Below are positions 1-64,000 of a stretch of 64,000 bases of DNA, in pieces. The DNA comes from Streptomyces cadmiisoli (GTDB taxonomy: Bacteria > Actinomycetota > Actinomycetes > Streptomycetales > Streptomycetaceae), in contig NZ_CP030073.1 in the NCBI RefSeq assembly GCF_003261055.1, positions 8,184,001 through 8,248,000 of the forward strand, read 5' to 3'. The position numbers were made by a program, and so were the translations under genes. The notes under the pieces are model-generated. The model saw only the letters and a list, made by a program, of their open reading frames with translations, was not told the origin of the DNA and searched no databases. Numbering within the stretch: the stretch's first letter is position 1; every line of letters begins with the position of its first letter.

Positions 1-342
1 CCGGAGGACTGCTGGTTCCCGCAGCCCACCGACTGGGCGGAACTGTCCGTCGCCGCACAGCACACCGACGAGCGGTCCGTGCTCGCCCTGTACCGGGCCG
101 CACTGCGGCTGCGCCGTGCCCACCCGGCGCGCGACACGGCGCCGCGTGTGCACGGCCCCGCCGACGGAGCCTGGTTCGCCTTCGACCGTTCGGCCGGGCT
201 GCGCTGCCTGGTCAACTTCGGAGCGCGGCCGGTACCGCTGGACGACCGCGCCGAGGTCCTGCTGTCCAGCGCCCCGCTCGACGGCCGAGAAGTCCCTCAG
301 GACACCGCCGTCTGGATGACCCACGAGGAGTACCCGCAGTGA
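1..342 (+). CDS. GH13 alpha-glucosidase, C-terminal fragment (5' end outside window)
   Basis: The reading frame is open from base 1 and ends at TGA 340-342, so only about 113 C-terminal residues are visible. They carry the stretch W-F-P-Q-P followed by W-x-x-L-S-V-A-A-Q, then S-x-L-x-L-Y-R-x-A-L-x-L-R-R, which is the usual end of the catalytic barrel and beginning of the C-terminal beta domain in GH13 alpha-glucosidases (oligo-1,6-glucosidase type). Such enzymes release glucose from alpha-glucosides in the cytoplasm. The stop overlaps the GTG start of the downstream sugar phosphomutase by four bases, so the two are probably translationally coupled and both act in hexose metabolism. Substrate specificity cannot be judged because the catalytic half lies outside the window. 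Confidence 0.8.
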   Translation, partial: PEDCWFPQPTDWAELSVAAQHTDERSVLALYRAALRLRRAHPARDTAPRVHGPADGAWFAFDRSAGLRCLVNFGARPVPLDDRAEVLLSSAPLDGREVPQDTAVWMTHEEYPQ

Positions 343-1715
343 ACGTCGGACCGAACGTCGACCTGTCCGCACTGGTGAAGGCCTACGACATCCGCGGCGT
401 CGTCCCCGACCAGCTCGACGAGGAACTGGCCCGGCTGTTCGGCGCCGCCTTCGTCGAGACGACCGGTGCCGACGCCGTCGTGACCGGCCACGACATGCGG
501 CCGAGCTCACCCGCGCTGGCCCGCGCCTTCGCGCGGGGCGCCGCCGGGCAGGGAGCCGACGTCATCGAGATCGGCCTGTGCTCGACGGACGAGCTGTACT
601 TCGCCAGCGGCACTCTCGGCCGGGCAGGCGCGATGTTCACCGCCAGCCACAACCCCGCCCGGTACAACGGCATCAAGATGTGCCGGGCGGGCGCGGCCCC
701 GGTCGGCCAGGACACCGGCCTGCGCCGGATCCGCGCGCTCGTGGAGAGCTGGGCGGCCGGCGAACCGCTGCCCGAGCCCCGCAGCGCCCCCGGCTCGGTC
801 ACCCGGCGCGACCTGCTCGGCGACTACGCGGCCCACCTGCTGAGCCTCGTCGACGTCGGCGCCGTACGGCCGCTCAGGATCGTGGTGGACGCCGGCAACG
901 GCATGAGCGGACTGACCGTACCGGCCGTCTTCCGCGACGTCCCCGTCGAGATCGTCCCGCTCTACTTCGAACTCGACGGCACCTTCCCCCACCACGAGGC
1001 CAACCCGCTGGACCCGGCCAACATCGTCGACCTGCAACGCGCGGTGCGTGAGACGGAGGCCGACCTGGGTCTGGCCTTCGACGGTGACGCCGACCGCTGC
1101 TTCGTGGTCGACGAGCGCGGCGAGGCCGTGGCACCGTCCGCGATCACCGCGCTGATCGCCACCCGGCTGCTCGCCGACCATCCGGGAAGCACGGTTCTGC
1201 ACAACCTGATCACCTCGCGGACCGTGCCCGACGTGATCCGCCAGCACGGCGGCACCCCGGTCCGCACCCGGGTGGGCCACTCCTTCATCAAGGCCGAAAT
1301 GACCCGCACGGGCGCGGTGTTCGGCGGTGAGCACTCGGCGCACTACTACTTCCGCGACTTCTGGAACGCCGACACCGGCATGCTGGCGGCCCTGCACGTC
1401 ATCGCCGCGCTGGGTACGCAGCCGGAAGCCATGTCCCAGCTGGTCCGCCGCTACCAGCGCTACGCCGCCTCGGGAGAGATCAACAGCACCGTCGCCGACC
1501 AGCGCACCGCGATCACCGCCGTACGCGAGCTGTTCACGGCCCGACCGGGGGTGACCGCCGACGATCTCGACGGCCTCACCGTCACCACCGCCGACTGGTG
1601 GTTCAATCTCCGCCCCTCCAACACGGAACCACTGCTCCGCCTCAATGTGGAGGCGACGGACACGCAGACCCTGAACCGGGTGCGGGACGAGGTGCTGGCG
1701 GTGGTGCGGCGCTGA
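339..1715 (+). CDS. manB: phosphomannomutase/phosphoglucomutase (ManB/AlgC type)
   Basis: 458 residues, the normal length of bacterial phosphomannomutase/phosphoglucomutase, which interconverts hexose 1- and 6-phosphates via a phosphoserine. The early K-A-Y-D-I-R-G motif is present, the active-site loop T-A-S-H-N-P lies near residue 105, the metal-binding loop G-D-A-D-R near residue 250, the sugar-binding G-E-H-S near residue 330, and the phosphate-binding R-P-S-N-T-E-P near the C terminus. All four domains are intact. The GTG start at 339 overlaps the upstream stop as GTGA, which fixes it. It supplies mannose-1-P or glucose-1-P for polysaccharide or trehalose/glycogen metabolism; choosing between the two substrates from sequence alone is not safe, so the symbol is tentative. 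Confidence 0.9.
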   Translation: MNVGPNVDLSALVKAYDIRGVVPDQLDEELARLFGAAFVETTGADAVVTGHDMRPSSPALARAFARGAAGQGADVIEIGLCSTDELYFASGTLGRAGAMFTASHNPARYNGIKMCRAGAAPVGQDTGLRRIRALVESWAAGEPLPEPRSAPGSVTRRDLLGDYAAHLLSLVDVGAVRPLRIVVDAGNGMSGLTVPAVFRDVPVEIVPLYFELDGTFPHHEANPLDPANIVDLQRAVRETEADLGLAFDGDADRCFVVDERGEAVAPSAITALIATRLLADHPGSTVLHNLITSRTVPDVIRQHGGTPVRTRVGHSFIKAEMTRTGAVFGGEHSAHYYFRDFWNADTGMLAALHVIAALGTQPEAMSQLVRRYQRYAASGEINSTVADQRTAITAVRELFTARPGVTADDLDGLTVTTADWWFNLRPSNTEPLLRLNVEATDTQTLNRVRDEVLAVVRR

Positions 1716-1727
1716 CCGGCACCCGGT

Positions 1728-1768
1728 CCGGGTCCGGTCCCGTCCGTCGGTGTTCCGCCCGGACCCGG
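1728..1768 (+). terminator. stem-loop downstream of the phosphomutase gene
   Basis: Ten-base perfect arms (1728-1737 and 1759-1768, CCGGGTCCGG against its complement) enclose a 21-base loop, starting 13 bases after the stop codon. There is no T tract, as is usual in Streptomyces. It probably ends the GH13-phosphomutase transcript before the separately transcribed lipoprotein gene. Confidence 0.45.
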
Positions 1769-1903
1769 CGTCGGTACTGTTCTCCCGCGTCTGTGACAGT
1801 CCGTTGGTGAGGCGTTCAACTCGCGCCGGTACCAAGGTTGTAGAGGTGCGGGGAGCGGTATCCGTCCGGCTTTCCCGCGATCCGGAGCGAACGGGGGAGA
1901 CTG

Positions 1904-2143
1904 ATGAGGGGACGTCGGAGAGCCGCACTCGTCGGTGTGGTGGCCGCCGGAGTGCTGCTGCTCGCCGGGTGCGCGGACCGCACCGAGGTCGTGACCTGGA
2001 CCGACGAACACGGCAGGGCGTGCACCGGTGTCGCCGTGGTCGACTCGGACGACGGCGACCGAGAGGTCACCAGCATCGACTGCGACTACCCGCCCGAGGG
2101 CCGGCAGCCGGGCGAGGCCACGTGGAAGCCGCTGCCCGACTGA
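1904..2143 (+). CDS. small secreted lipoprotein, unknown function
   Basis: 79 residues. The N terminus has Arg-rich n-region, a hydrophobic core of about 14 residues and the lipobox L-L-A-G-C with the Cys at residue 23, so after signal peptidase II cleavage it should be a membrane-anchored lipoprotein of about 57 residues. The mature part is acidic and hydrophilic with two further cysteines, which could form one disulfide. The ATG is preceded by a strong GGGGGAG ribosome binding site. I do not recognise a family. It converges on litS with only a 54-base gap, so it is not obviously part of the light regulon. Confidence 0.65.
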   Translation: MRGRRRAALVGVVAAGVLLLAGCADRTEVVTWTDEHGRACTGVAVVDSDDGDREVTSIDCDYPPEGRQPGEATWKPLPD

Positions 2144-2197
2144 CCGCCGGCGCAGACCCGGCGGGCCGCTCCGCCGAGGCTGCGCCGCGGTGTGCGG

Positions 2198-2824
2198 CTA
2201 TTCGTCGGTCGTTTCGGTGTGGCCCTGTTCGATGCCCCGGCGCAGGCGGTGCAGGCCGCGGCGGGCGTGGCTCTTGACGGTGCCGAGGGGCATTCCGGTG
2301 CGTTCCGCGATCTGGGCCTGGGTCAGGTCCTCGTAGAAGGCCAGACACAGCACCTGCCGTTGTTGCCGCGGCAGCCGGGACAGCCTGTCCACCAGGAGGA
2401 CCCGGTCGAGGACCCCGTCCGGCGCCGCTCCGTCGGGTGGCGGCGCGTACGGGCCGTGTGCCACCGATTCGATCAGCGCGAGGCGTCTCGTCCTGGCGGC
2501 CAGCGCGTCGACGATCTTGCGTCGGGTGATTCCGACGAGCCAGGCGCCGAGCGGGCCGCGCTCCGGGCGGTAGCCGTCCCTGCCGCGCCAGGCTCCGAGG
2601 AACACCTGCTGGGTCACGTCCTCGGCCTCGTAGGTGTCGCCGAGCGACCGGGTGGCCATGGTGTGGACCAGCGACCCCCATTGGCGGTAGATCGCCGCGA
2701 ACGCCTCTTCGTCGGCGGCCCGCAGGCCGCGGCCCAACTCGTCCTCGTACCGCGACGCTTCGGCGGGTGGGGACCCGGCGGTCGGTGCGAGGGCCGAAGG
2801 GGAGGTCAGCGTGTTCGTGCTCAT
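2198..2824 (-). CDS. litS: ECF RNA polymerase sigma factor LitS (light-induced carotenogenesis)
   Basis: 208 residues with an ECF sigma region 2 (about residues 35-105; D-E-E-A-F-A-A-I-Y, then Y-E-A-E-D-V-T-Q-Q-V-F at the core-binding helix) and region 4 (about 140-200; helix-turn-helix with L-T-Q-A-Q-I-A-E-R-T and G-T-V-K-S-H-A-R-R-G). A longer upstream frame exists, but the ATG at 2824 has an AGGAGAAA ribosome binding site and starts just before the conserved part. In Streptomyces coelicolor the divergent litR-litS pair switches on carotenoid genes in light; LitS is the sigma factor that transcribes them. The identical arrangement here, with the crt genes next door, supports the name. Probable targets are the promoters annotated at 2913, 5682, 14201 and 15846. 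Confidence 0.88.
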   Translation of the reverse strand: MSTNTLTSPSALAPTAGSPPAEASRYEDELGRGLRAADEEAFAAIYRQWGSLVHTMATRSLGDTYEAEDVTQQVFLGAWRGRDGYRPERGPLGAWLVGITRRKIVDALAARTRRLALIESVAHGPYAPPPDGAAPDGVLDRVLLVDRLSRLPRQQRQVLCLAFYEDLTQAQIAERTGMPLGTVKSHARRGLHRLRRGIEQGHTETTDE

Positions 2825-2912
2825 GGCCTGGTTTCTCCTGCGGTGCGTCAGGTGCGAGGACGGAGGTCCGCCTGCCGAGCCACTCCGGTCGCCGCCTGCC
2901 GCGGTGACCGGT

Positions 2913-2940
2913 GCATCCAGTTTTGGACGCACAAACGACG
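2913..2940 (+). promoter_or_regulatory. putative LitS-dependent promoter of litR
   Basis: GCATCC (2913-2918), a 16-base spacer, then ACGACG (2935-2940). The same hexamer and spacing, followed by NNGA, precede crtY, crtE and the photolyase gene. The predicted start near 2947 lies inside the 2926-2966 inverted repeat. The motif is my inference from comparing the four regions. Confidence 0.5.
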
Positions 2941-2966
2941 CACACAACATGCGTCGTTTGTGCGTC
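2926..2966. promoter_or_regulatory. LitR operator: 17-bp perfect inverted repeat between litS and litR
   Basis: Arms 2926-2942 (GACGCACAAACGACGCA) and 2950-2966 are perfect reverse complements with a 7-base spacer. It is the most symmetrical site in the litS-litR divergent region and covers the predicted -10 and start of the litR promoter. LitR/CarH-type regulators are known to bind repeated half-sites in such divergent promoters and to repress in the dark. The assignment to LitR is by position. Confidence 0.75.
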
Positions 2967-2979
2967 GTACGCTCGGCAC

Positions 2980-3975
2980 GTGGAAGTGAGCCGAGACGAC
3001 GGCGACGAGGACACCCGGCGCGGCGGCGGGCTGACGACCGGCGAGGTGGCCAGACGGCTCGGCGTGGCGCCGACCACGATCCGTACCTGGGACCGCCGCT
3101 ACGGCCTCGGCCCCGACGCGCACACCGGCGGCCGGCACCGCCGCTGGACGGCGGCCGACGTGGCGCGGCTGGAACGCATGTGCGCCCTGACGGCGACCGG
3201 TCTGCCGCCCGCCGAGGCCGCGCGCCTGGCACGCAGCGAAAGGCCGCTCGACCCGGAACGGGCACGCCGGAGCGCGGCGCCGCCGTCACGATCACCGGTC
3301 GGCGAACGCGGCCGGCTCGGCGGCGGCCTGCGCATGGGCGATGTGCGTCAGGAGTGCAAGGGTGTCGCCCGTGCCGCGCTGCGCCTCGACGCCGTCGCGC
3401 TGGACGAGCTCCTGGTGGCCGCGATCGAGGAGCACGGGCTGGTCGCCGCCTGGACGGAGGTGATCATGCCGACGCTGCAGGCGGTCGGCCGCAAGTGGGA
3501 GAGCTCGGGCGAGAGATACGTCGAGGTCGAGCACTTCCTGTCCTGGCACGTGTCCGGTGCCATGCGGCGCTGCGCCCCGCCCGTGGCCGCCGACCGGTCG
3601 GGTGTCGGCGTCGTGCTCGCCTGCGTGCCGGGCGAGAACCACACACTGGCACTGGAGGCGCTGGCCGCCGCGCTGGCCGAACGCGGCGTTCCGGTGCGCA
3701 TGTTCGGCGGCGCGCTGCCCGTCGAGTCGCTGGTCGCGGCGGTGCGCAGGACCGGGCCGGCCGCGGTGGGACTGTGGGCGCAGTCCCGCACCACGGCGAG
3801 CCGGCCGCTGGCTCAGCACGTGGCGGGCATCGAGTGGGGCGTACGCGGTGCCCGGAGGAAGCCGGTGGTCCTGACGCTGGGGCCCGGCTGGGCGGGGCAG
3901 TCGGTGTCGGGGCTGCCCCGCCCACCGGGTCTGGCCGAGGCCGTCCAGGCCGTGGAGTCCATCGCGCCGGGGTGA
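2980..3975 (+). CDS. litR: LitR: MerR-family cobalamin-binding light regulator
   Basis: 331 residues from GTG 2980. Residues 18-85 form a MerR-type winged helix (T-T-G-E-V-A-R-R-L-G-V-A-P-T-T-I-R-T-W-D-R-R-Y-G-L). Residues about 120-330 match the four-helix light-sensing and cobalamin-binding domains of CarH/LitR: Trp173, the Glu184-His185 pair and the axial-ligand region G-E-N-H with His221. In CarH, adenosylcobalamin assembles a dark-state tetramer on DNA and light breaks it. The Trp-to-Glu-His spacing is ten residues here, one more than the W-x9-E-H signature I know from CarH, and the usual E-x-H-x-x-G ends in Ala. No good ribosome binding site precedes 2980, so the start could be a few codons off. 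It is divergent from litS. Confidence 0.88.
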   Translation: MEVSRDDGDEDTRRGGGLTTGEVARRLGVAPTTIRTWDRRYGLGPDAHTGGRHRRWTAADVARLERMCALTATGLPPAEAARLARSERPLDPERARRSAAPPSRSPVGERGRLGGGLRMGDVRQECKGVARAALRLDAVALDELLVAAIEEHGLVAAWTEVIMPTLQAVGRKWESSGERYVEVEHFLSWHVSGAMRRCAPPVAADRSGVGVVLACVPGENHTLALEALAAALAERGVPVRMFGGALPVESLVAAVRRTGPAAVGLWAQSRTTASRPLAQHVAGIEWGVRGARRKPVVLTLGPGWAGQSVSGLPRPPGLAEAVQAVESIAPG

Positions 3976-4393
3976 TCGGCCGGCCCCGACCCGCCACTGC
4001 GGTGGGCAGGTTGCCGGCGTCGCCGGACGTATGGCGCGCGGCCGGGCGGATCCGTCGGACGCCGGTACGGCCTGTGCGCGGACGGTTCCGTCGACGAGTG
4101 CCGCCCCGCCGGAGGGACGGACCCCGCACGGCGGCGGGCTCCGCCCGACGAGCGCCGAGACACCCGCGCGTGCCCGCCCGGCACGCCCGCCCACTCCCGC
4201 ATGACCCGGCTTGTGTCACGCCGGTCCGTCCCCGCCCGGCCCGCCCCGCATCACACCCTCCATGCCCGGGTGACAGGCCGAGGAAGCGGCCGCGCCTACG
4301 GCGAGTCGGGTGGGCCACGTCGAGCGTCGGGCGAGCCGGACGGTCTGCTTCCAGCCCTCGGTGTACAGGTGATCGGGTCGATGGAGGAGGAAC
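3976..4393. other. 418-bp intergenic region between litR and litQ
   Basis: No coding sequence, terminator or tRNA is convincing here. A degenerate LitS-like element (GCATCA at 4248-4253, 16 bases, then GTGACA) is the only match to the locus motif and is weak. litQ has its own strong ribosome binding site at the right edge (GGAGGAGGAAC). Confidence 0.4.
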
Positions 4394-5641
4394 ATGACCG
4401 TTCATCACCGCGAGGGCCCGGACACCGTCGTCGTCGGAGCGGGTCTCGCCGGCCTCGCGTGCGCGCTGGACCTGAGCCGTGCGGGACGGCGCGTCGCCCT
4501 GCTGGAGGCGTCCGACGGCGTGGGTGGCCGTATGCGCACGGACCGCCGGGACGGGTTCCTGCTCGATCGCGGGTTCCAGGTGTTCAACACCGCGTACCCC
4601 CAGGTCAAGCGGCGGGTGGACCTTCGGCGTCTGCGTCTGCGGCCCTTCACCCCCGGCTACGTGGTCCAGCACGGCACCGGGCCGCTGCGGCTGGCCGACC
4701 CGACCAGACGGCCGGGCTGGGCCGGCTCACTGCTCACGGGCAAGGCCCTGCCGGCCCGGGACCTGGCGGCCATGGCCGCGCTCACCGCACGGGACGCCCT
4801 GGTGCCCGCGGACTTCCTCAAGCGACGCCCGGACGACTCCACCGCCGCTTCCCTGTCCCGCGCGGGGGTGTCCGCCGCGACCGTCGACCGCGTCCTGCGG
4901 CCCTTCCTGTCCGGCGTGTTCCTGGAGGACCGGCTGGAGACCTCCGCCCGCTTCTTCCATCTGGTCTGGCGGAGCATGGTCAGAGGGACGGTCTGTCTGC
5001 CCGGCGACGGCATCGGCGCGGTACCGGCCCAGCTCGCCGACGGCCTGCCCGACGGTGTCCTGCGGCTGGAGGCTCCCGTCGCCGCGCTGACCGCGTCGGG
5101 AGTGCTCCTGACGGACGGTGCCGAACTGCCGGCGGCGACGGTGGTCGTGGCGACGGACGCCGCCACGGCGGCCCGCCTGCTGCCGGGACTGTCCGTGCCG
5201 GACAGCCGTACGGTCACCACGTACTACCACGCCGCCGAACGCAGTCCGCTCGCGGAACCGACGCTCGTGGTGGACGGATCAGGCACCGTACTGAACACCT
5301 GTGTCCTGACCGAAGCCGTTCCCGCGTGTGCACCGCCCGGTACCGCGCTCGTCTCGACCTCCGTGCTTGGCGCGGGCCGGGCCGGTGCGGGCGAGACGGT
5401 GCTGCGGCGCCTGGCCGAGCTGTACGAGACCGACACGAGCGGCTGGCAGCAGGTGGCCGTCCGCACCGTGGCGGGCGCACTGCCCGTCATGGTGCCGCCG
5501 TGGCCGCTGAGCCGCACCACCCGGTTCGGCCCGGGCAGATACGTGTGCGGTGATCACCGGGCGACCGGTTCGGTGCAGGGCGCGCTGGCGTCGGGCGCGC
5601 GAGCCGCGCGGGAAGTTCTGACCGACCTGGCGCGCCGATGA
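4394..5641 (+). CDS. litQ: LitQ: FAD-dependent NAD(P)-binding oxidoreductase
   Basis: 415 residues. The N terminus carries the dinucleotide-binding motif V-V-G-A-G-L-A-G-L (about residues 13-21) and continues with L-L-E-A-S-D-G-V-G-G-R, the signature of amine oxidase/phytoene-desaturase-like flavoproteins. The C-terminal FAD-binding stretch (Y-V-C-G-D-H-R-A-T-G-S-V-Q-G-A-L-A-S-G) is also intact. The ATG follows GGAGGAGGAAC. Genes of this type sit beside litR in the S. coelicolor carotenoid locus and are called litQ; the substrate is not known to me. A redox role on a carotenoid or on the light-sensing side is possible. The stop codon overlaps an ATG (ATGA at 5638) that opens the small frame leading into crtY. 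Confidence 0.82.
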   Translation: MTVHHREGPDTVVVGAGLAGLACALDLSRAGRRVALLEASDGVGGRMRTDRRDGFLLDRGFQVFNTAYPQVKRRVDLRRLRLRPFTPGYVVQHGTGPLRLADPTRRPGWAGSLLTGKALPARDLAAMAALTARDALVPADFLKRRPDDSTAASLSRAGVSAATVDRVLRPFLSGVFLEDRLETSARFFHLVWRSMVRGTVCLPGDGIGAVPAQLADGLPDGVLRLEAPVAALTASGVLLTDGAELPAATVVVATDAATAARLLPGLSVPDSRTVTTYYHAAERSPLAEPTLVVDGSGTVLNTCVLTEAVPACAPPGTALVSTSVLGAGRAGAGETVLRRLAELYETDTSGWQQVAVRTVAGALPVMVPPWPLSRTTRFGPGRYVCGDHRATGSVQGALASGARAAREVLTDLARR

Positions 5642-5681
5642 GGCAGCACCGGCCGATCCTGGTCCGCGCGCGTCCCGGCCT

Positions 5682-5709
5682 GCATCCGTACGTCGTCGGT
5701 GGACCGAAA
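5682..5709 (+). promoter_or_regulatory. putative LitS-dependent promoter of the crtYTU operon
   Basis: GCATCC (5682-5687), 16 bases, CCGAAA (5704-5709). The predicted transcription start falls at or next to the ATG at 5716, which would make the following small frame leaderless. Same architecture as the litR, crtE and photolyase promoters. Confidence 0.5.
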
Positions 5710-5715
5710 CAGACC

Positions 5716-5901
5716 ATGGACGCGGAAGCAGCACCGACCCCCGAGATACGAGGCCTACATCCGGAGCCAGGCGTGGAGACCGACGGACCACAGGTGCGCG
5801 TGGCCGGCGCCACCGGCGTACGTGACAGAGCCCTCACTGCGGACCCCGTCCGCTCGACACCCGACGGCGCGGGCCCCCCGATCGAACGGCGGGCCCGATG
5901 A
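5716..5901 (+). CDS. candidate leader ORF coupled to crtY
   Basis: 61 residues from ATG 5716, or 87 if started at the ATG 5638 that overlaps the litQ stop. The stop codon overlaps the crtY start as ATGA. The ATG at 5716 lies six bases after the predicted -10 element, the position expected for a leaderless message. The product is Pro/Gly/Arg-rich, has no recognisable domain and may have no function beyond carrying ribosomes to crtY. It could equally be an untranslated leader that happens to stay open. Confidence 0.3.
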   Translation: MDAEAAPTPEIRGLHPEPGVETDGPQVRVAGATGVRDRALTADPVRSTPDGAGPPIERRAR

Positions 5902-7133
5902 GCCGACGCGACACGTCCCAGCACGGCACCTCCGACGTGGCCATCGTGGGTGGCGGCGCGGCCGGACTCAGCCTCGCACACCGGCTGGCGCGGTCCGGCA
6001 CCCACACCGTGACCTTGGTGGACGCGCCGGACGGTCCGCTGCGGCCGCCCGAACGCACCTGGTGCTACTGGGACCGGGGCGCGGGCGACCTGGAGGAGGC
6101 GATCAGCGCTTCCTGGTCCCGGTTGCGTGTGCACGGCGCCGACGGCGGCGACGTCACGGTCGAACCGGAGCCCCTGCGCTACTACATGCTGCGGTCCGCG
6201 CGGTTCGAGCGGCTGGTGCACTCCCGGCTGGCCGAGGCGCCCGGAGCGCGCGTGGTGCGCGCCACGGTGCACGCGGTGCGCAGCGTGGCGGGCGGAGCGG
6301 AGATCCGCTGTTCGGGCCACGACGGCCGGAAGCTGACCCTGCGTGCCCGCCGCGTGTTCGACTCCCGCCCCCTGACGGTGCTGCCGCCGGCCAGGACGCT
6401 GCTGCTCCAGCACTTCCGAGGGTGGTTCGTGCGTACCGCCGCTGACCGGTTCGATCCCGCGGTGGCCGATCTCATGGACTTCCGCGTACCGCAGCCCGGC
6501 CACGGCCTCGCCTTCGGTTACGTCCTTCCCCTGGCGCCGGACCGGGCGCTCGTCGAGTACACCGAGTTCTCGCGCCGGCCACTGGGCACCGCGGCGTACG
6601 AGGCGGCCCTCGGCCACTACAGCCGCAAGATCCTCAACCTCGGCGAGTTCACCGTGCAAGCGGTGGAGCAAGGCGTCATCCCCATGACGGACGCGCGCTT
6701 CCCGAACCACCTCGGCCCGGGCGTCTTCCGGATCGGGACGGCGGGCGGCGCCACCCGCCCGGCGACGGGCTACACCTTCGCCGCGGTGCAGCGGCACAGC
6801 GGGGCCATCGCCGCCGCGTTGCGGAAGGGGCGCGCCGCCATGCCCCGACCGCACGGTCGCCGGGCGCTGGCCATGGACGCGGTGCTGCTGCGGGCCCTGG
6901 ACACCGGCCGGATCGACGGCCCCGACTTCTTCACCGGGCTGTTCCGCCACACGCCCCCGGAACGGCTGCTGCGCTTCCTCGACGGCGGCACCACACCGTG
7001 GGAGGAGTGGGGCATCGGACTGCGCACCCCGCTCGGCCCCATGCTGCGGACGGCCGTCGAGCTTCCCTTCCTGCCCCGCCGATCCCACGGCCCGACCGGC
7101 ATCGAACCCCGACACCGAGAGAGCTCTCGATGA
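5898..7133 (+). CDS. crtY: lycopene beta-cyclase CrtY
   Basis: 411 residues. It has the N-terminal FAD/NAD-binding motif V-A-I-V-G-G-G-A-A-G-L (about residues 14-24), R-T-W-C-Y-W-D near residue 55 and the C-terminal cyclase motif I-G-T-A-G-G-A-T-R-P-A-T-G-Y-T-F, all characteristic of CrtY/CrtL lycopene cyclases. The enzyme closes both ends of lycopene to beta-ionone rings, giving beta-carotene, at the membrane face. The start overlaps the preceding small frame by ATGA and its stop overlaps crtT by ATGA, so crtY-crtT-crtU should be one translationally coupled operon driven by the promoter at 5682. Confidence 0.93.
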   Translation: MSRRDTSQHGTSDVAIVGGGAAGLSLAHRLARSGTHTVTLVDAPDGPLRPPERTWCYWDRGAGDLEEAISASWSRLRVHGADGGDVTVEPEPLRYYMLRSARFERLVHSRLAEAPGARVVRATVHAVRSVAGGAEIRCSGHDGRKLTLRARRVFDSRPLTVLPPARTLLLQHFRGWFVRTAADRFDPAVADLMDFRVPQPGHGLAFGYVLPLAPDRALVEYTEFSRRPLGTAAYEAALGHYSRKILNLGEFTVQAVEQGVIPMTDARFPNHLGPGVFRIGTAGGATRPATGYTFAAVQRHSGAIAAALRKGRAAMPRPHGRRALAMDAVLLRALDTGRIDGPDFFTGLFRHTPPERLLRFLDGGTTPWEEWGIGLRTPLGPMLRTAVELPFLPRRSHGPTGIEPRHRESSR

Positions 7134-7858
7134 CATTGCTGCGCGACCACGAACTGGCACGCGCCTTCGACCACGCCTCACACACCTACGACCGCCTCAC
7201 CTCCCTCAACCCCGGATACCGCACCGACCTGCTGCGCTCGGCGCGCCGGCTCCGGCTGCCCGGCGACGGCGCGGATCTGCACGTGCTCGACCTCGGCTGC
7301 GGCACCGGCGCGTCCACCCGGGCCCTGCTGCGAGTCGCACCCCGCGCCCGCATCACCGGAGTCGACGCCTCGCCGGGGATGCTGCGGCGCGCACTGGCCA
7401 AGCCGTGGCCCGCGCGCGTGCGCTTCCTGCACCTCACCGCGGAGGATGTCGCGACGGCCGGCGAAGGCCCCTTCGACGCGGTCTTCGCGGCCTACCTGTT
7501 CCGCAACGTCGCCGACCCGGACCGTGTGCTGGAGACCGTACGAGCCCTGCTGCGCCCCGGCGGAAGACTCGCCGTGCACGAGTACAGCCTCAGCGGCTCG
7601 GCCGTGCACCGGGCGCTGTGGACGGCCGTGTGCCGGGGGGTGATCATTCCGGCCGGCACCGTCAGCGGCGACCGCGGCCTGTACCGCCATCTGTGGCGCA
7701 GTGTCCTCGCCTTCGACACCGCCCCCGTCTTCGCGGACCGTATGAGGCGGGCGGGCTTCACGGGCGTGCGTGCGGCCCCCGTCGCCGGATGGCAGACGGG
7801 CATCGTGCACACCTTCCTCGCCCGCAACGGCTCCGGCCCGACGGACTGCGTCCGGTGA
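7130..7858 (+). CDS. crtT: CrtT: SAM-dependent methyltransferase of the carotenoid locus
   Basis: 242 residues. The class I methyltransferase motif I is V-L-D-L-G-C-G-T-G-A (near residue 48), motif II ends in G-V-D-A-S-P-G-M-L, and F-D-A-V-F-A-A-Y-L-F-R-N-V resembles UbiE/COQ5-type enzymes, followed by L-R-P-G-G-R-L-A. The start at ATG 7130 overlaps crtY and the stop overlaps crtU (GTGA). The gene is a standard member of Streptomyces isorenieratene clusters, yet the pathway from beta-carotene to isorenieratene needs no added carbon because CrtU migrates a methyl group. Its substrate is therefore open; a quinone or a modified carotenoid is possible. Confidence 0.85.
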   Translation: MTLLRDHELARAFDHASHTYDRLTSLNPGYRTDLLRSARRLRLPGDGADLHVLDLGCGTGASTRALLRVAPRARITGVDASPGMLRRALAKPWPARVRFLHLTAEDVATAGEGPFDAVFAAYLFRNVADPDRVLETVRALLRPGGRLAVHEYSLSGSAVHRALWTAVCRGVIIPAGTVSGDRGLYRHLWRSVLAFDTAPVFADRMRRAGFTGVRAAPVAGWQTGIVHTFLARNGSGPTDCVR

Positions 7859-9405
7859 GCGCCGGGCAGCCCACCGCCCGGCGGGGCCGCGATCGCCGGG
7901 CCGAGGTCCTGATGCCGGCACCCGGCCGGGACCGGTTCGGCCGGGCGGACGCTCCGGGCGTCGCCGTGGTCGGCGGAGGCATCGCCGGACTCGCCGCGGC
8001 GACCCTGCTGGCCGAACGCGGAGCCCGCGTGACGCTCTACGAACGCGAGGACGCGCTCGGCGGCCGGCTCACCGGCCGACGCACCCGCCTGGCCGACGGC
8101 TCCGAGGTCACCATGAGCCGGGGGTTCCATGCCTTCTTCCGCCAGTACTACAACCTGCGCGGCCTGCTGCGGCGCACCGACCCCGCGCTCACCCGGCTGA
8201 CCGCCCTGCCCGACTACCCGCTGCGGCACAGCGGCGGCCTCACCGACAGCTTCGCCCGCGTCCCGCGCACACCGCCGTTCAGCGCGCTCGGATTCGTCGC
8301 CCTGAGTCCCACCTTCGGCTGGCGCGACCTCACCACGATGGACGCCCGGGCGGCGCTGCCGCTCCTCGACGTCCGCGTGCCCGACGTCTACGCACGTTTC
8401 GACGACGTCAGCGCCACCGCCTTCCTCCGGCAGGTCCGCTTCCCCGAGGCCGCGCACCATCTGGCCTTCGAGGTCTTCTCGCGCAGCTTCTTCGCCGACC
8501 CCCGGGAACTGTCCGCCGCCGAACTGCTGCTGATGTTCCACATCTACTTCCTCGGCTCCGCCGAGGGCCTGCTGTTCGACGTGCCGAACGACCCCTTTCC
8601 GCAGGCGTTGTGGGAACCGCTCGGCGACTACCTCCGGCGCCTCGGGGCCGACGTCCGCACCGGCACCCGCGTGCGGGGTGTTCACGCTGTCGACGGAGGG
8701 GGAGCGGAGGTGCGCACCGACACGGCCGTGGAACGCCACGACGCGGCGGTCCTCGCCCTCGACCCCGGTGCCCTGCAACAGGTCGTCGCCGCGTCGCCCG
8801 GCCTGGGAACCGCCGCCTGGCGCGACGACGTCGCCGCCCTGCGCACCGCCCCGCCGTTCCTCGTCTCCCGGCTCTGGCTCGACCGGCCGGTACGAGCCGA
8901 CCGGCCCGGCTTCCTCGGCACCAGCGGCTACGGCGGCCTGGACAACATCAGTGTCCTGGAACGCTACGAGGGGGAGGCCGCCCGATGGGCCGCGCGCACC
9001 GGGGGGTCGGTGGTCGAGCTGCACGCGTACGCCGTCACCGCCGGCGACCGGGAGGCCGTGCAGGACGAGATCGTCGACCGCATGCGCCAGGTGTACCCCG
9101 AGACGCGCGAGGCCGGGATCGTCGACGCCCGGCACGAGTGGCGCTCCGACTGCCCGCTGTTCCCTGTCGGTTCCCATCACCGGCGCCCCACCGTACGGAC
9201 TCCCCATCCCCAGCTGACGCTCGCCGGTGACGCGATCCGCTGCGACCTCCCGGTGGCGCTGATGGAACGTGCCGCGACCACCGGCTTCCTGGCGGCCAAC
9301 GCCCTGCTCGCCGACCGGGGCGTGCGCGGTCAGGTGTTGTGGACGGTGCCCCGGGCGGGCCGGTCCCGCGGTCTGCGGGCACTCGCCGCACGCGCGGGAC
9401 GCTGA
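7855..9405 (+). CDS. crtU: CrtU: beta-carotene desaturase/methyl-migrating aromatase
   Basis: 516 residues from GTG 7855, chosen because it overlaps the crtT stop (GTGA). After a basic N-terminal extension of about 35 residues the FAD motif V-A-V-V-G-G-G-I-A-G-L-A-A-A begins, followed by L-Y-E-R-E-D-A-L-G-G-R-L and, at the C-terminal end, L-T-L-A-G-D-A-I-R-C-D-L-P-V-A-L-M-E-R-A. This is the CrtI-like family whose CrtU members desaturate the beta-ionone rings and move a methyl group, turning beta-carotene into beta-isorenieratene and isorenieratene. It is last in crtYTU and converges on the minus-strand crtEIB operon. Confidence 0.9.
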   Translation: MSAGQPTARRGRDRRAEVLMPAPGRDRFGRADAPGVAVVGGGIAGLAAATLLAERGARVTLYEREDALGGRLTGRRTRLADGSEVTMSRGFHAFFRQYYNLRGLLRRTDPALTRLTALPDYPLRHSGGLTDSFARVPRTPPFSALGFVALSPTFGWRDLTTMDARAALPLLDVRVPDVYARFDDVSATAFLRQVRFPEAAHHLAFEVFSRSFFADPRELSAAELLLMFHIYFLGSAEGLLFDVPNDPFPQALWEPLGDYLRRLGADVRTGTRVRGVHAVDGGGAEVRTDTAVERHDAAVLALDPGALQQVVAASPGLGTAAWRDDVAALRTAPPFLVSRLWLDRPVRADRPGFLGTSGYGGLDNISVLERYEGEAARWAARTGGSVVELHAYAVTAGDREAVQDEIVDRMRQVYPETREAGIVDARHEWRSDCPLFPVGSHHRRPTVRTPHPQLTLAGDAIRCDLPVALMERAATTGFLAANALLADRGVRGQVLWTVPRAGRSRGLRALAARAGR

Positions 9406-9410
9406 GGGCG

Positions 9411-9432
9411 CCGTGCGTGCCGGGCGGCACGG
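9411..9432. terminator. short hairpin between convergent crtU and the Rieske gene
   Basis: CCGTGC (9411-9416) pairs with GCACGG (9427-9432), and GTGCC/GGCAC pairing is an alternative fold of the same bases. It fills most of the 28-base gap between two convergent operons. The stem is short, so its strength is uncertain. Confidence 0.35.
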
Positions 9433-9433
9433 T

Positions 9434-10441
9434 TCACCCCGGGAACCGCCCCGTGCTGCGCAGCTCCCAGCGCCGTTCGGCGTAGGCCAGATCGTCCCGC
9501 CACAGCCGGCCGGCCGTCTGGCGCATCAGGGGTCGCAGCGCGGCGGCGGCCGCCCGGGCCCAGGCGAACCCCCGTCGGTCGGAGGCGGCGACCACCGCCT
9601 CGACGACGGCGGTCCTCGGCTGCTCGTCCGCCGGGCCGGTCAGCGGCGTGGCATGGGTCTCCACCACGGAGGTCGACCCCTCGCCCTCGGTGACGCGCAT
9701 CACGACCGTACGCGGTTCGGGCGCGGTGAACTCGGCCCGCACCGGCACCACCAGACGGCTCGTCACCCGGAAGGAGACGTCCACGACGAACGCGTCGTCG
9801 GTGTCCCCCTGCGGTGTCCGGACCACGGTCAGGTCGACGAACGAGTACGGATGGAACCACGACCCGTGCCAGGGATCGAGCCGGTTGGCGACGATGTCCT
9901 GCGGCTCGCACCGCCCCACCGCCGTGAACACGGCGTCCACCCCGCTGCCCGCCGCGGGGCGCTCCGGCACCATCGGCCGCTCGGTCGGCTCCTCGGCGCC
10001 GACGGCGTCCAGCCGCACCCACACCAGCACGCCGTCGTCGTGGACGGGATACGGATCCCACCCGGCGAACGGGGCGCCGTCCAGCGCCAGTCCGTGCCAG
10101 TGGCACACCAGCGTGCCGCACACCACCCGGCTGTCCCGCAGGGGCGCACCGAGGTGCGGGCAGGCGCCCGGACCGGCGTGCAAGGCCCCGGTGTCCGAGC
10201 GCCACAGCACGATCTCGACGCCGCCGACCGTCCTGCCGTACGGGCGGCCTCCCGCGCGGACGTCCCGGGAGGCGCCCACCACGAACCAGTTTCCGGACGG
10301 ACGTGCCGACGCCCGCTTCAACGCGTCCGCGATCAGCGACGGGCGGGCCTCACGCCAGGTCGGTGTCTGCGTCGCCCAGTCCGGCCGGCGGCGGCGCCGC
10401 AACGGTGACGTCCAGCCGCCCCGGTCCGCTCGGTCGGTCAT
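9434..10441 (-). CDS. Rieske [2Fe-2S] domain protein (DUF5914-like) of the carotenoid operon
   Basis: 335 residues. Residues about 55-140 form a Rieske domain with C-P-H-L-G and, 15 residues on, C-H-W-H-G, giving the two Cys and two His ligands of a [2Fe-2S] cluster. The remaining 200 residues (with [12 protein letters not shown] near residue 175) look like a START/ring-hydroxylase-like fold of the type listed as DUF5914; no clear 2-His-1-carboxylate mononuclear iron site is obvious to me. ATG 10441 overlaps the crtB stop as ATGA, so it is the fourth gene of crtE-crtI-crtB-x, the slot called crtV in Streptomyces clusters. It may pass electrons to or hydroxylate a carotenoid, which is not established. 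Confidence 0.78.
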
Positions 10442-11433
10442 CGCGCGGGTCCCTTCCACTGGAGTACCGCGCCGCCCGCCGTCGGCGCCGGGCCCTCCAC
10501 GCGCGCGCGGTAACGCGCCCGCAGGACCTGGGCGGCCCCGGCGGCGGCCGTGACGGCGCGCCGACGACGCGACACCACGGCACGCCGGTGCAGGACGGCG
10601 TAGTCCTGGTCCGCGACGGCGTCGAGAATGCCGCTGTACAGCGTGTACGCGGTGCGGATGCAGGGGCGCACCCGAGGGTCCAGCATGTCGATGCCGGCCT
10701 CCGCCTCCCCGTACACCCGCCGGGTCAGCGCCTCGGCGGCGACGAGCGCGGCGCGGACCCGCGGATCCCGGCGCCCGGTGCGGCGGCTCCACTCCAGCAG
10801 CGGCCGGTCCACGCCGTGGGCGGCGAGCAGGTCCGCCGGCAGGTAGACCCGGCCCCGGTCCAGGTCCTCGCCGACGTCCCGTAGGAAGTTGGTGAGCTGG
10901 AAGGCGACGCCGAGAGCCGCCGCGTGCGGCGCCGCGACCTCACGGGGCACGACCGTACCGAGCACCGGCAGCATCTGCAGTCCGATCGCCGCGGCCGAGC
11001 CGTGCATGTAGGCGCACAGGTCGGCGTACGTCGGATAGTCGGTGACCGTCAGATCGGCGCGCATCGAGGCGAGGAAGTCGGCGAACAGCGAGTGCTCGAT
11101 CCCGTACCGGGCCGCGGTGTCGGCCACAGCCCGGACCACGGGCTCGTCGCCTGTGCCGGTACGCAGTCCGTGCGCGAGGTCGCTCTCCAGACACCGAAGC
11201 AGCCGGTCGCGCTCACCGGGTGTGCCGCGCCGGCCGAGATCGTCCACGATGTCGTCCGCCCAGCGGGCGAAGCCGTACAGCGCGTGCACGGCCGAGCGGC
11301 GTTCCAACGGCAGGAGGCGGGTGGCCAGGAAGTACGTCCTGCCGTGGCGGGCGTTGAGTTCCCGGCACCTGGTGTAGGCGGCGCGGAGCGCGGGTTCGGT
11401 GATGTCGGCGGCGTCCAGTTCACGACGGGTCAT
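10438..11433 (-). CDS. crtB: phytoene synthase CrtB
   Basis: 331 residues. Both aspartate-rich motifs for binding diphosphate via magnesium are present: D-D-I-V-D (near residue 65) and N-F-L-R-D-V-G-E-D (near residue 185), together with Y-G-F-A-R-W-A-D and R-G-R-V-Y-L-P. The enzyme joins two geranylgeranyl diphosphates head to head into phytoene. ATG 11433 lies inside the end of crtI (14-base overlap). It is the third gene of the crtE-crtI-crtB operon, transcribed from the promoter near 14174-14201. Confidence 0.94.
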
Positions 11434-12991
11434 CGGCGGTCTCCGCGGTCGGGGTGGCGGCGATTCTCGCGGCCGCCGGAGCGGGCCGGACGCGCGAGGC
11501 ACGGCGCCGGATGCCGCCGGTGACCCGTGCGGCCGCGAGTTTGCCGCTGATCAGCACGGGCGGAACGCCCACTCCGGGGGTGGTCCCGCATCCCGCCAGT
11601 ACGACGTTGTCCAGCCCGCGTACGAGATTGCGCGGACGGAACGGCCCGGTCTGGGCGAACGTGTGCGACACCGAGAACGGGCTGCCCGCCGCGTGTCCCT
11701 GTGCCGTCCAGTCCAGGGGCGTCACCAGCATCTCCTCCTGGACGCTGTCCGCGAATCCCGCCAGGCCCCGGCGCTCCAACTCGGCGACCAGGCCGTCCCG
11801 GTAGCGCGGACCGAGATCACGCCAGGCTCCCGCGGATGGTCCGACAGCGGTGTTCGGGCAGGGAGCCAGGACGTAGTGCAGGTGCCGGCCCTGCGGGGCC
11901 AGGGCGGGATCGTGTGCCGTCGGCCGGGTGATCAGCAGGGACGGGTCGCTCATCAGCCGGCCCGAGCGGGTGAGTTCGTCGAAGGTGCGCTCCCACGCCG
12001 CGCCGAAGGAGAGCGTGTGGTGGGCCAGACCGGGCCAGGTGCGGTCGGTCCCGGCGTGCAGGATCACCGCGGACGGCGAGTGACGCAACCGCACCGGACG
12101 CCGCGGAGCGCGCCCCAGGAGGCGGTGGGAGGCGGACAGTTCACAGGTCAGCACGACCGTGTCGCAGGGGATCCGCTCGCCCGAGGCGAGGCGTACGGCC
12201 CGGACCCGGCCCGCCGACCGTTCCAGCGCCTCCGCGGCCGCCGACCACCGGAACTCGGCTCCGGCGTCCGCGGCGGCGTCGGCCATGGCGCGGGGCAGCG
12301 CGTACATGCCGCCCTTGGGGAACCAGACGCCCGCCACCGTGTCCATGTAGGCGATCACCGCGTAGGCCGCGAGTGCCCGGGCCGGTGCGACACCGGCGTA
12401 AAGGGACTGGAAGGAGAACACCCGGCGCAGACGGGCGTCCGTGAGGAAGCGGCCGATACGGCTGTCGAGCCGCCCGAATCCGCCCAGCGCCGCCAGACGC
12501 GCGAGGTCAGGGTGCAGGAGTTGGAGGGGCGAGTCGAAGTTCGTGTCGATGAAGCGGCGCATCTGCGCCCGGTAGAGCCGCTCCAGCCAGTGCCGCAGCG
12601 CACGGTAGCCCGCGGCCTCGGCGGGGCCGGCGAATCGCCGGACCTCGGCCTCCATGGCCTCACCGTCCGTATGCACGTCCAGCGAGGTCCCGTCCGCGAA
12701 ACACGCCCGGTAGGCCGGGTGCAGGGCCATCAGGTCCACCCGGCGGGCCAGGCTGTCGCCGACGGCCGCGAAGGCCTCGTCGGCCAGCTCAGGCATGGTC
12801 AGCACGGTCGGGCCGGTGTCCACCTGGAATCCGCCGAGCCGCGTCCGGCCGGCCCGGCCGCCAGGGCCGGCGTCGCGTTCGACGACCACGACCTGCCGTC
12901 CCGCTCCGAGCAGATGAAGCGCGCAGGCGAGGCCCGACAGCCCGGCTCCCACCACCACGACACGGTCGGTCGGCCCGGTCACCGTCCTCAC
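11420..12991 (-). CDS. crtI: phytoene desaturase CrtI
   Basis: 523 residues, typical of bacterial CrtI. The N terminus has [14 protein letters not shown] with the downstream acidic residue in [14 protein letters not shown], and the C terminus has the FAD motif [16 protein letters not shown]. CrtI performs successive desaturations from phytoene to lycopene at the membrane. The GTG at 12991 overlaps the crtE stop as GTGA. The last 35 residues are Arg/Ala/Pro-rich and not part of the conserved core. Confidence 0.94.
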
Positions 12992-14130
12992 ACGTCCTCC
13001 CCGGTGAGGTCCGGGGCGGCGCCCGAGGCCCGCTCGACGAGCGAGGCGAACTCCTGTCGTACGGCGTGGCTCGCGCCGGCCCGGTCGAAGTGCCGCAGGC
13101 CGGCGGCCGCCAGGTCCGCGATCTTCGACTCCACCACGGACCGGGCGCCGGTTCGTTCGAGCGCCGCCCGCATGCGCTCCACGGTGTCGTCCGACCGGGA
13201 CACCTCACCCGGGGCGAGCACGGCGGCGGCCTCCTCGTCGCCGGTCGCCTCGGCGAGCCGTACGGCGACCGCGAGCAGATAGGTCAGCTTGCGCGTCCGC
13301 AGGTCGTCGCCGACCGGCTTGCCCGTCAGGGCCGGGTCCCCGAAGGCGCCGAGGAGGTCGTCGCGCAGTTGGAAGGCCAGCCCCGCGCAGCGGCCGGCGG
13401 AGCGGAGCGCCGCAAGGGCGTAGTCGTCGCCGCCGGCCAGCGACGCGCCCAGCGCCAGGGGCCGCTCCACCGTGTACAGGGCGCTCTTGAGCGTGGCGAT
13501 CGTCAGCGCCTCGTCGACCCCGGAAGAGCCGGTCGCCTGGGCGTGGATGTCGCGGTACTGGCCCGCGACCATCTCGCCGCGCATCGCCCGCCATTCGTGG
13601 TACAGCCGCGAACCGTGCGGCGACCCGAGCGCGGTCTCCGTCAGCAGATCGTCGGCCCAGGCCAGTGCCAGGTCACCGGCGAGCACGGCGACGGCGGTCG
13701 CGAACGCTTCGGGCGGGCCCGTCATCCGCGCGGCGCGGTGCATACGGGCGAGGTCGACGTGCATCGTCGGTGCGCCCCGCCGCAGCGTCGATCCGTCCAT
13801 CACGTCGTCGTGCAGGAGAGCGCACGCCTGCACCAGTTCCAGGGCCGCGCCCGTGCGGAGTACCGCAGTGGCGTCGCCGGTGCCTCCGGCCGCCCGCCAT
13901 CCGCACCACACGAACGCCGTCCGCAGCCGCTTCCCTCCGCGCCGGACGAACGCGGCGACACGGCCGGCCACGTCCCGGGCGAACACCGGGTCCACCTCGC
14001 GGGCCTGGCACAGTCCCGCGTCGAGTACCTGCTCCAGGAGTGCTCCGACGGTCCTGGTGGCACCGAGGGCCGTGAGCGGGTCGCCGACGCGTCCGGCCGG
14101 TTCGGCCGCAGTGGGCCGCAGTCCGAGCAT
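12988..14130 (-). CDS. crtE: geranylgeranyl diphosphate synthase CrtE
   Basis: 380 residues from ATG 14130, chosen for the AAGGGG about ten bases upstream; a longer frame to 14244 is less likely. It carries the first aspartate-rich motif L-L-H-D-D-V-M-D (near residue 105), G-G-K-R-L-R for diphosphate binding, and the second motif F-Q-L-R-D-D-L-L-G near residue 250. Polyprenyl synthases of this type elongate farnesyl or dimethylallyl diphosphate to C20 for carotenoids. It is the first gene of the minus-strand operon crtE-crtI-crtB-Rieske, and all junctions overlap. Confidence 0.93.
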   Translation of the reverse strand: MLGLRPTAAEPAGRVGDPLTALGATRTVGALLEQVLDAGLCQAREVDPVFARDVAGRVAAFVRRGGKRLRTAFVWCGWRAAGGTGDATAVLRTGAALELVQACALLHDDVMDGSTLRRGAPTMHVDLARMHRAARMTGPPEAFATAVAVLAGDLALAWADDLLTETALGSPHGSRLYHEWRAMRGEMVAGQYRDIHAQATGSSGVDEALTIATLKSALYTVERPLALGASLAGGDDYALAALRSAGRCAGLAFQLRDDLLGAFGDPALTGKPVGDDLRTRKLTYLLAVAVRLAEATGDEEAAAVLAPGEVSRSDDTVERMRAALERTGARSVVESKIADLAAAGLRHFDRAGASHAVRQEFASLVERASGAAPDLTGEDV

Positions 14131-14173
14131 GCACAACCACCCCTTCTCACTCTCGGTCACCTGCACGCCAGTG

Positions 14174-14201
14174 CTTCCGCCACCGGACCGGATCTGGATG
14201 C
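14174..14201 (-). promoter_or_regulatory. putative LitS-dependent promoter of the crtEIB operon
   Basis: On the minus strand GCATCC (14201-14196) is followed after 16 bases by CGGAAG (14179-14174). The predicted start near 14167 leaves a leader of roughly 37 bases before crtE. Same arrangement as at litR, crtY and the photolyase gene. Confidence 0.5.
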
Positions 14202-14253
14202 GCTGATTCCTGCCCGCTGCCGACCCTGTTGCCGGACCGCTCACCCCACCGGT

Positions 14254-15753
14254 CTAGGGAGGAGAGTCACCGCGATCACGCTCCTGGCGCCGGATCTCGT
14301 CGAGATCTTCGAGCCGGTCGAGTCCTCGCACCGCCTGCGCGGTGCGGTTGTTGTGCTCCAGCCTGGAACGGTGCCGGTCGAGGAAGGACCAGTAGCCCGC
14401 GCTGTAGGGGCAGGCATGTGCGCCGGTCCGGTCACCCGGCCGGTGGACGCAGTTGCCGCACAGATCGCTCATCCGGTTCACATAGGCACCGCCGGACGTG
14501 TACGGCTTGGTCGTCATACGGCCGCCGTCGGCGTACTGCGACATACCGACGACATTGGGCACCATCACCCAGTCGTAGCCGTCCACGAAGCTCCGGTGGA
14601 ACCAGTCCGTGACCGCGGCCGGGTCCCAGCCCTGCTGGAGGGCGTAACTGCCCAGGATCATCAGCCGCGGGATGTGGTGGGTCCAGCCGGTGTCGCGCAC
14701 CTGGGACAGGACGGTGTGCAGGCAGTTGGCGCGTACGTCGTCCGCGTCCAGTTCGTTCCACCAGCCGGGCAGCGGGGCGGTGTGCCGCAGCACGTTGGAC
14801 TGCCGGTACTCCTCGCCGAAGTACCAGTACAGCTGCCACACGTATTCACGCCAGCCCGCGATCTGCCGGACGAATCCCTCGACGCTGTTCAGCGGTGCCT
14901 GTCCCGCACGCCAGGCCGTCTCGGCCCGTTCGACGCACTCGGCCGGATCGAGCAGGCCGAGGTTGAGCGTGGACGACAGCAGGCTGTGACTCATGACCGG
15001 GTCGGCGGCGAGCATCGCGTCCTCGTACGGGCCGAACGAGGGCAGCCGGTGCTCGACGAAGCGCCGCAGCGCCGCCCGGGCCTCGGGGCGGGTCGCCGGG
15101 AACTGCCGGGGCCCGTCCTGCCCGACGAAGGACGCGTCGCCGTCCTTCTCCCAGCGGTCGAGGTCGCGGCGCACCTCGTCGTCGATCTCGTCCTCGCGCG
15201 GCCGGTAGGGAGCGGGCACGGGCAGGGTGGACGAGTTCCTCGGCGGGGCCTCCCGGTTGTCATGGTCGTAGTTCCACCGGCCGCCGGCCGGAGCGCCGCC
15301 GTCCATCAGCAGGTCGTGCCCCCGCCGCACCCACCGGTAGAAGGCCTCCTGACGCAGTTGCTTGCCGTCGTGGCCGTCCGCCCACGCCGCGAAGTCGGCC
15401 ATGGGCACCAGGAATCCGCGCGCCGGACACACGGTCACCTGAGGCAGTGAGCGCACCAGCCGCAGGGCGGCGTACGAGGTCGGATGGTGGACGGTCACCG
15501 GGCCGTCGCCCACCGCCCGCGCCAGGCCCTCCCGGTAGGTCTCGGCTCGGACGTACGTGACGCGGTCACCGAGTTCGGCGGCCCGGTGGCGCATGGCGGA
15601 GAGCACGAGGTGGGCCTTGGCCCGGTGGAAGCGTCTGCGCCGGAACACCGACCGTGCCTCGATCATCAGCAGCGGCGTGTCGCGGGTGATGCCGCTCTCC
15701 CCGGAGGGGCTCAGGAAGTGCGGTCCGAGCTGATCGCCGAACAGCCAGTGCAT
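14254..15753 (-). CDS. iron-sulfur photolyase/cryptochrome (FeS-BCP, (6-4) PhrB/CryB type)
   Basis: 499 residues. The N terminus H-W-L-F-G-D-Q-L-G-P-H-F opens the Rossmann-like photolyase domain; the helical FAD domain has W-R-E-Y-V-W and N-Y-D-H-D-N-R. Four cysteines expected to hold a [4Fe-4S] cluster are visible: one in A-N-C-L-H-T, two in L-C-G-N-C and one in A-C-P-Y. These define the bacterial (6-4) photolyase and proteobacterial-cryptochrome-like group rather than the classical CPD enzymes. The family repairs UV (6-4) photoproducts or senses blue light. Its location next to crtE, with a matching LitS-type promoter, fits co-induction of DNA repair and photoprotective pigment by light. 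The ribosome binding site is AGGA before ATG 15753. Confidence 0.88.
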   Translation of the reverse strand: MHWLFGDQLGPHFLSPSGESGITRDTPLLMIEARSVFRRRRFHRAKAHLVLSAMRHRAAELGDRVTYVRAETYREGLARAVGDGPVTVHHPTSYAALRLVRSLPQVTVCPARGFLVPMADFAAWADGHDGKQLRQEAFYRWVRRGHDLLMDGGAPAGGRWNYDHDNREAPPRNSSTLPVPAPYRPREDEIDDEVRRDLDRWEKDGDASFVGQDGPRQFPATRPEARAALRRFVEHRLPSFGPYEDAMLAADPVMSHSLLSSTLNLGLLDPAECVERAETAWRAGQAPLNSVEGFVRQIAGWREYVWQLYWYFGEEYRQSNVLRHTAPLPGWWNELDADDVRANCLHTVLSQVRDTGWTHHIPRLMILGSYALQQGWDPAAVTDWFHRSFVDGYDWVMVPNVVGMSQYADGGRMTTKPYTSGGAYVNRMSDLCGNCVHRPGDRTGAHACPYSAGYWSFLDRHRSRLEHNNRTAQAVRGLDRLEDLDEIRRQERDRGDSPP

Positions 15754-15818
15754 GCGGTGTTCCTCTTTCGGTGGCGCCGCGCGTGAGCCGCCTCCACCCG
15801 GCGGCCCTTACCCGTCCA

Positions 15819-15846
15819 CTTCCCGTCCGGCGCCATGTTCGGATGC
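15819..15846 (-). promoter_or_regulatory. putative LitS-dependent promoter of the photolyase gene
   Basis: Minus strand GCATCC (15846-15841), 16 bases, GGGAAG (15824-15819), about 66 bases before the photolyase ATG. It matches the crtE element (CGGAAG) closely in the second half. Confidence 0.5.
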
Positions 15847-15964
15847 ACCCCAGATCCGGGGATCGTCCGTTCGCCCGGGCACGGTCGCGCGTTTCGGCCA
15901 TGGCCCGGGTCCGCGCCGGCGACCACCCCGAAGCCGGCCCGGACCCGCGGCACGTGGACCGGCG

Positions 15965-18076
15965 CTACGCCGGTCGCCCCGGTCCCGGCACGGGGCCGAC
16001 GCCGTCGCGGGCCAGGGCACCGGGCCACCAGGCCCGGGGGCCGATGTCCATCACCAGCCCGGGCACCAGCAGCGAGCGGACCACGAGGGTGTCCAGCAGC
16101 ACACCGAAGGCCACGATGAACGCGATCTGCACCAGGAAGGCCAGCGGGATCACCATCAGGGCCGCGAACGTCGCCGCGAGCACCACACCGGCCGAGGTGA
16201 TGACTCCCCCCGTCGTGGTCAGACCGCGCAGCACACCCTGCCGCGTGCCGTGGACCAGTGCCTCCTCCCGTACCCGGGACATCAGGAAGATGTTGTAGTC
16301 GACGCCCAGCGCGACGAGGAACACGAATCCGTACAGCGGTACCGACGCGTCCGTGCCGCTGAATCCCAGGAGGTGTTGGAAGACGAGCGCCGAAACGCCC
16401 AGTGTGGCCAGGAAGTTGAGCGCCACGGTCGCCACCAGCAGGACCGGTACGAGCAGGGAGCGCAGCAGCAGGACCAGGATCAGCAGGATGATGCCGAGGA
16501 CAATCGGAATGATCAGGGTGCGGTCCAGTGCGGCGGTCCGCTGGGTGTCGAGCTGCTGGGCGCTGTACCCGCCGACCAGCGCGTTTGCCCCGGGGACGGC
16601 GTGCACGCTCGCCCGCAGCCGTTCGACGGTGTCCTTGGCCGCGTCGCTGTCCGCCGCGGGGCTCAGGGTGGCGTCGATGCGCGCGCGCCCGCCGACCACG
16701 AGCGGCTCGCCGGTGCCCTCGGGGCCCGAGGCGGCGACGGCCTCGGCCGCCGCGACACCCTCGGTGCTCTCCGCCGCCGCCGTGACCTGCGCGACGCGGT
16801 CGGCGTCGGTGATGATGACGGCCGGATTGCCGGATCCGCCGGGGAAATGCGCGCCGAGCGCTTCCTGGGCGGCGACGGAGGGCGCGTCGCCCACGAAGAT
16901 CTCGTCGAGCGGTACGCCCTTGCTGGACAGGGAGGGGGCGAAGGCCGCGAAAACGGCGAGGACGAGCGCGGTCACCAGCCACGTCCGGCGCGGTCTGCGG
17001 TCCACCGCGGCGGCGACCCTGCGCCACACCCCCCGACCCGCCGTGGACGGGTCCGCGGCCTTCGGCCGCGAGGGCCAGTGGGCGGCACGGCCCAGCAGGG
17101 CCAGTACGGCGGGCAGGAAGGTGAGCGTGGAGAGCACGGCGCACACGATGCCGATGGCGCCGACCGGGCCCAGGGCACGGTTGTTGGTGAGCCCGCTCGC
17201 GAGCAGGGCCAGCAGGCCGAGGGCAACGGTGGCGGCACTGGCCGTGATCGCGCCGAACGAGCGGCGTGTCGCCGCCACCGCGGCCGACGCCGGGTCCCCG
17301 CGCAGGGCGAGTTCCTCGCGGAAGCGTGCGGCGAGCAGCAGCGCGTAGTCGGTGGCGGCCCCGATCACCAGGATGGACAGGATGCCCTGCACCTGACCGT
17401 CGACCCTGACCACGTCCCGGTCCGCCAGCGCGTACACGATGGCGCAGGCGAGTGCCAGGGCCAGCACCGCGCCGAGGATGATCACGAACGGGAGCAGGAC
17501 GCTCCGGTGCACCAGGAGCAGGATCAGCAGCACGGCGCCGAGGGCGACGCCCAGCAGCAGTCCGTCGATGCCCGCGAACGCGTCCGAAAGATCGGCCTGG
17601 CTGGCCGCCGGACCCGCGATCCGGGCCGTGGCGCCCGGTACGCTCTGCGCCGCCCGACGCACCTGGTCCAAAACCGTGGGCAACTCCTCGCCCAGGTCGG
17701 GCTTCAGGAGGACGACCGCCTGCATGGCCTCACCGTCGTCGGAGACGCGAGCGGGTGACGGGCGGCCGACGACACCGGCTTCGCCGGCGAGCGCGCCCAC
17801 GGCGTCGGTGGCCGCTGCCCGCTGAGCCTCGGTGACCGGGTCCCCTTCCACCGTCCAGACCACGACGGCGGGCACGGTCTCGAACCGGTCGAACGCCTCA
17901 CGGGCTCTGAGCACCTTGGTGGATTCGGCGCTCTCGGGCAGGAAGGCCGCTTGGTCGTTGGTGGCCACCTCGCCCAGCTTGCCCGCATAGGGCCCGAGCG
18001 TTCCGCCCACGCCCAGCCAGACGAGGAGCAGTGCGAGAGGTATGAGCCACCGGGCCCAACTCGGTGCGGTTCTCAT
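15965..18076 (-). CDS. MMPL-family RND-type exporter
   Basis: 703 residues with two repeats of the MMPL architecture: one N-terminal transmembrane helix (about residues 11-28), an extracytoplasmic domain, a group of five to six helices (about 170-345), a second extracytoplasmic domain (400-510) and a final helix group (515-680). The helix-4 region A-T-D-Y-A-L-L-L-A-A-R-F-R-E-E and its duplicate G-V-D-Y-N-I-F-L-M-S-R-V-R-E-E carry the Asp-Tyr pair used for proton coupling in MmpL proteins. It probably exports a lipid, antibiotic or other hydrophobic compound. A MarR gene is transcribed divergently from a 73-base shared region and is the likely repressor. Confidence 0.88.
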   Translation of the reverse strand: MRTAPSWARWLIPLALLLVWLGVGGTLGPYAGKLGEVATNDQAAFLPESAESTKVLRAREAFDRFETVPAVVVWTVEGDPVTEAQRAAATDAVGALAGEAGVVGRPSPARVSDDGEAMQAVVLLKPDLGEELPTVLDQVRRAAQSVPGATARIAGPAASQADLSDAFAGIDGLLLGVALGAVLLILLLVHRSVLLPFVIILGAVLALALACAIVYALADRDVVRVDGQVQGILSILVIGAATDYALLLAARFREELALRGDPASAAVAATRRSFGAITASAATVALGLLALLASGLTNNRALGPVGAIGIVCAVLSTLTFLPAVLALLGRAAHWPSRPKAADPSTAGRGVWRRVAAAVDRRPRRTWLVTALVLAVFAAFAPSLSSKGVPLDEIFVGDAPSVAAQEALGAHFPGGSGNPAVIITDADRVAQVTAAAESTEGVAAAEAVAASGPEGTGEPLVVGGRARIDATLSPAADSDAAKDTVERLRASVHAVPGANALVGGYSAQQLDTQRTAALDRTLIIPIVLGIILLILVLLLRSLLVPVLLVATVALNFLATLGVSALVFQHLLGFSGTDASVPLYGFVFLVALGVDYNIFLMSRVREEALVHGTRQGVLRGLTTTGGVITSAGVVLAATFAALMVIPLAFLVQIAFIVAFGVLLDTLVVRSLLVPGLVMDIGPRAWWPGALARDGVGPVPGPGRPA

Positions 18077-18118
18077 GGCATCCCAAGCAGTAGGCGAAGT
18101 ATGTCAGCCATCAAGTAT

Positions 18119-18131
18119 CTCAATGGTTGAG
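18119..18131. promoter_or_regulatory. putative MarR operator (CTCAA-TGG-TTGAG)
   Basis: A perfect 5-3-5 inverted repeat lies midway in the 73-base divergent region between the MMPL exporter and marR, just upstream of the marR -10 hexamer. Its A/T-rich arms stand out from the surroundings. Autoregulation plus control of the exporter is the usual MarR arrangement. Confidence 0.5.
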
Positions 18132-18137
18132 TGATCC

Positions 18138-18143
18138 TATACT
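18138..18143 (+). promoter_or_regulatory. marR -10 element TATACT, predicting a leaderless mRNA
   Basis: TATACT ends six bases before the ATG at 18150, so transcription should begin at or next to the start codon. No ribosome binding site precedes the ATG, which agrees with leaderless translation. No good -35 element is visible. Confidence 0.5.
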
Positions 18144-18149
18144 GGGTGC

Positions 18150-18653
18150 ATGAGCGGTACCGGCACGCACTCGCCCTCTCTTCCCGGGAACGACCCCACG
18201 GGGTTGCAGTCCTTCGCTGTCCTGTTGCGCAGGATGAACGGCGAGTTCAACCGCATCGCCCAGGAGTTCGCCCAGGCGCAGGGCCTGCACCTCACCGATG
18301 TGCAGGCCCTGATGGCGATCCTGGACGCCGACGCGGACGGCGCGGACGAACCCGTCACGCCCGGCCGGCTGCGCAAACAGCTCAATCTGACGTCCGGCGC
18401 GATCACCGCCTGCCTGGACCGTCTGGAGAAGGCCGGCCACATCAGGCGCGTCCGGGCGACCGACGACCGCCGCGTGGTCCACCTGCACTACGCGGAGGCG
18501 GGCAGGAGCCTCGCCCGGGAGTACTTCCGCCCACTGGCCCGCAGCACGGACACGGCCCGCGGCCGCTTCACCCCGGACGAACTGGCGGTGGTCGTCCGCT
18601 TCCTCGCCGAGATGAACCGGGAACTGGTCCAGTTGCGGCAGGTGTCAACTTGA
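18150..18653 (+). CDS. MarR-family transcriptional regulator
   Basis: 167 residues. The winged-helix domain spans about residues 40-115, with the recognition region L-N-L-T-S-G-A-I-T-A-C-L-D-R-L-E-K-A-G-H-I-R-R and the wing R-A-T-D-D-R-R-V-V-H-L-H. These features are the standard MarR signature. It is divergent from the MMPL exporter and probably represses both; the inducing ligand is unknown. The ATG at 18150 sits directly after a TATACT -10 element and lacks a ribosome binding site. Confidence 0.85.
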   Translation: MSGTGTHSPSLPGNDPTGLQSFAVLLRRMNGEFNRIAQEFAQAQGLHLTDVQALMAILDADADGADEPVTPGRLRKQLNLTSGAITACLDRLEKAGHIRRVRATDDRRVVHLHYAEAGRSLAREYFRPLARSTDTARGRFTPDELAVVVRFLAEMNRELVQLRQVST

Positions 18654-18660
18654 CCCGGTC

Positions 18661-18691
18661 CTGAGTGACCGCGCCTGGAGGTGGTACTCAG
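18661..18691. terminator. stem-loop after marR, possibly part of an IS605-type right end
   Basis: CTGAGT (18661-18666) pairs with ACTCAG (18686-18691), extendable by ACC/GGT with one bulge. It starts seven bases after the marR stop. It also lies immediately beyond the stop of the minus-strand TnpB remnant, where IS200/IS605 elements keep the structured end that forms omega RNA. Either role is possible. Confidence 0.4.
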
Positions 18692-18696
18692 ACGGC

Positions 18697-18822
18697 TTAC
18701 GGGGTTGCAGGGACGCTTGACTCGCGCCCCGCATTCCGCACCACGGTGCCGCTTTGGGTGATGTTGTGGGAAGCGTTCCGGTCCGCGTCGGACCGCTCCT
18801 CGCGGCGAGCAAGGCTAGGACA
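18697..18822 (-). pseudogene. C-terminal remnant of an IS200/IS605-family TnpB
   Basis: The minus-strand frame ending at TAA 18699-18697 contains D-A-D-R-N-A-S-H-N-I near its end, followed by G-T-V-V-R-N-A-G-R-E-S-S-V-P. That is the conserved C-terminal end of TnpB, where the RuvC aspartate and zinc finger lie. A Cys-Pro-Ser remains where the second CxxC pair is expected, but the partner cysteine is gone, and nothing TnpB-like is readable upstream of about 18822. The element is a dead fragment. It marks an old insertion between marR and the atypical gene at 18938. Confidence 0.6.
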
Positions 18823-18937
18823 TGTGATTCGCTTGATCGCCGACTCGTGGATTTGGGGCAGGTAGCACTGTTCTTGCCCGAAAGGACCCATCCCTCCGGC
18901 ATAGTGCCTATGAAGCACGTCACATCCGGGGGGATTG

Positions 18938-19873
18938 ATGACCACCACTTCTCAGCAGCCGGACGGCAACCGAAGCCCCACGTCAGAAGATGAGCAAGAG
19001 CAGCAGCCCAAGGGGGTTCGTCGCGTTCTGGCTTGGGTCGGCGTCGCAGTATTGGCTGGAGCGGCCTCCACTCTTACGGGGCTGAGCGAGGACGCCATTG
19101 GTTGGGGGGTAGACGCCGTGAGGGCACCCTTTACTGATGACAAACCTGCAGCGCCCATCAGCGTAAGAATCGAACAGGCGGACCCGTATGACAACTGTCT
19201 GAACCAGGAAGGCATGGTCTTCCCAGGCTCCATCAACGACTTGTCGGGCTTCGGTAAGGTCCACGCCGGACCGAAACCGCCCGTGACGACCGAGAAGCAG
19301 CAGCAATCACTGAGGGATCGACGTGCCTGGGATGCGGCTCACGGAGCCATCCCTTCGGACATGACCACCATCTATGTTCACGTACAGGGGAAGAGCGATC
19401 AATCGGTCACTCTAACGGGTCTTTCGATTAATGTCCGGGAGACCGAGGACGCTCCTAGTGGTGTGCGCATGACGTACACGCCGGGCGGGTGCGGTGACGA
19501 CAACGAGAGCCGATTCGCGGTTCAGACAGACCGTCGCAGTCCTCGGGTGAGCTTCATCAACGGTCGGTCCGACTCCGGTGACAAACGCATCGAAGGATTC
19601 CCGGTCCGTGTGACAACTCAGGACACGGAGAATCTCGAACTCGTTGCCTATTCGCTCCACAAGGACACCCGTTTCACATTCTCACTGAACTGGGTGTCAG
19701 GCGACAGGTCCGGGAGCTACGAGATTACTGCCGACGACGGGCAGCCCTTCGAGGTGACTTCGTCGAAGAACGCGAAAACCTACAGCTACACGTCCTGGGA
19801 GAACAACAAAGTAGCCCCTGATCCTTCCGAGACGTGGGACGGCACAATCCCTTACGCGGCGCGGAGGCACTGA
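18938..19873 (+). CDS. single-pass membrane-anchored orphan protein
   Basis: 311 residues from ATG 18938, which follows GGGGGG. A hydrophilic N terminus (Gln/Glu/Ser-rich, about 25 residues, then Lys-Gly-Val-Arg-Arg) precedes one hydrophobic segment (about residues 31-48), and the rest is a soluble, Asp/Ser/Thr-rich domain with a few cysteines, presumably outside the cell. I recognise no family. Codon use is clearly less G/C-biased than in flanking genes (TTC/TTT, AAT, CGT and TCT appear freely), and a TnpB remnant sits directly upstream, so acquisition by transfer is likely. No partner gene is evident. Confidence 0.65.
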   Translation: MTTTSQQPDGNRSPTSEDEQEQQPKGVRRVLAWVGVAVLAGAASTLTGLSEDAIGWGVDAVRAPFTDDKPAAPISVRIEQADPYDNCLNQEGMVFPGSINDLSGFGKVHAGPKPPVTTEKQQQSLRDRRAWDAAHGAIPSDMTTIYVHVQGKSDQSVTLTGLSINVRETEDAPSGVRMTYTPGGCGDDNESRFAVQTDRRSPRVSFINGRSDSGDKRIEGFPVRVTTQDTENLELVAYSLHKDTRFTFSLNWVSGDRSGSYEITADDGQPFEVTSSKNAKTYSYTSWENNKVAPDPSETWDGTIPYAARRH

Positions 19874-20016
19874 CCGTAGCCTCCGAAGGGTGCGCAGCCG
19901 AGGGCCGACCGAACTCCCAACGGCGCTCCCCGCGGGCTGTTCGCGCAGGGCGCTGCCGACGTGATCTGCGCGGGCGCCACACACCACTGGGAGGCGGGAC
20001 GTCAATCCGCGCGGAC

Positions 20017-20133
20017 TCAGGCGCGCTTCGAGTGGGCGCGTCGGTGTTTGCGCCATTGCTTGTGGAGGACGAGGCAGGTGTGGGCGATCACGGCGGCGCC
20101 GGCGCTGATGGCCAGCAGGGTCCATTGGTTCAC
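20017..20133 (-). CDS. possible small single-helix membrane protein
   Basis: The minus-strand frame from GTG 20133 to TGA 20017 encodes 38 residues: a hydrophobic stretch of about 20 (starting W-T-L-L-A-I-S-A-G and ending L-V-L-H), then a basic tail of Lys, Arg and His. Third positions are mostly G or C. The frame stays open further upstream with a Pro/Arg-rich sequence, but no start is evident there. It may be a real small membrane protein or the 3' remnant of a larger gene. The rest of the 19874-20270 gap holds nothing I can support. Confidence 0.3.
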   Translation of the reverse strand: MNQWTLLAISAGAAVIAHTCLVLHKQWRKHRRAHSKRA

Positions 20134-20257
20134 CAACAGCTCAACGACCGGGGGCCGTTGGGGTTCGCGGTGTCGCGCGGCGGAATCCGGTGCCGCGCGA
20201 CGCGGCGGAGGCGGGGGCGTTCGGTGGGGTGCGGGTCGACCCGTCGGGCACGGCCCG

Positions 20258-20287
20258 GAGGCCGGTGACCTCAGAGGCCGGTGACCT
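20258..20287. repeat. 14-bp tandem duplication across a stop codon
   Basis: GAGGCCGGTGACCT occurs at 20258-20271 and again at 20274-20287, a 16-base period. The second copy encodes the final residues of the DUF4139 protein and the first lies just past its stop. It looks like a local slippage duplication. Confidence 0.6.
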
Positions 20288-21830
20288 TGGAGTTCGCCGT
20301 GACCTCGTAGACGAGGGTGACGGTGCGCCGACCGCCGGGCGGCAGGGGGATGTTCCAGCGCACGATGCCGTCCGCGTCGATCGCCTGGGGCGCGGGGGAG
20401 CAGGCCTCCTTGCGCAGGCGTACCTCCACCGCCGAGACCTCCGAGACCGGGATCCGTTCCCGGAGGGCGATCACGGTGTCGCCGTCCTCGGCCGGGGCGG
20501 AGAACCTGGAGAGGTGCAGACGGACGGTGCGGGTGACGACGGTCCGCTGGGTGATGCCGGCGGTGTCGCGGGTCTCCTCGGTCTGCCGCAGCACCCGGTG
20601 GTCGTCGCGGCTGCCGAAGGCGAGGTCGACCGGGGCGCCGGGGGCGGCGAAGTCGAGCGTGCCGCGTCCGCTGAAACCGCCGGCACGGACGAGGTCGACG
20701 GGCCCGGCGAGCAGGGCGTGGCCGGACACGTTGTCGAACCGCACCACCTGGCTGACCAGGGGCGACAGCTCGGGTGAGCAGGTGTACTCGCTGCTCGGGC
20801 GGGTGATGAAGGAGGACAGCGGTATCCGGTGGGCGCGGCCGTCCGAGGGCACGGAGATCCGCGCGGGGGCGTGCAGGACGCGCACCTCGCCGCCGTCGTC
20901 CACGCCCGGCAGCCCGAGCACCGGCACCGGACCGAGGTCCGCGACGTCCTCCTCGCGCAGTTCCACGTGGACGGTGCGGCGGTCCTCGGGTGAGCGGTCC
21001 TCCAGCGTCAGCCGGTCCTCGTCGAGCCGCGGCGGCTCGGCGGCCTGCGCGGTGCGAGCCGTCGACAAGGTCAGCTTCACGTCCGACCAGTCCTCGCCGG
21101 TGCGTTGCCAGACCACCGCCTCACTGTCGAACGTGAGGGACTCCCCGTCGAGCACGGCCCGGTAGGCGGGCCGCCACAGTGCGCACGGGGTGAGGTGACT
21201 CAGCCGCAGCTCGGCGGGCCCGGCGGCCGCGGCCTCGACGGCCACCTCGATGTGGGCGACGAGCTCGGCGGGCTCCGCCTCGGCGAGACGCACGGCCAGC
21301 TCGGCCTCGGAGAGTTCCGCGGCGAGCCGCGTCAGCCGGGCCTCCGTGATGCGCAGTTGCTCGCCGCAGGAATGGCGTTCGTCGTCCACCCGGTCCAGTT
21401 CCCGCGTCCAGCGGGCCTGTTCGGCCTCTCCGAAGCCCGCGCCCTCGCCGATCTCCCGCAGCAGGTCGGCGGCGAGCCGGCCGAGCAGATCGAGGCGGGC
21501 ACGGAGCCGGTCGCGCCGCCGTCCCAGAGTGAGCCGCTCGTCCTCCAGGGCCGCCACGCGGTGGCGCAGGGCGGAGTCGTCCTCGGCGGGCCGCGGCGCG
21601 CGCGGTGTCCAGCTGCGCACGATCCGCGCGTCGAGCACGGTCGCCGGGTGTTCGGCGGTCAGTTCGGCATGCAGGGTGCGGTCGACGGCCAACGCGCTGA
21701 CCGGTCCGAGGCGCAGCCGCTGGGTGCCGGCCTCCAGTTCCAGCTCGACCGCGCGCTCGACGTGGGCGCGGTCCTCCAGACATGTGACGGCGGTGACGGG
21801 GAGGGCGATCGGCTCCGGTGTCGTGGACAT
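20271..21830 (-). CDS. DUF4139 domain protein (mucoidy-inhibitor MuiA-like), first of a pair
   Basis: 519 residues. The N-terminal 100 residues match the DUF4140 beta domain that begins MuiA-like proteins (V-T-A-V-T-C-L-E-D-R-A-H-V-E-R). Residues about 100-205 are a charged, Leu/Arg/Glu-rich coiled coil, and the remainder is the DUF4139 beta-rich domain (L-S-H-L-T-P-C-A-L-W-R-P-A-Y-R-A, then R-T-G-E-D-W-S-D-V-K-L-T-L-S-T-A). There is no signal peptide, so it should be cytoplasmic. The biochemical role of the family is not known. It lies eight bases downstream of a second DUF4139 gene, so the two are one operon and may form a heteromer. Confidence 0.75.
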   Translation of the reverse strand: MSTTPEPIALPVTAVTCLEDRAHVERAVELELEAGTQRLRLGPVSALAVDRTLHAELTAEHPATVLDARIVRSWTPRAPRPAEDDSALRHRVAALEDERLTLGRRRDRLRARLDLLGRLAADLLREIGEGAGFGEAEQARWTRELDRVDDERHSCGEQLRITEARLTRLAAELSEAELAVRLAEAEPAELVAHIEVAVEAAAAGPAELRLSHLTPCALWRPAYRAVLDGESLTFDSEAVVWQRTGEDWSDVKLTLSTARTAQAAEPPRLDEDRLTLEDRSPEDRRTVHVELREEDVADLGPVPVLGLPGVDDGGEVRVLHAPARISVPSDGRAHRIPLSSFITRPSSEYTCSPELSPLVSQVVRFDNVSGHALLAGPVDLVRAGGFSGRGTLDFAAPGAPVDLAFGSRDDHRVLRQTEETRDTAGITQRTVVTRTVRLHLSRFSAPAEDGDTVIALRERIPVSEVSAVEVRLRKEACSPAPQAIDADGIVRWNIPLPPGGRRTVTLVYEVTANSKVTGL

Positions 21831-21838
21831 GGGATGTG

Positions 21839-23929
21839 TCAGCTCCTGCGGTTGCCGCCTGTCAGGGCCTTGCCGGCCGGGATACGGATTTCATAGCCAC
21901 CGTCGAGAGCGGCGGTGCCGCCGGCGGGCAGCCGGATCCGCCACAGGCGGGTTCCCGGGACGCGGTGTTCCGGGTCCTCGGCGTTCTCGGGCCGTGTCCA
22001 GTCGGCGCGTTCCTCGATCCGGACGTCCGCGTCGGAGGTGACCGGAACGCGTTCGCGCACCTCCACGGTGACGGGTACGGGAAGCCGGTTGGCCAGTTCC
22101 ACATGGACGCGGTGGTCGAGCACCGTGGTGTTGTTGCGCAGCCCCGAGGTCGACTCATGCTGGTTCGTACGGCGAGTGACGCCGATGGCCTCGGCCGGAC
22201 CGAGTCCCACCCGGCACACACCGCCGGGGGCGAGGGTGGGCAGTGCGGTCGTGAGCAGGAAGTCCCCGTCCACGGTGACCTCCACCGGGCCGGCCAGCAG
22301 CGCCTGATCGGTGGCGTTGGAGACGACCAGCGTCGAGTACACGATCTGCTCCACGGCCGGTACGCAGATGTACTCGGTATGCAGACCCACGGGTATCTCG
22401 CCGACGGTGACGGTGTGCCAGGTGCCGTCCGAGGGGATGTCGGCGGGGGCCGCGGCATCGAACCGGTGGTCGAAGGAGCCCGCCGACTCGCGGGGCGGCA
22501 CGGCGTGTCCGGGCCGCGGCAGCGCGGCCACCGCTTCGGCACGACCCCGGTACTCGGCGGTGACCGCGTCGTAGGCGGAGCCGGGGAACAGCCGGCCTCG
22601 GCGGGCCTGCTGCTCGTCGGGGCCGTACAGGACGAGAGCGGCGTAGTCGAGCTCGTCACCGCTCGGCTGCGGCGGCCCGACCGCGCGTGGCCGCTGCGGC
22701 GGCGCGGGCGCGGCGGGGGCCGCGGACGCCCGTGCGCGTGCCGGTGCGGCCCGGCCGGGCGCGGCCGGTGCCAGGGCGGCGGGGGGTGCTGCGGGCCTGC
22801 CGCCGGGTACCGGAAGCGGAGCGGGCGGCCCGCCGTAACCCGGCATGGGCGGCGGAGGCGGTGGCGGCAGCGGAGCGGACGCGGGGCCACCGGCAACGGC
22901 TCCGAATCCCGAGCCGCCGGTCAGGGACTCGGGTACCGCGCCGCCGCCGGCGACGGGCCTGCGCGCCGCTCCGACGGCGACGGGCACGGACGTGCGCTCG
23001 GCGTCCCGGCGGGAGCCCGCCCCGTCGTATCCCGTGAACAGGTCGGCCAACCCCGCGGGCGGTTCACGCCAGCCGGAGGGCGCCGGGGCGGGCTGACGGC
23101 GTCCGATCCGTACCGATCGGAGCCGGGGCAGGTCGGTGCCGCGCCGCAGGTCGGCGGTGGCCAGGGCGAGGCGCACGCCGGTCCAGTCCTCGCCCGTGCG
23201 CTGGGCGACCGAGGCGCGCAGCAAGAGGTGTCCGTCGGCCTCGCCCTGATGGTGTGTGAGCCGGTAGGCCGGTACCCAGACGGCGCCGGGCACCCCGTAC
23301 TCCACCTCCACCTCCACGTTCGTGTCCGCGGTGCCGTCGAGGGTCAGGGCCGCGCACATCGTGGTTTCCACATGTGCGGACGGGGCGTCGGTGGAAGCGC
23401 GGGCGTACCTGTCGGCGGCGATGTCGAGTTCGTGCTCGGCGAGTCGCAGCGCCTCCTCCAGTTCGAGGAGGCCGGTGTGCAGCCCGGTCAGCCGCCGGTC
23501 GACGAAGTCGGCGAGCTCGAGCCAGGCGTCGACCGGGGTGCGGCGGTGCGGGTCGTCACGCTTGCGTGGCGGAGGGACCGGGCGCAGGGCGCCGACCTCC
23601 TCGATCAGCGCGAGTTGCCGGTCGCGGCGCTCCCGCGCCGCCGCGCAGACGTCGCGCAGCCGTTCCACTTTGCGACGCAACTCGTCGGCGTCGGACCCGA
23701 CCGGCTCGGCCTCGACCTCCACCCGCGCCTCGGTGACACGCACACCGGGGGTGCCGACGACACGCGCCCGCAGTGAGCCCGGGTCCAGCGAGCGGGGAAG
23801 TCCCGTCACCCGTACATGTCCGCCCGTCGGCGCGCTGCCTCGGGCAAGACGGCGGCAGAGCGCGCCCTGCGCGTACACCACCACCGAATCGAGCGTCGAT
23901 GCCCATCGCCGGGCTGCCTCGGCCGTCAT
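21839..23929 (-). CDS. DUF4139 domain protein with proline-rich linker, second of a pair
   Basis: 696 residues from ATG 23929. The DUF4140-like N domain (S-V-V-V-Y-A-Q-G-A-L-C-R-R) is followed by an Arg/Glu-rich coiled coil (about 90-180) and the DUF4139 part (W-V-P-A-Y-R-L-T-H-H, R-T-G-E-D-W-T-G-V-R-L-A-L-A-T). This domain is split by a low-complexity insert of about 150 residues (roughly 300-440) rich in Pro, Ala and Gly with a run of eight prolines. The C-terminal beta region then resumes and ends with W-R-I-R-L-P-A-G-G. No signal peptide is present. It is first in the two-gene DUF4139 operon; a longer GTG start at 23944 is possible. Confidence 0.75.
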   Translation of the reverse strand: MTAEAARRWASTLDSVVVYAQGALCRRLARGSAPTGGHVRVTGLPRSLDPGSLRARVVGTPGVRVTEARVEVEAEPVGSDADELRRKVERLRDVCAAARERRDRQLALIEEVGALRPVPPPRKRDDPHRRTPVDAWLELADFVDRRLTGLHTGLLELEEALRLAEHELDIAADRYARASTDAPSAHVETTMCAALTLDGTADTNVEVEVEYGVPGAVWVPAYRLTHHQGEADGHLLLRASVAQRTGEDWTGVRLALATADLRRGTDLPRLRSVRIGRRQPAPAPSGWREPPAGLADLFTGYDGAGSRRDAERTSVPVAVGAARRPVAGGGAVPESLTGGSGFGAVAGGPASAPLPPPPPPPMPGYGGPPAPLPVPGGRPAAPPAALAPAAPGRAAPARARASAAPAAPAPPQRPRAVGPPQPSGDELDYAALVLYGPDEQQARRGRLFPGSAYDAVTAEYRGRAEAVAALPRPGHAVPPRESAGSFDHRFDAAAPADIPSDGTWHTVTVGEIPVGLHTEYICVPAVEQIVYSTLVVSNATDQALLAGPVEVTVDGDFLLTTALPTLAPGGVCRVGLGPAEAIGVTRRTNQHESTSGLRNNTTVLDHRVHVELANRLPVPVTVEVRERVPVTSDADVRIEERADWTRPENAEDPEHRVPGTRLWRIRLPAGGTAALDGGYEIRIPAGKALTGGNRRS

Positions 23930-24097
23930 GCGCCCCCACCCCACCCGTCCCCGTGTTCGTCCGGGGGAAGCCTACGCGAGGGCATGCCGTCCGGCGTCGT
24001 CCGATGCCGACGTCAGCGCGGTCCTGCGGACTCGTCGCCAGGGCCCCGTCGCCGCAGGACACCCGGCGCGTCCGGACATGTCGTGAGTCCCGCCGGA

Positions 24098-26230
24098 TCA
24101 GGCAGCGGCCCGGCAGTCGACGTCCCCGGCGGGACTGCTGAATTCGTGTTCGGCCCAGATGGTCTTACCGGTGTCCTCGTACCGCGTGCCCCACTGCGAT
24201 GCCACGCACGCCACGAGGAACAGGCCCCGGCCCCCCTCGTCCAGGAGGCGCGCGTGCCGCAGGTGCGGTGCGGTGTCGGCGTCGTCGTGCACCTCCACCG
24301 TCAGTCTCCGGTCGAGGATCAGCCGTAGCCGGATCGGACCGTCGGCGTGGAGGGTCACATTGGTGGCCAGCTCGCTGACGACCAGTTCGATCGCCGGGAG
24401 GCAGTCCTCCAGCCCCCACTCCGACAGCTGCCGACGCGCCGCCCGCCGGGCCTCGGGGACCGAAGCCGGTTCCGGCGGGAAGGTCCACGACGGCGCCCGG
24501 TCGGGGGCGATGCTCCGGGTCCTGGCCACCAGCAGTGCCGCACCGTCCACCGGAGTGGTGTCGCGCAGGACCTCGTAGGCCACTTCGTCGCAGACCTGCG
24601 CGGGCGGCGCTTTGGTCCGTACGACCTCGCGCAGCCGGCTGGCACGCTCACGCGCCTCGGTCGGGTGGCGCTCCGCGCTGCCGTCGGAGTACAGCGTCAG
24701 CAGGCTCCCGACCGGCAGTCGAGTGGTGAGCAGGTCGTACGGAACGCCCTGGCCGAGGTGGGCGCCCGTGGGTACCTCCAGCGCGCTCGCCACGCCTTCG
24801 GGGGTGGTGAGCAGCGGGCTCTCGTGTCCTGCCGAGGCGGCTGAGCACTGCCGGGTCACCGGGTCGTACGTGACGTACAGACATGAGGCGGTGAAGGGAG
24901 GCTGTGCTTCGTGCAGGGTCGCCGGGCTGGTGTCGTACTCGTGGGCCAGCCGCTGGGTGACGTCGTCGAGATGCGCCATCAGCTCGTCGGGCGGCAGGTC
25001 CATCGAGGCCAGCGTGGACGCGGCGGTCCGCAGACGTCCCATCGCCCCGGCGGCCCGCAGGTCTTCGCCCGGCACGTATCCGATGATCAGCCCCACACGG
25101 CAGCTGGACAGGGGAAGGACGTCGAACCAATGCGCGCCGTACCGGCCGGTCCGGTAGCAGTGCGCGGACTCGACGGCCGCCAGTTCGGGCGACACCCGCG
25201 GCAGCAGACTGCGCTGGAGCGTGACGGCGACCGTGTGCTCGCGGGTGAATCGGCGGGCGTTGTCGAGACACACCGCCGTGAACGCGGCCAACTGCGCGGC
25301 CAGCGACCGGTCCTCCTCGTTGAAGGGTTCGCTGTGGTGGCCGTCGCGGTAGAAGCTGGCCAGGCCCATCACCAGCCCGTGCACGGTCAAGGGTGTGACG
25401 ATCAGTGAATGAACGCCGGACGCGGCGATGAATCCCGCTCGTGCGTGGTCCCGGGCCAGCCAGCCGCCCGACTCGGGCACCGCGCTGATCAGCCGGGGCC
25501 GCAGGTCCGCCAGTGCCTGCGTGTACGGGGTGTGCGAGGCGAACGGACTGGCGCCACCGACCGGGTAGGCGCCCACGGCCTGACGCTCGCGCGCCTTGAA
25601 CGCGGCACGTCGCATCGGCAGCGCGACCGTGACCGGGCCCATGGGCGCGTCACCGGTGAAGATGGCCTCCATCAGGTCGATCGCGATGGCGTCGGCGAAG
25701 TCGGGGACCACGATGTCGGCCAGTTCCTGTGCGGTCCGCAGGGCGTCGAGCGTACTGCCGATGCTGGTCCGCGCCACGTTCAGGAGATCCAGTTCGCGTT
25801 GCTTGCGGTTCTGTTCCGTGACGTCGTGGATCATCGAGGCGGCGGCGTGGCGGAGGTGTCCCGCGCGTTTGATCGGATACCCGGTGACGGCGTACTCGTG
25901 CTCGCGGTCCGGATCGGTGGCCGGGCAGGCGGACATCGGGCGGTCCAGGACCGGGCTCCGGGTCTCCAGCACGAGCCGCATGATCGGTGACAGCGGCAAA
26001 CTGCCGTCCAGGTCCTTGAGGTCCGCGCCTATCACCAGCTCCGCGGACAGGCCGCGCAGCGCGAGCGCCGCGGGATTGGAACGAAGCACGCGCAGTCGTG
26101 CGTCGTACACCTCCAGCGCGGCCCTGGACTGGTCGAACAGCTCCTTCTCGACGCCTTCCGCCGCGTTCGGGGCCGCCGCGCCGATCGACGAGGGAGCGTG
26201 TCGTGGTTCACCAGGCATGATCGATCTCAT
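24098..26230 (-). CDS. PAS-GAF-SpoIIE-like-HATPase regulator with degenerate phosphatase motifs
   Basis: 710 residues. A PAS-like domain (about 30-140), a GAF domain (160-325), a PP2C/SpoIIE domain (340-570) and a C-terminal HATPase_c anti-sigma-kinase domain (590-695; S-E-L-A-T-N N-box at 619-624 and D-E-G-G-R-G-L near 664) are arranged as in Streptomyces Rsb-type stress regulators. The PP2C motif usually reading G-G-D-W-Y-D is G-A-H-W-F-D at 365-370, and the G-D-V-x-G-H-G motif is G-Y-V-P-G-E-D at 384-390, so two metal-binding aspartates are missing. L-Y-S-D-G at 513-517 is intact. Phosphatase activity is doubtful, while the HATPase half looks functional. The alternative start ATG 26218 cannot be excluded. 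Confidence 0.8.
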   Translation of the reverse strand: MRSIMPGEPRHAPSSIGAAAPNAAEGVEKELFDQSRAALEVYDARLRVLRSNPAALALRGLSAELVIGADLKDLDGSLPLSPIMRLVLETRSPVLDRPMSACPATDPDREHEYAVTGYPIKRAGHLRHAAASMIHDVTEQNRKQRELDLLNVARTSIGSTLDALRTAQELADIVVPDFADAIAIDLMEAIFTGDAPMGPVTVALPMRRAAFKARERQAVGAYPVGGASPFASHTPYTQALADLRPRLISAVPESGGWLARDHARAGFIAASGVHSLIVTPLTVHGLVMGLASFYRDGHHSEPFNEEDRSLAAQLAAFTAVCLDNARRFTREHTVAVTLQRSLLPRVSPELAAVESAHCYRTGRYGAHWFDVLPLSSCRVGLIIGYVPGEDLRAAGAMGRLRTAASTLASMDLPPDELMAHLDDVTQRLAHEYDTSPATLHEAQPPFTASCLYVTYDPVTRQCSAASAGHESPLLTTPEGVASALEVPTGAHLGQGVPYDLLTTRLPVGSLLTLYSDGSAERHPTEARERASRLREVVRTKAPPAQVCDEVAYEVLRDTTPVDGAALLVARTRSIAPDRAPSWTFPPEPASVPEARRAARRQLSEWGLEDCLPAIELVVSELATNVTLHADGPIRLRLILDRRLTVEVHDDADTAPHLRHARLLDEGGRGLFLVACVASQWGTRYEDTGKTIWAEHEFSSPAGDVDCRAAA

Positions 26231-26366
26231 CTCTCATCGACAAGGCCCAGTAAACCTGCCTGTCCGCCCACCAGCCACCGGGAGCCGGCCCGGCCGGTCG
26301 GTCCTGGTCGGCCGCTGCTCGCGGGGGAGGGAAAGCACCGGCGGTGATCACATAGGCTCTGCCCCC

Positions 26367-27113
26367 GTGATTTCTGAGCCGGAAATGGAAGACGGTGTCG
26401 GCGATTTCGGTACTTGCCGCACCGTGGGTGACTACAGCGAGGAGTCCGTGGCGCACAGCAGGTCACGAAACCCCTGGCTGTGGGCGCTCGGAGGCGTACT
26501 GGTGGCCTCGGCGCTCTGGGCGGTGGCGGTGTTCCGGTGGGAGCTGGGCGTCCCGGAGCCGGACACGCGCGGGTACCGGCTCACCGCGGGTACCTGCCGG
26601 TCCGTGCAACTGACCGCACTCACCGCGGAGATCGGGCCCAAGGACTCCTCGGGTGTTGTGGTCTCCGGGATGTCGCGGCATCCGGCTGCCGATCACCTCC
26701 AGTGCTTCATCCACCTGCGTCCTGACGCGAACGGCGAGCATGCCGACACGGGTTGGTTCATCGACTACACGGTCGGCATCGACGTCGCACTGCACAAGCA
26801 GAGCGACCCGGGCGTGGAGTTCGAGGCGGGACGGCGGGTCACGGACCTGGGGATCGTCCCCGAGAGTGGGGCGCAGCGCCTTCCGGACCTGGGCGACCAG
26901 GCGTATCTGATCACCCGGGACAGCAGCACCCGGGAGTTGCGGGTGCTCGACGGTGGCGTCGTGCTCTCGCTGAGCCTGTCCGCCATGGTCAGCTACCAGG
27001 GCGTGGACGACAGCGGGTCGATGGCCGAGGCACCGGAGGTCCCGGACCTGTCCGCTTACCGCACCGCCATGATCGACGACCTGCGCGATCTCAAGTCCCG
27101 TCTCAAGAAGTGA
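26367..27113 (+). CDS. single-pass membrane protein, unknown function
   Basis: 248 residues from GTG 26367, or 242 from ATG 26385. About 35 hydrophilic residues precede one transmembrane helix (W-L-W-A-L-G-G-V-L-V-A-S-A-L-W-A-V-A-V-F), and the C-terminal 190 residues should be extracytoplasmic; two cysteines there could pair. I recognise no family. A TAGGCT hexamer (26353-26358) ends eight bases before GTG 26367 and there is no ribosome binding site, so the message may be leaderless. The gene is divergent from the SpoIIE-like regulator, with 136 bases between them. Confidence 0.65.
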   Translation: MISEPEMEDGVGDFGTCRTVGDYSEESVAHSRSRNPWLWALGGVLVASALWAVAVFRWELGVPEPDTRGYRLTAGTCRSVQLTALTAEIGPKDSSGVVVSGMSRHPAADHLQCFIHLRPDANGEHADTGWFIDYTVGIDVALHKQSDPGVEFEAGRRVTDLGIVPESGAQRLPDLGDQAYLITRDSSTRELRVLDGGVVLSLSLSAMVSYQGVDDSGSMAEAPEVPDLSAYRTAMIDDLRDLKSRLKK

Positions 27114-27166
27114 GCCCGGACCGGGTGGCGGCGCTGTCGGCCGCGCGTCGTCGTTCGGTCCGGCTC
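27112..27166. terminator. long imperfect hairpin between convergent genes
   Basis: GAGCC-C-GGACCG (27112-27123) pairs with CGGTCC-GGCTC (27156-27166), leaving one bulged base and a G/C-rich interior. It lies between the convergent membrane protein and aldo/keto reductase genes and may serve both. Confidence 0.4.
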
Positions 27167-27200
27167 GCGGTGGGTGCAGTCGGCGCGGCCCGGGGTGGGT

Positions 27201-28145
27201 TCAGTCCGACGCCCGCGTCAAGCGGTCCAGTTCCTCGGCGGTGAGGCGCAGCTGCGCGACCCCCAGCAGCGCCGGAAGCTGGTCCACCGTCCGGGCCGAG
27301 GCGATCGGCGCGGTGATCGTCGGCTGCGCCGCCAGCCAGGCGAGGGCGACGGTGGCCACGGGCGTGCCGTGAGCGTCGGCGATCTCGTCCAGGGCCGCGA
27401 GGACCTTCCGGCCGCGCTCGGACTCGACGTACTTCCCGGCCGAGCCCGCACGGGCGCTGTCGACGGGGGTACCCGGACGGTACTTGCCGGTGAGGAAACC
27501 GGAGGCCAGGGAGAAATACGGCACCGCGGCGAGGCCCTCGCGGGCGGCGAGGTCCCGCAGTGGGCCCTCGTACGTGTCACGCGAGACCAGGTTGTAGTGC
27601 GGTTGGACGGCGACGTAGCGGGCGAGGCCCGCGCGGTCGGAGACCTCCAACGAGGCCCGCAGGCGTTCGGGGCTGATGTTGGACGCGGCGATGTGCCGGA
27701 CCTTGCCCGCCTTCACCAACTCGTCGAGGGCGCCGACGATCTCGTCGACCGGTACCTCGGGTTTGTCGTAGTGGGTGAAGTAGAGGTCGATGTGATCGGT
27801 GTCCAGGCGGAGCAGCGAGGCGTCCGCCGCGGCCTTGATGTTGGCGGCGGACAGGCCCTGGTACCGCGGGTGCTGGCTGACCTTGGTGGCGATGACGACG
27901 TCCGAGCGGTTGCCACGGGACTTCATCCATCTGCCGATGATCGTCTCGGACTCGCCGCCCTCGTTGCCCTCGGCGAACGCGGAGTACGAGTCGGCCGTGT
28001 CGATGAAGTTGCCGCCCGCGCTCGCGTACGCGTCGAGGACGGCGAAGGAGGCCTGCTCGCTCGCGGTCCAGCCGAAGACGTTGCCGCCCAGGGCGAGGGG
28101 GAACACCTCGAGACCGGAGGAACCGAGTGTGCGCAGAGACGTCAT
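27201..28145 (-). CDS. aldo/keto reductase
   Basis: 314 residues, a complete AKR barrel. The catalytic tetrad is visible: Asp in F-I-D-T-A-D-S-Y, the Tyr four residues later, Lys in I-A-T-K-V-S and His in Y-F-T-H-Y-D. N-terminal R-T-L-G-S-S-G-L-E-V and the C-terminal cofactor region with P-I-A-S-A-R-T are typical of NADPH-dependent YajO/YghZ-like enzymes that reduce aldehydes and ketones. It is divergent from the D-cysteine desulfhydrase-like gene over a 156-base region. The physiological substrate is unknown. Confidence 0.9.
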   Translation of the reverse strand: MTSLRTLGSSGLEVFPLALGGNVFGWTASEQASFAVLDAYASAGGNFIDTADSYSAFAEGNEGGESETIIGRWMKSRGNRSDVVIATKVSQHPRYQGLSAANIKAAADASLLRLDTDHIDLYFTHYDKPEVPVDEIVGALDELVKAGKVRHIAASNISPERLRASLEVSDRAGLARYVAVQPHYNLVSRDTYEGPLRDLAAREGLAAVPYFSLASGFLTGKYRPGTPVDSARAGSAGKYVESERGRKVLAALDEIADAHGTPVATVALAWLAAQPTITAPIASARTVDQLPALLGVAQLRLTAEELDRLTRASD

Positions 28146-28301
28146 ACTTCAATGTCAGCGCCAACCTCGGATGATCGCATTCCATCGTCCGGGGCAGTCG
28201 TCGCGCGAAGGGGCACGCGACGAGGGGCTGAGGAAATCCGCCTGCCCACCGGACGACAGCACCGACCGGCCGCCGAAGTCAGGCTCGGGAAGGAGAACAC
28301 A

Positions 28302-29300
28302 GTGAGTACGAACGACGCGCCCGCCGAGTCACGACGGGTGCGGCTGGGCACGTGGCCCACGCCGCTCGAACCGGCGCCCCGTCTCGCGGTCGCGCTCGGC
28401 CTGGACGCCGCCGACCTGTGGGTCAAGCGCGACGACCTGACCGGTCTCGGCGGCGGTGGCAACAAGGTCCGCAAACTGGAGTGGACCGTGGGCGCCGCGC
28501 TGGCCGAGGGCGCCGACACACTGGTGACCACCGGCTCGCCGCAGAGCAATCACGCCCGGCTCACCGCGGCTGCCGCGGCCCGCTCGGGCATCGAGGCCGT
28601 GCTGGTGTTCCCGGGCTCCCCGGGTGCGTCAGGGTCCGGGAATCTCGCGCTGGACGGTCTGTTCGGCGCCCGGATCGTATGGGCCGGCGACGTGGACGCC
28701 GAGGGTCTGGCACGGGTGGCCGCTCGCACCGTGGCGCACCTGACGGAGGACGGCCGGCACCCGGCCCTCATCCCGTTCGGCGGTTCGAACGCTCTCGGCG
28801 CGCAGGGCTACGCCGAGTGCGCCCGCGAACTGACGGCCCAGCTGCCGGACGTGTCCACCGTCGTGGTCGCGGTGGGTTCCGGCGGCACCATGGCGGGCCT
28901 GGTCGCCGTACTGGGGCCGGAGCGGGTGCTGGGCGTGGACACGGAAGCGATGGCCGACCCGGTGTCCGCCGTGGCCGAGATGGCGACCGAAGCGGGCGGC
29001 CGGGTCGTGACGCCCGCCGACCTCACGGTCCACGGCCGCCCGGGAGACGGGTACGGCGTCCTCACCCCGGCTGTCGAGGACGCCCTGCTGCTGGCCGCCC
29101 GGACCGAAGGGCTGGTCCTGGACCCGGTCTACACGGGGCGGGCTCTGGCCGGCCTGGCCGCCGCGGTCGAGGACGGGACGGTGCTCCGGGGGCGACCCAC
29201 GGTGTTCCTGCACACCGGAGGACTGCCCGGCCTGTTCGGACATCCGGCGGCGATCGCGTACGCGGAGAACGCGCTGCGAGACGGTACGCGGGGCGGCTGA
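28302..29300 (+). CDS. PLP-dependent D-cysteine desulfhydrase/ACC-deaminase family enzyme
   Basis: 332 residues from GTG 28302, which follows AAGGAG. The PLP lysine lies in G-G-G-N-K-V-R-K-L near residue 52, S-P-Q-S-N-H-A-R follows, and the phosphate loop G-S-G-G-T-M-A-G-L is near residue 190. The C terminus has D-P-V-Y-T-G-R-A and L-H-T-G-G-L-P-G-L-F. This is the DcyD/ACC-deaminase fold-type II group. DcyD members split D-cysteine to pyruvate, sulfide and ammonia; ACC deaminases open 1-aminocyclopropane-1-carboxylate. The Leu after T-G-G in the C-terminal motif and the overall pattern favour desulfhydrase, without proof. Confidence 0.85.
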   Translation: MSTNDAPAESRRVRLGTWPTPLEPAPRLAVALGLDAADLWVKRDDLTGLGGGGNKVRKLEWTVGAALAEGADTLVTTGSPQSNHARLTAAAAARSGIEAVLVFPGSPGASGSGNLALDGLFGARIVWAGDVDAEGLARVAARTVAHLTEDGRHPALIPFGGSNALGAQGYAECARELTAQLPDVSTVVVAVGSGGTMAGLVAVLGPERVLGVDTEAMADPVSAVAEMATEAGGRVVTPADLTVHGRPGDGYGVLTPAVEDALLLAARTEGLVLDPVYTGRALAGLAAAVEDGTVLRGRPTVFLHTGGLPGLFGHPAAIAYAENALRDGTRGG

Positions 29301-29478
29301 ACGGATCCGGGCGGGCCGCCGCGCGAGGCGGGTGCCGTGGGCCGAACGACGGCGTCCACCCCCGGCAACGGGTGGGGCCCGGCGCCGCAGGTGCCCGCCC
29401 CATGTCCCACATGTGTCGCCACGACCCGTACCTACCTGTGACCGAGCACTCTAGGATTTTGTCCCGGGGGTGGTTCGT

Positions 29479-32310
29479 GTGGCGGCGGAGTTCCGTGTGC
29501 TGGGCGGGGTCGAAGTGCGGGTCGACGGCGCCAGGCTGGAGTTGGGGCCCGTTCGGCAGCAACGGGTCCTGGCCGCGCTCCTGTTGGACGCCAACACGTT
29601 GGTGACGCCCGACCAACTCGTGGACCGTGTCTGGGGGGAGCGGGCACCGCAGCGCGCCCGGCAGACGCTCTACAGCTACCTCTCCAGGCTGCGCCACGCC
29701 TTGCGGGCGGTCACCGGTGAGGCGTGGATCGAGCGGCGCCCGGGAGGATACGAGCTGACCGTCGCCCCCTCAGCCGTCGACCTGCACCGTTTCCGCGCCG
29801 ACACCGCGCGGGCCCGCGCCGTGGTGCGGGAGGGTGACGAGGACGAGGCGGCACGCCTGTTCACGGAGTCCCTCGCGCTCTGGCGCGGCGACGTGTGTCC
29901 CGGTATCGACACTCCCTGGTTCAACGCCCAGCGGGAGGCGGCGCACACCGAGCGGCTCGCGGCCTTCCTGGACTGGGGCGACCTCCAGTTACGGCGAGGT
30001 CTGCACGCCGAGTTGCTGACCGCGCTGCCCGCCCACGCCGCCGGTCACCCTCTGGACGAGCGGCTGGCGGCCCAGCTGATGCTCGCCCTCTACCGCGGCG
30101 GACGTCCTGCCGACGCCCTCAACCACTATCAGGTGGTGCGCCGTCGGCTCGCCGAGGAGTTGGGCATCGACCCGGCCACGCCGCTGCGGGAGCTGTACCA
30201 GCAGATCCTGATCTCGGATCCCCGGCTCGCGCCACCCGAGCGGGACGACCCGGACCCCGCGCCCGCCGACGCGGTGCATCCCAGACAACTGCCGGCGCTC
30301 CCGCCGCTGTTCGTCGGCCGTGGCAGTGAACTGGCCCGACTGGACAAGCTGATGGGGCCGCAGCACAGGCCTGACAACGGCTCCGTGCTGACAACCGCGA
30401 TCTGCGGCACCGGCGGTGTCGGAAAGACGTGGCTGGCCCTGCGCTGGGCCCATGACCAGAGCGAGCAGTTCCCCGACGGTCAGTTGTACGCCGACCTGCG
30501 CGGCTTCGCTCCCACCGGCGAACCGGCGGACCCGTACGCGGTCGTACGGGGATTCCTGGAGGCGCTCGGCGCCGACCCCGCGAACCTGCCCTCCGCCCCG
30601 CAGTCCCAGGCCGCGCTGTACCGAAGCCTCACGGCGGGCCGGCGATTACTCGTCGTGCTCGACAACGCCCGCGACACCGACCAGGTGGTGCCCCTGCTGC
30701 CGGGCAGTCCCACCTGCGCGGTACTGATCACCAGCCGGCACCGGCTCCCCGGACTGGCCGCCTCCCACGGGGCGGTACAGCTCATCCTGGAGACACTCGA
30801 CGGCACCGAGGCACATGACCTGCTCGCCCGGCGTCTGGGCGCCGACATGCTCGCCGCGGAACCCGTCGCCGCCACCGAGCTCCTCCACCACTGCGCAGGC
30901 CTGCCACTGGCCATCAGCGTCCTCGCCGCCCGCATCACCACGGACCCGGTCCTCTCCCTGGCCGCCCTCGCAGCCGAACTGCGCGACACCGCGACCCGGC
31001 TCGACGCACTGGAGACGGGTGAGGAGACCAGTGACGTACGGGCGGTGTTCGCCTCGTCCTACCTGGCCCTGGACGCCGATTCCGCCCGGGTCTTCCGTCA
31101 GCTCGCCCAGGCACCCGGGGCCGACATTGGACTGGGTGCCGCCGTCAGCCTGACCACCCTGCCGCTCGCCGGGCTCCGGAAGCGTCTGCGCAGTCTCCAG
31201 GCGCACCACCTGCTTCAGGAACATGTGCCCGGCCGCTTCACCTACCACGACCTGCTGCGTGCCTACGCCCTCGAACTGGCGGAGACCGCCGCGCCCGCCG
31301 TCGAAGCGGGCGCGGCACTCACCCGCGTACTCGACCACTACGCGCACTCGGCACACGCCGCCGACCGCGTCCTGCTGCCCCACCGGGACCCGCTGCCGCC
31401 GGTCCCGGTGAGCGACGGCACACAACCCGAGGTTTTCACCACGCACGAGCAGGCGATGGCGTGGTTCGCGGGCGAGCACACCGTGCTGACAGCCGGCGTC
31501 GACCACGCCCTGCGCACCGGGCGCAACGTGCAGGCGTGGCGGCTGGCGTGGGCGATCACCACCTTCCTGGCCCGCCAGGGGCGCTGGGCCGATGTCAGCG
31601 CCGTGCACACCACCGCTCTCACCGCGGCGGTCCGCCTCGGGGATCCGGCCGCCCGCGCCGAGTCCCATCGCGCGCTCGCCTGGGCCTGCACGGAGACCGG
31701 CCGCTTCGCCGAGGCCCACGACGAGCTGACCCTCGCGCTTTCCCTGTCGGAGACCAGCGGCGACGGCCTGTCGGCCGCGCACACCCATCTCGCGCTCGGC
31801 TGGCTGTACGAGCGGCAGGGCGACAAACGGGCCGCCCTGCGGCACGACCAGCGCGCGGTCGAACTGTTCAGCTCGGTCGGCAACCTCGCGGGCCGGGCAC
31901 GGGCCTTGAACGCGGTGGCGTGGGACCACGCACAACTCGGCGACCACGCCGCATCCGTGCGCCGATGCCAGGAGGCGCTCGCCATCCAGCGCGAGCTCGG
32001 TGACGAACGGGGCCGGGCCGGCACATGGGACACCCTGGGATTCGCCCACCACCAACTCGGCGAGCACACCAGAGCCATCGAGTGCTACGAGCACAGTCTG
32101 CGCCTCAACCGCGCACTGGGACACCGCTACAACGAGGCCGAGAACCTGGTGCACCTGAGTCAGTCCCACCGGGCCACGGGAGCGGTCGAAGCGGCCGGCG
32201 ACGCCCTGCGCGAGGCACTCGGCATCTACCTCGACATCGGTGCCCTGGACTCGGACGTGGACCATGTCCGCACACTCCTGCGCGAACTCGACGGGCCGCC
32301 GGTTCCATGA
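29479..32310 (+). CDS. AfsR/SARP-type regulator with NB-ARC and TPR domains
   Basis: 943 residues from GTG 29479, which is preceded by CGGGGGTGG; GTG 29470 is the alternative. Residues 1-95 form the OmpR-like winged helix of SARPs (F-R-V-L-G-G-V-E-V, then Y-L-S-R-L-R-H-A-L), about 100-245 the BTAD domain, about 300-560 an NB-ARC ATPase with Walker A C-G-T-G-G-V-G-K-T and L-L-V-V-L-D-N-A as Walker B, and 650-943 tetratricopeptide repeats. Such proteins activate secondary-metabolite or stress genes by binding direct heptamer repeats, with ATP and TPR partners as inputs. TAGGAT at 29452-29457 is a plausible -10. No biosynthetic cluster adjoins it, so the target is unclear. Confidence 0.88.
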   Translation: MAAEFRVLGGVEVRVDGARLELGPVRQQRVLAALLLDANTLVTPDQLVDRVWGERAPQRARQTLYSYLSRLRHALRAVTGEAWIERRPGGYELTVAPSAVDLHRFRADTARARAVVREGDEDEAARLFTESLALWRGDVCPGIDTPWFNAQREAAHTERLAAFLDWGDLQLRRGLHAELLTALPAHAAGHPLDERLAAQLMLALYRGGRPADALNHYQVVRRRLAEELGIDPATPLRELYQQILISDPRLAPPERDDPDPAPADAVHPRQLPALPPLFVGRGSELARLDKLMGPQHRPDNGSVLTTAICGTGGVGKTWLALRWAHDQSEQFPDGQLYADLRGFAPTGEPADPYAVVRGFLEALGADPANLPSAPQSQAALYRSLTAGRRLLVVLDNARDTDQVVPLLPGSPTCAVLITSRHRLPGLAASHGAVQLILETLDGTEAHDLLARRLGADMLAAEPVAATELLHHCAGLPLAISVLAARITTDPVLSLAALAAELRDTATRLDALETGEETSDVRAVFASSYLALDADSARVFRQLAQAPGADIGLGAAVSLTTLPLAGLRKRLRSLQAHHLLQEHVPGRFTYHDLLRAYALELAETAAPAVEAGAALTRVLDHYAHSAHAADRVLLPHRDPLPPVPVSDGTQPEVFTTHEQAMAWFAGEHTVLTAGVDHALRTGRNVQAWRLAWAITTFLARQGRWADVSAVHTTALTAAVRLGDPAARAESHRALAWACTETGRFAEAHDELTLALSLSETSGDGLSAAHTHLALGWLYERQGDKRAALRHDQRAVELFSSVGNLAGRARALNAVAWDHAQLGDHAASVRRCQEALAIQRELGDERGRAGTWDTLGFAHHQLGEHTRAIECYEHSLRLNRALGHRYNEAENLVHLSQSHRATGAVEAAGDALREALGIYLDIGALDSDVDHVRTLLRELDGPPVP

Positions 32311-32384
32311 GTCACGGCGCACGCGTCGAACGCGTGCGCCGCAGGGTGACCGGATCCCGGCACGGTCGTGGTGAACCGAAACGC

Positions 32385-33110
32385 TCAGTCGTCCTCGATG
32401 CCGGGACGCTTCCCGCTGTCCTCGATGCTCGGACGCTTCCCGTCGGCCTCGGCGGCGTCCTCCGAGAGCCACTTGGAGTGGTGGCGGTCCGCCCATGCGC
32501 GGCCGACGTATCCCGTGCGCATTCCCTCAAGGGCCTCCGGATCCCCGTACGCCTTCCGCATATGGGCGATGATCACGAAGGTGATGGCCCAGGCGACGAC
32601 GTCGTGGATCAGGATCGCGTTGGTTCGGGAGATGAGGGGCAGGAACCCGCTGAACCACATCAGCGAACCGGTGAACATCATGACCAGCACGGCGCCGGCG
32701 ATCCAGCCCGCGTACAGCTTCTGACCCGCGTTGAACTTGCCGGCCGGACGTGCACCCGGTGACGTGACCCGTCCGCGGGCCGCGCGCAGCCACTGTGTGT
32801 CGTACGGCGCGAAGCGATTGAGCCGCCGAAGGTCCGCACGGAGAGCGGCCGACGAGAGCCCGATCAGCAGCGGGGCCGGCAGCAGGATGCCCGACCACCG
32901 GTGCACGGTGGAGACCAGGTGGCGATGCCCGACCACCTGGGCGAGCGGGCCCAGGTAGAGGCACGCCGCTGTCACCAGGCAGACCAGCATCAGCCAGCCG
33001 GTGGCGCGGTGCACCAGTCGCTCGGTCGTACTGAATCGGCGGACTCTCCCGGGCGGGTCGAGCCGCTTCACGTTCCCTGTCGGCCCGTCCCAGCCGACCG
33101 TGGATGTCAT
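32385..33110 (-). CDS. membrane cytochrome b (formate-dehydrogenase gamma-like)
   Basis: 241 residues with four transmembrane helices (about residues 33-55, 68-85, 135-155 and 170-190). Histidines inside or at the helix ends, in R-L-V-H-R-A-T-G-W, T-V-H-R-W-S-G, I-L-I-H-D-V-V-A-W and I-I-A-H-M-R-K-A, are placed to bind two b hemes. The C-terminal 50 residues are soluble and acidic. The family passes electrons between the quinone pool and a periplasmic-side oxidoreductase, and a Tat-type molybdopterin enzyme is encoded two genes upstream on the same strand. The ATG at 33110 has GGGAGGTG before it. Confidence 0.85.
   Translation of the reverse strand: MTSTVGWDGPTGNVKRLDPPGRVRRFSTTERLVHRATGWLMLVCLVTAACLYLGPLAQVVGHRHLVSTVHRWSGILLPAPLLIGLSSAALRADLRRLNRFAPYDTQWLRAARGRVTSPGARPAGKFNAGQKLYAGWIAGAVLVMMFTGSLMWFSGFLPLISRTNAILIHDVVAWAITFVIIAHMRKAYGDPEALEGMRTGYVGRAWADRHHSKWLSEDAAEADGKRPSIEDSGKRPGIEDD
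32391..32444. repeat. two 27-bp tandem repeats at the end of the cytochrome b gene
   Basis: Units 32391-32417 and 32418-32444 differ at few positions and encode the repeated C-terminal Gly-Lys-Arg-Pro-x-Ile-Glu-Asp. The period is a multiple of three, so the frame is kept. A recent slippage duplication is likely. Confidence 0.7.
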
Positions 33111-33209
33111 GTGTGCGCACCTCCCGGTGGCGGTGGACCACTTGCCGGCCGCTGAGACGCCGGGCAGGTGTGTGTCTGACGGGCGAGGGTGTTTCGGGGG
33201 CGGAGCGAC

Positions 33210-33256
33210 GCCGGACCCGGGCCGCCGGGACAACTGCCCGGCGGCCCGAGTCCGGC
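33210..33256 (-). terminator. strong stem-loop downstream of the AOC-like gene
   Basis: A 20-base stem with one mismatch (7 + 12 paired bases; arms 33210-33229 and 33237-33256) closes a seven-base loop ten bases beyond the stop of the secreted barrel gene. It should separate that transcript from the cytochrome b gene, which has its own ribosome binding site. Confidence 0.65.
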
Positions 33257-33265
33257 GGTGGGGGA

Positions 33266-33763
33266 TCAGCGCTGAAGATGCACGGTGAAGTGGCGCTCGG
33301 TCTCACCCGCGGGAACGGTGCGGATGAAGCCCTGAGCGGTGCTGTAGGCGCCCGATCCGCCGGTGATCGCGACGTCCACGGAACTCGGGGCGGGCAGGTG
33401 CAGCAGCGACTGCGCGGCGAACTGGCCCTCGGGGAGCGCGAAGGTGCCCACACACTGCAGGGCGGCGGGACTGACCTGGGTGTAGGTGCAGATCGCGCTG
33501 TGGTCGCCCACCTTCTTGCCGTCGCGGTACAGGTCCTCGTGGACGATCCGCTGGTCGCCCACACTGGTTCCCGGCTTGCCCAGGTCGACTTCGCCGGACG
33601 AGGTCTGTTTGCCGACCAGTTCAAAGGTCTGCGTACGGGGTTTGCGGTCCGACGTGTCGGCCGAGGCCGACGACGCGAGCGCAGCGCCGCCGGCGAGGGC
33701 CACGGCAACTCCGGCGGCGACGCTCAGGTAGCGCGCCTTGCTGGCCTTGGTGGTGTGCGACAT
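33266..33763 (-). CDS. secreted allene-oxide-cyclase-like (dirigent-type) barrel protein
   Basis: 165 residues. A Sec-type signal peptide (Lys-Ala-Ser-Lys-Ala-Arg, hydrophobic core Y-L-S-V-A-A-G-V-A-V-A-L-A-G-G-A-A-L-A, cleavage after A-S-A) is followed by about 130 residues of alternating beta pattern that fit the allene oxide cyclase-like barrel: F-E-L-V-G-K, G-D-Q-R-I-V-H-E-D-L-Y-R-D-G-K-K-V-G, C-T-Y-T-Q-V and G-G-S-G-A-Y-S-T-A-Q-G. Plant relatives steer cyclisation or coupling of reactive intermediates, whereas the bacterial role is unknown. It sits between the exported molybdenum enzyme and cytochrome b on the same strand, so a linked extracellular redox function is a reasonable guess. 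Confidence 0.75.
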   Translation of the reverse strand: MSHTTKASKARYLSVAAGVAVALAGGAALASSASADTSDRKPRTQTFELVGKQTSSGEVDLGKPGTSVGDQRIVHEDLYRDGKKVGDHSAICTYTQVSPAALQCVGTFALPEGQFAAQSLLHLPAPSSVDVAITGGSGAYSTAQGFIRTVPAGETERHFTVHLQR

Positions 33764-33876
33764 GTCTACTCCGTGTTCTTGAGGTGCTTGAGCACTCGCG
33801 GTATTCGGGAAATCGGGGTTCTCGGGTGTTTCACATCGTGTGCGCTGCACACACGGCCGTCGGGTCCGCAGCGGGG

Positions 33877-34599
33877 TCAGGCCGCCGAGTTGCCGCGGTC
33901 GGCTCCTTCGAGCCAGCCGTCGACCGGATAGCCGCGTTCCTCCCAGTAGCCAGGGACCACCTCGTCGGTGACCGTGATCCCGGACAGCCACTTGGCCGAC
34001 TTGTAGAAGTACATCGGGGCCACGTAGAGACGGACCGGACCTCCATGGGCATGACTGACCGGTTTGTCCTGCATCTTCAGTGCTACCAGAACGTCCGGGC
34101 GGCGTGCCTGTTCGAGGGTGAGGCTCTCGGTGTAGGCGCCGTCGAAGCAGGTGAAGCGAAGCGCGGTGCCCGAGGACCGGACCCCGGCCTCCTCCAGGAG
34201 ATGGGACAGCTTCACTCCGGCGAAAGGCGTGTCGTCGACGCGCCATCCGTCGGTGCACACCACGTCGCGGACGATCCTCGTCTGCGGCATGGCGCGCAGG
34301 TCCGCGAGTGTGTAGGTCCGGGGCCGGTCGACAAGGCCGTCGATCCGCAGGCCGTAGTTCGTCGCGTCCTTGTGGGGTACCGAGCCGACCACGCTGTAGT
34401 AGCGGAATCCGCCCGGGTTCGGGAGCAGGCCGGTCAGTCCGGTGGGGTCCTTCTGGGAGGCGGCGCTGAGGAACCCCTCCCAGCCGCTCTGGAGGTAGGG
34501 AGCGCCCGCGAGCCCGGCGGCTCCCACACCGAGCATGCCGAGCATGGCGCGCCGCGCCACGGGTGCGCCCTCGCCCCTGCGTCTGGGCTGTTCGGTCAT
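33877..34599 (-). CDS. Tat-exported molybdopterin-dependent oxidoreductase (sulfite-oxidase/MsrP fold)
   Basis: 240 residues from ATG 34599, with AAGGAG ten bases upstream; a GTG at 34632 lies inside a palindrome and is less likely. The N terminus holds A-R-R-A-M-L-G followed by a hydrophobic stretch, a twin-arginine type signal. Residues 60-230 match the oxidoreductase molybdopterin-binding domain, with the molybdenum-ligand Cys115 in V-V-C-T-D-G-W and H-G-G-P-V-R-L near residue 196. Related enzymes are sulfite oxidases and methionine-sulfoxide reductases (MsrP), which pair with a membrane cytochrome b. The dimerisation domain of eukaryotic sulfite oxidases is absent. It begins the likely redox cluster that runs to 32385. 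Confidence 0.87.
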   Translation of the reverse strand: MTEQPRRRGEGAPVARRAMLGMLGVGAAGLAGAPYLQSGWEGFLSAASQKDPTGLTGLLPNPGGFRYYSVVGSVPHKDATNYGLRIDGLVDRPRTYTLADLRAMPQTRIVRDVVCTDGWRVDDTPFAGVKLSHLLEEAGVRSSGTALRFTCFDGAYTESLTLEQARRPDVLVALKMQDKPVSHAHGGPVRLYVAPMYFYKSAKWLSGITVTDEVVPGYWEERGYPVDGWLEGADRGNSAA

Positions 34600-34614
34600 G
34601 CTCACTACTCCTTC

Positions 34615-34638
34615 GACGCCGTGATCGATCACGGCGTC
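34615..34638. promoter_or_regulatory. 24-bp perfect palindrome before the molybdopterin enzyme gene
   Basis: Bases 34615-34638 read the same on both strands (half-site GACGCCGTGATC). The palindrome ends directly before the ribosome binding site of the gene starting at 34599. A site of this size and symmetry probably binds a dimeric repressor. The regulator is unknown. Confidence 0.6.
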
Positions 34639-34752
34639 AGTCGCTGCTGTCGCGTTGCGGCCCGCGGTGACCCGGGCGCCTTCGGGACCCGGATCGACGT
34701 CAGGGGCGAAGGCCTGCCCCGGGACGGGGTGGACAGATGATGATCCATCCCG

Positions 34753-34877
34753 TCACCACTTTGGGAGGTGACTACATGGTTGCAGTCGGGAGCATCACCA
34801 GTCAAGATGGTGATCCAATTCTGGGTTCGGGCAGGCTGACATTGCATATTCTGTGTACTCACCGACTGAAACGGTGA
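34753..34877. promoter_or_regulatory. cluster of three TCACC-N9-GGTGA dyads
   Basis: TCACC-N9-GGTGA occurs at 34753-34771, 34795-34813 and 34859-34877, each 19 bases with identical arms and spacing but different centres. The middle site extends by one more paired base on the outer and inner sides. They lie 154-278 bases before the minus-strand oxidoreductase gene and after the terminator of the alginate-lyase-like gene, so they probably control the redox cluster. The rest of 34640-34950 contains no gene I can support. Confidence 0.6.
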
Positions 34878-34955
34878 CGGTGAGCAATGCAGTGGGGTCG
34901 GCCCCGGCTCGGCGGCTCGGCGGCGCGGCTGTGCGGTGCCCCGGCCGCACGAACG

Positions 34956-34990
34956 GGGCTCCCGAGGGTGTCGAACACCCTCGGGAGCCC
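34956..34990 (-). terminator. 16-bp perfect stem-loop terminator of the alginate-lyase-like gene
   Basis: Arms 34956-34971 and 34975-34990 are perfect complements around a CGA loop, 20 bases beyond the stop at 35010. No T tract follows, as is common in Streptomyces terminators. Confidence 0.8.
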
Positions 34991-35009
34991 ATGCGGTGAC
35001 AGTTCTGGT

Positions 35010-36284
35010 TCAGCCCGCTATCGAGTCGAGCTGTTCGGCGGCGGGCCGCAGCACCCAGAGGTCTCCGCCCGGCGGTTCCTCCAGCAGCGGCACGGCTCGT
35101 CTCGCCTCCTTGTCGCCGGCGTCCGCGGCCGCGTGCACGACGTCACTCGCCGCGAACCGCAGAAATTCCAGTTCGGGGTGCGGCCACGCGGCGCGGTCGG
35201 TGGCCGCGGGAAGGAGGTAGCGCACGGCTTTGACAAGGCTCTGGCCCTCCGGGCCCCGGTGGGCCCACAGGTCCACGCCGACATGCTGACCGATCGCCGC
35301 CAGGCGCGTGTACGCGACGAGTGTGAACGTCGAGTAGTGCCAGCTCCTGGTCCGGGCCAGCTCCAGTGGCTGGCGTCCGTCCGCGGCGATCTGGGGGTCG
35401 ATGCGCCTGGTGGCCGCGTCGCGGACGGTCCCGCGGGCGAGTTCCCGGTCCCCGGTGGCGTACGCGAGGCCCGCCAGCAGCAAGTCGTAGAACGTGCCGT
35501 GGTTGTTCGTCGCGGCCGCCTCCTGCTTGCCGAAGTCGCTGTTCCTCAGCCAGTCGAGGAAGTCACCGTTCCACTGCCTCATTCCGGTGCGGTCCGTCAC
35601 CGTCCAGCCGGGAGCGCCCGTCTCCAGGATGGCGACGGCATCGACGACCGCGGTGTACGACTGGGAGAAGTCGATGATGCCGATGGCCCGGCCGTCGTAT
35701 CTGCACGGGATGAACTGGGCGTGGTTCAGGTGCGGGTTCATCCGGGTGGCGGGAGCCAGGAACCACGTCCGCAGGATGTGTGCCGCCTTCTCGGCGTACT
35801 TCCGTTCGCCGGTGTAGTACCAGGCGAGTGCGAGGTCGTACGACGAGTCGAAGACCTTCTCGAGGTCCTGGCGGTCGGTGCCGGTGTCCACCTCGGGATT
35901 GCGTTCGCCGTCCCGCTGTACATAGGGGCAGCCCCAGGGGTTGTCGGTGGTGGGGGTTCGGCTCGGCCACCAGTAGGGCGCCTGGCTCAGGTAGTCGTGG
36001 ACGTCTCCGCTCGGCGCGGGTCTGGGTTTGTCGACGACGGTCCATGGGCCCTGGTCGAGCCATGTGTCGGCACGTGCGGTGAGGTCGCGGACGGCCCGCT
36101 GGAGCCGGTGGTCGCCGCGATCCAGGCGGGCCTTCGTCTGTTGGAGCCGTGCGCCGTCGAGGACCGCGGTCCCGGGCGCGCCGGGTGTACCGGGTGTCGG
36201 GCGGGCGGAGGCGGCCGGGGCGAGCAGGCCGGCGATGGTGGCCACCGCGACCAGAACCGTAGCCAGGCGGAGTCGTGTACCCAT
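35010..36284 (-). CDS. secreted alginate-lyase-family (PL5-like) polysaccharide lyase
   Basis: 424 residues. A signal peptide (R-L-R-L-A-T-V-L-V-A-V-A-T-I-A-G-L-L-A-P-A-A-S-A) precedes an all-helical alpha/alpha-toroid domain. The catalytic signatures of PL5-type lyases are visible: N-N-H-G-T-F-Y-D (near residue 250) and R-T-R-S-W-H-Y-S (near residue 315), giving the Asn-His pair, Arg and Tyr that neutralise and abstract at the uronate. W-W-P-S-R near residue 110 is also common to the family. Streptomyces proteins of this type may act on other uronate polymers. It is divergent from a TetR gene and has an A/T-rich palindrome 19-33 bases before its start. Confidence 0.8.
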   Translation of the reverse strand: MGTRLRLATVLVAVATIAGLLAPAASARPTPGTPGAPGTAVLDGARLQQTKARLDRGDHRLQRAVRDLTARADTWLDQGPWTVVDKPRPAPSGDVHDYLSQAPYWWPSRTPTTDNPWGCPYVQRDGERNPEVDTGTDRQDLEKVFDSSYDLALAWYYTGERKYAEKAAHILRTWFLAPATRMNPHLNHAQFIPCRYDGRAIGIIDFSQSYTAVVDAVAILETGAPGWTVTDRTGMRQWNGDFLDWLRNSDFGKQEAAATNNHGTFYDLLLAGLAYATGDRELARGTVRDAATRRIDPQIAADGRQPLELARTRSWHYSTFTLVAYTRLAAIGQHVGVDLWAHRGPEGQSLVKAVRYLLPAATDRAAWPHPELEFLRFAASDVVHAAADAGDKEARRAVPLLEEPPGGDLWVLRPAAEQLDSIAG

Positions 36285-36302
36285 CTATCTCCGTTCATCC
36301 AT

Positions 36303-36317
36303 ATGAATTCAATTCAT
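36303..36317. promoter_or_regulatory. palindromic operator ATGAATT-C-AATTCAT
   Basis: A perfect 7-1-7 inverted repeat, strikingly A/T-rich for this genome, lies just upstream of the ribosome binding site of the alginate-lyase-like gene. Position and symmetry suggest a repressor site for that gene. Confidence 0.55.
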
Positions 36318-36448
36318 GAATAGAGACCTTGCGAGGTTAGGGTCGAGGGTCGGCTTTGGCAATGGGTCGGGCGATCCGGGCGGCGCTCGCGGCTTGAGGG
36401 CTGACGCACGTGCCTGGTGCGATCCGTGTGCGTGAATGCGTGTCCGTC

Positions 36449-36478
36449 TTGGGGCATATGCCCTCAGATGTGTAAGAT
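36449..36478 (+). promoter_or_regulatory. tetR promoter with a palindrome between -35 and -10
   Basis: TTGGGG (36449-36454), an 18-base spacer and TAAGAT (36473-36478) fit a housekeeping promoter. GGGCATATGCCC (36452-36463), a perfect 12-bp palindrome, overlaps the -35 and spacer, a placement suited to autorepression by the TetR protein at 36612. The predicted leader is about 127 bases. Confidence 0.5.
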
Positions 36479-36611
36479 GTTCATACGCTTGTGTCACCTG
36501 GCTGGGCACCGGGCGGACGCTGTGCGGCAGCGTCGCGAGCCAGGTCCCCGGTCAGGAGCCCGCCGGCACGTCACCCCTCGGGTCGGCGTGCTACAGGAAA
36601 GGTGGCTGGGC

Positions 36612-37223
36612 ATGAGGATTTACGGCGGCATGACCGCCGAGGAGCGCATCGCGTCGCGGCGCCGGCGGATCATCGAAAGTGCGACGGAGCTCTTCTCCAG
36701 CCAGGGGTACGCCAATACGTCGATCCGTGCCCTGCTGCGCCACGCGGGCCTGCAGGACCGGTACTTCACGGAGAGCTTCTCCTCCCTGGACGACGTCATG
36801 GCGGCGATCGTCGGGGACATCTGGGAGGAGCAGTTGACGCGATGCGCGGCCTGCATCACCCCGGAACGCACGCCCCGGGAACAGGCCCGGGCCATGATCG
36901 AGGTCCTCGTCAGCACCACCACGGCCGACCCGCGACGAGGCAGGGTGAAGTTCGTCGAAGCGCTGAGCGCGGGCCCGCTGACCGCCGGTGTACGGCAGCA
37001 GGGTCTGCGGCGAATGAGTGCGTTGGTGGAACAACTGCTGACAGGGAGCCGCGCCGACCGCGAGGTCAACACCGTGGCGATGTCCATGGCGATCGTCGGC
37101 GGTGTCGGCCAGTTGCTGATGAACTGGGTCGACGGAACCCTCCACGTCTCCAGTGACGAACTGGTCGAGCAAGGATTCCTGCTGTTCGAGGCAGTGGCCG
37201 GGTGGGCGCCGCCCGAACCCTGA
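36612..37223 (+). CDS. TetR-family regulator
   Basis: 203 residues from ATG 36612, preceded by AGGAAAGGTGG. Residues 10-60 form the TetR DNA-binding domain (R-R-R-R-I-I-E-S-A-T-E-L-F-S-S-Q-G-Y and T-S-I-R-A-L-L-R-H-A-G-L). The recognition helix departs from the common Y-Y-H-F ending: it reads D-R-Y-F-T-E-S-F. The C-terminal ligand domain (65-200) is not assignable. It is divergent from the alginate-lyase-like gene and likely binds the palindrome in its own promoter. The inducer is unknown. Confidence 0.85.
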   Translation: MRIYGGMTAEERIASRRRRIIESATELFSSQGYANTSIRALLRHAGLQDRYFTESFSSLDDVMAAIVGDIWEEQLTRCAACITPERTPREQARAMIEVLVSTTTADPRRGRVKFVEALSAGPLTAGVRQQGLRRMSALVEQLLTGSRADREVNTVAMSMAIVGGVGQLLMNWVDGTLHVSSDELVEQGFLLFEAVAGWAPPEP

Positions 37224-37410
37224 ACCGCCTTGCCGGGCTCGGTCGCTGATGCGGTGATGCGGAGCGGCCGGCCGTAGGCAGCGGCGACCGGGCGCGGTGT
37301 CGCCCCCTTCGCCGGTCGGTCGAAGTTGACGCGTCGAGCGGAGCCGCATGTGGGTCAACCTGGCGGCGAACGGTGTCCTTTACCCACCGTCGTCGCCCTT
37401 GAAGCAGCCG

Positions 37411-37435
37411 AAGGTGGTGCTGGCAGCACCACCTT
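37411..37435. terminator. 11-bp perfect hairpin in the tetR-peptide gap
   Basis: AAGGTGGTGCT (37411-37421) and its exact complement (37425-37435) enclose GGC, followed by one T and CC. It lies 188 bases after tetR and 160 before the secreted peptide gene. The rest of 37224-37594 shows no gene. Confidence 0.55.
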
Positions 37436-37496
37436 TCCGCCTTGACCCCGCTGTTGCGGGAGTGGACAGTTGAACGTGCCGCATAACCGGACAAAT

Positions 37497-37508
37497 GGTA
37501 TAGATACC
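37497..37508. promoter_or_regulatory. short palindrome GGTAT-AG-ATACC before the Gly/His peptide gene
   Basis: A perfect 5-2-5 repeat, about 90 bases upstream of the ATG at 37595, contains TATAGAT and may include the -10 element of that gene. TTGAAC at 37470-37475 is too far away to be its -35 with normal spacing. Confidence 0.3.
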
Positions 37509-37594
37509 GCTTCATGTGTCAGGTGCGGCAACCATCCTCTGGCGTATGGCATGTGACCAGCCATGCGCGTTCCGATTCCTCTTTGGAGGTAGCC

Positions 37595-37804
37595 ATGCGT
37601 TCCATCAAGTGGCCTCTCGCCGTCTTTGCCGGCCTTGTCCTCGCTCTGGGCGGCGCGGCCGCATCGGCCGTCGCGGCTCCCGCGGCACCGCAGTCGCCGA
37701 CGCATGCCGTCGCCTACGGCCAGGATCATGGCGGCGGATTCGGTGGCGGCCATGGGCACGGTCATGGTGGCCACGGCGGCCATTACGGCTTCGGCTGGGA
37801 CTAG
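37595..37804 (+). CDS. secreted Gly/His-rich small peptide
   Basis: 69 residues from ATG 37595, which follows TTTGGAGG. A clear Sec signal peptide (R-S-I-K-W-P-L-A-V-F-A-G-L-V-L-A-L-G-G-A-A-A, cleavage near A-V-A-A) leaves a mature peptide of about 40 residues. Its second half is almost only Gly and His with a final Y-G-F-G-W-D: seven His occur within about 20 residues. Such tails bind Cu, Ni or Zn, or self-assemble, and the family is unknown to me. The stop codon overlaps the first bases of the MITE-like repeat at 37803, so the original C terminus may have been longer. Confidence 0.7.
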   Translation: MRSIKWPLAVFAGLVLALGGAAASAVAAPAAPQSPTHAVAYGQDHGGGFGGGHGHGHGGHGGHYGFGWD

Positions 37805-38000
37805 TGCCGCGGCAGGCAGCGTTCGCCCCGTCGCGAGGCCCGGCACGCTCCCCCGCTGCCTGAAAGGCGTGGGAGGTGCCCCCACTCGCCGCACCGGCCG
37901 AAAGTCCGAGTACGTCCAGTACGAGGACTTCCGGCCGGCACGCCGAGAGCACGGACCGGACGCCGCTCCTTGACGGGCAAACGTTGCCTGCCACGGCACT
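37803..38000. mobile_element. MITE-like repeat with 26-bp imperfect terminal inverted repeats
   Basis: Terminal repeats 37803-37828 (starting AGTGCCGCGGCAGG) and 37975-38000 match in 23 of 26 positions as inverted copies. The interior holds a second inverted repeat around 37892-37942 (GGCCGAAAGTCC against its near complement). There is no coding sequence. From memory, strings such as GTGGGAGGTGCCCCC and GAGTACGTCCAGTACGAGG recur in intergenic DNA of many Streptomyces genomes, so this is probably a dispersed non-autonomous element; I could not check this. No clear target duplication is visible. Confidence 0.55.
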
Positions 38001-38017
38001 GGAAACCCCTGACGAGT

Positions 38018-38049
38018 CGAGAGGGACCGGCGGATGCCGGTCCCTCTCG
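38018..38049 (-). terminator. 14-bp stem-loop terminator of the alpha/beta hydrolase gene
   Basis: Perfect arms 38018-38031 and 38036-38049 enclose GGAT, six bases beyond the stop codon at 38055. Confidence 0.75.
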
Positions 38050-38054
38050 GTCGT

Positions 38055-38858
38055 TCAACGAGCGCCCGGCAGCCGGCTGATGAGCGCCGCGAGCTCTGCG
38101 GGGTGGGTGAGGTGGGGGAAGTGACTGTGGCTCGGCACCACGGCGATTCCGGCTTCGGGCAGTGCCCTTTTTTGCCAGGCGCGATACCCGGGAGGCACCT
38201 GGCGGCCGGAGACGTGGAGATAGGGGAGGCCCGCGGCGGAGATGGCTCGCAGGTCCTCCTCGCGTTTTGTGGTGAGATCGCTGGGGGAGGCCGTCATGAG
38301 TTCGCTCCAGTACCCGAGAAGGAGGTCCTGGCGCGGAGTGTCCGCCGAGGCCACGAGTTCCCGCGCGGCCGGTGCGAGTTGCTCGACCCCCATGGTCGAG
38401 ATCAGTTCGTCCCAGACCCGTAGACAGTCCTCGCTTCGGAGGACCTGCTCGTTGCGGCGGAGCATCTCCGCGAACGGGCCCGCGAGCAGCGGCTGGTCGA
38501 TGTTGACCACACCGGCCGCCGGGTGAGTGGCGGCGTACAGAGTCGCGAGGACCCCGCCGATCGAGTGCCCCACCACAACAGGCCGGCCGAAGCCGGCTTC
38601 GACCGCGGCGCGGTGTACGGCCTCGGTGACGTCGCGGAGTTGATAGGCGGGCCAGCGGGGCGACCCTCCGTGTCCCGGCAGGTCGAGCGCGAGTGTCCGG
38701 TGTTCTTCGCCGCCCGCACGCAACTCGTCGAGGACGGGGTGCCAGTGGCGCCGGTCGAAGGTGAGTCCATGGAGGAACACGAACTCGGACCGGCCGACTG
38801 GCCCGTCCTGCACTTCGGCCGCGAGACCGGCAAGGAACGACTGCGGTGTTCCGGGCAT
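38055..38858 (-). CDS. alpha/beta hydrolase
   Basis: 267 residues from ATG 38858 (GGTGAGG upstream; longer in-frame starts lack support). The oxyanion loop H-G-L-T-F-D-R-R-H-W is followed by D-L-P-G-H-G-G-S, the nucleophile elbow G-H-S-I-G-G with its Ser near residue 100, and a C-terminal H-S-H-F-P-H-L-T that supplies the catalytic His. The acid is probably the Asp/Glu before L-P-Y-L-H-V-S-G. The fold covers esterases, lactonases and C-C hydrolases; the substrate is not predictable. It is divergent from the aminotransferase gene, and the control region between them has a CATCTG/CAGATG cluster. Confidence 0.85.
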   Translation of the reverse strand: MPGTPQSFLAGLAAEVQDGPVGRSEFVFLHGLTFDRRHWHPVLDELRAGGEEHRTLALDLPGHGGSPRWPAYQLRDVTEAVHRAAVEAGFGRPVVVGHSIGGVLATLYAATHPAAGVVNIDQPLLAGPFAEMLRRNEQVLRSEDCLRVWDELISTMGVEQLAPAARELVASADTPRQDLLLGYWSELMTASPSDLTTKREEDLRAISAAGLPYLHVSGRQVPPGYRAWQKRALPEAGIAVVPSHSHFPHLTHPAELAALISRLPGAR

Positions 38859-39376
38859 GGCCGACCTCACCCGAGAGGCGTGCGGAATGTGTCGCGGTGA
38901 TGCCGTGAACCGCGATGTCGTGGAGCGGGCGAGGGCAACCGCATGCCGGCCGCCTGGTGGTGCGTGCCGGCCATCGGGTCTCCTTGTCGCGTTGATCGGC
39001 GAATTCGTGAGCGCCGCGGATCCGGTGGGCAGGTCCCCCTGCCCTGCGGGTCGCGCCTGCCGGTCGAGTCGACGGCTCTCGCCATCCCGCAAAAATGACA
39101 TTACTCCCATCTGGTGTCAGATGCCATCAGATGGGTAGGATGGATGTGGTCGTGATGGCCGGCTGCATCGCACACCGCGTTCCGGCGGTGGCAGCCGCAG
39201 CCGACCGCCGTTCAGTGAGGGGCTGTCTCCCAAGGGCCCGCTGCCGGCGGTACCCGGGCGCCGCTCTCGGTGCCGAGGCCATGTCGCTCTCCGGTGCGCA
39301 GGATTTCCCGGAACTGCTCGTGCTCTCCCGTCGAGACGCCTTGCCATCACCTCGGAACATTGAAGGAGTTACAGGC
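38859..39376. other. 518-bp divergent region between hydrolase and aminotransferase
   Basis: No gene is supported here. The only marked structures are the A/T-rich patch at 39090-39105 and the CATCTG/CAGATG cluster at 39106-39135. The aminotransferase ribosome binding site GAAGGAG is at the right edge. Confidence 0.4.
39106..39135. promoter_or_regulatory. operator-like cluster of CATCTG/CAGATG half-sites
   Basis: CCCATCTG (39106-39113) and CAGATGGG (39128-39135) form 8-bp inverted arms, and a further CAGATG (39118-39123) sits between them, four bases from each outer half. Three evenly spaced half-sites next to A/T-rich DNA suggest regulator binding, perhaps by the TetR protein at 40954. Confidence 0.45.
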
Positions 39377-40678
39377 ATGTCAACCATGTTCGAGCCTCAT
39401 ACACTTCCCCACGTTGTTTCCGAGCCCCACGTCATCGTCCGCGGTGAGGGCGTGCGCGTTTGGGACTCCGAAGGGCGGTCCTACATCGACGCCATGTCCA
39501 GCATGTTGTGCGCGAATCTCGGCTACAGCGAGTCCAGGCTCATCGAAGCCGCCGCACAGCAGATGGCCAGGCTGCCGTTCTATGCGTCATTCGGCCACCG
39601 CACGGCCGACGTTCCGCTGGCGCTGGCCGACGATCTGGCCGAGATCGCGCCCATACCGATGGGGCGCACCTTCTTCGCCAATTCGGGAGCCGAAGCGAAC
39701 GACAGCGCCTTCAAGATCGCCTGGTACTACCACGCCTGTCTGGGGCGAACGGGTCGAACCAAAATCATCTCTCATGAGAACGCCTACCACGGCACAACGG
39801 TGGCGGCCGGATCGGCCACCGGCATCGAGCCCATCCATCGCGGATTCGGGCTGCCGCTCCCGTCATTCCTGAAAGTGCCCTGTCCTGATCCCAGGACATC
39901 GGAAGGCCTGGACGACGAGCAGTTCACCGACTACCTCATCGCCAGGTTGGAGCTCCTCATAGAAGCGGAAGGCGCTGACACGATAGCCGCCTTCATTGGT
40001 GAACCCATCCTGGGCGCGGGCGGCATCATCGTCCCGCCGCCCGGCTACTACGGACGGGTCCAGGACGTGCTCGCCCGGCACGACATCCTGTTCATCGCCG
40101 ACGAGGTGATCACAGGCTTCGGGCGGACCGGGTCGATGTTCGCGACCACGGAGTTCGGTCTCTCGCCGGACATGATCACGCTCGCCAAGGGGCTGTCCTC
40201 CGCGTACTTGCCGATCTCGGCCGTCATGGTGAGTGACAGGGTTGTCGAGGCCATCGCCAATGGATCGAACGCCGTGGGTGCCTTCGGTCATGGATTCACC
40301 TACTCGGGGCACCCGGTGGCTGCTGCCGTGGCCCGGGAGACCCTCGCCGTCCTGACCGAACGGAACATCCCGCAGCACGTGCGCGACCTGGCTCCCGTTC
40401 TGGCCGAAGGGCTGGGGGAGTACTGGAACGTCAAGGGCGTCACCGATGTACGGGGACACGGGTTCCTGCGAGCTGTCACCTTCGACCCGGTCGCTTTCGG
40501 AATGGAGGAAGGTGAGATCGGGGCGACGCTCGCGGCCCGAGCCGCCGACAACGGCGTGCTCGTCCGCGCGGTGGGCGACAGCATCGGCTTCGCGCCGCCG
40601 CTGATCTCGACCAGGGCCGAACTGTCCGAGATGCTGGACCGTTTCGCGGCCGCCTATCGGAGTGTGCCCGTCCGCTGA
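39377..40678 (+). CDS. class III PLP-dependent aminotransferase
   Basis: 433 residues from ATG 39377 (GAAGGAG nine bases upstream). The fold-type I signatures are complete: [11 protein letters not shown] near residue 100, [33 protein letters not shown], and the PLP lysine in [11 protein letters not shown]. It resembles omega-amino acid:pyruvate aminotransferases (beta-alanine, taurine or polyamine type). A TetR gene follows at 40954 and a hydrolase is divergent, so a small regulated catabolic module is likely. The amine substrate cannot be told from sequence. Confidence 0.9.
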
Positions 40679-40953
40679 CGGTCCTTGATCGGCCGGATGG
40701 TCCAGATGGCCGGATGGGCCGGACCGGCCAGGTGGGAGATCCGGGGCCTTCCCCGCCGGAGCCAGTAGGAGTCCGGTTCTCTCAGGGGGGATCGATCTGC
40801 CCGGCGATCTCGTCGTCGGGCAGATCCTGCCGCTGTGCCTCCCGATCGCTGACCGCCGACCAATTAGGATGCCGGGGTTCGTTGGCCCCATTGCATGAGG
40901 ACCCACGCCGGTGCTGCTCTCCGCGCCGACCGGTACTCGGGAGGGATGCACAC

Positions 40954-41637
40954 GTGCCCCGGTCGGTCACGGGAAAACCGCCCACCCGGCGCCAGTTGGC
41001 CGCCGAGCAGACACGCCGGAAACTGCTCCGCGCTGCGCTGGAGGAATTCTCCGAGCGGCCGTACGGGGAAGTCACCGTCGGGAACATCGCACGCTCGGCG
41101 GGAGTCGCCCATGGCCTGCTCTCCCACCACTTCAAGGGCAAGGAGAACCTCTACGCGGAGGTGGTGCTGGAGGTGGACCGGCAGCTCCGGGCCGCCGCGA
41201 GGATTCCTCTCGACGGACCGGTCGCCGACCGTCTGCGCCGGCATCTCACCGCGCACCTGGAATTCCTGGCCGCGCACCGGGAAGCCGCGCTGAACCTGGT
41301 TCTGCGCCGCGCGGAGGCGATGGACCTGGCCGAGGAGGCCTTCGCCACCACACGGCGGGACGGTATTTCCGCCCTCTGCGGGCTGCTCGGACTGGATGTC
41401 GACGAACCAGCCCTTGAGCTGCCCATGCGGGGGTTCACCTCCGCTTGCGACGAGATGACGCGCCACTGGCTGCGGACCGGTCCACCGTTCGAGACGGGGC
41501 CGCTGGTCGAGTGCTGTGTCACCTTTCTGGCAGGCGCGCTGCGCGCCGCCCATGATCTGGCGCCGAGTCCCGCTCTGCACCGTGCGCTTGAGGAACTCCT
41601 GGCCGGCAAGCCCCACCAGGTCTCGCCGCCCGCTTGA
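40954..41637 (+). CDS. TetR-family regulator
   Basis: 227 residues from GTG 40954, preceded by GGAGGG. The DNA-binding domain spans about 13-60 (R-R-K-L-L-R-A-A-L-E-E-F-S-E-R, then V-T-V-G-N-I-A-R-S-A-G-V-A-H-G-L-L-S-H-H-F-K-G-K-E-N-L), a full TetR helix-turn-helix. The C-terminal domain resembles those of fatty-acid or amine-responsive TetR proteins only in general terms. It follows the aminotransferase gene on the same strand after 275 bases, probably controlling it and the hydrolase. The gap contains a GGCCGGATGG direct repeat of doubtful meaning. Confidence 0.87.
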   Translation: MPRSVTGKPPTRRQLAAEQTRRKLLRAALEEFSERPYGEVTVGNIARSAGVAHGLLSHHFKGKENLYAEVVLEVDRQLRAAARIPLDGPVADRLRRHLTAHLEFLAAHREAALNLVLRRAEAMDLAEEAFATTRRDGISALCGLLGLDVDEPALELPMRGFTSACDEMTRHWLRTGPPFETGPLVECCVTFLAGALRAAHDLAPSPALHRALEELLAGKPHQVSPPA

Positions 41638-42241
41638 CCGCTGCTCCGGCGGCCCGAGCGGGGCGAGCGCGCCTGGTGCGGGGCGGACCCCGAACCGGCT
41701 GGACGACGAGCGGTGGCCGTGGATCCGTTGCCGGAAAGCTGTCGCCGTAGGGGTGTCCTCAGCGCGGTGACCTGCCCAGTCGTTGCTCCCGTCACCGCGG
41801 GCCTCTGTCCTGAACCCGCCCGTTCGCCGGCGTGTGACCGAGCCCCTATTTGATTGATTGCCATTCAATGAACTACAGTCAATCGCGAGCCGGTGAAGCC
41901 GTCTCATGGCTGGGATGCCAGCGGCGAAGAAGCCGCTGCGGGAAGCCGGTGGTTGCTCGTTCCATGCCGCCGGTGTGTCGACCGCGAGCAGCGCCCCGGC
42001 ACCCGAAGTCTCCCGTCGGCGCCGACACGGTCGATGCGCGGACGGGATCTCCTCCGGTCGCCCGTTCCCCCGGCGGGCGACCGGAGTCCCCGACGGGTCG
42101 CGGTCCGGAAGCCGAAGACGCCGCGCGGCCTGCCGCCCGGGACAGCCGTGGCCACCCGTCCGCCATACGTCCGTCAGCCGTGGCCACCTTCCGCCGGAGA
42201 CGCCAGGATGGGCCGCAAACCGATCGAAGGCGCCGCGCGTC
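41638..42241. other. 600-bp gap without a supported gene
   Basis: Open frames here lack ribosome binding sites and recognisable motifs. The one distinct feature is an A/T-rich patch at 41848-41884 containing TTGATTGATTGCC-ATTCAATG and a further TCAATC, which resembles promoter or operator DNA. The region may be a decayed gene. Confidence 0.4.
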
Positions 42242-42278
42242 CGCACCGATGCCGCACGGTTCGCGCGGCATCGGTGCG
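42242..42278 (-). terminator. 14-bp stem-loop terminator of the CU044_5270 gene
   Basis: Perfect arms 42242-42255 and 42265-42278 (CGCACCGATGCCGC and complement) surround a nine-base loop, 31 bases past the stop at 42309. Confidence 0.75.
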
Positions 42279-42308
42279 AAGCCGACGGCTTGCGTCCGCC
42301 GGCGGTGA

Positions 42309-43250
42309 TCAGTCGGTCGGTGCCTCACCGAGCGCGTCGGCGACGCCGGTCTTCAGCAGAGCCACATCGTCCGAGCCCAGGTATTCGAGGCTGTTCCGGT
42401 CGAAGACCCAGACGTCCCGGTCGTCCCCGGAGCCGAAGGCGAAGCCGATGCCCTCCCGGCCGGCCGCGTCCTCGGCGTGCTGAACCAGCCTCACGCCCGG
42501 GATCCTGGCCGCCGCGCGATAGAGCGCCGCGTCGAGCTGGGGGAGGAGGGCCGCCCCCGGAAGCATCGAACCGATGTGTTCGAGTGCCGCCTCTTCGTGG
42601 GTCGGCCCCTGGCCCTCGGTCTGCTTCCACACCATGTCGTACAGCTGATCCGGGTCCGTCGGCAGGGCCTGGAGCTCGCGGTAGGACGTGGCATTGGGGT
42701 CGGCCGCCAGGCTCATGTCCCTGGTGCCCTCGCCGGACGGGCCGGAGAGCACGGTGATCCTGGCCAGACCACGTCGATTGCCGTCCGCGGAGTGCCAGTT
42801 CGACCGGCGGAAGACGTCCTCGCCGTCGTCCATGATCTGCTGGGTGCCCTGGACCTGAGTGAAGACGTACTGGTCGTCGCGGACCGGCGTCGCCTCCTGG
42901 GCCGCGGCGACCGTGGCGATGCGGTTCAGCATGACCACGGCCTCCTCGTCCGTCCGCGGCGTCTCCTGTCCCGTGTCGAGTCCGGCCACGACGACCGCTC
43001 CGACGACGGCGGTGGCCAGGCCCACCGGCAACGCGCCCAGCCGGAACCCACGCCGGCCGCGGAACGGGGACGGCCCGCTGCCGAGGTGCTCCTGGGCGCC
43101 GCTGCCCTGGGGGCCGGCCTGCGCGGCCGACTGGCGGGCGATTTCCTGTACGAGGTTCTCCTCCAACTGAAGCATGCGGCCCGGCGGGAGCTTCGGGTCC
43201 GCGGGGCTGGGCAGCAGCCGGGTCAGTTCTTCACGTTCGGCGGAATTCAT
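42309..43250 (-). CDS. CU044_5270-family membrane-anchored protein linked to an ECF sigma factor
   Basis: 313 residues from ATG 43250, preceded by AGGAGAGG. About 75 hydrophilic residues (with L-P-S-P-A-D-P-K-L-P-P-G-R) precede one transmembrane helix (L-P-V-G-L-A-T-A-V-V-G-A-V-V-V-A-G-L), and the remaining 220 residues should be extracytoplasmic. D-Q-Y-V-F-T-Q-V and the later R-I-P-G-V-R-L-V and R-E-G-I-G-F-A-F follow the CU044_5270 pattern. Members sit next to an ECF sigma gene, as here (20-base gap), and could act as a membrane-bound regulator or sensor. No zinc anti-sigma motif is present. Confidence 0.8.
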   Translation of the reverse strand: MNSAEREELTRLLPSPADPKLPPGRMLQLEENLVQEIARQSAAQAGPQGSGAQEHLGSGPSPFRGRRGFRLGALPVGLATAVVGAVVVAGLDTGQETPRTDEEAVVMLNRIATVAAAQEATPVRDDQYVFTQVQGTQQIMDDGEDVFRRSNWHSADGNRRGLARITVLSGPSGEGTRDMSLAADPNATSYRELQALPTDPDQLYDMVWKQTEGQGPTHEEAALEHIGSMLPGAALLPQLDAALYRAAARIPGVRLVQHAEDAAGREGIGFAFGSGDDRDVWVFDRNSLEYLGSDDVALLKTGVADALGEAPTD

Positions 43251-43270
43251 CGGTGCCTCTCCTGTGCCTG

Positions 43271-43975
43271 TCACTGTGTCAGCCGGGCCGCGTCGGTGCG
43301 GCCAACCTTCTCCTGTCCGGTCGGGGAGGAGGGTCTCGGTTTTCCCCGACTGCGGATCACGGAGCGTCGGCCCAGTTCCGACTCGGCCAGCCGTCGCAGG
43401 CGCTGGCGGGCACGTGCGAGCCTCGACCGGACGGTGCTGACCGGCACATCGAGTGCCGCCGCGGCCTCCGCGTAGCTCAGCTCGGACCACACGCACAGGG
43501 CGAAGACCTCACGTTCACGTTTGCGCAGCCGGCCGAGTGCCGTGCGAGCGGCGGCGAGCCGTTCCGCGTCCTCGAGGCGGGCGACGAGGTCTTCGGAGAA
43601 GTCGTCCTCGGCGTCCTGGCGGGGCAGCCGGGCCAGGGCCGCGCTGTGGCGGCGGGCGGTCCGCTGCATGTTGCGCAGGACATTGGTGGCGATGCCGAAG
43701 ATCCAGGGGCGAAGGCCGTCGTCGGCCGATTCCCGGGCGCTGCCGCCGTCCTCGGGGGATCCCGGTGTGCGGCCGGGCCACTCCGAGTCGGGGAGGAGTT
43801 TCTGGCGCAGCCGCCAGGCTTCCAGGAACGTCAGCGAGACGGCGTCCTCCGCGGCGCTGCCATCGCCGGTCAGACGTGCGGCGTAGGCGTAGACGGCCGT
43901 GGCGTGTGCGCGGAACAACTGTGCGAAGGCTTGTTCATCGCCTGCTCTGATGCGGGTGCGTAGGGAGTCTTCCAC
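43271..43975 (-). CDS. ECF-type RNA polymerase sigma factor
   Basis: 234 residues from GTG 43975 (AGGACA upstream); the frame continues upstream without support. Region 2 covers about residues 8-80 (D-E-Q-A-F-A-Q-L-F-R-A-H-A, then A-E-D-A-V-S-L-T-F-L-E-A-W-R), and region 4 about 135-190 (R-E-V-F-A-L-C-V-W-S-E-L-S-Y-A-E-A-A-A-A-L and S-T-V-R-S-R-L-A-R-A-R). It is co-transcribed with the CU044_5270 protein, which likely controls it. A 13-bp palindrome (44140-44152) lies upstream in the region shared with the acyltransferase gene. The stimulus is unknown. Confidence 0.88.
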   Translation of the reverse strand: MEDSLRTRIRAGDEQAFAQLFRAHATAVYAYAARLTGDGSAAEDAVSLTFLEAWRLRQKLLPDSEWPGRTPGSPEDGGSARESADDGLRPWIFGIATNVLRNMQRTARRHSAALARLPRQDAEDDFSEDLVARLEDAERLAAARTALGRLRKREREVFALCVWSELSYAEAAAALDVPVSTVRSRLARARQRLRRLAESELGRRSVIRSRGKPRPSSPTGQEKVGRTDAARLTQ

Positions 43976-44139
43976 GTCTTGTCCTGTCCGTGCGCCGCGA
44001 GGGGTCTCGGTGACCGTGGTCACATTCGGCGGCTTCGTTCCGGGGGAGTGCCGCGGGCGACGTCGGTCCCGTCCGGGAGGTGCCCGGAGGGCGGGAGGTC
44101 GCGTCGGCGAACGGCTCACAGCGTACTGGACAGCTCGTT

Positions 44140-44152
44140 GGACACTGTGTCC
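44140..44152. promoter_or_regulatory. palindrome GGACAC-T-GTGTCC in the sigma-acyltransferase region
   Basis: A perfect 6-1-6 inverted repeat lies in the 360-base divergent region between the sigma factor and the acyltransferase; TGGACA is repeated 12 bases to its left. No other gene or hairpin of note occurs in 43976-44335. Confidence 0.4.
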
Positions 44153-44335
44153 TGAAGTGAGGCGGCCGCTGACCGCGGTGCGGGGCCCGGGCCCGGCCGT
44201 GATTCCCGGGCATGGCACGTCCGGCGGGGCACTGTGCCCGCGGCGTCCGGCGCGGTCCGACGACCACGGCGTCCGGCCCACCCTCATATGACCGCCCTCA
44301 CAAGAACCGACCCGGCGCAGCGGACAGGTGCGTGT

Positions 44336-46483
44336 GTGACCCACCCCCTGATCACCCCGTACGCCGAGCAGGAACGTGACTCGATCCGGCAGCCCGGCTC
44401 CTCACCACCCCCGGAGCACGGGCCCCGTTCCCGCCGCCCCGTCCACTCCCCGGAACCGTCGCTGCGCAAGGACATCCAGGGGCTGCGCGCCCTGGCCGTC
44501 ACGCTCGTCGTGCTCGCGCACGCTCAGCTGCCCTTCGTCAGCGGCGGATACATCGGTGTCGACGTCTTCTTCGTCATCTCCGGATTCCTCATCACCGGCG
44601 GCCTGATCAGAGAGGCCGAGCGCTCGCGGTCCGTGTCGCTGCGGCGCTTCTACGCACGGCGAGCGCTGCGCATCCTGCCGCTGGCCACCCTGGTGGCCCT
44701 CACCACCATGGCCGGCTGCTGGTTCTTCGCCTCCAAGATCCGTTTCACCGAGTTCATGAACGACGCGCTCGCCGGCGCGCTGTACTTCATGAACGTCGAC
44801 CTGGCGGCCTCCGGAACCGACTACCTCCGCGAGGGTGCCGCCCCCTCGCCGTTCCAGCACTTCTGGTCGCTGTCGGTGGAGGAGCAGTTCTACCTCCTGT
44901 GGCCGGTGCTGCTGCTGGTGAGCTGGAAGTGCTTTCGACGGCCATGGCTGAAGGCTCTGCCCCTGGGTGTGCTGTGCCTGGTCTCCTTCGCCTTCTCCGT
45001 CGGTGTGGGTGAGGCCTCGCCGTCCTGGTCGTACTTCGGTCCGCACACACGGCTCTGGGAACTGGGTGCCGGGAGCCTGCTCGCCTTCGCCGCCTCGGCG
45101 CTCGCGCACCTTCCCCGCCCGCTGGCCGAAGCCGCCACCTGGCTGGGTCTGGCCGGGATCCTCGCCTCGGCCGTGCTGTACGACGACCGCACCCCCTTCC
45201 CCGGCTACCACGCGCTGGTGCCCGTGGCCGGAGCGGCGCTCGTCATCGCGGGCGGATGCGGTGCGTCCCCGCCGTTCGCGTCACGGCTGCTGTCCGTACC
45301 ACCGGCGACCTGGCTGGGCGGTCTCTCCTACGGCTGGTATCTCTGGCACTGGCCCGTGCTCATGATCGGCCCGTCCGCTCTGACGCGTACGCCCACCCCG
45401 GAGCTCTCCCTCGTGCTGGCGCTGATGGCCCTGCTTCTGGCCTGGGTCACCCTGCACCTGGTGGAGAACCCGATCCGGCATCGCCGGTCGCTGCGCCGCA
45501 GGTCCGCCGCCGCCCTCGCCCTCGGACTGGGCCTGTCGGCGACCGTCGTCGCGGGTGCCCTGGTCGCGGCGTCCTTCCCGCCGGCGATCAGCTCGACCGC
45601 GCGTGCCCCGGAACTGGACAGGGCCCTCGCGGCGGCCGACGATCCCCGTACCGGCCTGGAGGAACTCGTCGCCGGATCGGCGGCGAGCCTGCCGCGCAAC
45701 CTGTCACCGCGGCTCACCGAGATGAAGGAGCAACGGTCGGCCGTCTACCGAGACGGTTGCCATGTCGGCTACGGCGGCGAGAAGTCCCCCGGTTGTGTCT
45801 ACGGTGACCGGACCTCCGACAAGGTGGTCGTCCTCTTCGGCGACTCCCATGCCGCGCAGTGGTTCCCCGCGCTGGAGAGCCTCAGCCGCAAGCACGGGTG
45901 GAAGCTCGTGTCGCTGACGAAGTCGTCGTGCAAGACCGCCGACGTGATGATCGTCGCCCAGAACCGCCCCTACAAGGCCTGCGAGAACTGGCGCGAGGAC
46001 GCGCTGAACCGTATCGGGCGGCTGCGGCCGCAGCTGGTCGTGACCTCTTCGTCGGAGGCCGCCACCCCGGCCGAGCGGATGGCGGATCCGTCGGCAGAAT
46101 GGCGCGCCGGGTACGAACGTGTCTACCGGCAACTGGCCCGCCGCTCCGAGCACCTTCTGGTTCTCCTCGACAACCCGTGGCCGAGGAACGACGCGGTGGA
46201 ATGCGCCGCGAGCCGTCCCCTGGACCTGCCGGCCTGCGAGCAAAGTTCCCGGGAGGCGGTCAAGAGTCCGGTTCTCAGGGAGGCGAGCCGCCGGGCGGCC
46301 CGGCACGTCAAGGCGTCGCTGCTGGACCCGATGCCCTGGTTCTGCGCCCCGGGCGGCCGTTGCCCGCTCGTGGTGGGCGACACGTTCGTCTACCGCGACG
46401 AGAGCCATGTGGCGGAGTCGTACGCGGCGGCGCTGACCCCGCTGCTGGAGCGGGAGCTGAGGCCCACGGGGCTCGTCGACTGA
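44336..46483 (+). CDS. OafA/YrhL-type acyltransferase fused to an SGNH domain
   Basis: 715 residues from GTG 44336 (AGGTG five bases upstream); ATG 44288 is the alternative and has no ribosome binding site. Residues about 50-420 form the acyltransferase-3 membrane domain with ten or so helices, including R-A-L-A-V-T-L-V-V-L-A-H, F-F-V-I-S-G-F-L-I-T and F-W-S-L-S-V-E-E-Q-F-Y. A C-terminal SGNH domain (about 490-710) carries V-L-F-G-D-S-H-A-A-Q-W and Y-R-D-E-S-H-V, the catalytic Ser and Asp/His. Such proteins move acetyl groups across the membrane to cell-wall or exported polysaccharides. Regulation is unclear. Confidence 0.88.
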   Translation: MTHPLITPYAEQERDSIRQPGSSPPPEHGPRSRRPVHSPEPSLRKDIQGLRALAVTLVVLAHAQLPFVSGGYIGVDVFFVISGFLITGGLIREAERSRSVSLRRFYARRALRILPLATLVALTTMAGCWFFASKIRFTEFMNDALAGALYFMNVDLAASGTDYLREGAAPSPFQHFWSLSVEEQFYLLWPVLLLVSWKCFRRPWLKALPLGVLCLVSFAFSVGVGEASPSWSYFGPHTRLWELGAGSLLAFAASALAHLPRPLAEAATWLGLAGILASAVLYDDRTPFPGYHALVPVAGAALVIAGGCGASPPFASRLLSVPPATWLGGLSYGWYLWHWPVLMIGPSALTRTPTPELSLVLALMALLLAWVTLHLVENPIRHRRSLRRRSAAALALGLGLSATVVAGALVAASFPPAISSTARAPELDRALAAADDPRTGLEELVAGSAASLPRNLSPRLTEMKEQRSAVYRDGCHVGYGGEKSPGCVYGDRTSDKVVVLFGDSHAAQWFPALESLSRKHGWKLVSLTKSSCKTADVMIVAQNRPYKACENWREDALNRIGRLRPQLVVTSSSEAATPAERMADPSAEWRAGYERVYRQLARRSEHLLVLLDNPWPRNDAVECAASRPLDLPACEQSSREAVKSPVLREASRRAARHVKASLLDPMPWFCAPGGRCPLVVGDTFVYRDESHVAESYAAALTPLLERELRPTGLVD

Positions 46484-46632
46484 GGATCGCGGCAAGCCGG
46501 CCCGCCGCGCCGGTTCGGCCTCCGGCCGTGCCGGCTGCCGCCCTACTCGCCGGACGCGTCTGACGTACCTGCGCGGCTCAGCGCCGTGCCCACGGCTGGG
46601 CAGCTCTCCGACCGGACCGGGCACGGAACACA

Positions 46633-46662
46633 TGGGGCGCCCTCGAGACAGGGGGCGCCCCA
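46633..46662. terminator. bidirectional terminator between convergent acyltransferase and GH106 genes
   Basis: TGGGGCGCCC (46633-46642) and its complement (46653-46662) form a perfect 10-bp stem with a ten-base loop, in the 207-base gap between two convergent genes. Confidence 0.65.
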
Positions 46663-46690
46663 CGGTCGTCGACCGACCTACCGGGTCAGG

Positions 46691-49684
46691 TCAGGTCAGC
46701 GGCGCGCGGCCGTACGGCACCAGGCGAACGGGGCCCACCAGCCCGTAGTTCTGGCGTTTCGCCCCGCCGAAGACCGGCGCGTTGGCGACCCGCAGGCGGT
46801 TCAGCAGCGTTGTCGCCACCTCCACCTCCACGGTGTTGGCGCCCCGCCGCAGGTACGGGCCCACGTCGACCCGCGGCGTCAACTGGTCCGCCGGAGGCAG
46901 CCGGTGCCCGTTCACGGTGACACGGAAGGTGTCGAAGACCTCACCCAGGTCGAGGTAGGCCCCGTACCCGCCCGTCCACGGTGTGTCCAGGTGCACGGTG
47001 GTGCGGTAGCGGCCGATGCCCGACACGTCCTCCAGGCCCGGGATCGCGGGCCAGGCGGCCGGGGCGTCGAGGGTGAATTCGCGGCGCGGCTTGAGGGTCT
47101 GGGAGGGGCGGGCGCCCGGTTGCCAGTCCTCGACCGTCAGGGACCAGCGCGTCAGCGGGATCGGCTCGGGCAACCCGCCCAGGACGGTCTCGACGGTCCG
47201 GCCGTCGTGGAGCGTCGTACGGTACGTGCCCGGACGGACGTCGCGGATCTCCGGGCGGCCGCCCGCTCCGCGGAGCACCTCCGCCGCCTCGCTGGTCCGG
47301 GCCGACACGTACGGGCGGTCGGCCCAAGCGCCCGGACGTACCAGGGCGACGATCGCGGTCGCGCCCGGCTCCAGGGTGACGCGCAGGCGGATCCGTCCGT
47401 CGTCCGTACGGGAGTACAGCGGCAGCGGCTCCACCGCGCCGGTCCAGGCGTCGAGGCGGTAGGGCACCGTGTCCCGCCAGCGCGTCGTGAGGGTGACGTC
47501 GTGGTTGAGCCGGGTGGTGGCCGAGTTCTTGGTCACCGAGTCGACGGCGAAGAAGAAGTAGTCGGCCTCCCGGTCGGCGCGGTGGGCGTGGACCAGCCAT
47601 GAGCGCTGGGCGTACTCCACGTCGCGGCGCAGGCCCAGTGCGGCGATGGCCTCCGGCACGTAGGGCCGGTCGGGCACCACGCGGACCTTCGGCAGGGCCA
47701 GCAGTTCGGTGAACAGGGCACGCAGCCGTTCGTTGTCGCCGGGACCGGCGAGGCCCGGGACGCGGGCGTCGGACCAGTCGCCGATGACGATGAGCGGCAG
47801 ACCGGCCCTGGCCCAGCCGACGAGCTTCTCGGCGACGTCGATCTGCATCGTGCGGTCCTTGCCGCTCAGGACGTCGCCCTCGATGACGAGCGCTTTGAAC
47901 CCGGGGCCCTCCGGGGCGAGCCGTCCGTCCCGCACCTTCGCGGACGGCAGATCGAGCAGCCGCGGGCTGAGGAAGAGGTGCGTCCAGCCCACGGGCACGC
48001 CGTCGGCGGTGAACCAGGGCGCCCCGAGGCCCGTGCCGGCGGGGCCCTTCTGCCGCAGGATGCCGATGTCGGCCTTGTTGACCCCGGTCTGGAGGATCAG
48101 CTGGGTACGGCTCAAGTACCCGGCGATGTCGCGCACATGGCCCCAGGTCGGCTGCCGGGGCCCCCATGCCTCGCCGTACCCGCCGCTGCCGTTGTACGGC
48201 GAGAAGGCGGCGAAGCCCGGCCAGGCCGCGCCGGGCGCCTCGGCGTAGGCGAAGCCGTGGAAGACGGCCTGGTTGACCCCGGCCGCGTACTGGACGACCA
48301 GCTTGCGCAGCGTGGCGTCCCATGTCGTGCCGTAGGCGCCGCCGGCCGTCGCGCCCGCTTCGTTGGACAGGATGTCCTTGCCGCCCATGTCCCGGCCGCC
48401 GGCCAGGCAGCGGAAGTCGTCGGCGTTCTTGAAGCCCAGCGACTCGCCCTCGGAGATGTCGAGCACGGCGGCGGCCCACATGGAGTCGGTGCCCGGGCCG
48501 TACGGCTGGACGCGCAGCCGCAGGCCGAGCCGGTGGGCCCACTCCTGGAACGGCTTCAGGTGGTATTCGACGTACAGCTCGGAGAGCACCTCGATGACAT
48601 CGCGGCGTACGGCCTTGTCGAGGTCCTGCCCGAAGGCGTGCACGGGGTCCTCGTCGCGCTCGACGACGGTGGCGAGGTAGGGCAGCAGGGAGTAGCCCAT
48701 GCGCTTCTCGAACTCGGCCGGAAGCGCGGGAGTCCACATCGTCTCGTCGGTTTCGAGCTCGATGGAGTCCTCGAAGAGGGCGCCGCCCGTCTCGCGCAGC
48801 AGCTTGCGGGTGCTCGGCGGGAGGAGGTGCCGCTCCCAGAACTCGATGGCGGCGCGGGTGCCTTCGGTGCTGAAGTGGTCGATGACGTAGCTGAGCGGGT
48901 CGGTGTGGTGCGGGCCCTCGGGCCGCTGGCCGGAGCCGCGCTCCCAGTAGGCGATGACGAGCCAGGGGGCGCCGTCGTCGGGGGCCGTCCAGCGGAGCTC
49001 TCCGTCGGTCACGGCGTGGGTGATGTCGGTGACCGTGGTTCGGTCGAGCAGGACGGGCCGGGCGGCGGCATCGGTGATCCGGATCGCCTGTACCAGCAGC
49101 AGTTGCTGCTTCGTGACGCCTTCGGCGGGCGGCGTGCCGGGCGCCGGGGGCGCGCCGGTCCAGCTCTGGCCGGCGGTCAGCGTGACGGTCCCGTGCGCCA
49201 GTTCCTTCACGGCGGCCGGGCTGTCGGGCGTGACCGAGGGCACGGAGTTGGGCCAGGCGGGTCCCAGGGTCAGGTCTACGGTGATGTCCCGCTTTTTTGC
49301 CTGCCGCAGGGCCGCCTCGACGGCCCTGACCCAGGCGGGTGTTCCCCAGCCGTGCGGGACGGGGTCGATGGTCTCGCCGCCGCGCATGCTGTGGGTGACG
49401 GCGGCGATCTCGACTCCGCCGAAGCCGGCGGCCGCGATCTGGTCGATCTCTCGGGCGACCTCATCGGTGTCCACGAGTGCGTCGGGCCACCACCAGCGGA
49501 ATTTCGGGCGTACGGCGGCGCCGGGAGCGGCGAACACGCGGGGCACGAAGCCATGTAGGTCAGGCGAGGGGCCGTGTCCGGTGGACGGTGCCGCGGCCGC
49601 GTCCGCGGCCGTGCCCCAGGGCAGGGCCATCGCGGCTCCGGCCGCGGCTCCCATCTTCAGCAGCGCTCTTCGCCGCAGGCTCAC
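46691..49684 (-). CDS. secreted GH106-like alpha-L-rhamnosidase
   Basis: 997 residues from GTG 49684, chosen for AAGGGGG six bases upstream and because it puts the Tat motif S-L-R-R-R-A-L-L-K at the N terminus. After the signal, P-K-F-R-W-W-W-P and F-G-G-V-E-I-A-A open the GH106 catalytic barrel; H-L-L-P-P-S-T and L-F-E-D-S-I-E-L-E follow, and the C-terminal 150 residues form a jelly-roll domain ending with V-T-V-N-G-H-R-L-P-P and L-R-R-G-A-N-T-V-E-V. GH106 enzymes cleave alpha-L-rhamnosides from pectic side chains or flavonoid glycosides. The gene is divergent from the GH127-GH106-GH78 operon and shares its control region. Confidence 0.82.
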   Translation of the reverse strand: MSLRRRALLKMGAAAGAAMALPWGTAADAAAAPSTGHGPSPDLHGFVPRVFAAPGAAVRPKFRWWWPDALVDTDEVAREIDQIAAAGFGGVEIAAVTHSMRGGETIDPVPHGWGTPAWVRAVEAALRQAKKRDITVDLTLGPAWPNSVPSVTPDSPAAVKELAHGTVTLTAGQSWTGAPPAPGTPPAEGVTKQQLLLVQAIRITDAAARPVLLDRTTVTDITHAVTDGELRWTAPDDGAPWLVIAYWERGSGQRPEGPHHTDPLSYVIDHFSTEGTRAAIEFWERHLLPPSTRKLLRETGGALFEDSIELETDETMWTPALPAEFEKRMGYSLLPYLATVVERDEDPVHAFGQDLDKAVRRDVIEVLSELYVEYHLKPFQEWAHRLGLRLRVQPYGPGTDSMWAAAVLDISEGESLGFKNADDFRCLAGGRDMGGKDILSNEAGATAGGAYGTTWDATLRKLVVQYAAGVNQAVFHGFAYAEAPGAAWPGFAAFSPYNGSGGYGEAWGPRQPTWGHVRDIAGYLSRTQLILQTGVNKADIGILRQKGPAGTGLGAPWFTADGVPVGWTHLFLSPRLLDLPSAKVRDGRLAPEGPGFKALVIEGDVLSGKDRTMQIDVAEKLVGWARAGLPLIVIGDWSDARVPGLAGPGDNERLRALFTELLALPKVRVVPDRPYVPEAIAALGLRRDVEYAQRSWLVHAHRADREADYFFFAVDSVTKNSATTRLNHDVTLTTRWRDTVPYRLDAWTGAVEPLPLYSRTDDGRIRLRVTLEPGATAIVALVRPGAWADRPYVSARTSEAAEVLRGAGGRPEIRDVRPGTYRTTLHDGRTVETVLGGLPEPIPLTRWSLTVEDWQPGARPSQTLKPRREFTLDAPAAWPAIPGLEDVSGIGRYRTTVHLDTPWTGGYGAYLDLGEVFDTFRVTVNGHRLPPADQLTPRVDVGPYLRRGANTVEVEVATTLLNRLRVANAPVFGGAKRQNYGLVGPVRLVPYGRAPLT

Positions 49685-49724
49685 GCCGGCCCCCTTGCTG
49701 TGCACGTCTTTGCGCACTCATGGT

Positions 49725-49737
49725 TTGAACGATTCAA
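49725..49737. promoter_or_regulatory. LacI-type operator TTGAA-CGA-TTCAA
   Basis: A perfect 5-3-5 inverted repeat 41 bases upstream of the GH106 start, in the divergent region 49685-49908. Its partner-like palindrome lies at 49869. Sugar-responsive LacI proteins in actinobacteria use such A/T-flanked CG-centred sites. Confidence 0.55.
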
Positions 49738-49868
49738 CAAGTCCGGCGGAAACATACGTGCTTGGTTGGGTCGCGGCAAGGGGTCGGGTGGCCGCTCGCA
49801 AATTTTCCCTTCAAGCACGCCCCTTGACCGAGTTCACGGTGTGGCCCCAGAGTGACCGTCAGCTCTCC

Positions 49869-49878
49869 GAAACGTTTC
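49869..49878. promoter_or_regulatory. LacI-type operator GAAACGTTTC
   Basis: A perfect 10-bp palindrome, extended by an outer A on the right, 31 bases before the GH127 start. Together with 49725 it brackets the divergent control region; sugar-dependent repression of both transcripts is the likely function. Confidence 0.6.
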
Positions 49879-49908
49879 AATCGCGTGGGTCAAAGGAGCT
49901 CTTTCTCA

Positions 49909-52479
49909 ATGCCCTCACATCCGCTGACGCGGCGTCACTTCATCGCGAGCACAGGTGCCGTCACCACGGCTGCCGCCCTCGGAGCCGCCGGCACGGCCAC
50001 CGCCGCCGGTGCCGCGCCGGGGCTCGTCGCACCCGCCGCCGCGGGGCATGTCGCGCACCGCCCGGCGCTCTCCCCGTTCCCCCTGAGCGCGGTGACGCTT
50101 CTCGACGGCCCGTTCCGCGCCAACATGCGCCGAACCTGTGCCTACCTGCTCGCCGTCGACCCCGACCGGCTGCTGCACACCTTCCGCACCAACGTCGGCC
50201 TGCCCTCCACGGCCGAGCCGTGCGGCGGCTGGGAGGCCCCGACGGTGCTGCTGCGCGGCCACACCACCGGGCACCTGCTCTCCGGTCTGGCCCTCGCCCA
50301 CGCCAACACCGGCGACGAGGCCTACGCCGCCAAGGCCCGCGGAATCATCGCCGCGCTCGCCGAGTGCCAGGCGGCCTCACCGGGCGCCGGATTCTCCCCC
50401 GGCTACCTCTCGGCCTTCCCCGAGCAGGTCTTCGACCAGTTGGAGGCCGGGGGCAAGCCCTGGGCGCCGTACTACACGCTCCACAAGATCATGGCGGGGC
50501 TGCTCGACTGCCATCAACTCGTCGGCAGCGCACAGGCGCTGGACGTGCTGCGTGCCATGGCCGACTGGGCCGAGCGGCGCACCGCGGCGCTGCCCCACGC
50601 CACGATGCAATCGGTGCTGAAGGTCGAGTTCGGCGGCATGAACGACGTCCTGACGCGGCTCCACCAGGTCACCGGTGACCCCGTTCCCCTGCGCACCGCG
50701 CGCCGCTTCGACCACGAGGAGGTGTTCGGGCCGCTCGCGGAGGGCCGCGACGAGCTCGCAGGCCGCCACGCCAACACCGAGATCCCGAAGATCGTCGGCG
50801 CGGTGCACGAGTACGAGTCGACCGGCGACCAGCGCTACCTGCGGCTCGCGGAGTACTTCTGGCACACGGTCGTGAACGACCACTCGTACGCCATCGGCGG
50901 CAACTCCAACCAGGAGTTCTTCGGCCCGCCCGGCGAGATCGTCAGCAGGCTCTCCGAGGACACCTGCGAGAACTGCAACAGCTACAACATGCTCAAACTG
51001 GGCCGGCAGCTCTTTCTGCACGACCCGGACACGGCCGCCTACATGGACCACTACGAGTGGACCCTGCTCAACCAGATGCTCGGCGAGCAGGACCCCGACT
51101 CCGCCCACGGCTACGTCACCTACTACACCGGGCTGTGGGCCGGTTCGCAGCGACAGCCCAAGAGCGGGCTCGGCGCCGCCCCCGGCAGCTACAGCAGCGA
51201 CTACGACAACTTCTCCTGCGACCACGGCACCGCGCTGGAGACCCAGACGAAGTTCGCCGACACCGTCTACGCGCACACACGGGACGCCCTGTACGTCAAC
51301 CTCTTCATCCCGTCCGAGGTCCACTGGGACGCACACGGCGTGACGCTCCGGCAGGAGACCCGCTACCCGGACGCCGAGACCGTCCGTCTCACCGTCGTCC
51401 GGGGCGGTGGCCGCTTCGCACTGAAGGTGCGCATCCCCGGCTGGCTCGCCGGACGGGCGACCCTGCGGGTCAACGGCCGCGCGACGGACGCCGGCGCCCG
51501 GCCCGGCCGTTACGCGACCCTCGAACGGCACTGGCGCGCCGGGGACACCGTGGAGCTCGCCCTGCCGATGGAGCTGGTCCGCCGTCCCGCGCCCGACAAC
51601 CCGCACGTCCAGGCGGTCACGTACGGCCCGTTGGTGCTCGCCGGAGCCTTCGGGGAGGTCAAGTCGCCGACGATCCCCGCCCTCGACCCGGCGTCGGTCC
51701 GCAGGGTGCGGTCGGACACGCCCGAGTTCACGGCCGTCGCCGAGGGAGCGGCGGTACCGCTGCTGCCCTTCCACCGGGTCCACCACCAGCGCTACAACGT
51801 CTACTTCGCCGTACCCCCGCGTCGGCGTCCGGCCCGCGAGGTCGCCCGCTTCACCTTCGACCGCGGGGACGGCACCGACACCACCGGGACGTTCCCGGCC
51901 GCCGCCCTGGCCGGTGGCGCCCGGTGGGCCCCGCACGACGCCGGGCGCGACGGCGTCCAGCTCGACGGCGTGGACGGCCATGTCGTCCTGCCGCCCGGAC
52001 TGATCAAGGGACTGGCCGAGCTGACGGTCAGCGCCTGGGTCCGGGTGGACACCCTGGTCAACTCGGCCCGCGTGTTCGATCTCGGCTTCCACAAGGGCAC
52101 GTACCTCTTCCTCGCCGCACGCACCGGCTCCGGCCGTGCCCGCGCCGCCCTGAAGATCGCCGGGATGGAGGGCGAGGACGTCATCGACGCCCAGGGGCCC
52201 CTGGCCCAGGGCCGCTGGACGCACGTCGCCGTGACGCTCGCGGCGGGCGCGCGCGGCCGTACGGGCGGCGGCAGCGGAGTGCTCTACATCGACGGAGCCG
52301 AGGCCGGCCGCAACGACGCGCTGGTGATGAGCCCGCTGCTGCTCGGCGCCACATCCCGCAACTACCTGGGGCGCTCCCAGAACACGATCCACCCCTTCCT
52401 GCACGGCGCGATCGACGACTTCCGCGTCGTCAACCGCGCCCTGTCCCCGACGGAGATCGGCGCCCTCGCCCGCGTCTGA
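49909..52479 (+). CDS. secreted GH127-type beta-L-arabinofuranosidase with LamG-like module
   Basis: 856 residues from ATG 49909 (AAAGGAG upstream). The N terminus L-T-R-R-H-F-I-A-S-T-G is a Tat signal. Residues about 55-640 form the GH127 alpha/alpha barrel and beta domains; C-E-N-C at 353-356 gives the Glu354 and Cys356 expected as zinc ligands, and the usual Cys-Cys pair appears as Cys437-Asp438 in F-S-C-D-H-G-T. Residues about 645-855 are a LamG/concanavalin-like module (H-V-V-L-P-P-G-L, I-D-D-F-R-V-V-N-R-A-L). GH127 enzymes remove beta-L-arabinofuranose from hydroxyproline-rich or pectic polymers. It opens the plus-strand glycosidase operon. Confidence 0.85.
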   Translation: MPSHPLTRRHFIASTGAVTTAAALGAAGTATAAGAAPGLVAPAAAGHVAHRPALSPFPLSAVTLLDGPFRANMRRTCAYLLAVDPDRLLHTFRTNVGLPSTAEPCGGWEAPTVLLRGHTTGHLLSGLALAHANTGDEAYAAKARGIIAALAECQAASPGAGFSPGYLSAFPEQVFDQLEAGGKPWAPYYTLHKIMAGLLDCHQLVGSAQALDVLRAMADWAERRTAALPHATMQSVLKVEFGGMNDVLTRLHQVTGDPVPLRTARRFDHEEVFGPLAEGRDELAGRHANTEIPKIVGAVHEYESTGDQRYLRLAEYFWHTVVNDHSYAIGGNSNQEFFGPPGEIVSRLSEDTCENCNSYNMLKLGRQLFLHDPDTAAYMDHYEWTLLNQMLGEQDPDSAHGYVTYYTGLWAGSQRQPKSGLGAAPGSYSSDYDNFSCDHGTALETQTKFADTVYAHTRDALYVNLFIPSEVHWDAHGVTLRQETRYPDAETVRLTVVRGGGRFALKVRIPGWLAGRATLRVNGRATDAGARPGRYATLERHWRAGDTVELALPMELVRRPAPDNPHVQAVTYGPLVLAGAFGEVKSPTIPALDPASVRRVRSDTPEFTAVAEGAAVPLLPFHRVHHQRYNVYFAVPPRRRPAREVARFTFDRGDGTDTTGTFPAAALAGGARWAPHDAGRDGVQLDGVDGHVVLPPGLIKGLAELTVSAWVRVDTLVNSARVFDLGFHKGTYLFLAARTGSGRARAALKIAGMEGEDVIDAQGPLAQGRWTHVAVTLAAGARGRTGGGSGVLYIDGAEAGRNDALVMSPLLLGATSRNYLGRSQNTIHPFLHGAIDDFRVVNRALSPTEIGALARV

Positions 52480-52519
52480 GTCCCGTCCCCCTTCCCAGCC
52501 GCTGAGGAGCGAGCGCTCG

Positions 52520-55500
52520 ATGTCCACACCCATGCCCGAATTCGACCTGAGCAGACGCACCTTCGTCGTCGCCGCCGGTGCCGCCGCCGCCGCGGTCGGC
52601 GGCACCTTCCCGGCAGCCGCCCACTCCGGCCCCGGGTCCGCCCCCGGGCCGGCCGGGTTCAGCCGTGCCGCCTTCGCCGCCCCGCCCCGCGACAGCCGCC
52701 CCACCGTCTACTGGTACTGGAACGGCCCCGTCACCCACGAGCTGGTCGACCGGCAGATGGCGGACCTGCGTGACAAGGGGATGTACGAGGTCATCCTCTT
52801 CCCCTACGACAACGACGAGATGAAACCGGTCTTCTTCTCCGAGGAGTGGTTCGACGTCGTCGGCCACGTGCTGGAGGAGGCCGAACGCACCGGCATGCGG
52901 GTGTGGATCTTCAACGACAACCACTTCCCCAGCGGACGTGCCGCCTACCTCGTCGCCGAGGGCGGCACCGTCGGCTCCCGTGCCTACCGCCCGCGCCCCG
53001 AACTGCGCCTGAAGGGACTGTGGCGGTCCACGACCGTCGTCGAGGGGCCGGCCCGCGTCGATCTGCGCGAGACGACGGGCGTCGGCGTGACCGCGGGCCG
53101 GCTCGTCGCGGACGCGGCCGTCCTCGCCGGGGCCGCCGTCGTACGCGGGGGAGAGGACTGGACGGACTACGACGTCACCGGCAACGCCAAGACCGAGACC
53201 GGCTCCGTCGGGCTCGTCGTCCGGGCCTCCGCCACCGGCGCCGACGGCTACGCGGTGGAGTTCGACCAGACCGGCGTCGTCACCGTCTTCCGTCTGACGG
53301 GCGGCAGTGCACAGGAACTGGCCAGGAGCAGCCGCACGGACGGCTTCAACCGCACCAAGTTCCACACCTTCGCCGTCCGGGTGCGCGGGACGACGATCTC
53401 CGTCACCCTCGACGGCCGCGACAAGGGCACCGTCACCGACGAGACCCACCCGCGCGGCGGTGTCGGCGTCCGTGCCGTCGACGGTCAGCGCGCCCTCTGG
53501 GAGGACCTGACCGTCACGGCCGCCGACGGCGGCCGGCTGCACGCCTCGGACTTCCAGGACCCGGCATCGGCCGGCGAGTTCCACACCCGGCAGGTTCCCG
53601 CTGCCGCGGCCGCGCCGGTCGCCGCCGCCGCCCGCCCCGTCGGCGTGGCCGACGCCGAGGCGCTGACCGAACTCAGCGCCGACCTGGCGGCCGGGCGTGC
53701 CTGGCAGGTGCCGGCGGGCCGCTGGCAGATCGACCTCTTCGGCGGCGCGACGCTCGTCGACGATTCCCAGGGCTACACCCGCGCCTATCTCGACCTGCTC
53801 GACGACGAACCGGCGGAGCTGCTGCTCGACATGGTGCCGGGCGAGTACCACCGCCGCTTCGGCCGCTACTTCGGCAACGTCGTGCCCGGCTTCTGGGACG
53901 ACGAACCGTTCATCGCCTCCGCCGGCCCGCACCCGTTCAAGCGGCTGCCCTGGTCGCCGACGCTCGCCGCCGCCCTGCGGGAGACCGGCGCCGAGCCGGG
54001 CACGGCGTACGCGAGCGCCTTCGACGACCTCGGCGCGGCGGGGCAGATCCTGCGCGGCAGGTACTGGCGGGCCGTGTCCAACCGGTTCGCCAAGTACTTC
54101 GAGAAGCAGGCCCACTGGTACGCCGACCGCCGCGTTCGGCTCATCACCAACCCGCTCTACGACGAGGCGGGGCCCGCCAAGCGCATCCTGTCCACCGGCG
54201 ACCTGCACAAGGTCAACCAGTGGGCGCAGGTGCCCGGCGGTGACGTCATCACCGCGGAGTACGTGGCGGGGCAACCCACCATGGACCCCCGCAACCCGGC
54301 GTCGGTGGCACACCAGACCGGGCGCGAGCGAGTGGTCATCGAGGCGTTCGGCAACATGGGCTGGCAGGTGGCCCCGGAGTTCGTGCACGCCCTCCTCGGC
54401 GCGTTCGCGGCGCGCGGCTGCAACCTCACCGTGCTGCACGCGCTGTGGACCAACGAGGCGAGGGTGTTCTTCCCGCCGCCCTTCGGCCCCCGCGCACCCT
54501 GGTGGTGGGCGATGCGCCCGGTCGCCGACTGGATCGGCCGTGTCATGGAGGTGGCGCGCGGCGCCTCCGCCGCCCGCAGCGCCCTGCTCCAGCCGCAGCG
54601 CGCGGCCGAGCAACTGGCGGGCACCGCACAGCAGGACGAGCTCGACGACGCGTTCGCCACGGCGGCCTACGCCCTGGAGTCCGCGCAGGTCGACTTCGAC
54701 CTCGTGCACGAGGGCGCGCTCGCCGACGACCCCGACCTGCTGCTCCATGCCCGGGTCCAGGGCGGCCGGCTGGCCGTCGGCCGCGGCCGCTACGACCTGG
54801 TCGTCGTGCCCGAGACGCCCGTGCTGGAGGCGGCGGCCGTCCGTGCGCTGGCCCGCTTCGCCCGCGACGGCGGCACCGTGATCGCCGTCGGCGCCCTGCC
54901 GGAGCGGGAGGCGGACGGCCACGACCGTGAACTGCGCCGCGCCCTCGACGACCTGTTCGGACACCGCCGTGCAGTCCGCGTCGCCGCGGCCGGAGAACTG
55001 GCCCCGCTCACCGGGGAGTTCGCGGCAGCCGTGCTCGAACCGGCCGCGCCCGCCGTACGGGTCCTGCGGACCACCCGCGGCAAGGACATCGCGTTCCTGT
55101 TCAACAACGAGAGCGCCGCCCCCGTCGACACCTGGGCCACGCTTCCGGCGCGCGGAGTACCGGAGTGGTGGTCCCCGGCGGACGGCTCGACGCGTCCCGC
55201 GCCCGTTCATCGCGCCGCCGCGCGGCCCGGCGACGGCGTACGCGTGCCGCTGCGGCTCGGCCCGTACGAGACGATCGCCGTCGTCTTCCGCGACGGCGAC
55301 GGCGAGACCCGGCCCCACCTCACGGAAGCCGGAACACTGCCGGTCACCTCCGTCACCGCGCGCCGCGGGGCACTGCGCGTCGAGGCGGTCGCCACGGCAC
55401 CCGGCACCCACGCCCTCACCGGCACCGACAGCCGCCGCACCTATCGCGGCACCGCGCGCGTCACCGACCCGCTGGAGCCGATCGCGCTCGACGGGGACTG

Positions 55501-55888
55501 GACGCTCACCCTCCACCAGGACGGTGCCCAGCCCGTCGTCCGGCCGCTCGGCAGCTGGAGCGACATCGCCCGGCTGTTCTCCGGCAGCGCCACCTACACC
55601 AAGGACGTCACCCTCGACGCTGCGGTCCTCGCGGGCCGCCGCATCCAGCTCGACCTCGGGACCGTCCGCGAGGTCGCCGAGGTCACCGTCAACGGCACCG
55701 CCCTGCCGCCCGCCCTGTGGACCCCGTACGTCGTCGACGTGACCGACGCACTGCGCCCCGGCACCAATCACCTCGCCGTCCGCGTGTCCAACACCCTCTC
55801 CAACGAGCGCAACAAGCCGCTCCCGTCCGGGCTGCTCGGCCCCGTGTTCCTGCGCCCCCGCCGCCCCGTCACCGTCGACCTGCACTGA
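52520..55888 (+). CDS. secreted GH106-like glycosidase with inserted beta-sandwich
   Basis: 1122 residues from ATG 52520 (GAGGAG upstream), 40 bases after GH127. The Tat motif is L-S-R-R-T-F-V-V-A-A. Y-W-Y-W-N-G-P, with G-M-Y-E-V-I-L-F-P-Y, begins the barrel, and H-F-P-S-G-R follows near 135. Between about 207 and 335 an extra concanavalin-like domain is inserted (W-T-D-Y-D-V-T, V-G-L-V-V-R-A-S, F-H-T-F-A-V-R-V-R-G, V-G-V-R-A-V-D), then the barrel resumes (F-W-D-D-E-P-F, I-E-A-F-G-N-M-G). The end is a jelly roll with V-T-V-N-G-T-A-L-P-P. It is a distant GH106 relative; rhamnosidase activity is a guess. Confidence 0.75.
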   Translation: MSTPMPEFDLSRRTFVVAAGAAAAAVGGTFPAAAHSGPGSAPGPAGFSRAAFAAPPRDSRPTVYWYWNGPVTHELVDRQMADLRDKGMYEVILFPYDNDEMKPVFFSEEWFDVVGHVLEEAERTGMRVWIFNDNHFPSGRAAYLVAEGGTVGSRAYRPRPELRLKGLWRSTTVVEGPARVDLRETTGVGVTAGRLVADAAVLAGAAVVRGGEDWTDYDVTGNAKTETGSVGLVVRASATGADGYAVEFDQTGVVTVFRLTGGSAQELARSSRTDGFNRTKFHTFAVRVRGTTISVTLDGRDKGTVTDETHPRGGVGVRAVDGQRALWEDLTVTAADGGRLHASDFQDPASAGEFHTRQVPAAAAAPVAAAARPVGVADAEALTELSADLAAGRAWQVPAGRWQIDLFGGATLVDDSQGYTRAYLDLLDDEPAELLLDMVPGEYHRRFGRYFGNVVPGFWDDEPFIASAGPHPFKRLPWSPTLAAALRETGAEPGTAYASAFDDLGAAGQILRGRYWRAVSNRFAKYFEKQAHWYADRRVRLITNPLYDEAGPAKRILSTGDLHKVNQWAQVPGGDVITAEYVAGQPTMDPRNPASVAHQTGRERVVIEAFGNMGWQVAPEFVHALLGAFAARGCNLTVLHALWTNEARVFFPPPFGPRAPWWWAMRPVADWIGRVMEVARGASAARSALLQPQRAAEQLAGTAQQDELDDAFATAAYALESAQVDFDLVHEGALADDPDLLLHARVQGGRLAVGRGRYDLVVVPETPVLEAAAVRALARFARDGGTVIAVGALPEREADGHDRELRRALDDLFGHRRAVRVAAAGELAPLTGEFAAAVLEPAAPAVRVLRTTRGKDIAFLFNNESAAPVDTWATLPARGVPEWWSPADGSTRPAPVHRAAARPGDGVRVPLRLGPYETIAVVFRDGDGETRPHLTEAGTLPVTSVTARRGALRVEAVATAPGTHALTGTDSRRTYRGTARVTDPLEPIALDGDWTLTLHQDGAQPVVRPLGSWSDIARLFSGSATYTKDVTLDAAVLAGRRIQLDLGTVREVAEVTVNGTALPPALWTPYVVDVTDALRPGTNHLAVRVSNTLSNERNKPLPSGLLGPVFLRPRRPVTVDLH

Positions 55889-55908
55889 CCCGTATGGAGA
55901 CCACCGGC

Positions 55909-58900
55909 ATGAGTCCACTCGCCAGACCCGCGCTCGTCCTCGCCACCGGGCTGACAGCGCTCGTCACCGTCGTGCCCTCCGCGCTGCCGGCGTCCGCGTC
56001 CGCGTCCGGAGCCGGCGCCACCGCGTCCGCCACCGCGCTGCGCACCCAGCACCTGCGCTCGGCGCTCGGCATCGACGACACCACCCCCGACCTGACCTGG
56101 CAGCTCACCGCGCGCGGCCGGGGCGTCGTCCAGAGCGCCTACCGCATCCAGGCCGCCAGCAGCCGCGAGAAGCTGAAGCAGGGACGGCCCGATCTCTGGG
56201 ACTCCGGCAAGGTCCGCTCGGACCAACCGCGCGCCGTCTACGCCGGCAAGGCGCTGGGCTCCCGCGACCGCGTCCACTGGCGCGTCCAGCTGTGGTCGGG
56301 CGCCCGGACCTCGCAGTGGAGCGACATCTCCGTCTTCGAGACGGGCCTGACCCGCCCCGTGGACTGGTCCGCCCAGTGGATCACCCACGATGCGTGGCGG
56401 CTGAGCGAGCACGCGGTGGAGCCCGTCGTCGTCACCCTGCCGAGGACGACCGCCCGCTACATCCGGCTCGACGTCACCAAGCTGGGGCTGCCGCTGGAGG
56501 ACCAGTGGCGTCTCCAGCTCGGCGAGATCGAGGTCCGCGACTCGACGGCGCCCGACGTGAACCACGCGAAGGGCGCCGCCGTCACCGCGTCCGTGAGCGA
56601 CACCGTACGCAAGATCTGGGAGCCCGCCCTCGCCGTCGACGGACTGACCAACAGCGCCCTCGACCGGGCCGCCGGCTACGCGAGCCCCGCGCACACCGGC
56701 CCCGAGTCGCCCGTCACGCTCACCCTGGACCTGAAGTCGGCCAAGTCCTTCGACCAGGTGCTGCTGTTCCCGCGGGCCGACGTGCTGACCGCCGACGGCC
56801 GCGTGCCGCACTTCCCCGTCGACTACACCGTCTCGACCGCCGAGGCCGCCGACGGCCCCTGGAGCGGGGCTGCGGAGGTCACCGGTCAGCGGGCACCCGA
56901 GCCCTACCTGCCGGCCGGACTCCCGCTGTTCACCAAGGACTTCACCCTCCCCGAGGGCGCCCGCAGCGCCCGCCTCTACCTCGCGGGCCTGGGCATCCAC
57001 GACGCCCGCATCAACGGTGAGCCGGTCGGCGACGCGGTCCTGGAACCCGCCAACACCGACTTCGACGACCGGGTCCAGTACGCCACGTACGACGTCACAC
57101 AGCGGCTGCGGCGCGGCGCCAACTCGCTCGCCGTCGAACTCGGCAACGGCGCCTCCAACGTCGTCAGCACCGCCGACCGCTACCGCAAGTGGTACGGCAA
57201 CTTCAGTGACCCGAAGCTCGTCGCCCAGCTGGAGGTCACCCTGGACGACGGCAGTGTGCGCCGCATCTCCAGCGGTACGGACTGGCGCACCACGCTCGGC
57301 CCGACGACGTCCTCCAACTGGTACGGCGGCGAGGACTACGACGCGCGGCGGGAGATCCCCGGCTGGGACGAGCCGGGCCGCGACCACTCGTCCTGGGCGT
57401 CGGCCGTCGCCCTCGGGCGCCCCGGCGGCGCCGAGGAGCCGGCCACGCTCAGCGCCCGGGAGACCGAGCCGGTCCGGGTGATGGAGACCCTGAAGGGCAC
57501 CGAGGTGCCGGGCGCCGACGGCAGCCGCGTCTTCGACCTCGGACGCAACATCGCGGGCTGGCCGGAGATCACCGTCACCGCGCCCGCGGGCACCGCGGTG
57601 CGCATCTACCCGGCAGAGAGTCTGAAGGACGGACACGCCTTCCAGTCGATCAGCAACGTCGGCGCGCCCCTGTGGGACACCTACACCACCAAGGGCGGGG
57701 GCCGCGCCGAGACCTGGCACCCCCGCTTCAGCTACCACGGCTTCCGCTACCTGGAGCTGAAGGGCCTGCCCGCCGGGGCGACGGTCTCCGTACGCGGCAA
57801 GGTGCTGCACACCGACAACACCAGCGCCGGGACCTTCACCAGCTCCAACGAGCTGATCAACGGCATCCACGGGCTGATCCGGCGCGCCGTCCAGGGCAAC
57901 ATGATGAGCATCCTCACCGACTGCCCCAGTCGCGAGAAGCTCGGCTGGCTGGAGCAGAACCAGCTCGTCTTCCCGACCCTCGCCGCCAACTACGACATGC
58001 GCTCCTACCTGAGGAAGATCGTGCGCGACATGGCCGACGCGCAGACCTCCGAGGGCCTGATCCCGAGCACCGTCCCCGACTACGTCGAACTTGCGGGCGG
58101 CTACCGCAACGACGCCAACTGGGGCGGGGCGTTCGTCCTCGTGCCCTGGCAGCTCTACACCACCTACGGCGACGAGGAGACGCTGCGCACCTACTACCCG
58201 CGGATGAAGCAGTACGTGACCTTCCTGGAGCAGAAGGTCGCGGGCGGCATCCTCGACTACGGCCTCGGCGACTGGATCACCCCCGACCGCACCTTCCCGC
58301 GCGCGGTGGCGGGCACGTACGGCTACTGGCGCGTCGTCGACGGCCTCAGCCGTATCGCGCGCGTGCTCGGTGAGGACGACGACGCCGCGCTGTACCGGGA
58401 GAAGGCGGACACGAGCGCCAAGGCGCTGTCGGACAAGTACTACAACCCGGCCACCGGCGCCTTCGGCGGCGGCGGCCACGGCGCGGAGGCCCTCGCCCTC
58501 GACATGGGCGCCGTGCCCGAGGGTGAACGAGCCCGGCTGCTGGACCATTTCACCCAGTCGGTCGTCGCGGCGGACCATCATCTGATCCTCGGCGAGATAT
58601 CGCTGCCCGCCGCGATCCGGGTGCTGTCCGAGGCGGGCCGTGACGACATCGTGTACGGGATCGCGACCCGCACGACCAGTCCCAGCTACGGCTACCAGGT
58701 CCTCGCCGGCAACACCACGCTGGGCGAGACCTGGGACGGCGGTCCCGGCCAGTCGCAGAACCACTTCATGCTCGGCGCGATCGACGCCTGGTTCACCGGC
58801 CGCCTCGCCGGGATCCAGCAGCGGCCGGGCTCCGTCGGCTACCGTGAACTGCTCATCGACCCCGCGGTGGTGGGTGACCTGACGTCGGCGGGGGGCTCGT

Positions 58901-59136
58901 ACACGACCCCGTACGGAACCGTGCGCACGAAGTGGTCGCGTGAGGGTTCGACCTTCCGACTGGAGGCCGTCGTCCCCGCCGGGACCACGGCGGAGATACA
59001 TGTGCCGGCCGGCTCCGGCAAGGTCCGCGCCGACGGCGGTGCGCGTCTGCTGCGCACGGAGGACGGCACGGCCGTGTACGAAGTCGGGTCCGGTACCTGG
59101 ACGTTCGTCTCGACGGCGGTGCCGAACGGGAGCTGA
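55909..59136 (+). CDS. secreted GH78 alpha-L-rhamnosidase
   Basis: 1075 residues from ATG 55909, chosen because GGAG precedes it; ATG 55894 is 15 bases upstream. A signal peptide (residues 1-33) is followed by the N-terminal Fn3-like domain with H-L-R-S-A-L-G-I-D-D and P-D-L-T-W-Q-L, a discoidin-like insert (about 170-300), the rhamnosidase beta domain (R-L-Y-L-A-G-L-G-I-H-D-A-R-I-N-G), the alpha/alpha barrel with D-C-P-S-R-E-K-L-G-W near 671 and G-E-T-W-D-G-G near 945, and a closing beta domain. GH78 enzymes invert and release L-rhamnose from pectin or flavonoid glycosides. Third gene of the operon, ending at a strong terminator. Confidence 0.9.
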   Translation: MSPLARPALVLATGLTALVTVVPSALPASASASGAGATASATALRTQHLRSALGIDDTTPDLTWQLTARGRGVVQSAYRIQAASSREKLKQGRPDLWDSGKVRSDQPRAVYAGKALGSRDRVHWRVQLWSGARTSQWSDISVFETGLTRPVDWSAQWITHDAWRLSEHAVEPVVVTLPRTTARYIRLDVTKLGLPLEDQWRLQLGEIEVRDSTAPDVNHAKGAAVTASVSDTVRKIWEPALAVDGLTNSALDRAAGYASPAHTGPESPVTLTLDLKSAKSFDQVLLFPRADVLTADGRVPHFPVDYTVSTAEAADGPWSGAAEVTGQRAPEPYLPAGLPLFTKDFTLPEGARSARLYLAGLGIHDARINGEPVGDAVLEPANTDFDDRVQYATYDVTQRLRRGANSLAVELGNGASNVVSTADRYRKWYGNFSDPKLVAQLEVTLDDGSVRRISSGTDWRTTLGPTTSSNWYGGEDYDARREIPGWDEPGRDHSSWASAVALGRPGGAEEPATLSARETEPVRVMETLKGTEVPGADGSRVFDLGRNIAGWPEITVTAPAGTAVRIYPAESLKDGHAFQSISNVGAPLWDTYTTKGGGRAETWHPRFSYHGFRYLELKGLPAGATVSVRGKVLHTDNTSAGTFTSSNELINGIHGLIRRAVQGNMMSILTDCPSREKLGWLEQNQLVFPTLAANYDMRSYLRKIVRDMADAQTSEGLIPSTVPDYVELAGGYRNDANWGGAFVLVPWQLYTTYGDEETLRTYYPRMKQYVTFLEQKVAGGILDYGLGDWITPDRTFPRAVAGTYGYWRVVDGLSRIARVLGEDDDAALYREKADTSAKALSDKYYNPATGAFGGGGHGAEALALDMGAVPEGERARLLDHFTQSVVAADHHLILGEISLPAAIRVLSEAGRDDIVYGIATRTTSPSYGYQVLAGNTTLGETWDGGPGQSQNHFMLGAIDAWFTGRLAGIQQRPGSVGYRELLIDPAVVGDLTSAGGSYTTPYGTVRTKWSREGSTFRLEAVVPAGTTAEIHVPAGSGKVRADGGARLLRTEDGTAVYEVGSGTWTFVSTAVPNGS

Positions 59137-59164
59137 ACCCGTCGGCGCGGTCCGCACGCGCCGG

Positions 59165-59210
59165 CACCGGGCCTCGTCCGCCGCTCACGGGCGGCGGACG
59201 AGGCCCGGTG
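59165..59210. terminator. 20-bp perfect stem-loop between convergent GH78 and cupin genes
   Basis: Arms 59165-59184 and 59191-59210 are exact complements around a six-base loop. It ends four bases before the cupin stop codon and 29 bases after the GH78 stop, so it can serve both directions. Confidence 0.85.
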
Positions 59211-59214
59211 AGTC

Positions 59215-59751
59215 CTATTCGGCCCAGTCGTGCCCGCCGGGCAGCAGCGACATGTTCATTCCGGCGAGCGCCTTCTGGAGCGCGGTGTCGTTCCTCAGCC
59301 GGTTCGCCCATTCCTGCGGGTCGTAGGTGTCCTCGCGCATGCCGTGGTCCACGAAGAACTGCTCCGGTCCGGCGGGGGTGTAGAAGACCATCATCTTCGA
59401 GGGCACGTCGAGGATGTTCTTGAAGCCGTGACGCGTGCCGTGGGGGATGTACACGAAGTCGCCCGGCCCGGCTTCGAAGGTCTGGTCGCCGTTGATGAAC
59501 CGGAACCGACCCGAGAGGATGAGGAAGGCCTCGTCCTCCTGCCGGTGCGTGTGCGGCACGTTGCCGAACCGCGGCGCGACGGTGCCCTCCATGACACCGA
59601 GCCGGCCGTTGCTCTGAGCCCCCGTCACCCTGACCGCGAAACGCTCCTCACCGGTCAGGCGGACGATCCCCTCCTCGTTGCGTACGACGAAGCCGTCGGC
59701 GGAGGTCCAGACCGGGTCGTCCTTGTCCGGTACGGCGAAATTGAACGTCAT
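59215..59751 (-). CDS. monocupin protein, quercetin 2,3-dioxygenase-like
   Basis: 178 residues from ATG 59751 (GGAG upstream). Both cupin motifs are complete: G-x5-H-x-H-x4-E-x6-G with His67, His69 and Glu74, and G-x5-P-x-G-x2-H-x3-N with His108, giving a 3-His-1-Glu metal site. The length and the F-V-D-H-G-M stretch after the second motif resemble Streptomyces monocupin quercetinases, which cleave quercetin using Ni or Co. Standing next to rhamnosidases that can strip flavonoid glycosides supports this reading but does not prove it, since many small cupins have other substrates. It is convergent with GH78 and divergent from the methyltransferase at 60058. Confidence 0.75.
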   Translation of the reverse strand: MTFNFAVPDKDDPVWTSADGFVVRNEEGIVRLTGEERFAVRVTGAQSNGRLGVMEGTVAPRFGNVPHTHRQEDEAFLILSGRFRFINGDQTFEAGPGDFVYIPHGTRHGFKNILDVPSKMMVFYTPAGPEQFFVDHGMREDTYDPQEWANRLRNDTALQKALAGMNMSLLPGGHDWAE

Positions 59752-60057
59752 GATGCGAAGCTCCATTTCTTGACAGCGCAACGAGTGAGCCCTCGCGCGG
59801 CTCCCGTCCGGGCGACGTCCGGCGACGCGGCGAACGGCAATCCGAGCGCGAAGCGTGCACGAGGTGCCCGACAGCCGACGGGCCGTCAGGCGGAATGAGT
59901 TGAGCATGCGACGATCTCCCCAACAGATGATCGACTTTTGATGCGAATTTCGCGACCTGGCACCTCGCAGGGCTGCGCGCTCACGGTGTGCCGGTGCCGC
60001 CCATGCCGCCGAAAGCCACAAGGTGCCCGGTCCGTGGCACGCCATGACAATGGGTGC

Positions 60058-60894
60058 GTGACACGTGAATCCGGCTCGCGGGGCCCTTCGGCCCCGGAGG
60101 GCCACGGGCGCTACGGCGAGCGGGTGTTCCGCCCGCAGGACGAGGGCGAGCCCGAGCGGATCGACCTCGGCGCCCTCACCTACGACGCCACGACGCTGGC
60201 CCGGTTGCGGCAGCTGGGTGTCGGCCAAGGCTGGCGTTGCCTGGACGTGGGGGCCGGGACCGGGACGGTGGCCCGGTCGCTGCTGCGCGAGGCGGGCGTC
60301 ACCGAGGTTGTCGCGGTGGACCGGGACGTCCGGTACCTCACGTCCCGGCCGGTCGCGGGGCTGACGCCGCTCGCGGCGGATGTCACGTCGGACGACTTCG
60401 CGCCGGGCCGCTTCGACCTGGTCCATGCCAGGTTCGTGCTGATGCATCTGCCGTCCCCCGCTCGGACGGTCGAGCGACTCGCGGGGCTGTTGGCGCCGGG
60501 TGGTGTGCTGGTGCTGAGTGACGCGGTGGACCTGACGACCGACGGGGCTCCGCGGACGCCGTTCACCCTTGCCATGCGGGCGATGTGGCAAGGGCTGCGG
60601 GAGACGATCGGCACGGATGTCTCGTGGGTGCCGCGTTGTCCGGATCTCATGCGGGCCGTCGGACTGGAGTCGGTCGCAGCCGAAGTGCACGTACCGCCGC
60701 TGGTGCCGGGCAGTCCCATCACCCGTTTCTGGGCCCGGACTTGGGACAGGGCGCGGGCGTCGATGGTGGCGACGGGCCTGGTGGACGACGCGGCGATCGA
60801 CGAGGCCGAGCGCTGGCTGGAGTCCTCGGCCTTCCCCGGACTGTCGCCCGGCATGCTGACCGCGTGGGGCTGGAACCCGGCACGCTCGGGATGA
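60058..60894 (+). CDS. SAM-dependent methyltransferase
   Basis: 278 residues from GTG 60058. Motif I is C-L-D-V-G-A-G-T-G-T-V-A near residue 62, followed by the acidic end of strand 2 in V-A-V-D-R-D and F-D-L-V-H-A-R-F-V-L-M-H-L, then L-L-A-P-G-G-V-L-V-L-S-D, all standard for class I methyltransferases of the small-molecule type. The start has no good ribosome binding site; GACAAT at 60045-60050 could be a -10 for a leaderless message. It is divergent from the cupin, so an O-methyltransferase for an aromatic compound is conceivable. The substrate is unknown. Confidence 0.83.
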   Translation: MTRESGSRGPSAPEGHGRYGERVFRPQDEGEPERIDLGALTYDATTLARLRQLGVGQGWRCLDVGAGTGTVARSLLREAGVTEVVAVDRDVRYLTSRPVAGLTPLAADVTSDDFAPGRFDLVHARFVLMHLPSPARTVERLAGLLAPGGVLVLSDAVDLTTDGAPRTPFTLAMRAMWQGLRETIGTDVSWVPRCPDLMRAVGLESVAAEVHVPPLVPGSPITRFWARTWDRARASMVATGLVDDAAIDEAERWLESSAFPGLSPGMLTAWGWNPARSG

Positions 60895-61044
60895 AGCGGC
60901 AGGGCCGGGGCGCCCGCCCCCGCATCGGTGGGCCGAGGGACGTCGACCGCCGTACCGGGCCGCCCCCTCGGTGACGGGCCCCGCCGATCCGGGCGGAACG
61001 AGCGGGACCTCACCCACCTCGGTCCGGGCGTGCCGAGCACAGCT

Positions 61045-61075
61045 CACCCCGGCCGGGGCGAACCCGGCCGGGGTG
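61045..61075. terminator. 13-bp perfect stem-loop between convergent genes
   Basis: Arms 61045-61057 and 61063-61075 pair around GCGAA, between the plus-strand methyltransferase and the minus-strand membrane protein gene. The remaining 60895-61178 sequence shows no gene. Confidence 0.65.
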
Positions 61076-61178
61076 GGTGTCGGCTGCTTCACGAACGCTC
61101 CCGTGGACGCGTTCCCGGGGCCCTTCCCGTGCCCCGGGCGGGGGCGGCGGGAGCCGCGGCGCCGGCGACGAGCCGTGA

Positions 61179-61607
61179 TCAGACCATGAGGACGTTGGCG
61201 CCCAGCGTGAGGAGAGCGAGGACCTTGACCGCCTCGGCGCCCGCATAGAGGAGGTGGGCTCGGGAGCGCGGCAGGGACTCGCCCGCCAGGACCCGGTCGG
61301 AGCGGCGGCCGAGCCGCGGCCGGATCACCAGGAGCTGGACGGCCAGCACGAGCACGGTCACGGCGGCAGGTGTCGCGACCGTCGCCGTTGGCCCGCCGAC
61401 CGCCAGGGCCACGACCACCGCGACGGCGAGCACCGCCTCCACCCTGTTGAGCGCCCGGAAGACGAGGCGGCCGATGCCGAGCCCGATGGGTACGGTCACC
61501 CCGGGGGCGCGGAATTTCAGCGGCGCCTCCAGGAACGAGATCGCCAGGACCATGCCGAGCCAGACGAAGCTCAGAGCGGCGGCCACGGCGGCGGACGCGG
61601 GGTTCAT
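61179..61607 (-). CDS. four-helix membrane protein of the nsrR-hmp locus
   Basis: 142 residues with four hydrophobic segments (about 5-25, 45-70, 75-95 and 115-140). The sequence W-L-G-M-V-L-A-I-S-F-L-E-A-P-L-K-F-R-A-P-G-V-T near the N terminus is the family mark I recall from Streptomyces and mycobacterial NO loci, but I have no functional name for it. It follows hmp by 63 bases on the same strand, so it is likely co-regulated by NsrR. A role in heme or membrane protection under nitrosative stress is a guess. Confidence 0.7.
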   Translation of the reverse strand: MNPASAAVAAALSFVWLGMVLAISFLEAPLKFRAPGVTVPIGLGIGRLVFRALNRVEAVLAVAVVVALAVGGPTATVATPAAVTVLVLAVQLLVIRPRLGRRSDRVLAGESLPRSRAHLLYAGAEAVKVLALLTLGANVLMV

Positions 61608-61670
61608 GTGAAGCGCCTTCCTGTTCGCCTTCGTCCCGGTCGGGGGGATTGCTCTCGTCCCGGCCCGGGT

Positions 61671-62867
61671 CTACTCGCCACCGAGCCAGAGGTCGGGCCC
61701 GAAGACCTCGTAGTGGATGGCCTGCGCGGGAACACCCTGGCGGATCAGGTCGCCGCGCACCGCACGCATGAAGGGCAGCGGGCCGCAGAGGTACGCGGTC
61801 ACGTCCTCGGGCAGTTCGAGCCCGGTCGCGTCGGCCCGGCCGTGTGACGCCTCCGGCGCGTGCTCGAGGCCCTCCTCGTACCACAGGTGCATGCGGGCAC
61901 CGGGGATGGTCTCGACGAGCCGGCGCTGCTCGTCGCGGTGGGGGTGGTCGAAGGGGGCCCGGTCGGCGTGGATCACGGTCACCGGGCGGTCGGCGGCCTC
62001 GTCGGCGAGGTGGTGGAGCATGGACAGCATGGGCGTGACACCGATCCCGGCGGACGCCAGCAGCAGCGGCCCGTCGCCCTCCGGCAGAACGAGGTCGCCG
62101 AACGGGCGTGACACGTTGATCGTGTCGCCGACCCGGGCGTTCTCGTGGAGCCACGACGACACCTCGCCCTCCGGGCCGGCGCCGTCGCGTACGCGCTTGA
62201 CGGTGATGCGCCACAGCGTGCCGGTGGACGTGCGCGAGAGGCTGTACTGGCGTATCTGCCGGGCTCCGTCGGGAAGTTCCACCTGGACGCTGACGTACTG
62301 GCCGGGCCGGAACGAGCCGGTCGGGCTGCCGTCGGTGGTGCGCAGTTCGAGAGAGACCGCGTCGGCGGTCTCCTCCTGCCGTCCGGCGATCTCCATCGTC
62401 CGCCACACATCGCCCTCGGCGGTGCCGGCGGCCTGGTAGAGGCGGGCCTCGATGGCGATCAGGGCGTTGGCCATCAGCCAGTAGACCTCGTCCCAGGCGG
62501 CGGCCACCTCCGGCGTGACGGCGTCGCCGAGGACCTCGCCGATGGCCGCGAAGAGGTGCCGGTGGACGAGCTTGTACTGGTCGGCGGTGATGCCGAGCGA
62601 GGCGTGCTTGTTGGCGATCCGGGAGAGCATGACGTCGGGCCGGGTGTCGGGGTGCTCGATCAGTGCCGCGGCGAAGGCGGCGATGGAGCCCGCCAGTGCC
62701 TTCTGCTGTTCTCCGCTGGCCTGGTTCCCGCGGTTGAAGAGGTCCCTCAACAGCTCGGGGCGGTCGGCGAAGAGCCTGGTGTAGAACCGCTCGGCTATCT
62801 CGCCGATGTTGGCGCCGATGGCGGGCAGGGTGGCGCGGACGACCGGGACGGACTGCTCGGACAGCAC
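61671..62867 (-). CDS. hmp: flavohemoprotein nitric oxide dioxygenase Hmp
   Basis: 398 residues from GTG 62867 (TTTAGGAG upstream). The globin domain (1-140) has the distal Tyr29 and the proximal His88 in N-K-H-A-S-L-G-I. The FAD domain (150-260) has R-Q-Y-S-L-S, and the NAD domain (265-398) has L-A-S-A-G-I-G-V-T-P and Y-L-C-G-P-L-P-F-M. Hmp converts NO with O2 and NAD(P)H to nitrate and is the main NO-detoxifying enzyme in Streptomyces. It is directly downstream of nsrR, and a shared TGCGTATTT element suggests NsrR repression. Confidence 0.95.
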   Translation of the reverse strand: MLSEQSVPVVRATLPAIGANIGEIAERFYTRLFADRPELLRDLFNRGNQASGEQQKALAGSIAAFAAALIEHPDTRPDVMLSRIANKHASLGITADQYKLVHRHLFAAIGEVLGDAVTPEVAAAWDEVYWLMANALIAIEARLYQAAGTAEGDVWRTMEIAGRQEETADAVSLELRTTDGSPTGSFRPGQYVSVQVELPDGARQIRQYSLSRTSTGTLWRITVKRVRDGAGPEGEVSSWLHENARVGDTINVSRPFGDLVLPEGDGPLLLASAGIGVTPMLSMLHHLADEAADRPVTVIHADRAPFDHPHRDEQRRLVETIPGARMHLWYEEGLEHAPEASHGRADATGLELPEDVTAYLCGPLPFMRAVRGDLIRQGVPAQAIHYEVFGPDLWLGGE

Positions 62868-62890
62868 GGCAACTCCTAAAGTGGTAAGTG

Positions 62891-62910
62891 ATCTGCGTAT
62901 TTAAAGGTGC
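62891..62910 (-). promoter_or_regulatory. candidate NsrR half-operator upstream of hmp
   Basis: The 9-mer TGCGTATTT (62894-62902) is also present, on the other strand, in the nsrR promoter palindrome, and both are followed by related A/T-rich DNA. Dyad symmetry is weak here, so only one half-site is convincing. Confidence 0.4.
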
Positions 62911-62940
62911 GCGTCGGCGCGAGAGGGGTGGGGTGGCTTC

Positions 62941-63384
62941 TCAGTCGGGCCGGTGGCCTGTCAGGCCGACGAGGACCGGCCCGGTCGGGGAGGTCACGAG
63001 GTCGGCCACGGTGATCGGGTCGAGTGCGGCGTAGAAGGCCTCCTGTGCGTCGCGCAGTGCCCGGCGCAGCCGGCACGCCCCCCGCAGCGGGCAGGGTGTG
63101 TCGCCTTCGCAGGTGACGACCTCGCCCTCACCCTCGAGTTCCCTGACCAGCCAGCCGACGGATGCCTGACGGCCCAGGCCGGTCAGCTCCAGGCCGCCGC
63201 CGCGGCCTCGCCTGGCCTCCAGTACGCCGAGGTGCTGGAGTCGGGTGACCGCCTTGGCCATGTGTGTGGCGGGCACGCCCATCACCTCCGCCACTTCCCG
63301 GGTGGTCAGGAAGTCGTCCTGCTCGGAGACCGCCAGGCGCATCACGGCACGTAGCGCCAGGTCGGTGAACTTCGTCAGCCTCAC
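62941..63384 (-). CDS. nsrR: NsrR: Rrf2-family [4Fe-4S] nitric oxide sensor
   Basis: 147 residues from GTG 63384. The winged helix covers 1-70 (L-T-K-F-T-D-L-A-L-R-A-V-M-R-L, then A-T-H-M-A-K-A-V-T-R-L-Q). Cys92, Cys98 and Cys104 in T-C-E-G-D-T-P-C-P-L-R-G-A-C form the cluster site, and Asp8 is the fourth ligand known from S. coelicolor NsrR. The protein represses hmp and itself until NO damages its [4Fe-4S] cluster. The message looks leaderless: TAGCAT ends seven bases before the start and no ribosome binding site is present. Its operator overlaps that -10. Confidence 0.92.
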   Translation of the reverse strand: MRLTKFTDLALRAVMRLAVSEQDDFLTTREVAEVMGVPATHMAKAVTRLQHLGVLEARRGRGGGLELTGLGRQASVGWLVRELEGEGEVVTCEGDTPCPLRGACRLRRALRDAQEAFYAALDPITVADLVTSPTGPVLVGLTGHRPD

Positions 63385-63390
63385 GTAAGC

Positions 63391-63410
63391 GATGCTAGCA
63401 AATACGCATC
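63391..63410. promoter_or_regulatory. NsrR autoregulatory operator (GATGC-N10-GCATC)
   Basis: Plus strand GATGC (63391-63395) and GCATC (63406-63410) with a ten-base A/T-rich centre match the general NsrR box, GATGC-N9/10-GCATC, and overlap the -10 (TAGCAT on the minus strand) of nsrR. Confidence 0.65.
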
Positions 63411-63484
63411 CTGGATTCCTCTTTAAAGGGATGCCTGTACGGTGTGGGTCGCGTCACGCGCTCGTCCTCGACGGCGCGCCGTGC

Positions 63485-63769
63485 TCACACCATCAAGGTG
63501 ATCGCGTACGCCAGGAAGAACGCGGCGATCAGCACGGTGAGGACCGCGATCACGATCAGCGGTCCCTTGGTCCAGCCCCGTGCCCGCTGGTAGTCCAGCT
63601 GTGGAACAGCCTCCGCCATGCTGCTCTCGCAGGGGGGAGTCTCGCCCGGTGGAACCCCGCCCGGCTCCACCCTGGGCATCCGGGACGACTCGGTGCCGGG
63701 TGCGCCGAACCGGTCGCCCCGCGCCTGGCCGAGTCCGCTGTTCTGGTTCATTTGGTCCATGTTGTCCAT
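63485..63769 (-). CDS. DUF6480-like small membrane protein
   Basis: 94 residues from ATG 63769, which follows CGGGGGG. A hydrophilic, Pro/Gly-rich N-terminal 60 residues with G-V-P-P-G-E-T-P-P-C-E-S-S precede one transmembrane helix (G-P-L-I-V-I-A-V-L-T-V-L-I-A-A-F-F-L-A-Y-A) at the C terminus. The V-P-P-G-E-T-P-P motif plus C-terminal helix is how I recall Streptomyces DUF6480 proteins. Function is unknown. It is upstream of nsrR on the same strand but separated by about 100 bases that hold the NsrR operator. Confidence 0.7.
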   Translation of the reverse strand: MDNMDQMNQNSGLGQARGDRFGAPGTESSRMPRVEPGGVPPGETPPCESSMAEAVPQLDYQRARGWTKGPLIVIAVLTVLIAAFFLAYAITLMV

Positions 63770-63940
63770 GTAACCCCCCGGCCGACCCTCCCGCGACATC
63801 TGCATGAGGGAGGTCCGTGCCGCACGCCGGGCTCACTCGATCGGCTGCGAATTCTCGCTGCGGCCCGTCGGCTGTAGGACGCTCTGCGGTGGTGCCCGAA
63901 CGATCCGTCGGCACGACGGCGATCACCCCACGGAGGAACC

Positions 63941-64000
63941 ATGGTCACCCCGGACGGCCTCAAATACAGCAAGGACCACGAGTGGGTCCGCGTCACGGGC
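63941..64000 (+). CDS. gcvH: glycine cleavage system H-like protein, N-terminal fragment
   Basis: 20 codons from ATG 63941 (GGAGGAACC upstream) to the window edge. The product reads L-K-Y-S-K-D-H-E-W-V-R-V at residues 6-17, which is the conserved start of lipoyl-carrying H proteins that shuttle the aminomethyl group between the P, T and L proteins. Only the first 20 residues are visible; the lipoyl-lysine lies outside the window. Confidence 0.75.
   Translation, partial: MVTPDGLKYSKDHEWVRVTG

Follow-up and report, generated by a model that had tools for sequence, protein, structure and literature searches.

Light-induced carotenogenesis in Streptomyces coelicolor reportedly depends on LitR and LitS, as described by Takano et al. 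in 2005. SigK-type (ECF19) promoters have a consensus close to CCATCC-N16/17-CCGAAT, and the targets of SigK include fasciclin proteins. In the consulted portions of two papers, transcription of crtE in S. coelicolor is directed by LitS (PMC12705666, PMC5401885). A B12-based LitR also exists in Thermus thermophilus, where it controls LdrP, which activates the crt genes and the photolyase gene phrB (excerpts of PMC5401885). Light-inducible expression tools for Streptomyces have already been built on the crtE promoter (PMC12705666, in part). This use gives the crtE promoter element a practical value.

The stretch of Streptomyces cadmiisoli DNA analyzed here (the window; 64,000 nucleotides of a 10.2 Mb genome) carries a light locus of this kind. 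Its genes are named after published usage. The genes central to the analysis are the following:

2198-2824, minus strand: litS, ECF sigma factor, named by synteny and published usage
2980-3975, plus strand: litR, MerR-type regulator with B12-binding domains
5898-7133, plus strand: crtY, lycopene cyclase
12988-14130, minus strand: crtE, polyprenyl synthetase, heading the minus-strand crt set
14254-15753, minus strand: photolyase-related gene (DPRP), whose PDB relatives are of the FeS-type bacterial cryptochrome/(6-4) photolyase kind

The divergent litR/litS pair, the crtE and crtY units and, as proposed here, the direction of crt by LitS are shared with S. coelicolor, but the photolyase and DUF4383 targets proposed below were not seen for that species in the portions consulted (PMC12705666, PMC5401885, PMC6295645). 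The LdrP regulon differs in its regulator, which is a CRP-family activator in T. thermophilus as opposed to the ECF sigma factor proposed here (PMC5401885, in part). In the window, a flavin oxidoreductase occupies the place of litQ, and crtT and crtU come after crtY. The minus strand of the locus encodes an MMPL gene, the photolyase-related gene, crtE, crtI, crtB and a Rieske/DUF5914 gene. The PDB matches of the photolyase-related protein are bacterial cryptochrome B and the (6-4) photolyase PhrB. LitR has both a MerR DNA-binding domain and B12-binding domains, the combination expected of a CarH/LitR B12 photoreceptor repressor. It matches PDB CarH with an E value of 4e-13 and scores 57 bits with the NCBIfam CarH model, whose cut-off is 400. 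The second-best NCBIfam model for LitS is SigK, and an equivalence of the two was rejected on the score of 103.5 bits against the 226 needed by this curated model. A MarR-family gene (18150-18653, plus strand) is divergent from the MMPL gene (15965-18076, minus strand), which lies directly upstream of the photolyase gene. Carotenoid loci of Corynebacterium relatives also contain MarR (CrtR) and mmpl genes (excerpts of PMC5401885).

The original prediction placed a common promoter motif, GCATCC-N16-NNGA, before litR, crtY, crtE and the photolyase gene. The hexamer, the 16-bp spacer and the G-A pair are present at all four sites, which are given here with the neighboring signals of litR:

2913-2940, plus strand: litR match, GCATCC ... 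ACGACG, matrix score 9.8, judged to be due to chance
2927-2965, no strand: inverted repeat between litS and litR (arms 2927-2942 and 2950-2965), a likely LitR operator
2968-2973, plus strand: TACGCT, TANNNT-type -10 of litR, 6 nt before the GTG at 2980, with a leaderless mRNA predicted
5682-5709, plus strand: crtY promoter element, -35 GCATCC (5682-5687) and -10 CCGAAA (5704-5709), score 21.3
14174-14201, minus strand: crtE promoter element, -35 GCATCC (14201-14196) and -10 CGGAAG (14179-14174), score 24.3
15819-15846, minus strand: probable photolyase promoter element, -35 GCATCC (15846-15841) and -10 GGGAAG (15824-15819), score 19.8

The evidence from the window alone is modest and suggestive only. 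The loose motif occurs 7 times in the window against 2.73 expected, a number reached by 2 of 100 shuffles. The remaining three matches lie at 63.1-63.4 kb, and a palindrome-like stretch at 63406-63434 is matched on both strands. When the four intergenic regions, chosen afterwards, were shuffled, some common hexamer appeared in 436 of 2000 shuffles, and a common hexamer plus at least two fixed columns in the second hexamer in 12 of 2000. Leaving out litR, the three-site score was reached by 165 of 2000 shuffles of regions likewise chosen afterwards. The distances to the start codons were called plausible, which holds loosely, as the crtY site begins 216 nt before the crtY ATG. A 61-codon ORF (5716-5901, plus strand) begins 6 nt past the -10 of crtY and runs into the crtY start with an ATGA overlap. 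It was rejected as a leader ORF since the ORFs of relatives differ in position and sequence.

It is the comparison across species that decides, and it identifies the crtE and crtY sites as real, the photolyase site as probably real and the litR site as chance. A total of 80 crtY loci from Streptomyces or Kitasatospora records were compared. In 36 relatives litR-litS lies near crtY, giving 37 litRS loci with the window; crtE was usable in 34 of these, and the other three gave no crtE start. Within 300 bp upstream, GCATCC-N16-NNGAA precedes crtE in 34 of 34 loci and crtY in 26 of 37, and every one of these 60 sites has GAA in its -10. In 29 of the 34 loci, the crtE element begins 68 nt ahead of the start codon as placed by alignment. 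The exact motif before litR (1 of 34 loci) and before the photolyase gene (1 of 7) was found solely in the window. The exact crtY site is missing within 300 bp from 11 of the 37 loci, 2 of which attain the matrix cut-off when the range is widened to 600 bp. The G-A of the second half of the motif is thus as described, but NNGA is too loose, and the full element is GCATCC-N16-CSGAAR in the sequences compared.

A scoring matrix was built from 58 crt sites, leaving out the window (training minimum 17.3; cut-off 17). In litRS loci the cut-off is attained by 33 of 33 crtE regions and 25 of 36 crtY regions. It is attained by none of the regions before litR (0/33), litS (0/36), litQ (0/14), the photolyase gene in the relatives (0/6), crtT (0/30), crtI (0/33), crtB (0/33), the Rieske gene (0/34) or crtU (0/35). 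The matrix sets the crtE, crtY and window photolyase sites apart from litR and the other genes of litRS loci. Among loci lacking litRS, 7 of 23 crtE, 4 of 31 crtY and 1 of 31 crtI regions attain it.

The presence of the element follows litS. A LitS homologue is encoded elsewhere in the genome for 12 of the 31 longer loci that have no litRS nearby. Among genomes with litS, 40 of 44 have the crtE element and 30 of 49 the crtY element; among those without it, the figures are 3 of 13 (p 5e-6 for crtE) and 0 of 19 (p 1e-6 for crtY). As species are not independent, both p values are too small. The exceptions are three loci with a crtE site and no litS found (L041, L051, L062) and four with litS and no crtE site (L066, L072, L079, L081), the latter being 4 of the 10 genomes in which litS lies apart from crt. 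The shared promoter class proposed for crtE and crtY is therefore upheld, and its reading as LitS-type is favored because the element tracks LitS across species. The analysis shows the element, its conservation and its co-occurrence with litS; we infer that LitS recognizes GCATCC-N16-CSGAAR sites and that light induces these genes in this organism.

The signal is the position of the element before orthologous genes rather than its density. The loose motif has 254 matches in the whole genome. Twenty-four litS+ genomes together contain 97 matches to GCATCC-N16-CSGAAG and 24 litS- genomes contain 74, against 84 and 87 for a reversed control pattern (all summed by hand). The suggested use of the motif in genome-wide searches fails, with raw counts near background. 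Equal density in random DNA had been named as grounds for abandoning the motif; raw counts come close to this, but the conserved position before orthologous crt genes stands. GAAR-type sites number 21 in 10.2 Mb, including the photolyase site, and 18 lie outside the light locus; downstream ORFs were inspected for some of these 18. One strict LitS-type site in the same genome (G000:C1:9049534-9049561, minus strand) lies 88 nt before the start of a fasciclin-domain protein, and the two-block element is very similar to SigK-type promoters. The fasciclin gene was rejected as a LitS target, as a 16-bp-spaced site is present in 0 of 21 other homologue loci. One 17-bp-spaced match occurs elsewhere in one of the fasciclin homologue loci (L322).

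We consider it likely that the light-induced ECF sigma factor LitS uses GCATCC-N16-CSGAAR as its promoter and that this element forms three promoters in the window, those of crtE, crtY and the photolyase gene, with litR standing apart. Upon illumination, the B12-dependent repressor LitR would leave its operator between litS and litR, and the release of LitR would allow litS to be expressed. RNA polymerase carrying LitS would then transcribe from the sites before crtE and crtY and, in this genome, from a separate photolyase promoter. The LitR-LitS-crt chain in this scheme comes from the published S. coelicolor work, as related in parts of two later papers. The litR gene itself would be transcribed from a TANNNT promoter adjoining the operator. 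TANNNT stands directly past the inverted repeat in 36 of 37 litRS loci, and the next ATG or GTG follows after 6 or 7 nt in 30 of those 36. This short distance suggests a leaderless litR mRNA made from a housekeeping-type promoter. The right half of the inverted repeat is well conserved across litRS loci and the left half less so. No LitS-type site was detected by the matrix before litS in the 36 relatives.

That all four sites, including that of litR, are LitS promoters is barely credible, even though their hexamer and spacing are identical and few shuffles do as well. The -10 half of the litR site scores -3.8; it reads GAC where the other sites have GAA, and it falls inside the inverted repeat that is the likely LitR operator. 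The total is far below the training minimum, no site is present in the other 33 litR regions of litRS loci, and the TANNNT promoter offers an alternative. The litR site was accordingly rejected as a LitS promoter and removed from the motif set. A different reader of a real element, such as a LitS paralogue acting as sigma factor or a bound regulator, is very unlikely. The genus commonly has LitS homologues of 50-60% identity as well as second copies, and three litS- genomes keep the crtE site, but the two blocks with fixed spacing are promoter-like, the element tracks litS, and control of the crtE promoter by LitS is published (PMC12705666, PMC5401885, each in part).

The most serious alternative, although still improbable, accepts the crtE and crtY promoters and regards the photolyase site as chance, the gene being transcribed from some other promoter or by readthrough out of the MMPL gene that precedes it. 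It is favored by the absence of a site at that place in all six further litRS crt loci that include a photolyase gene, by the 165 of 2000 shuffles that equal the three-site agreement, and by the upstream DNA, which has no aligned relative. Among 150 relatives, the matches in 27 other genomes begin at most about 13 nt ahead of the start codon and offer no aligned promoter. None of 17 records in a plasmid search covered 80% of the query. In photolyase regions with no litRS nearby, 1 of 4 (L078) has a loose match, with GAC. Against chance, the site is one of very few GAAR-type sites in the genome, and its score is fully crt-like, equal to the 5% point of the training crt sites. Sites also occur before photolyase genes at a much higher rate than in random windows, and in litS+ genomes only.

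This last comparison used 73 photolyase loci, drawn with the window from 72 of 83 other genomes that have a photolyase match, leaving out partial or split matches; a genome counts as litS+ if its LitS match has an E value of 1e-40 or lower. In the 350 bp upstream of the photolyase gene, 15 of 73 loci have a 16-bp-spaced site (11 on the same strand, 8 on the opposite strand); allowing spacers of 15-17 gives 11 and 10, respectively. Random 360-bp windows from the same loci contain a site in 303 of 14600 cases, crt sites included. All 15 loci, including the window, are among the 53 litS+ loci, and none among the 20 litS- loci (p 0.007, species not being independent). In 38 of the 53 litS+ loci there is no site within 350 bp upstream. 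Twelve of the 73 loci have a class I photolyase gene (phrB) upstream and in the same orientation, preceded by an SDR gene in 9. In 5 of the 12 the head gene upstream has a site 55-114 nt before it, and in 2 a divergent pair of sites lies about 1.1 kb before the SDR gene. Two litS+ (L199, L249) and three litS- loci have no site before the head, and three loci (L193, L196, L249) have an additional site 78-89 nt before phrB. The crt-like score, the restriction to litS+ genomes and the sites at operon heads make direct membership of the photolyase gene in the regulon, as originally proposed, probable. The gene is probably a LitS target here, though its site is not conserved at the exact place.

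The opposite-strand sites of the photolyase loci pointed to a DUF4383 membrane protein (PF14325). Of the 43 homologue loci inspected, 12 have the element, which begins 35 or 36 nt ahead of the start codon. These 12 homologues all share 70% or more identity with the query; other homologues in that identity range have no element. Three further loci have it at -126 to -144. The distance from the -10 to the start codon is 7 nt, which implies a leaderless mRNA starting about 7-8 nt past the -10. By the threshold used, litS is present in 11 of the 12 genomes with the site, the exception being G067. The DUF4383 gene (E 1e-65 or better) is found in 52 of 295 genomes, and 45 of these 52 are litS+ against 97 of 243 others (p 4e-10, species again not being independent). 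The genome of the window has only a distant homologue (53%) with no site. The DUF4383 membrane protein is thus a predicted further member of the LitS regulon that is absent here. Four litS- genomes (G066, G115, G126, G127) have a DUF4383 homologue and a fasciclin gene no more than about 2 kb apart, with no LitS-type site at the start of the DUF4383 homologue. Genomes G029 and G072, equated with those of L066 and L081 by identical contig coordinates of their litS matches, have the DUF4383 site and lack the crtE site.

In the consulted parts of the open-licence literature, no work was recognized that connects LitS with photolyase or DUF4383 in Streptomyces. Control of crt by LitS is already known; the removal of litR and the addition of GAA are corrections, and the photolyase and DUF4383 genes are a plausible extension. 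The gain is a sharper candidate consensus for LitS promoters, from which litR is excluded. With somewhat less assurance than for the promoter itself, we favor a view in which LitS controls a small photoprotection regulon beyond carotenoids. It would comprise the leaderless DUF4383 gene and photolyase genes, the latter either as DPRP by itself or together with SDR and phrB, and its members would turn over through their promoters. If this is true, light control in G029 and G072 would have shifted from pigment to a different output. DNA photorepair and the uncharacterized DUF4383 membrane family would then be linked to the B12 light sensor.
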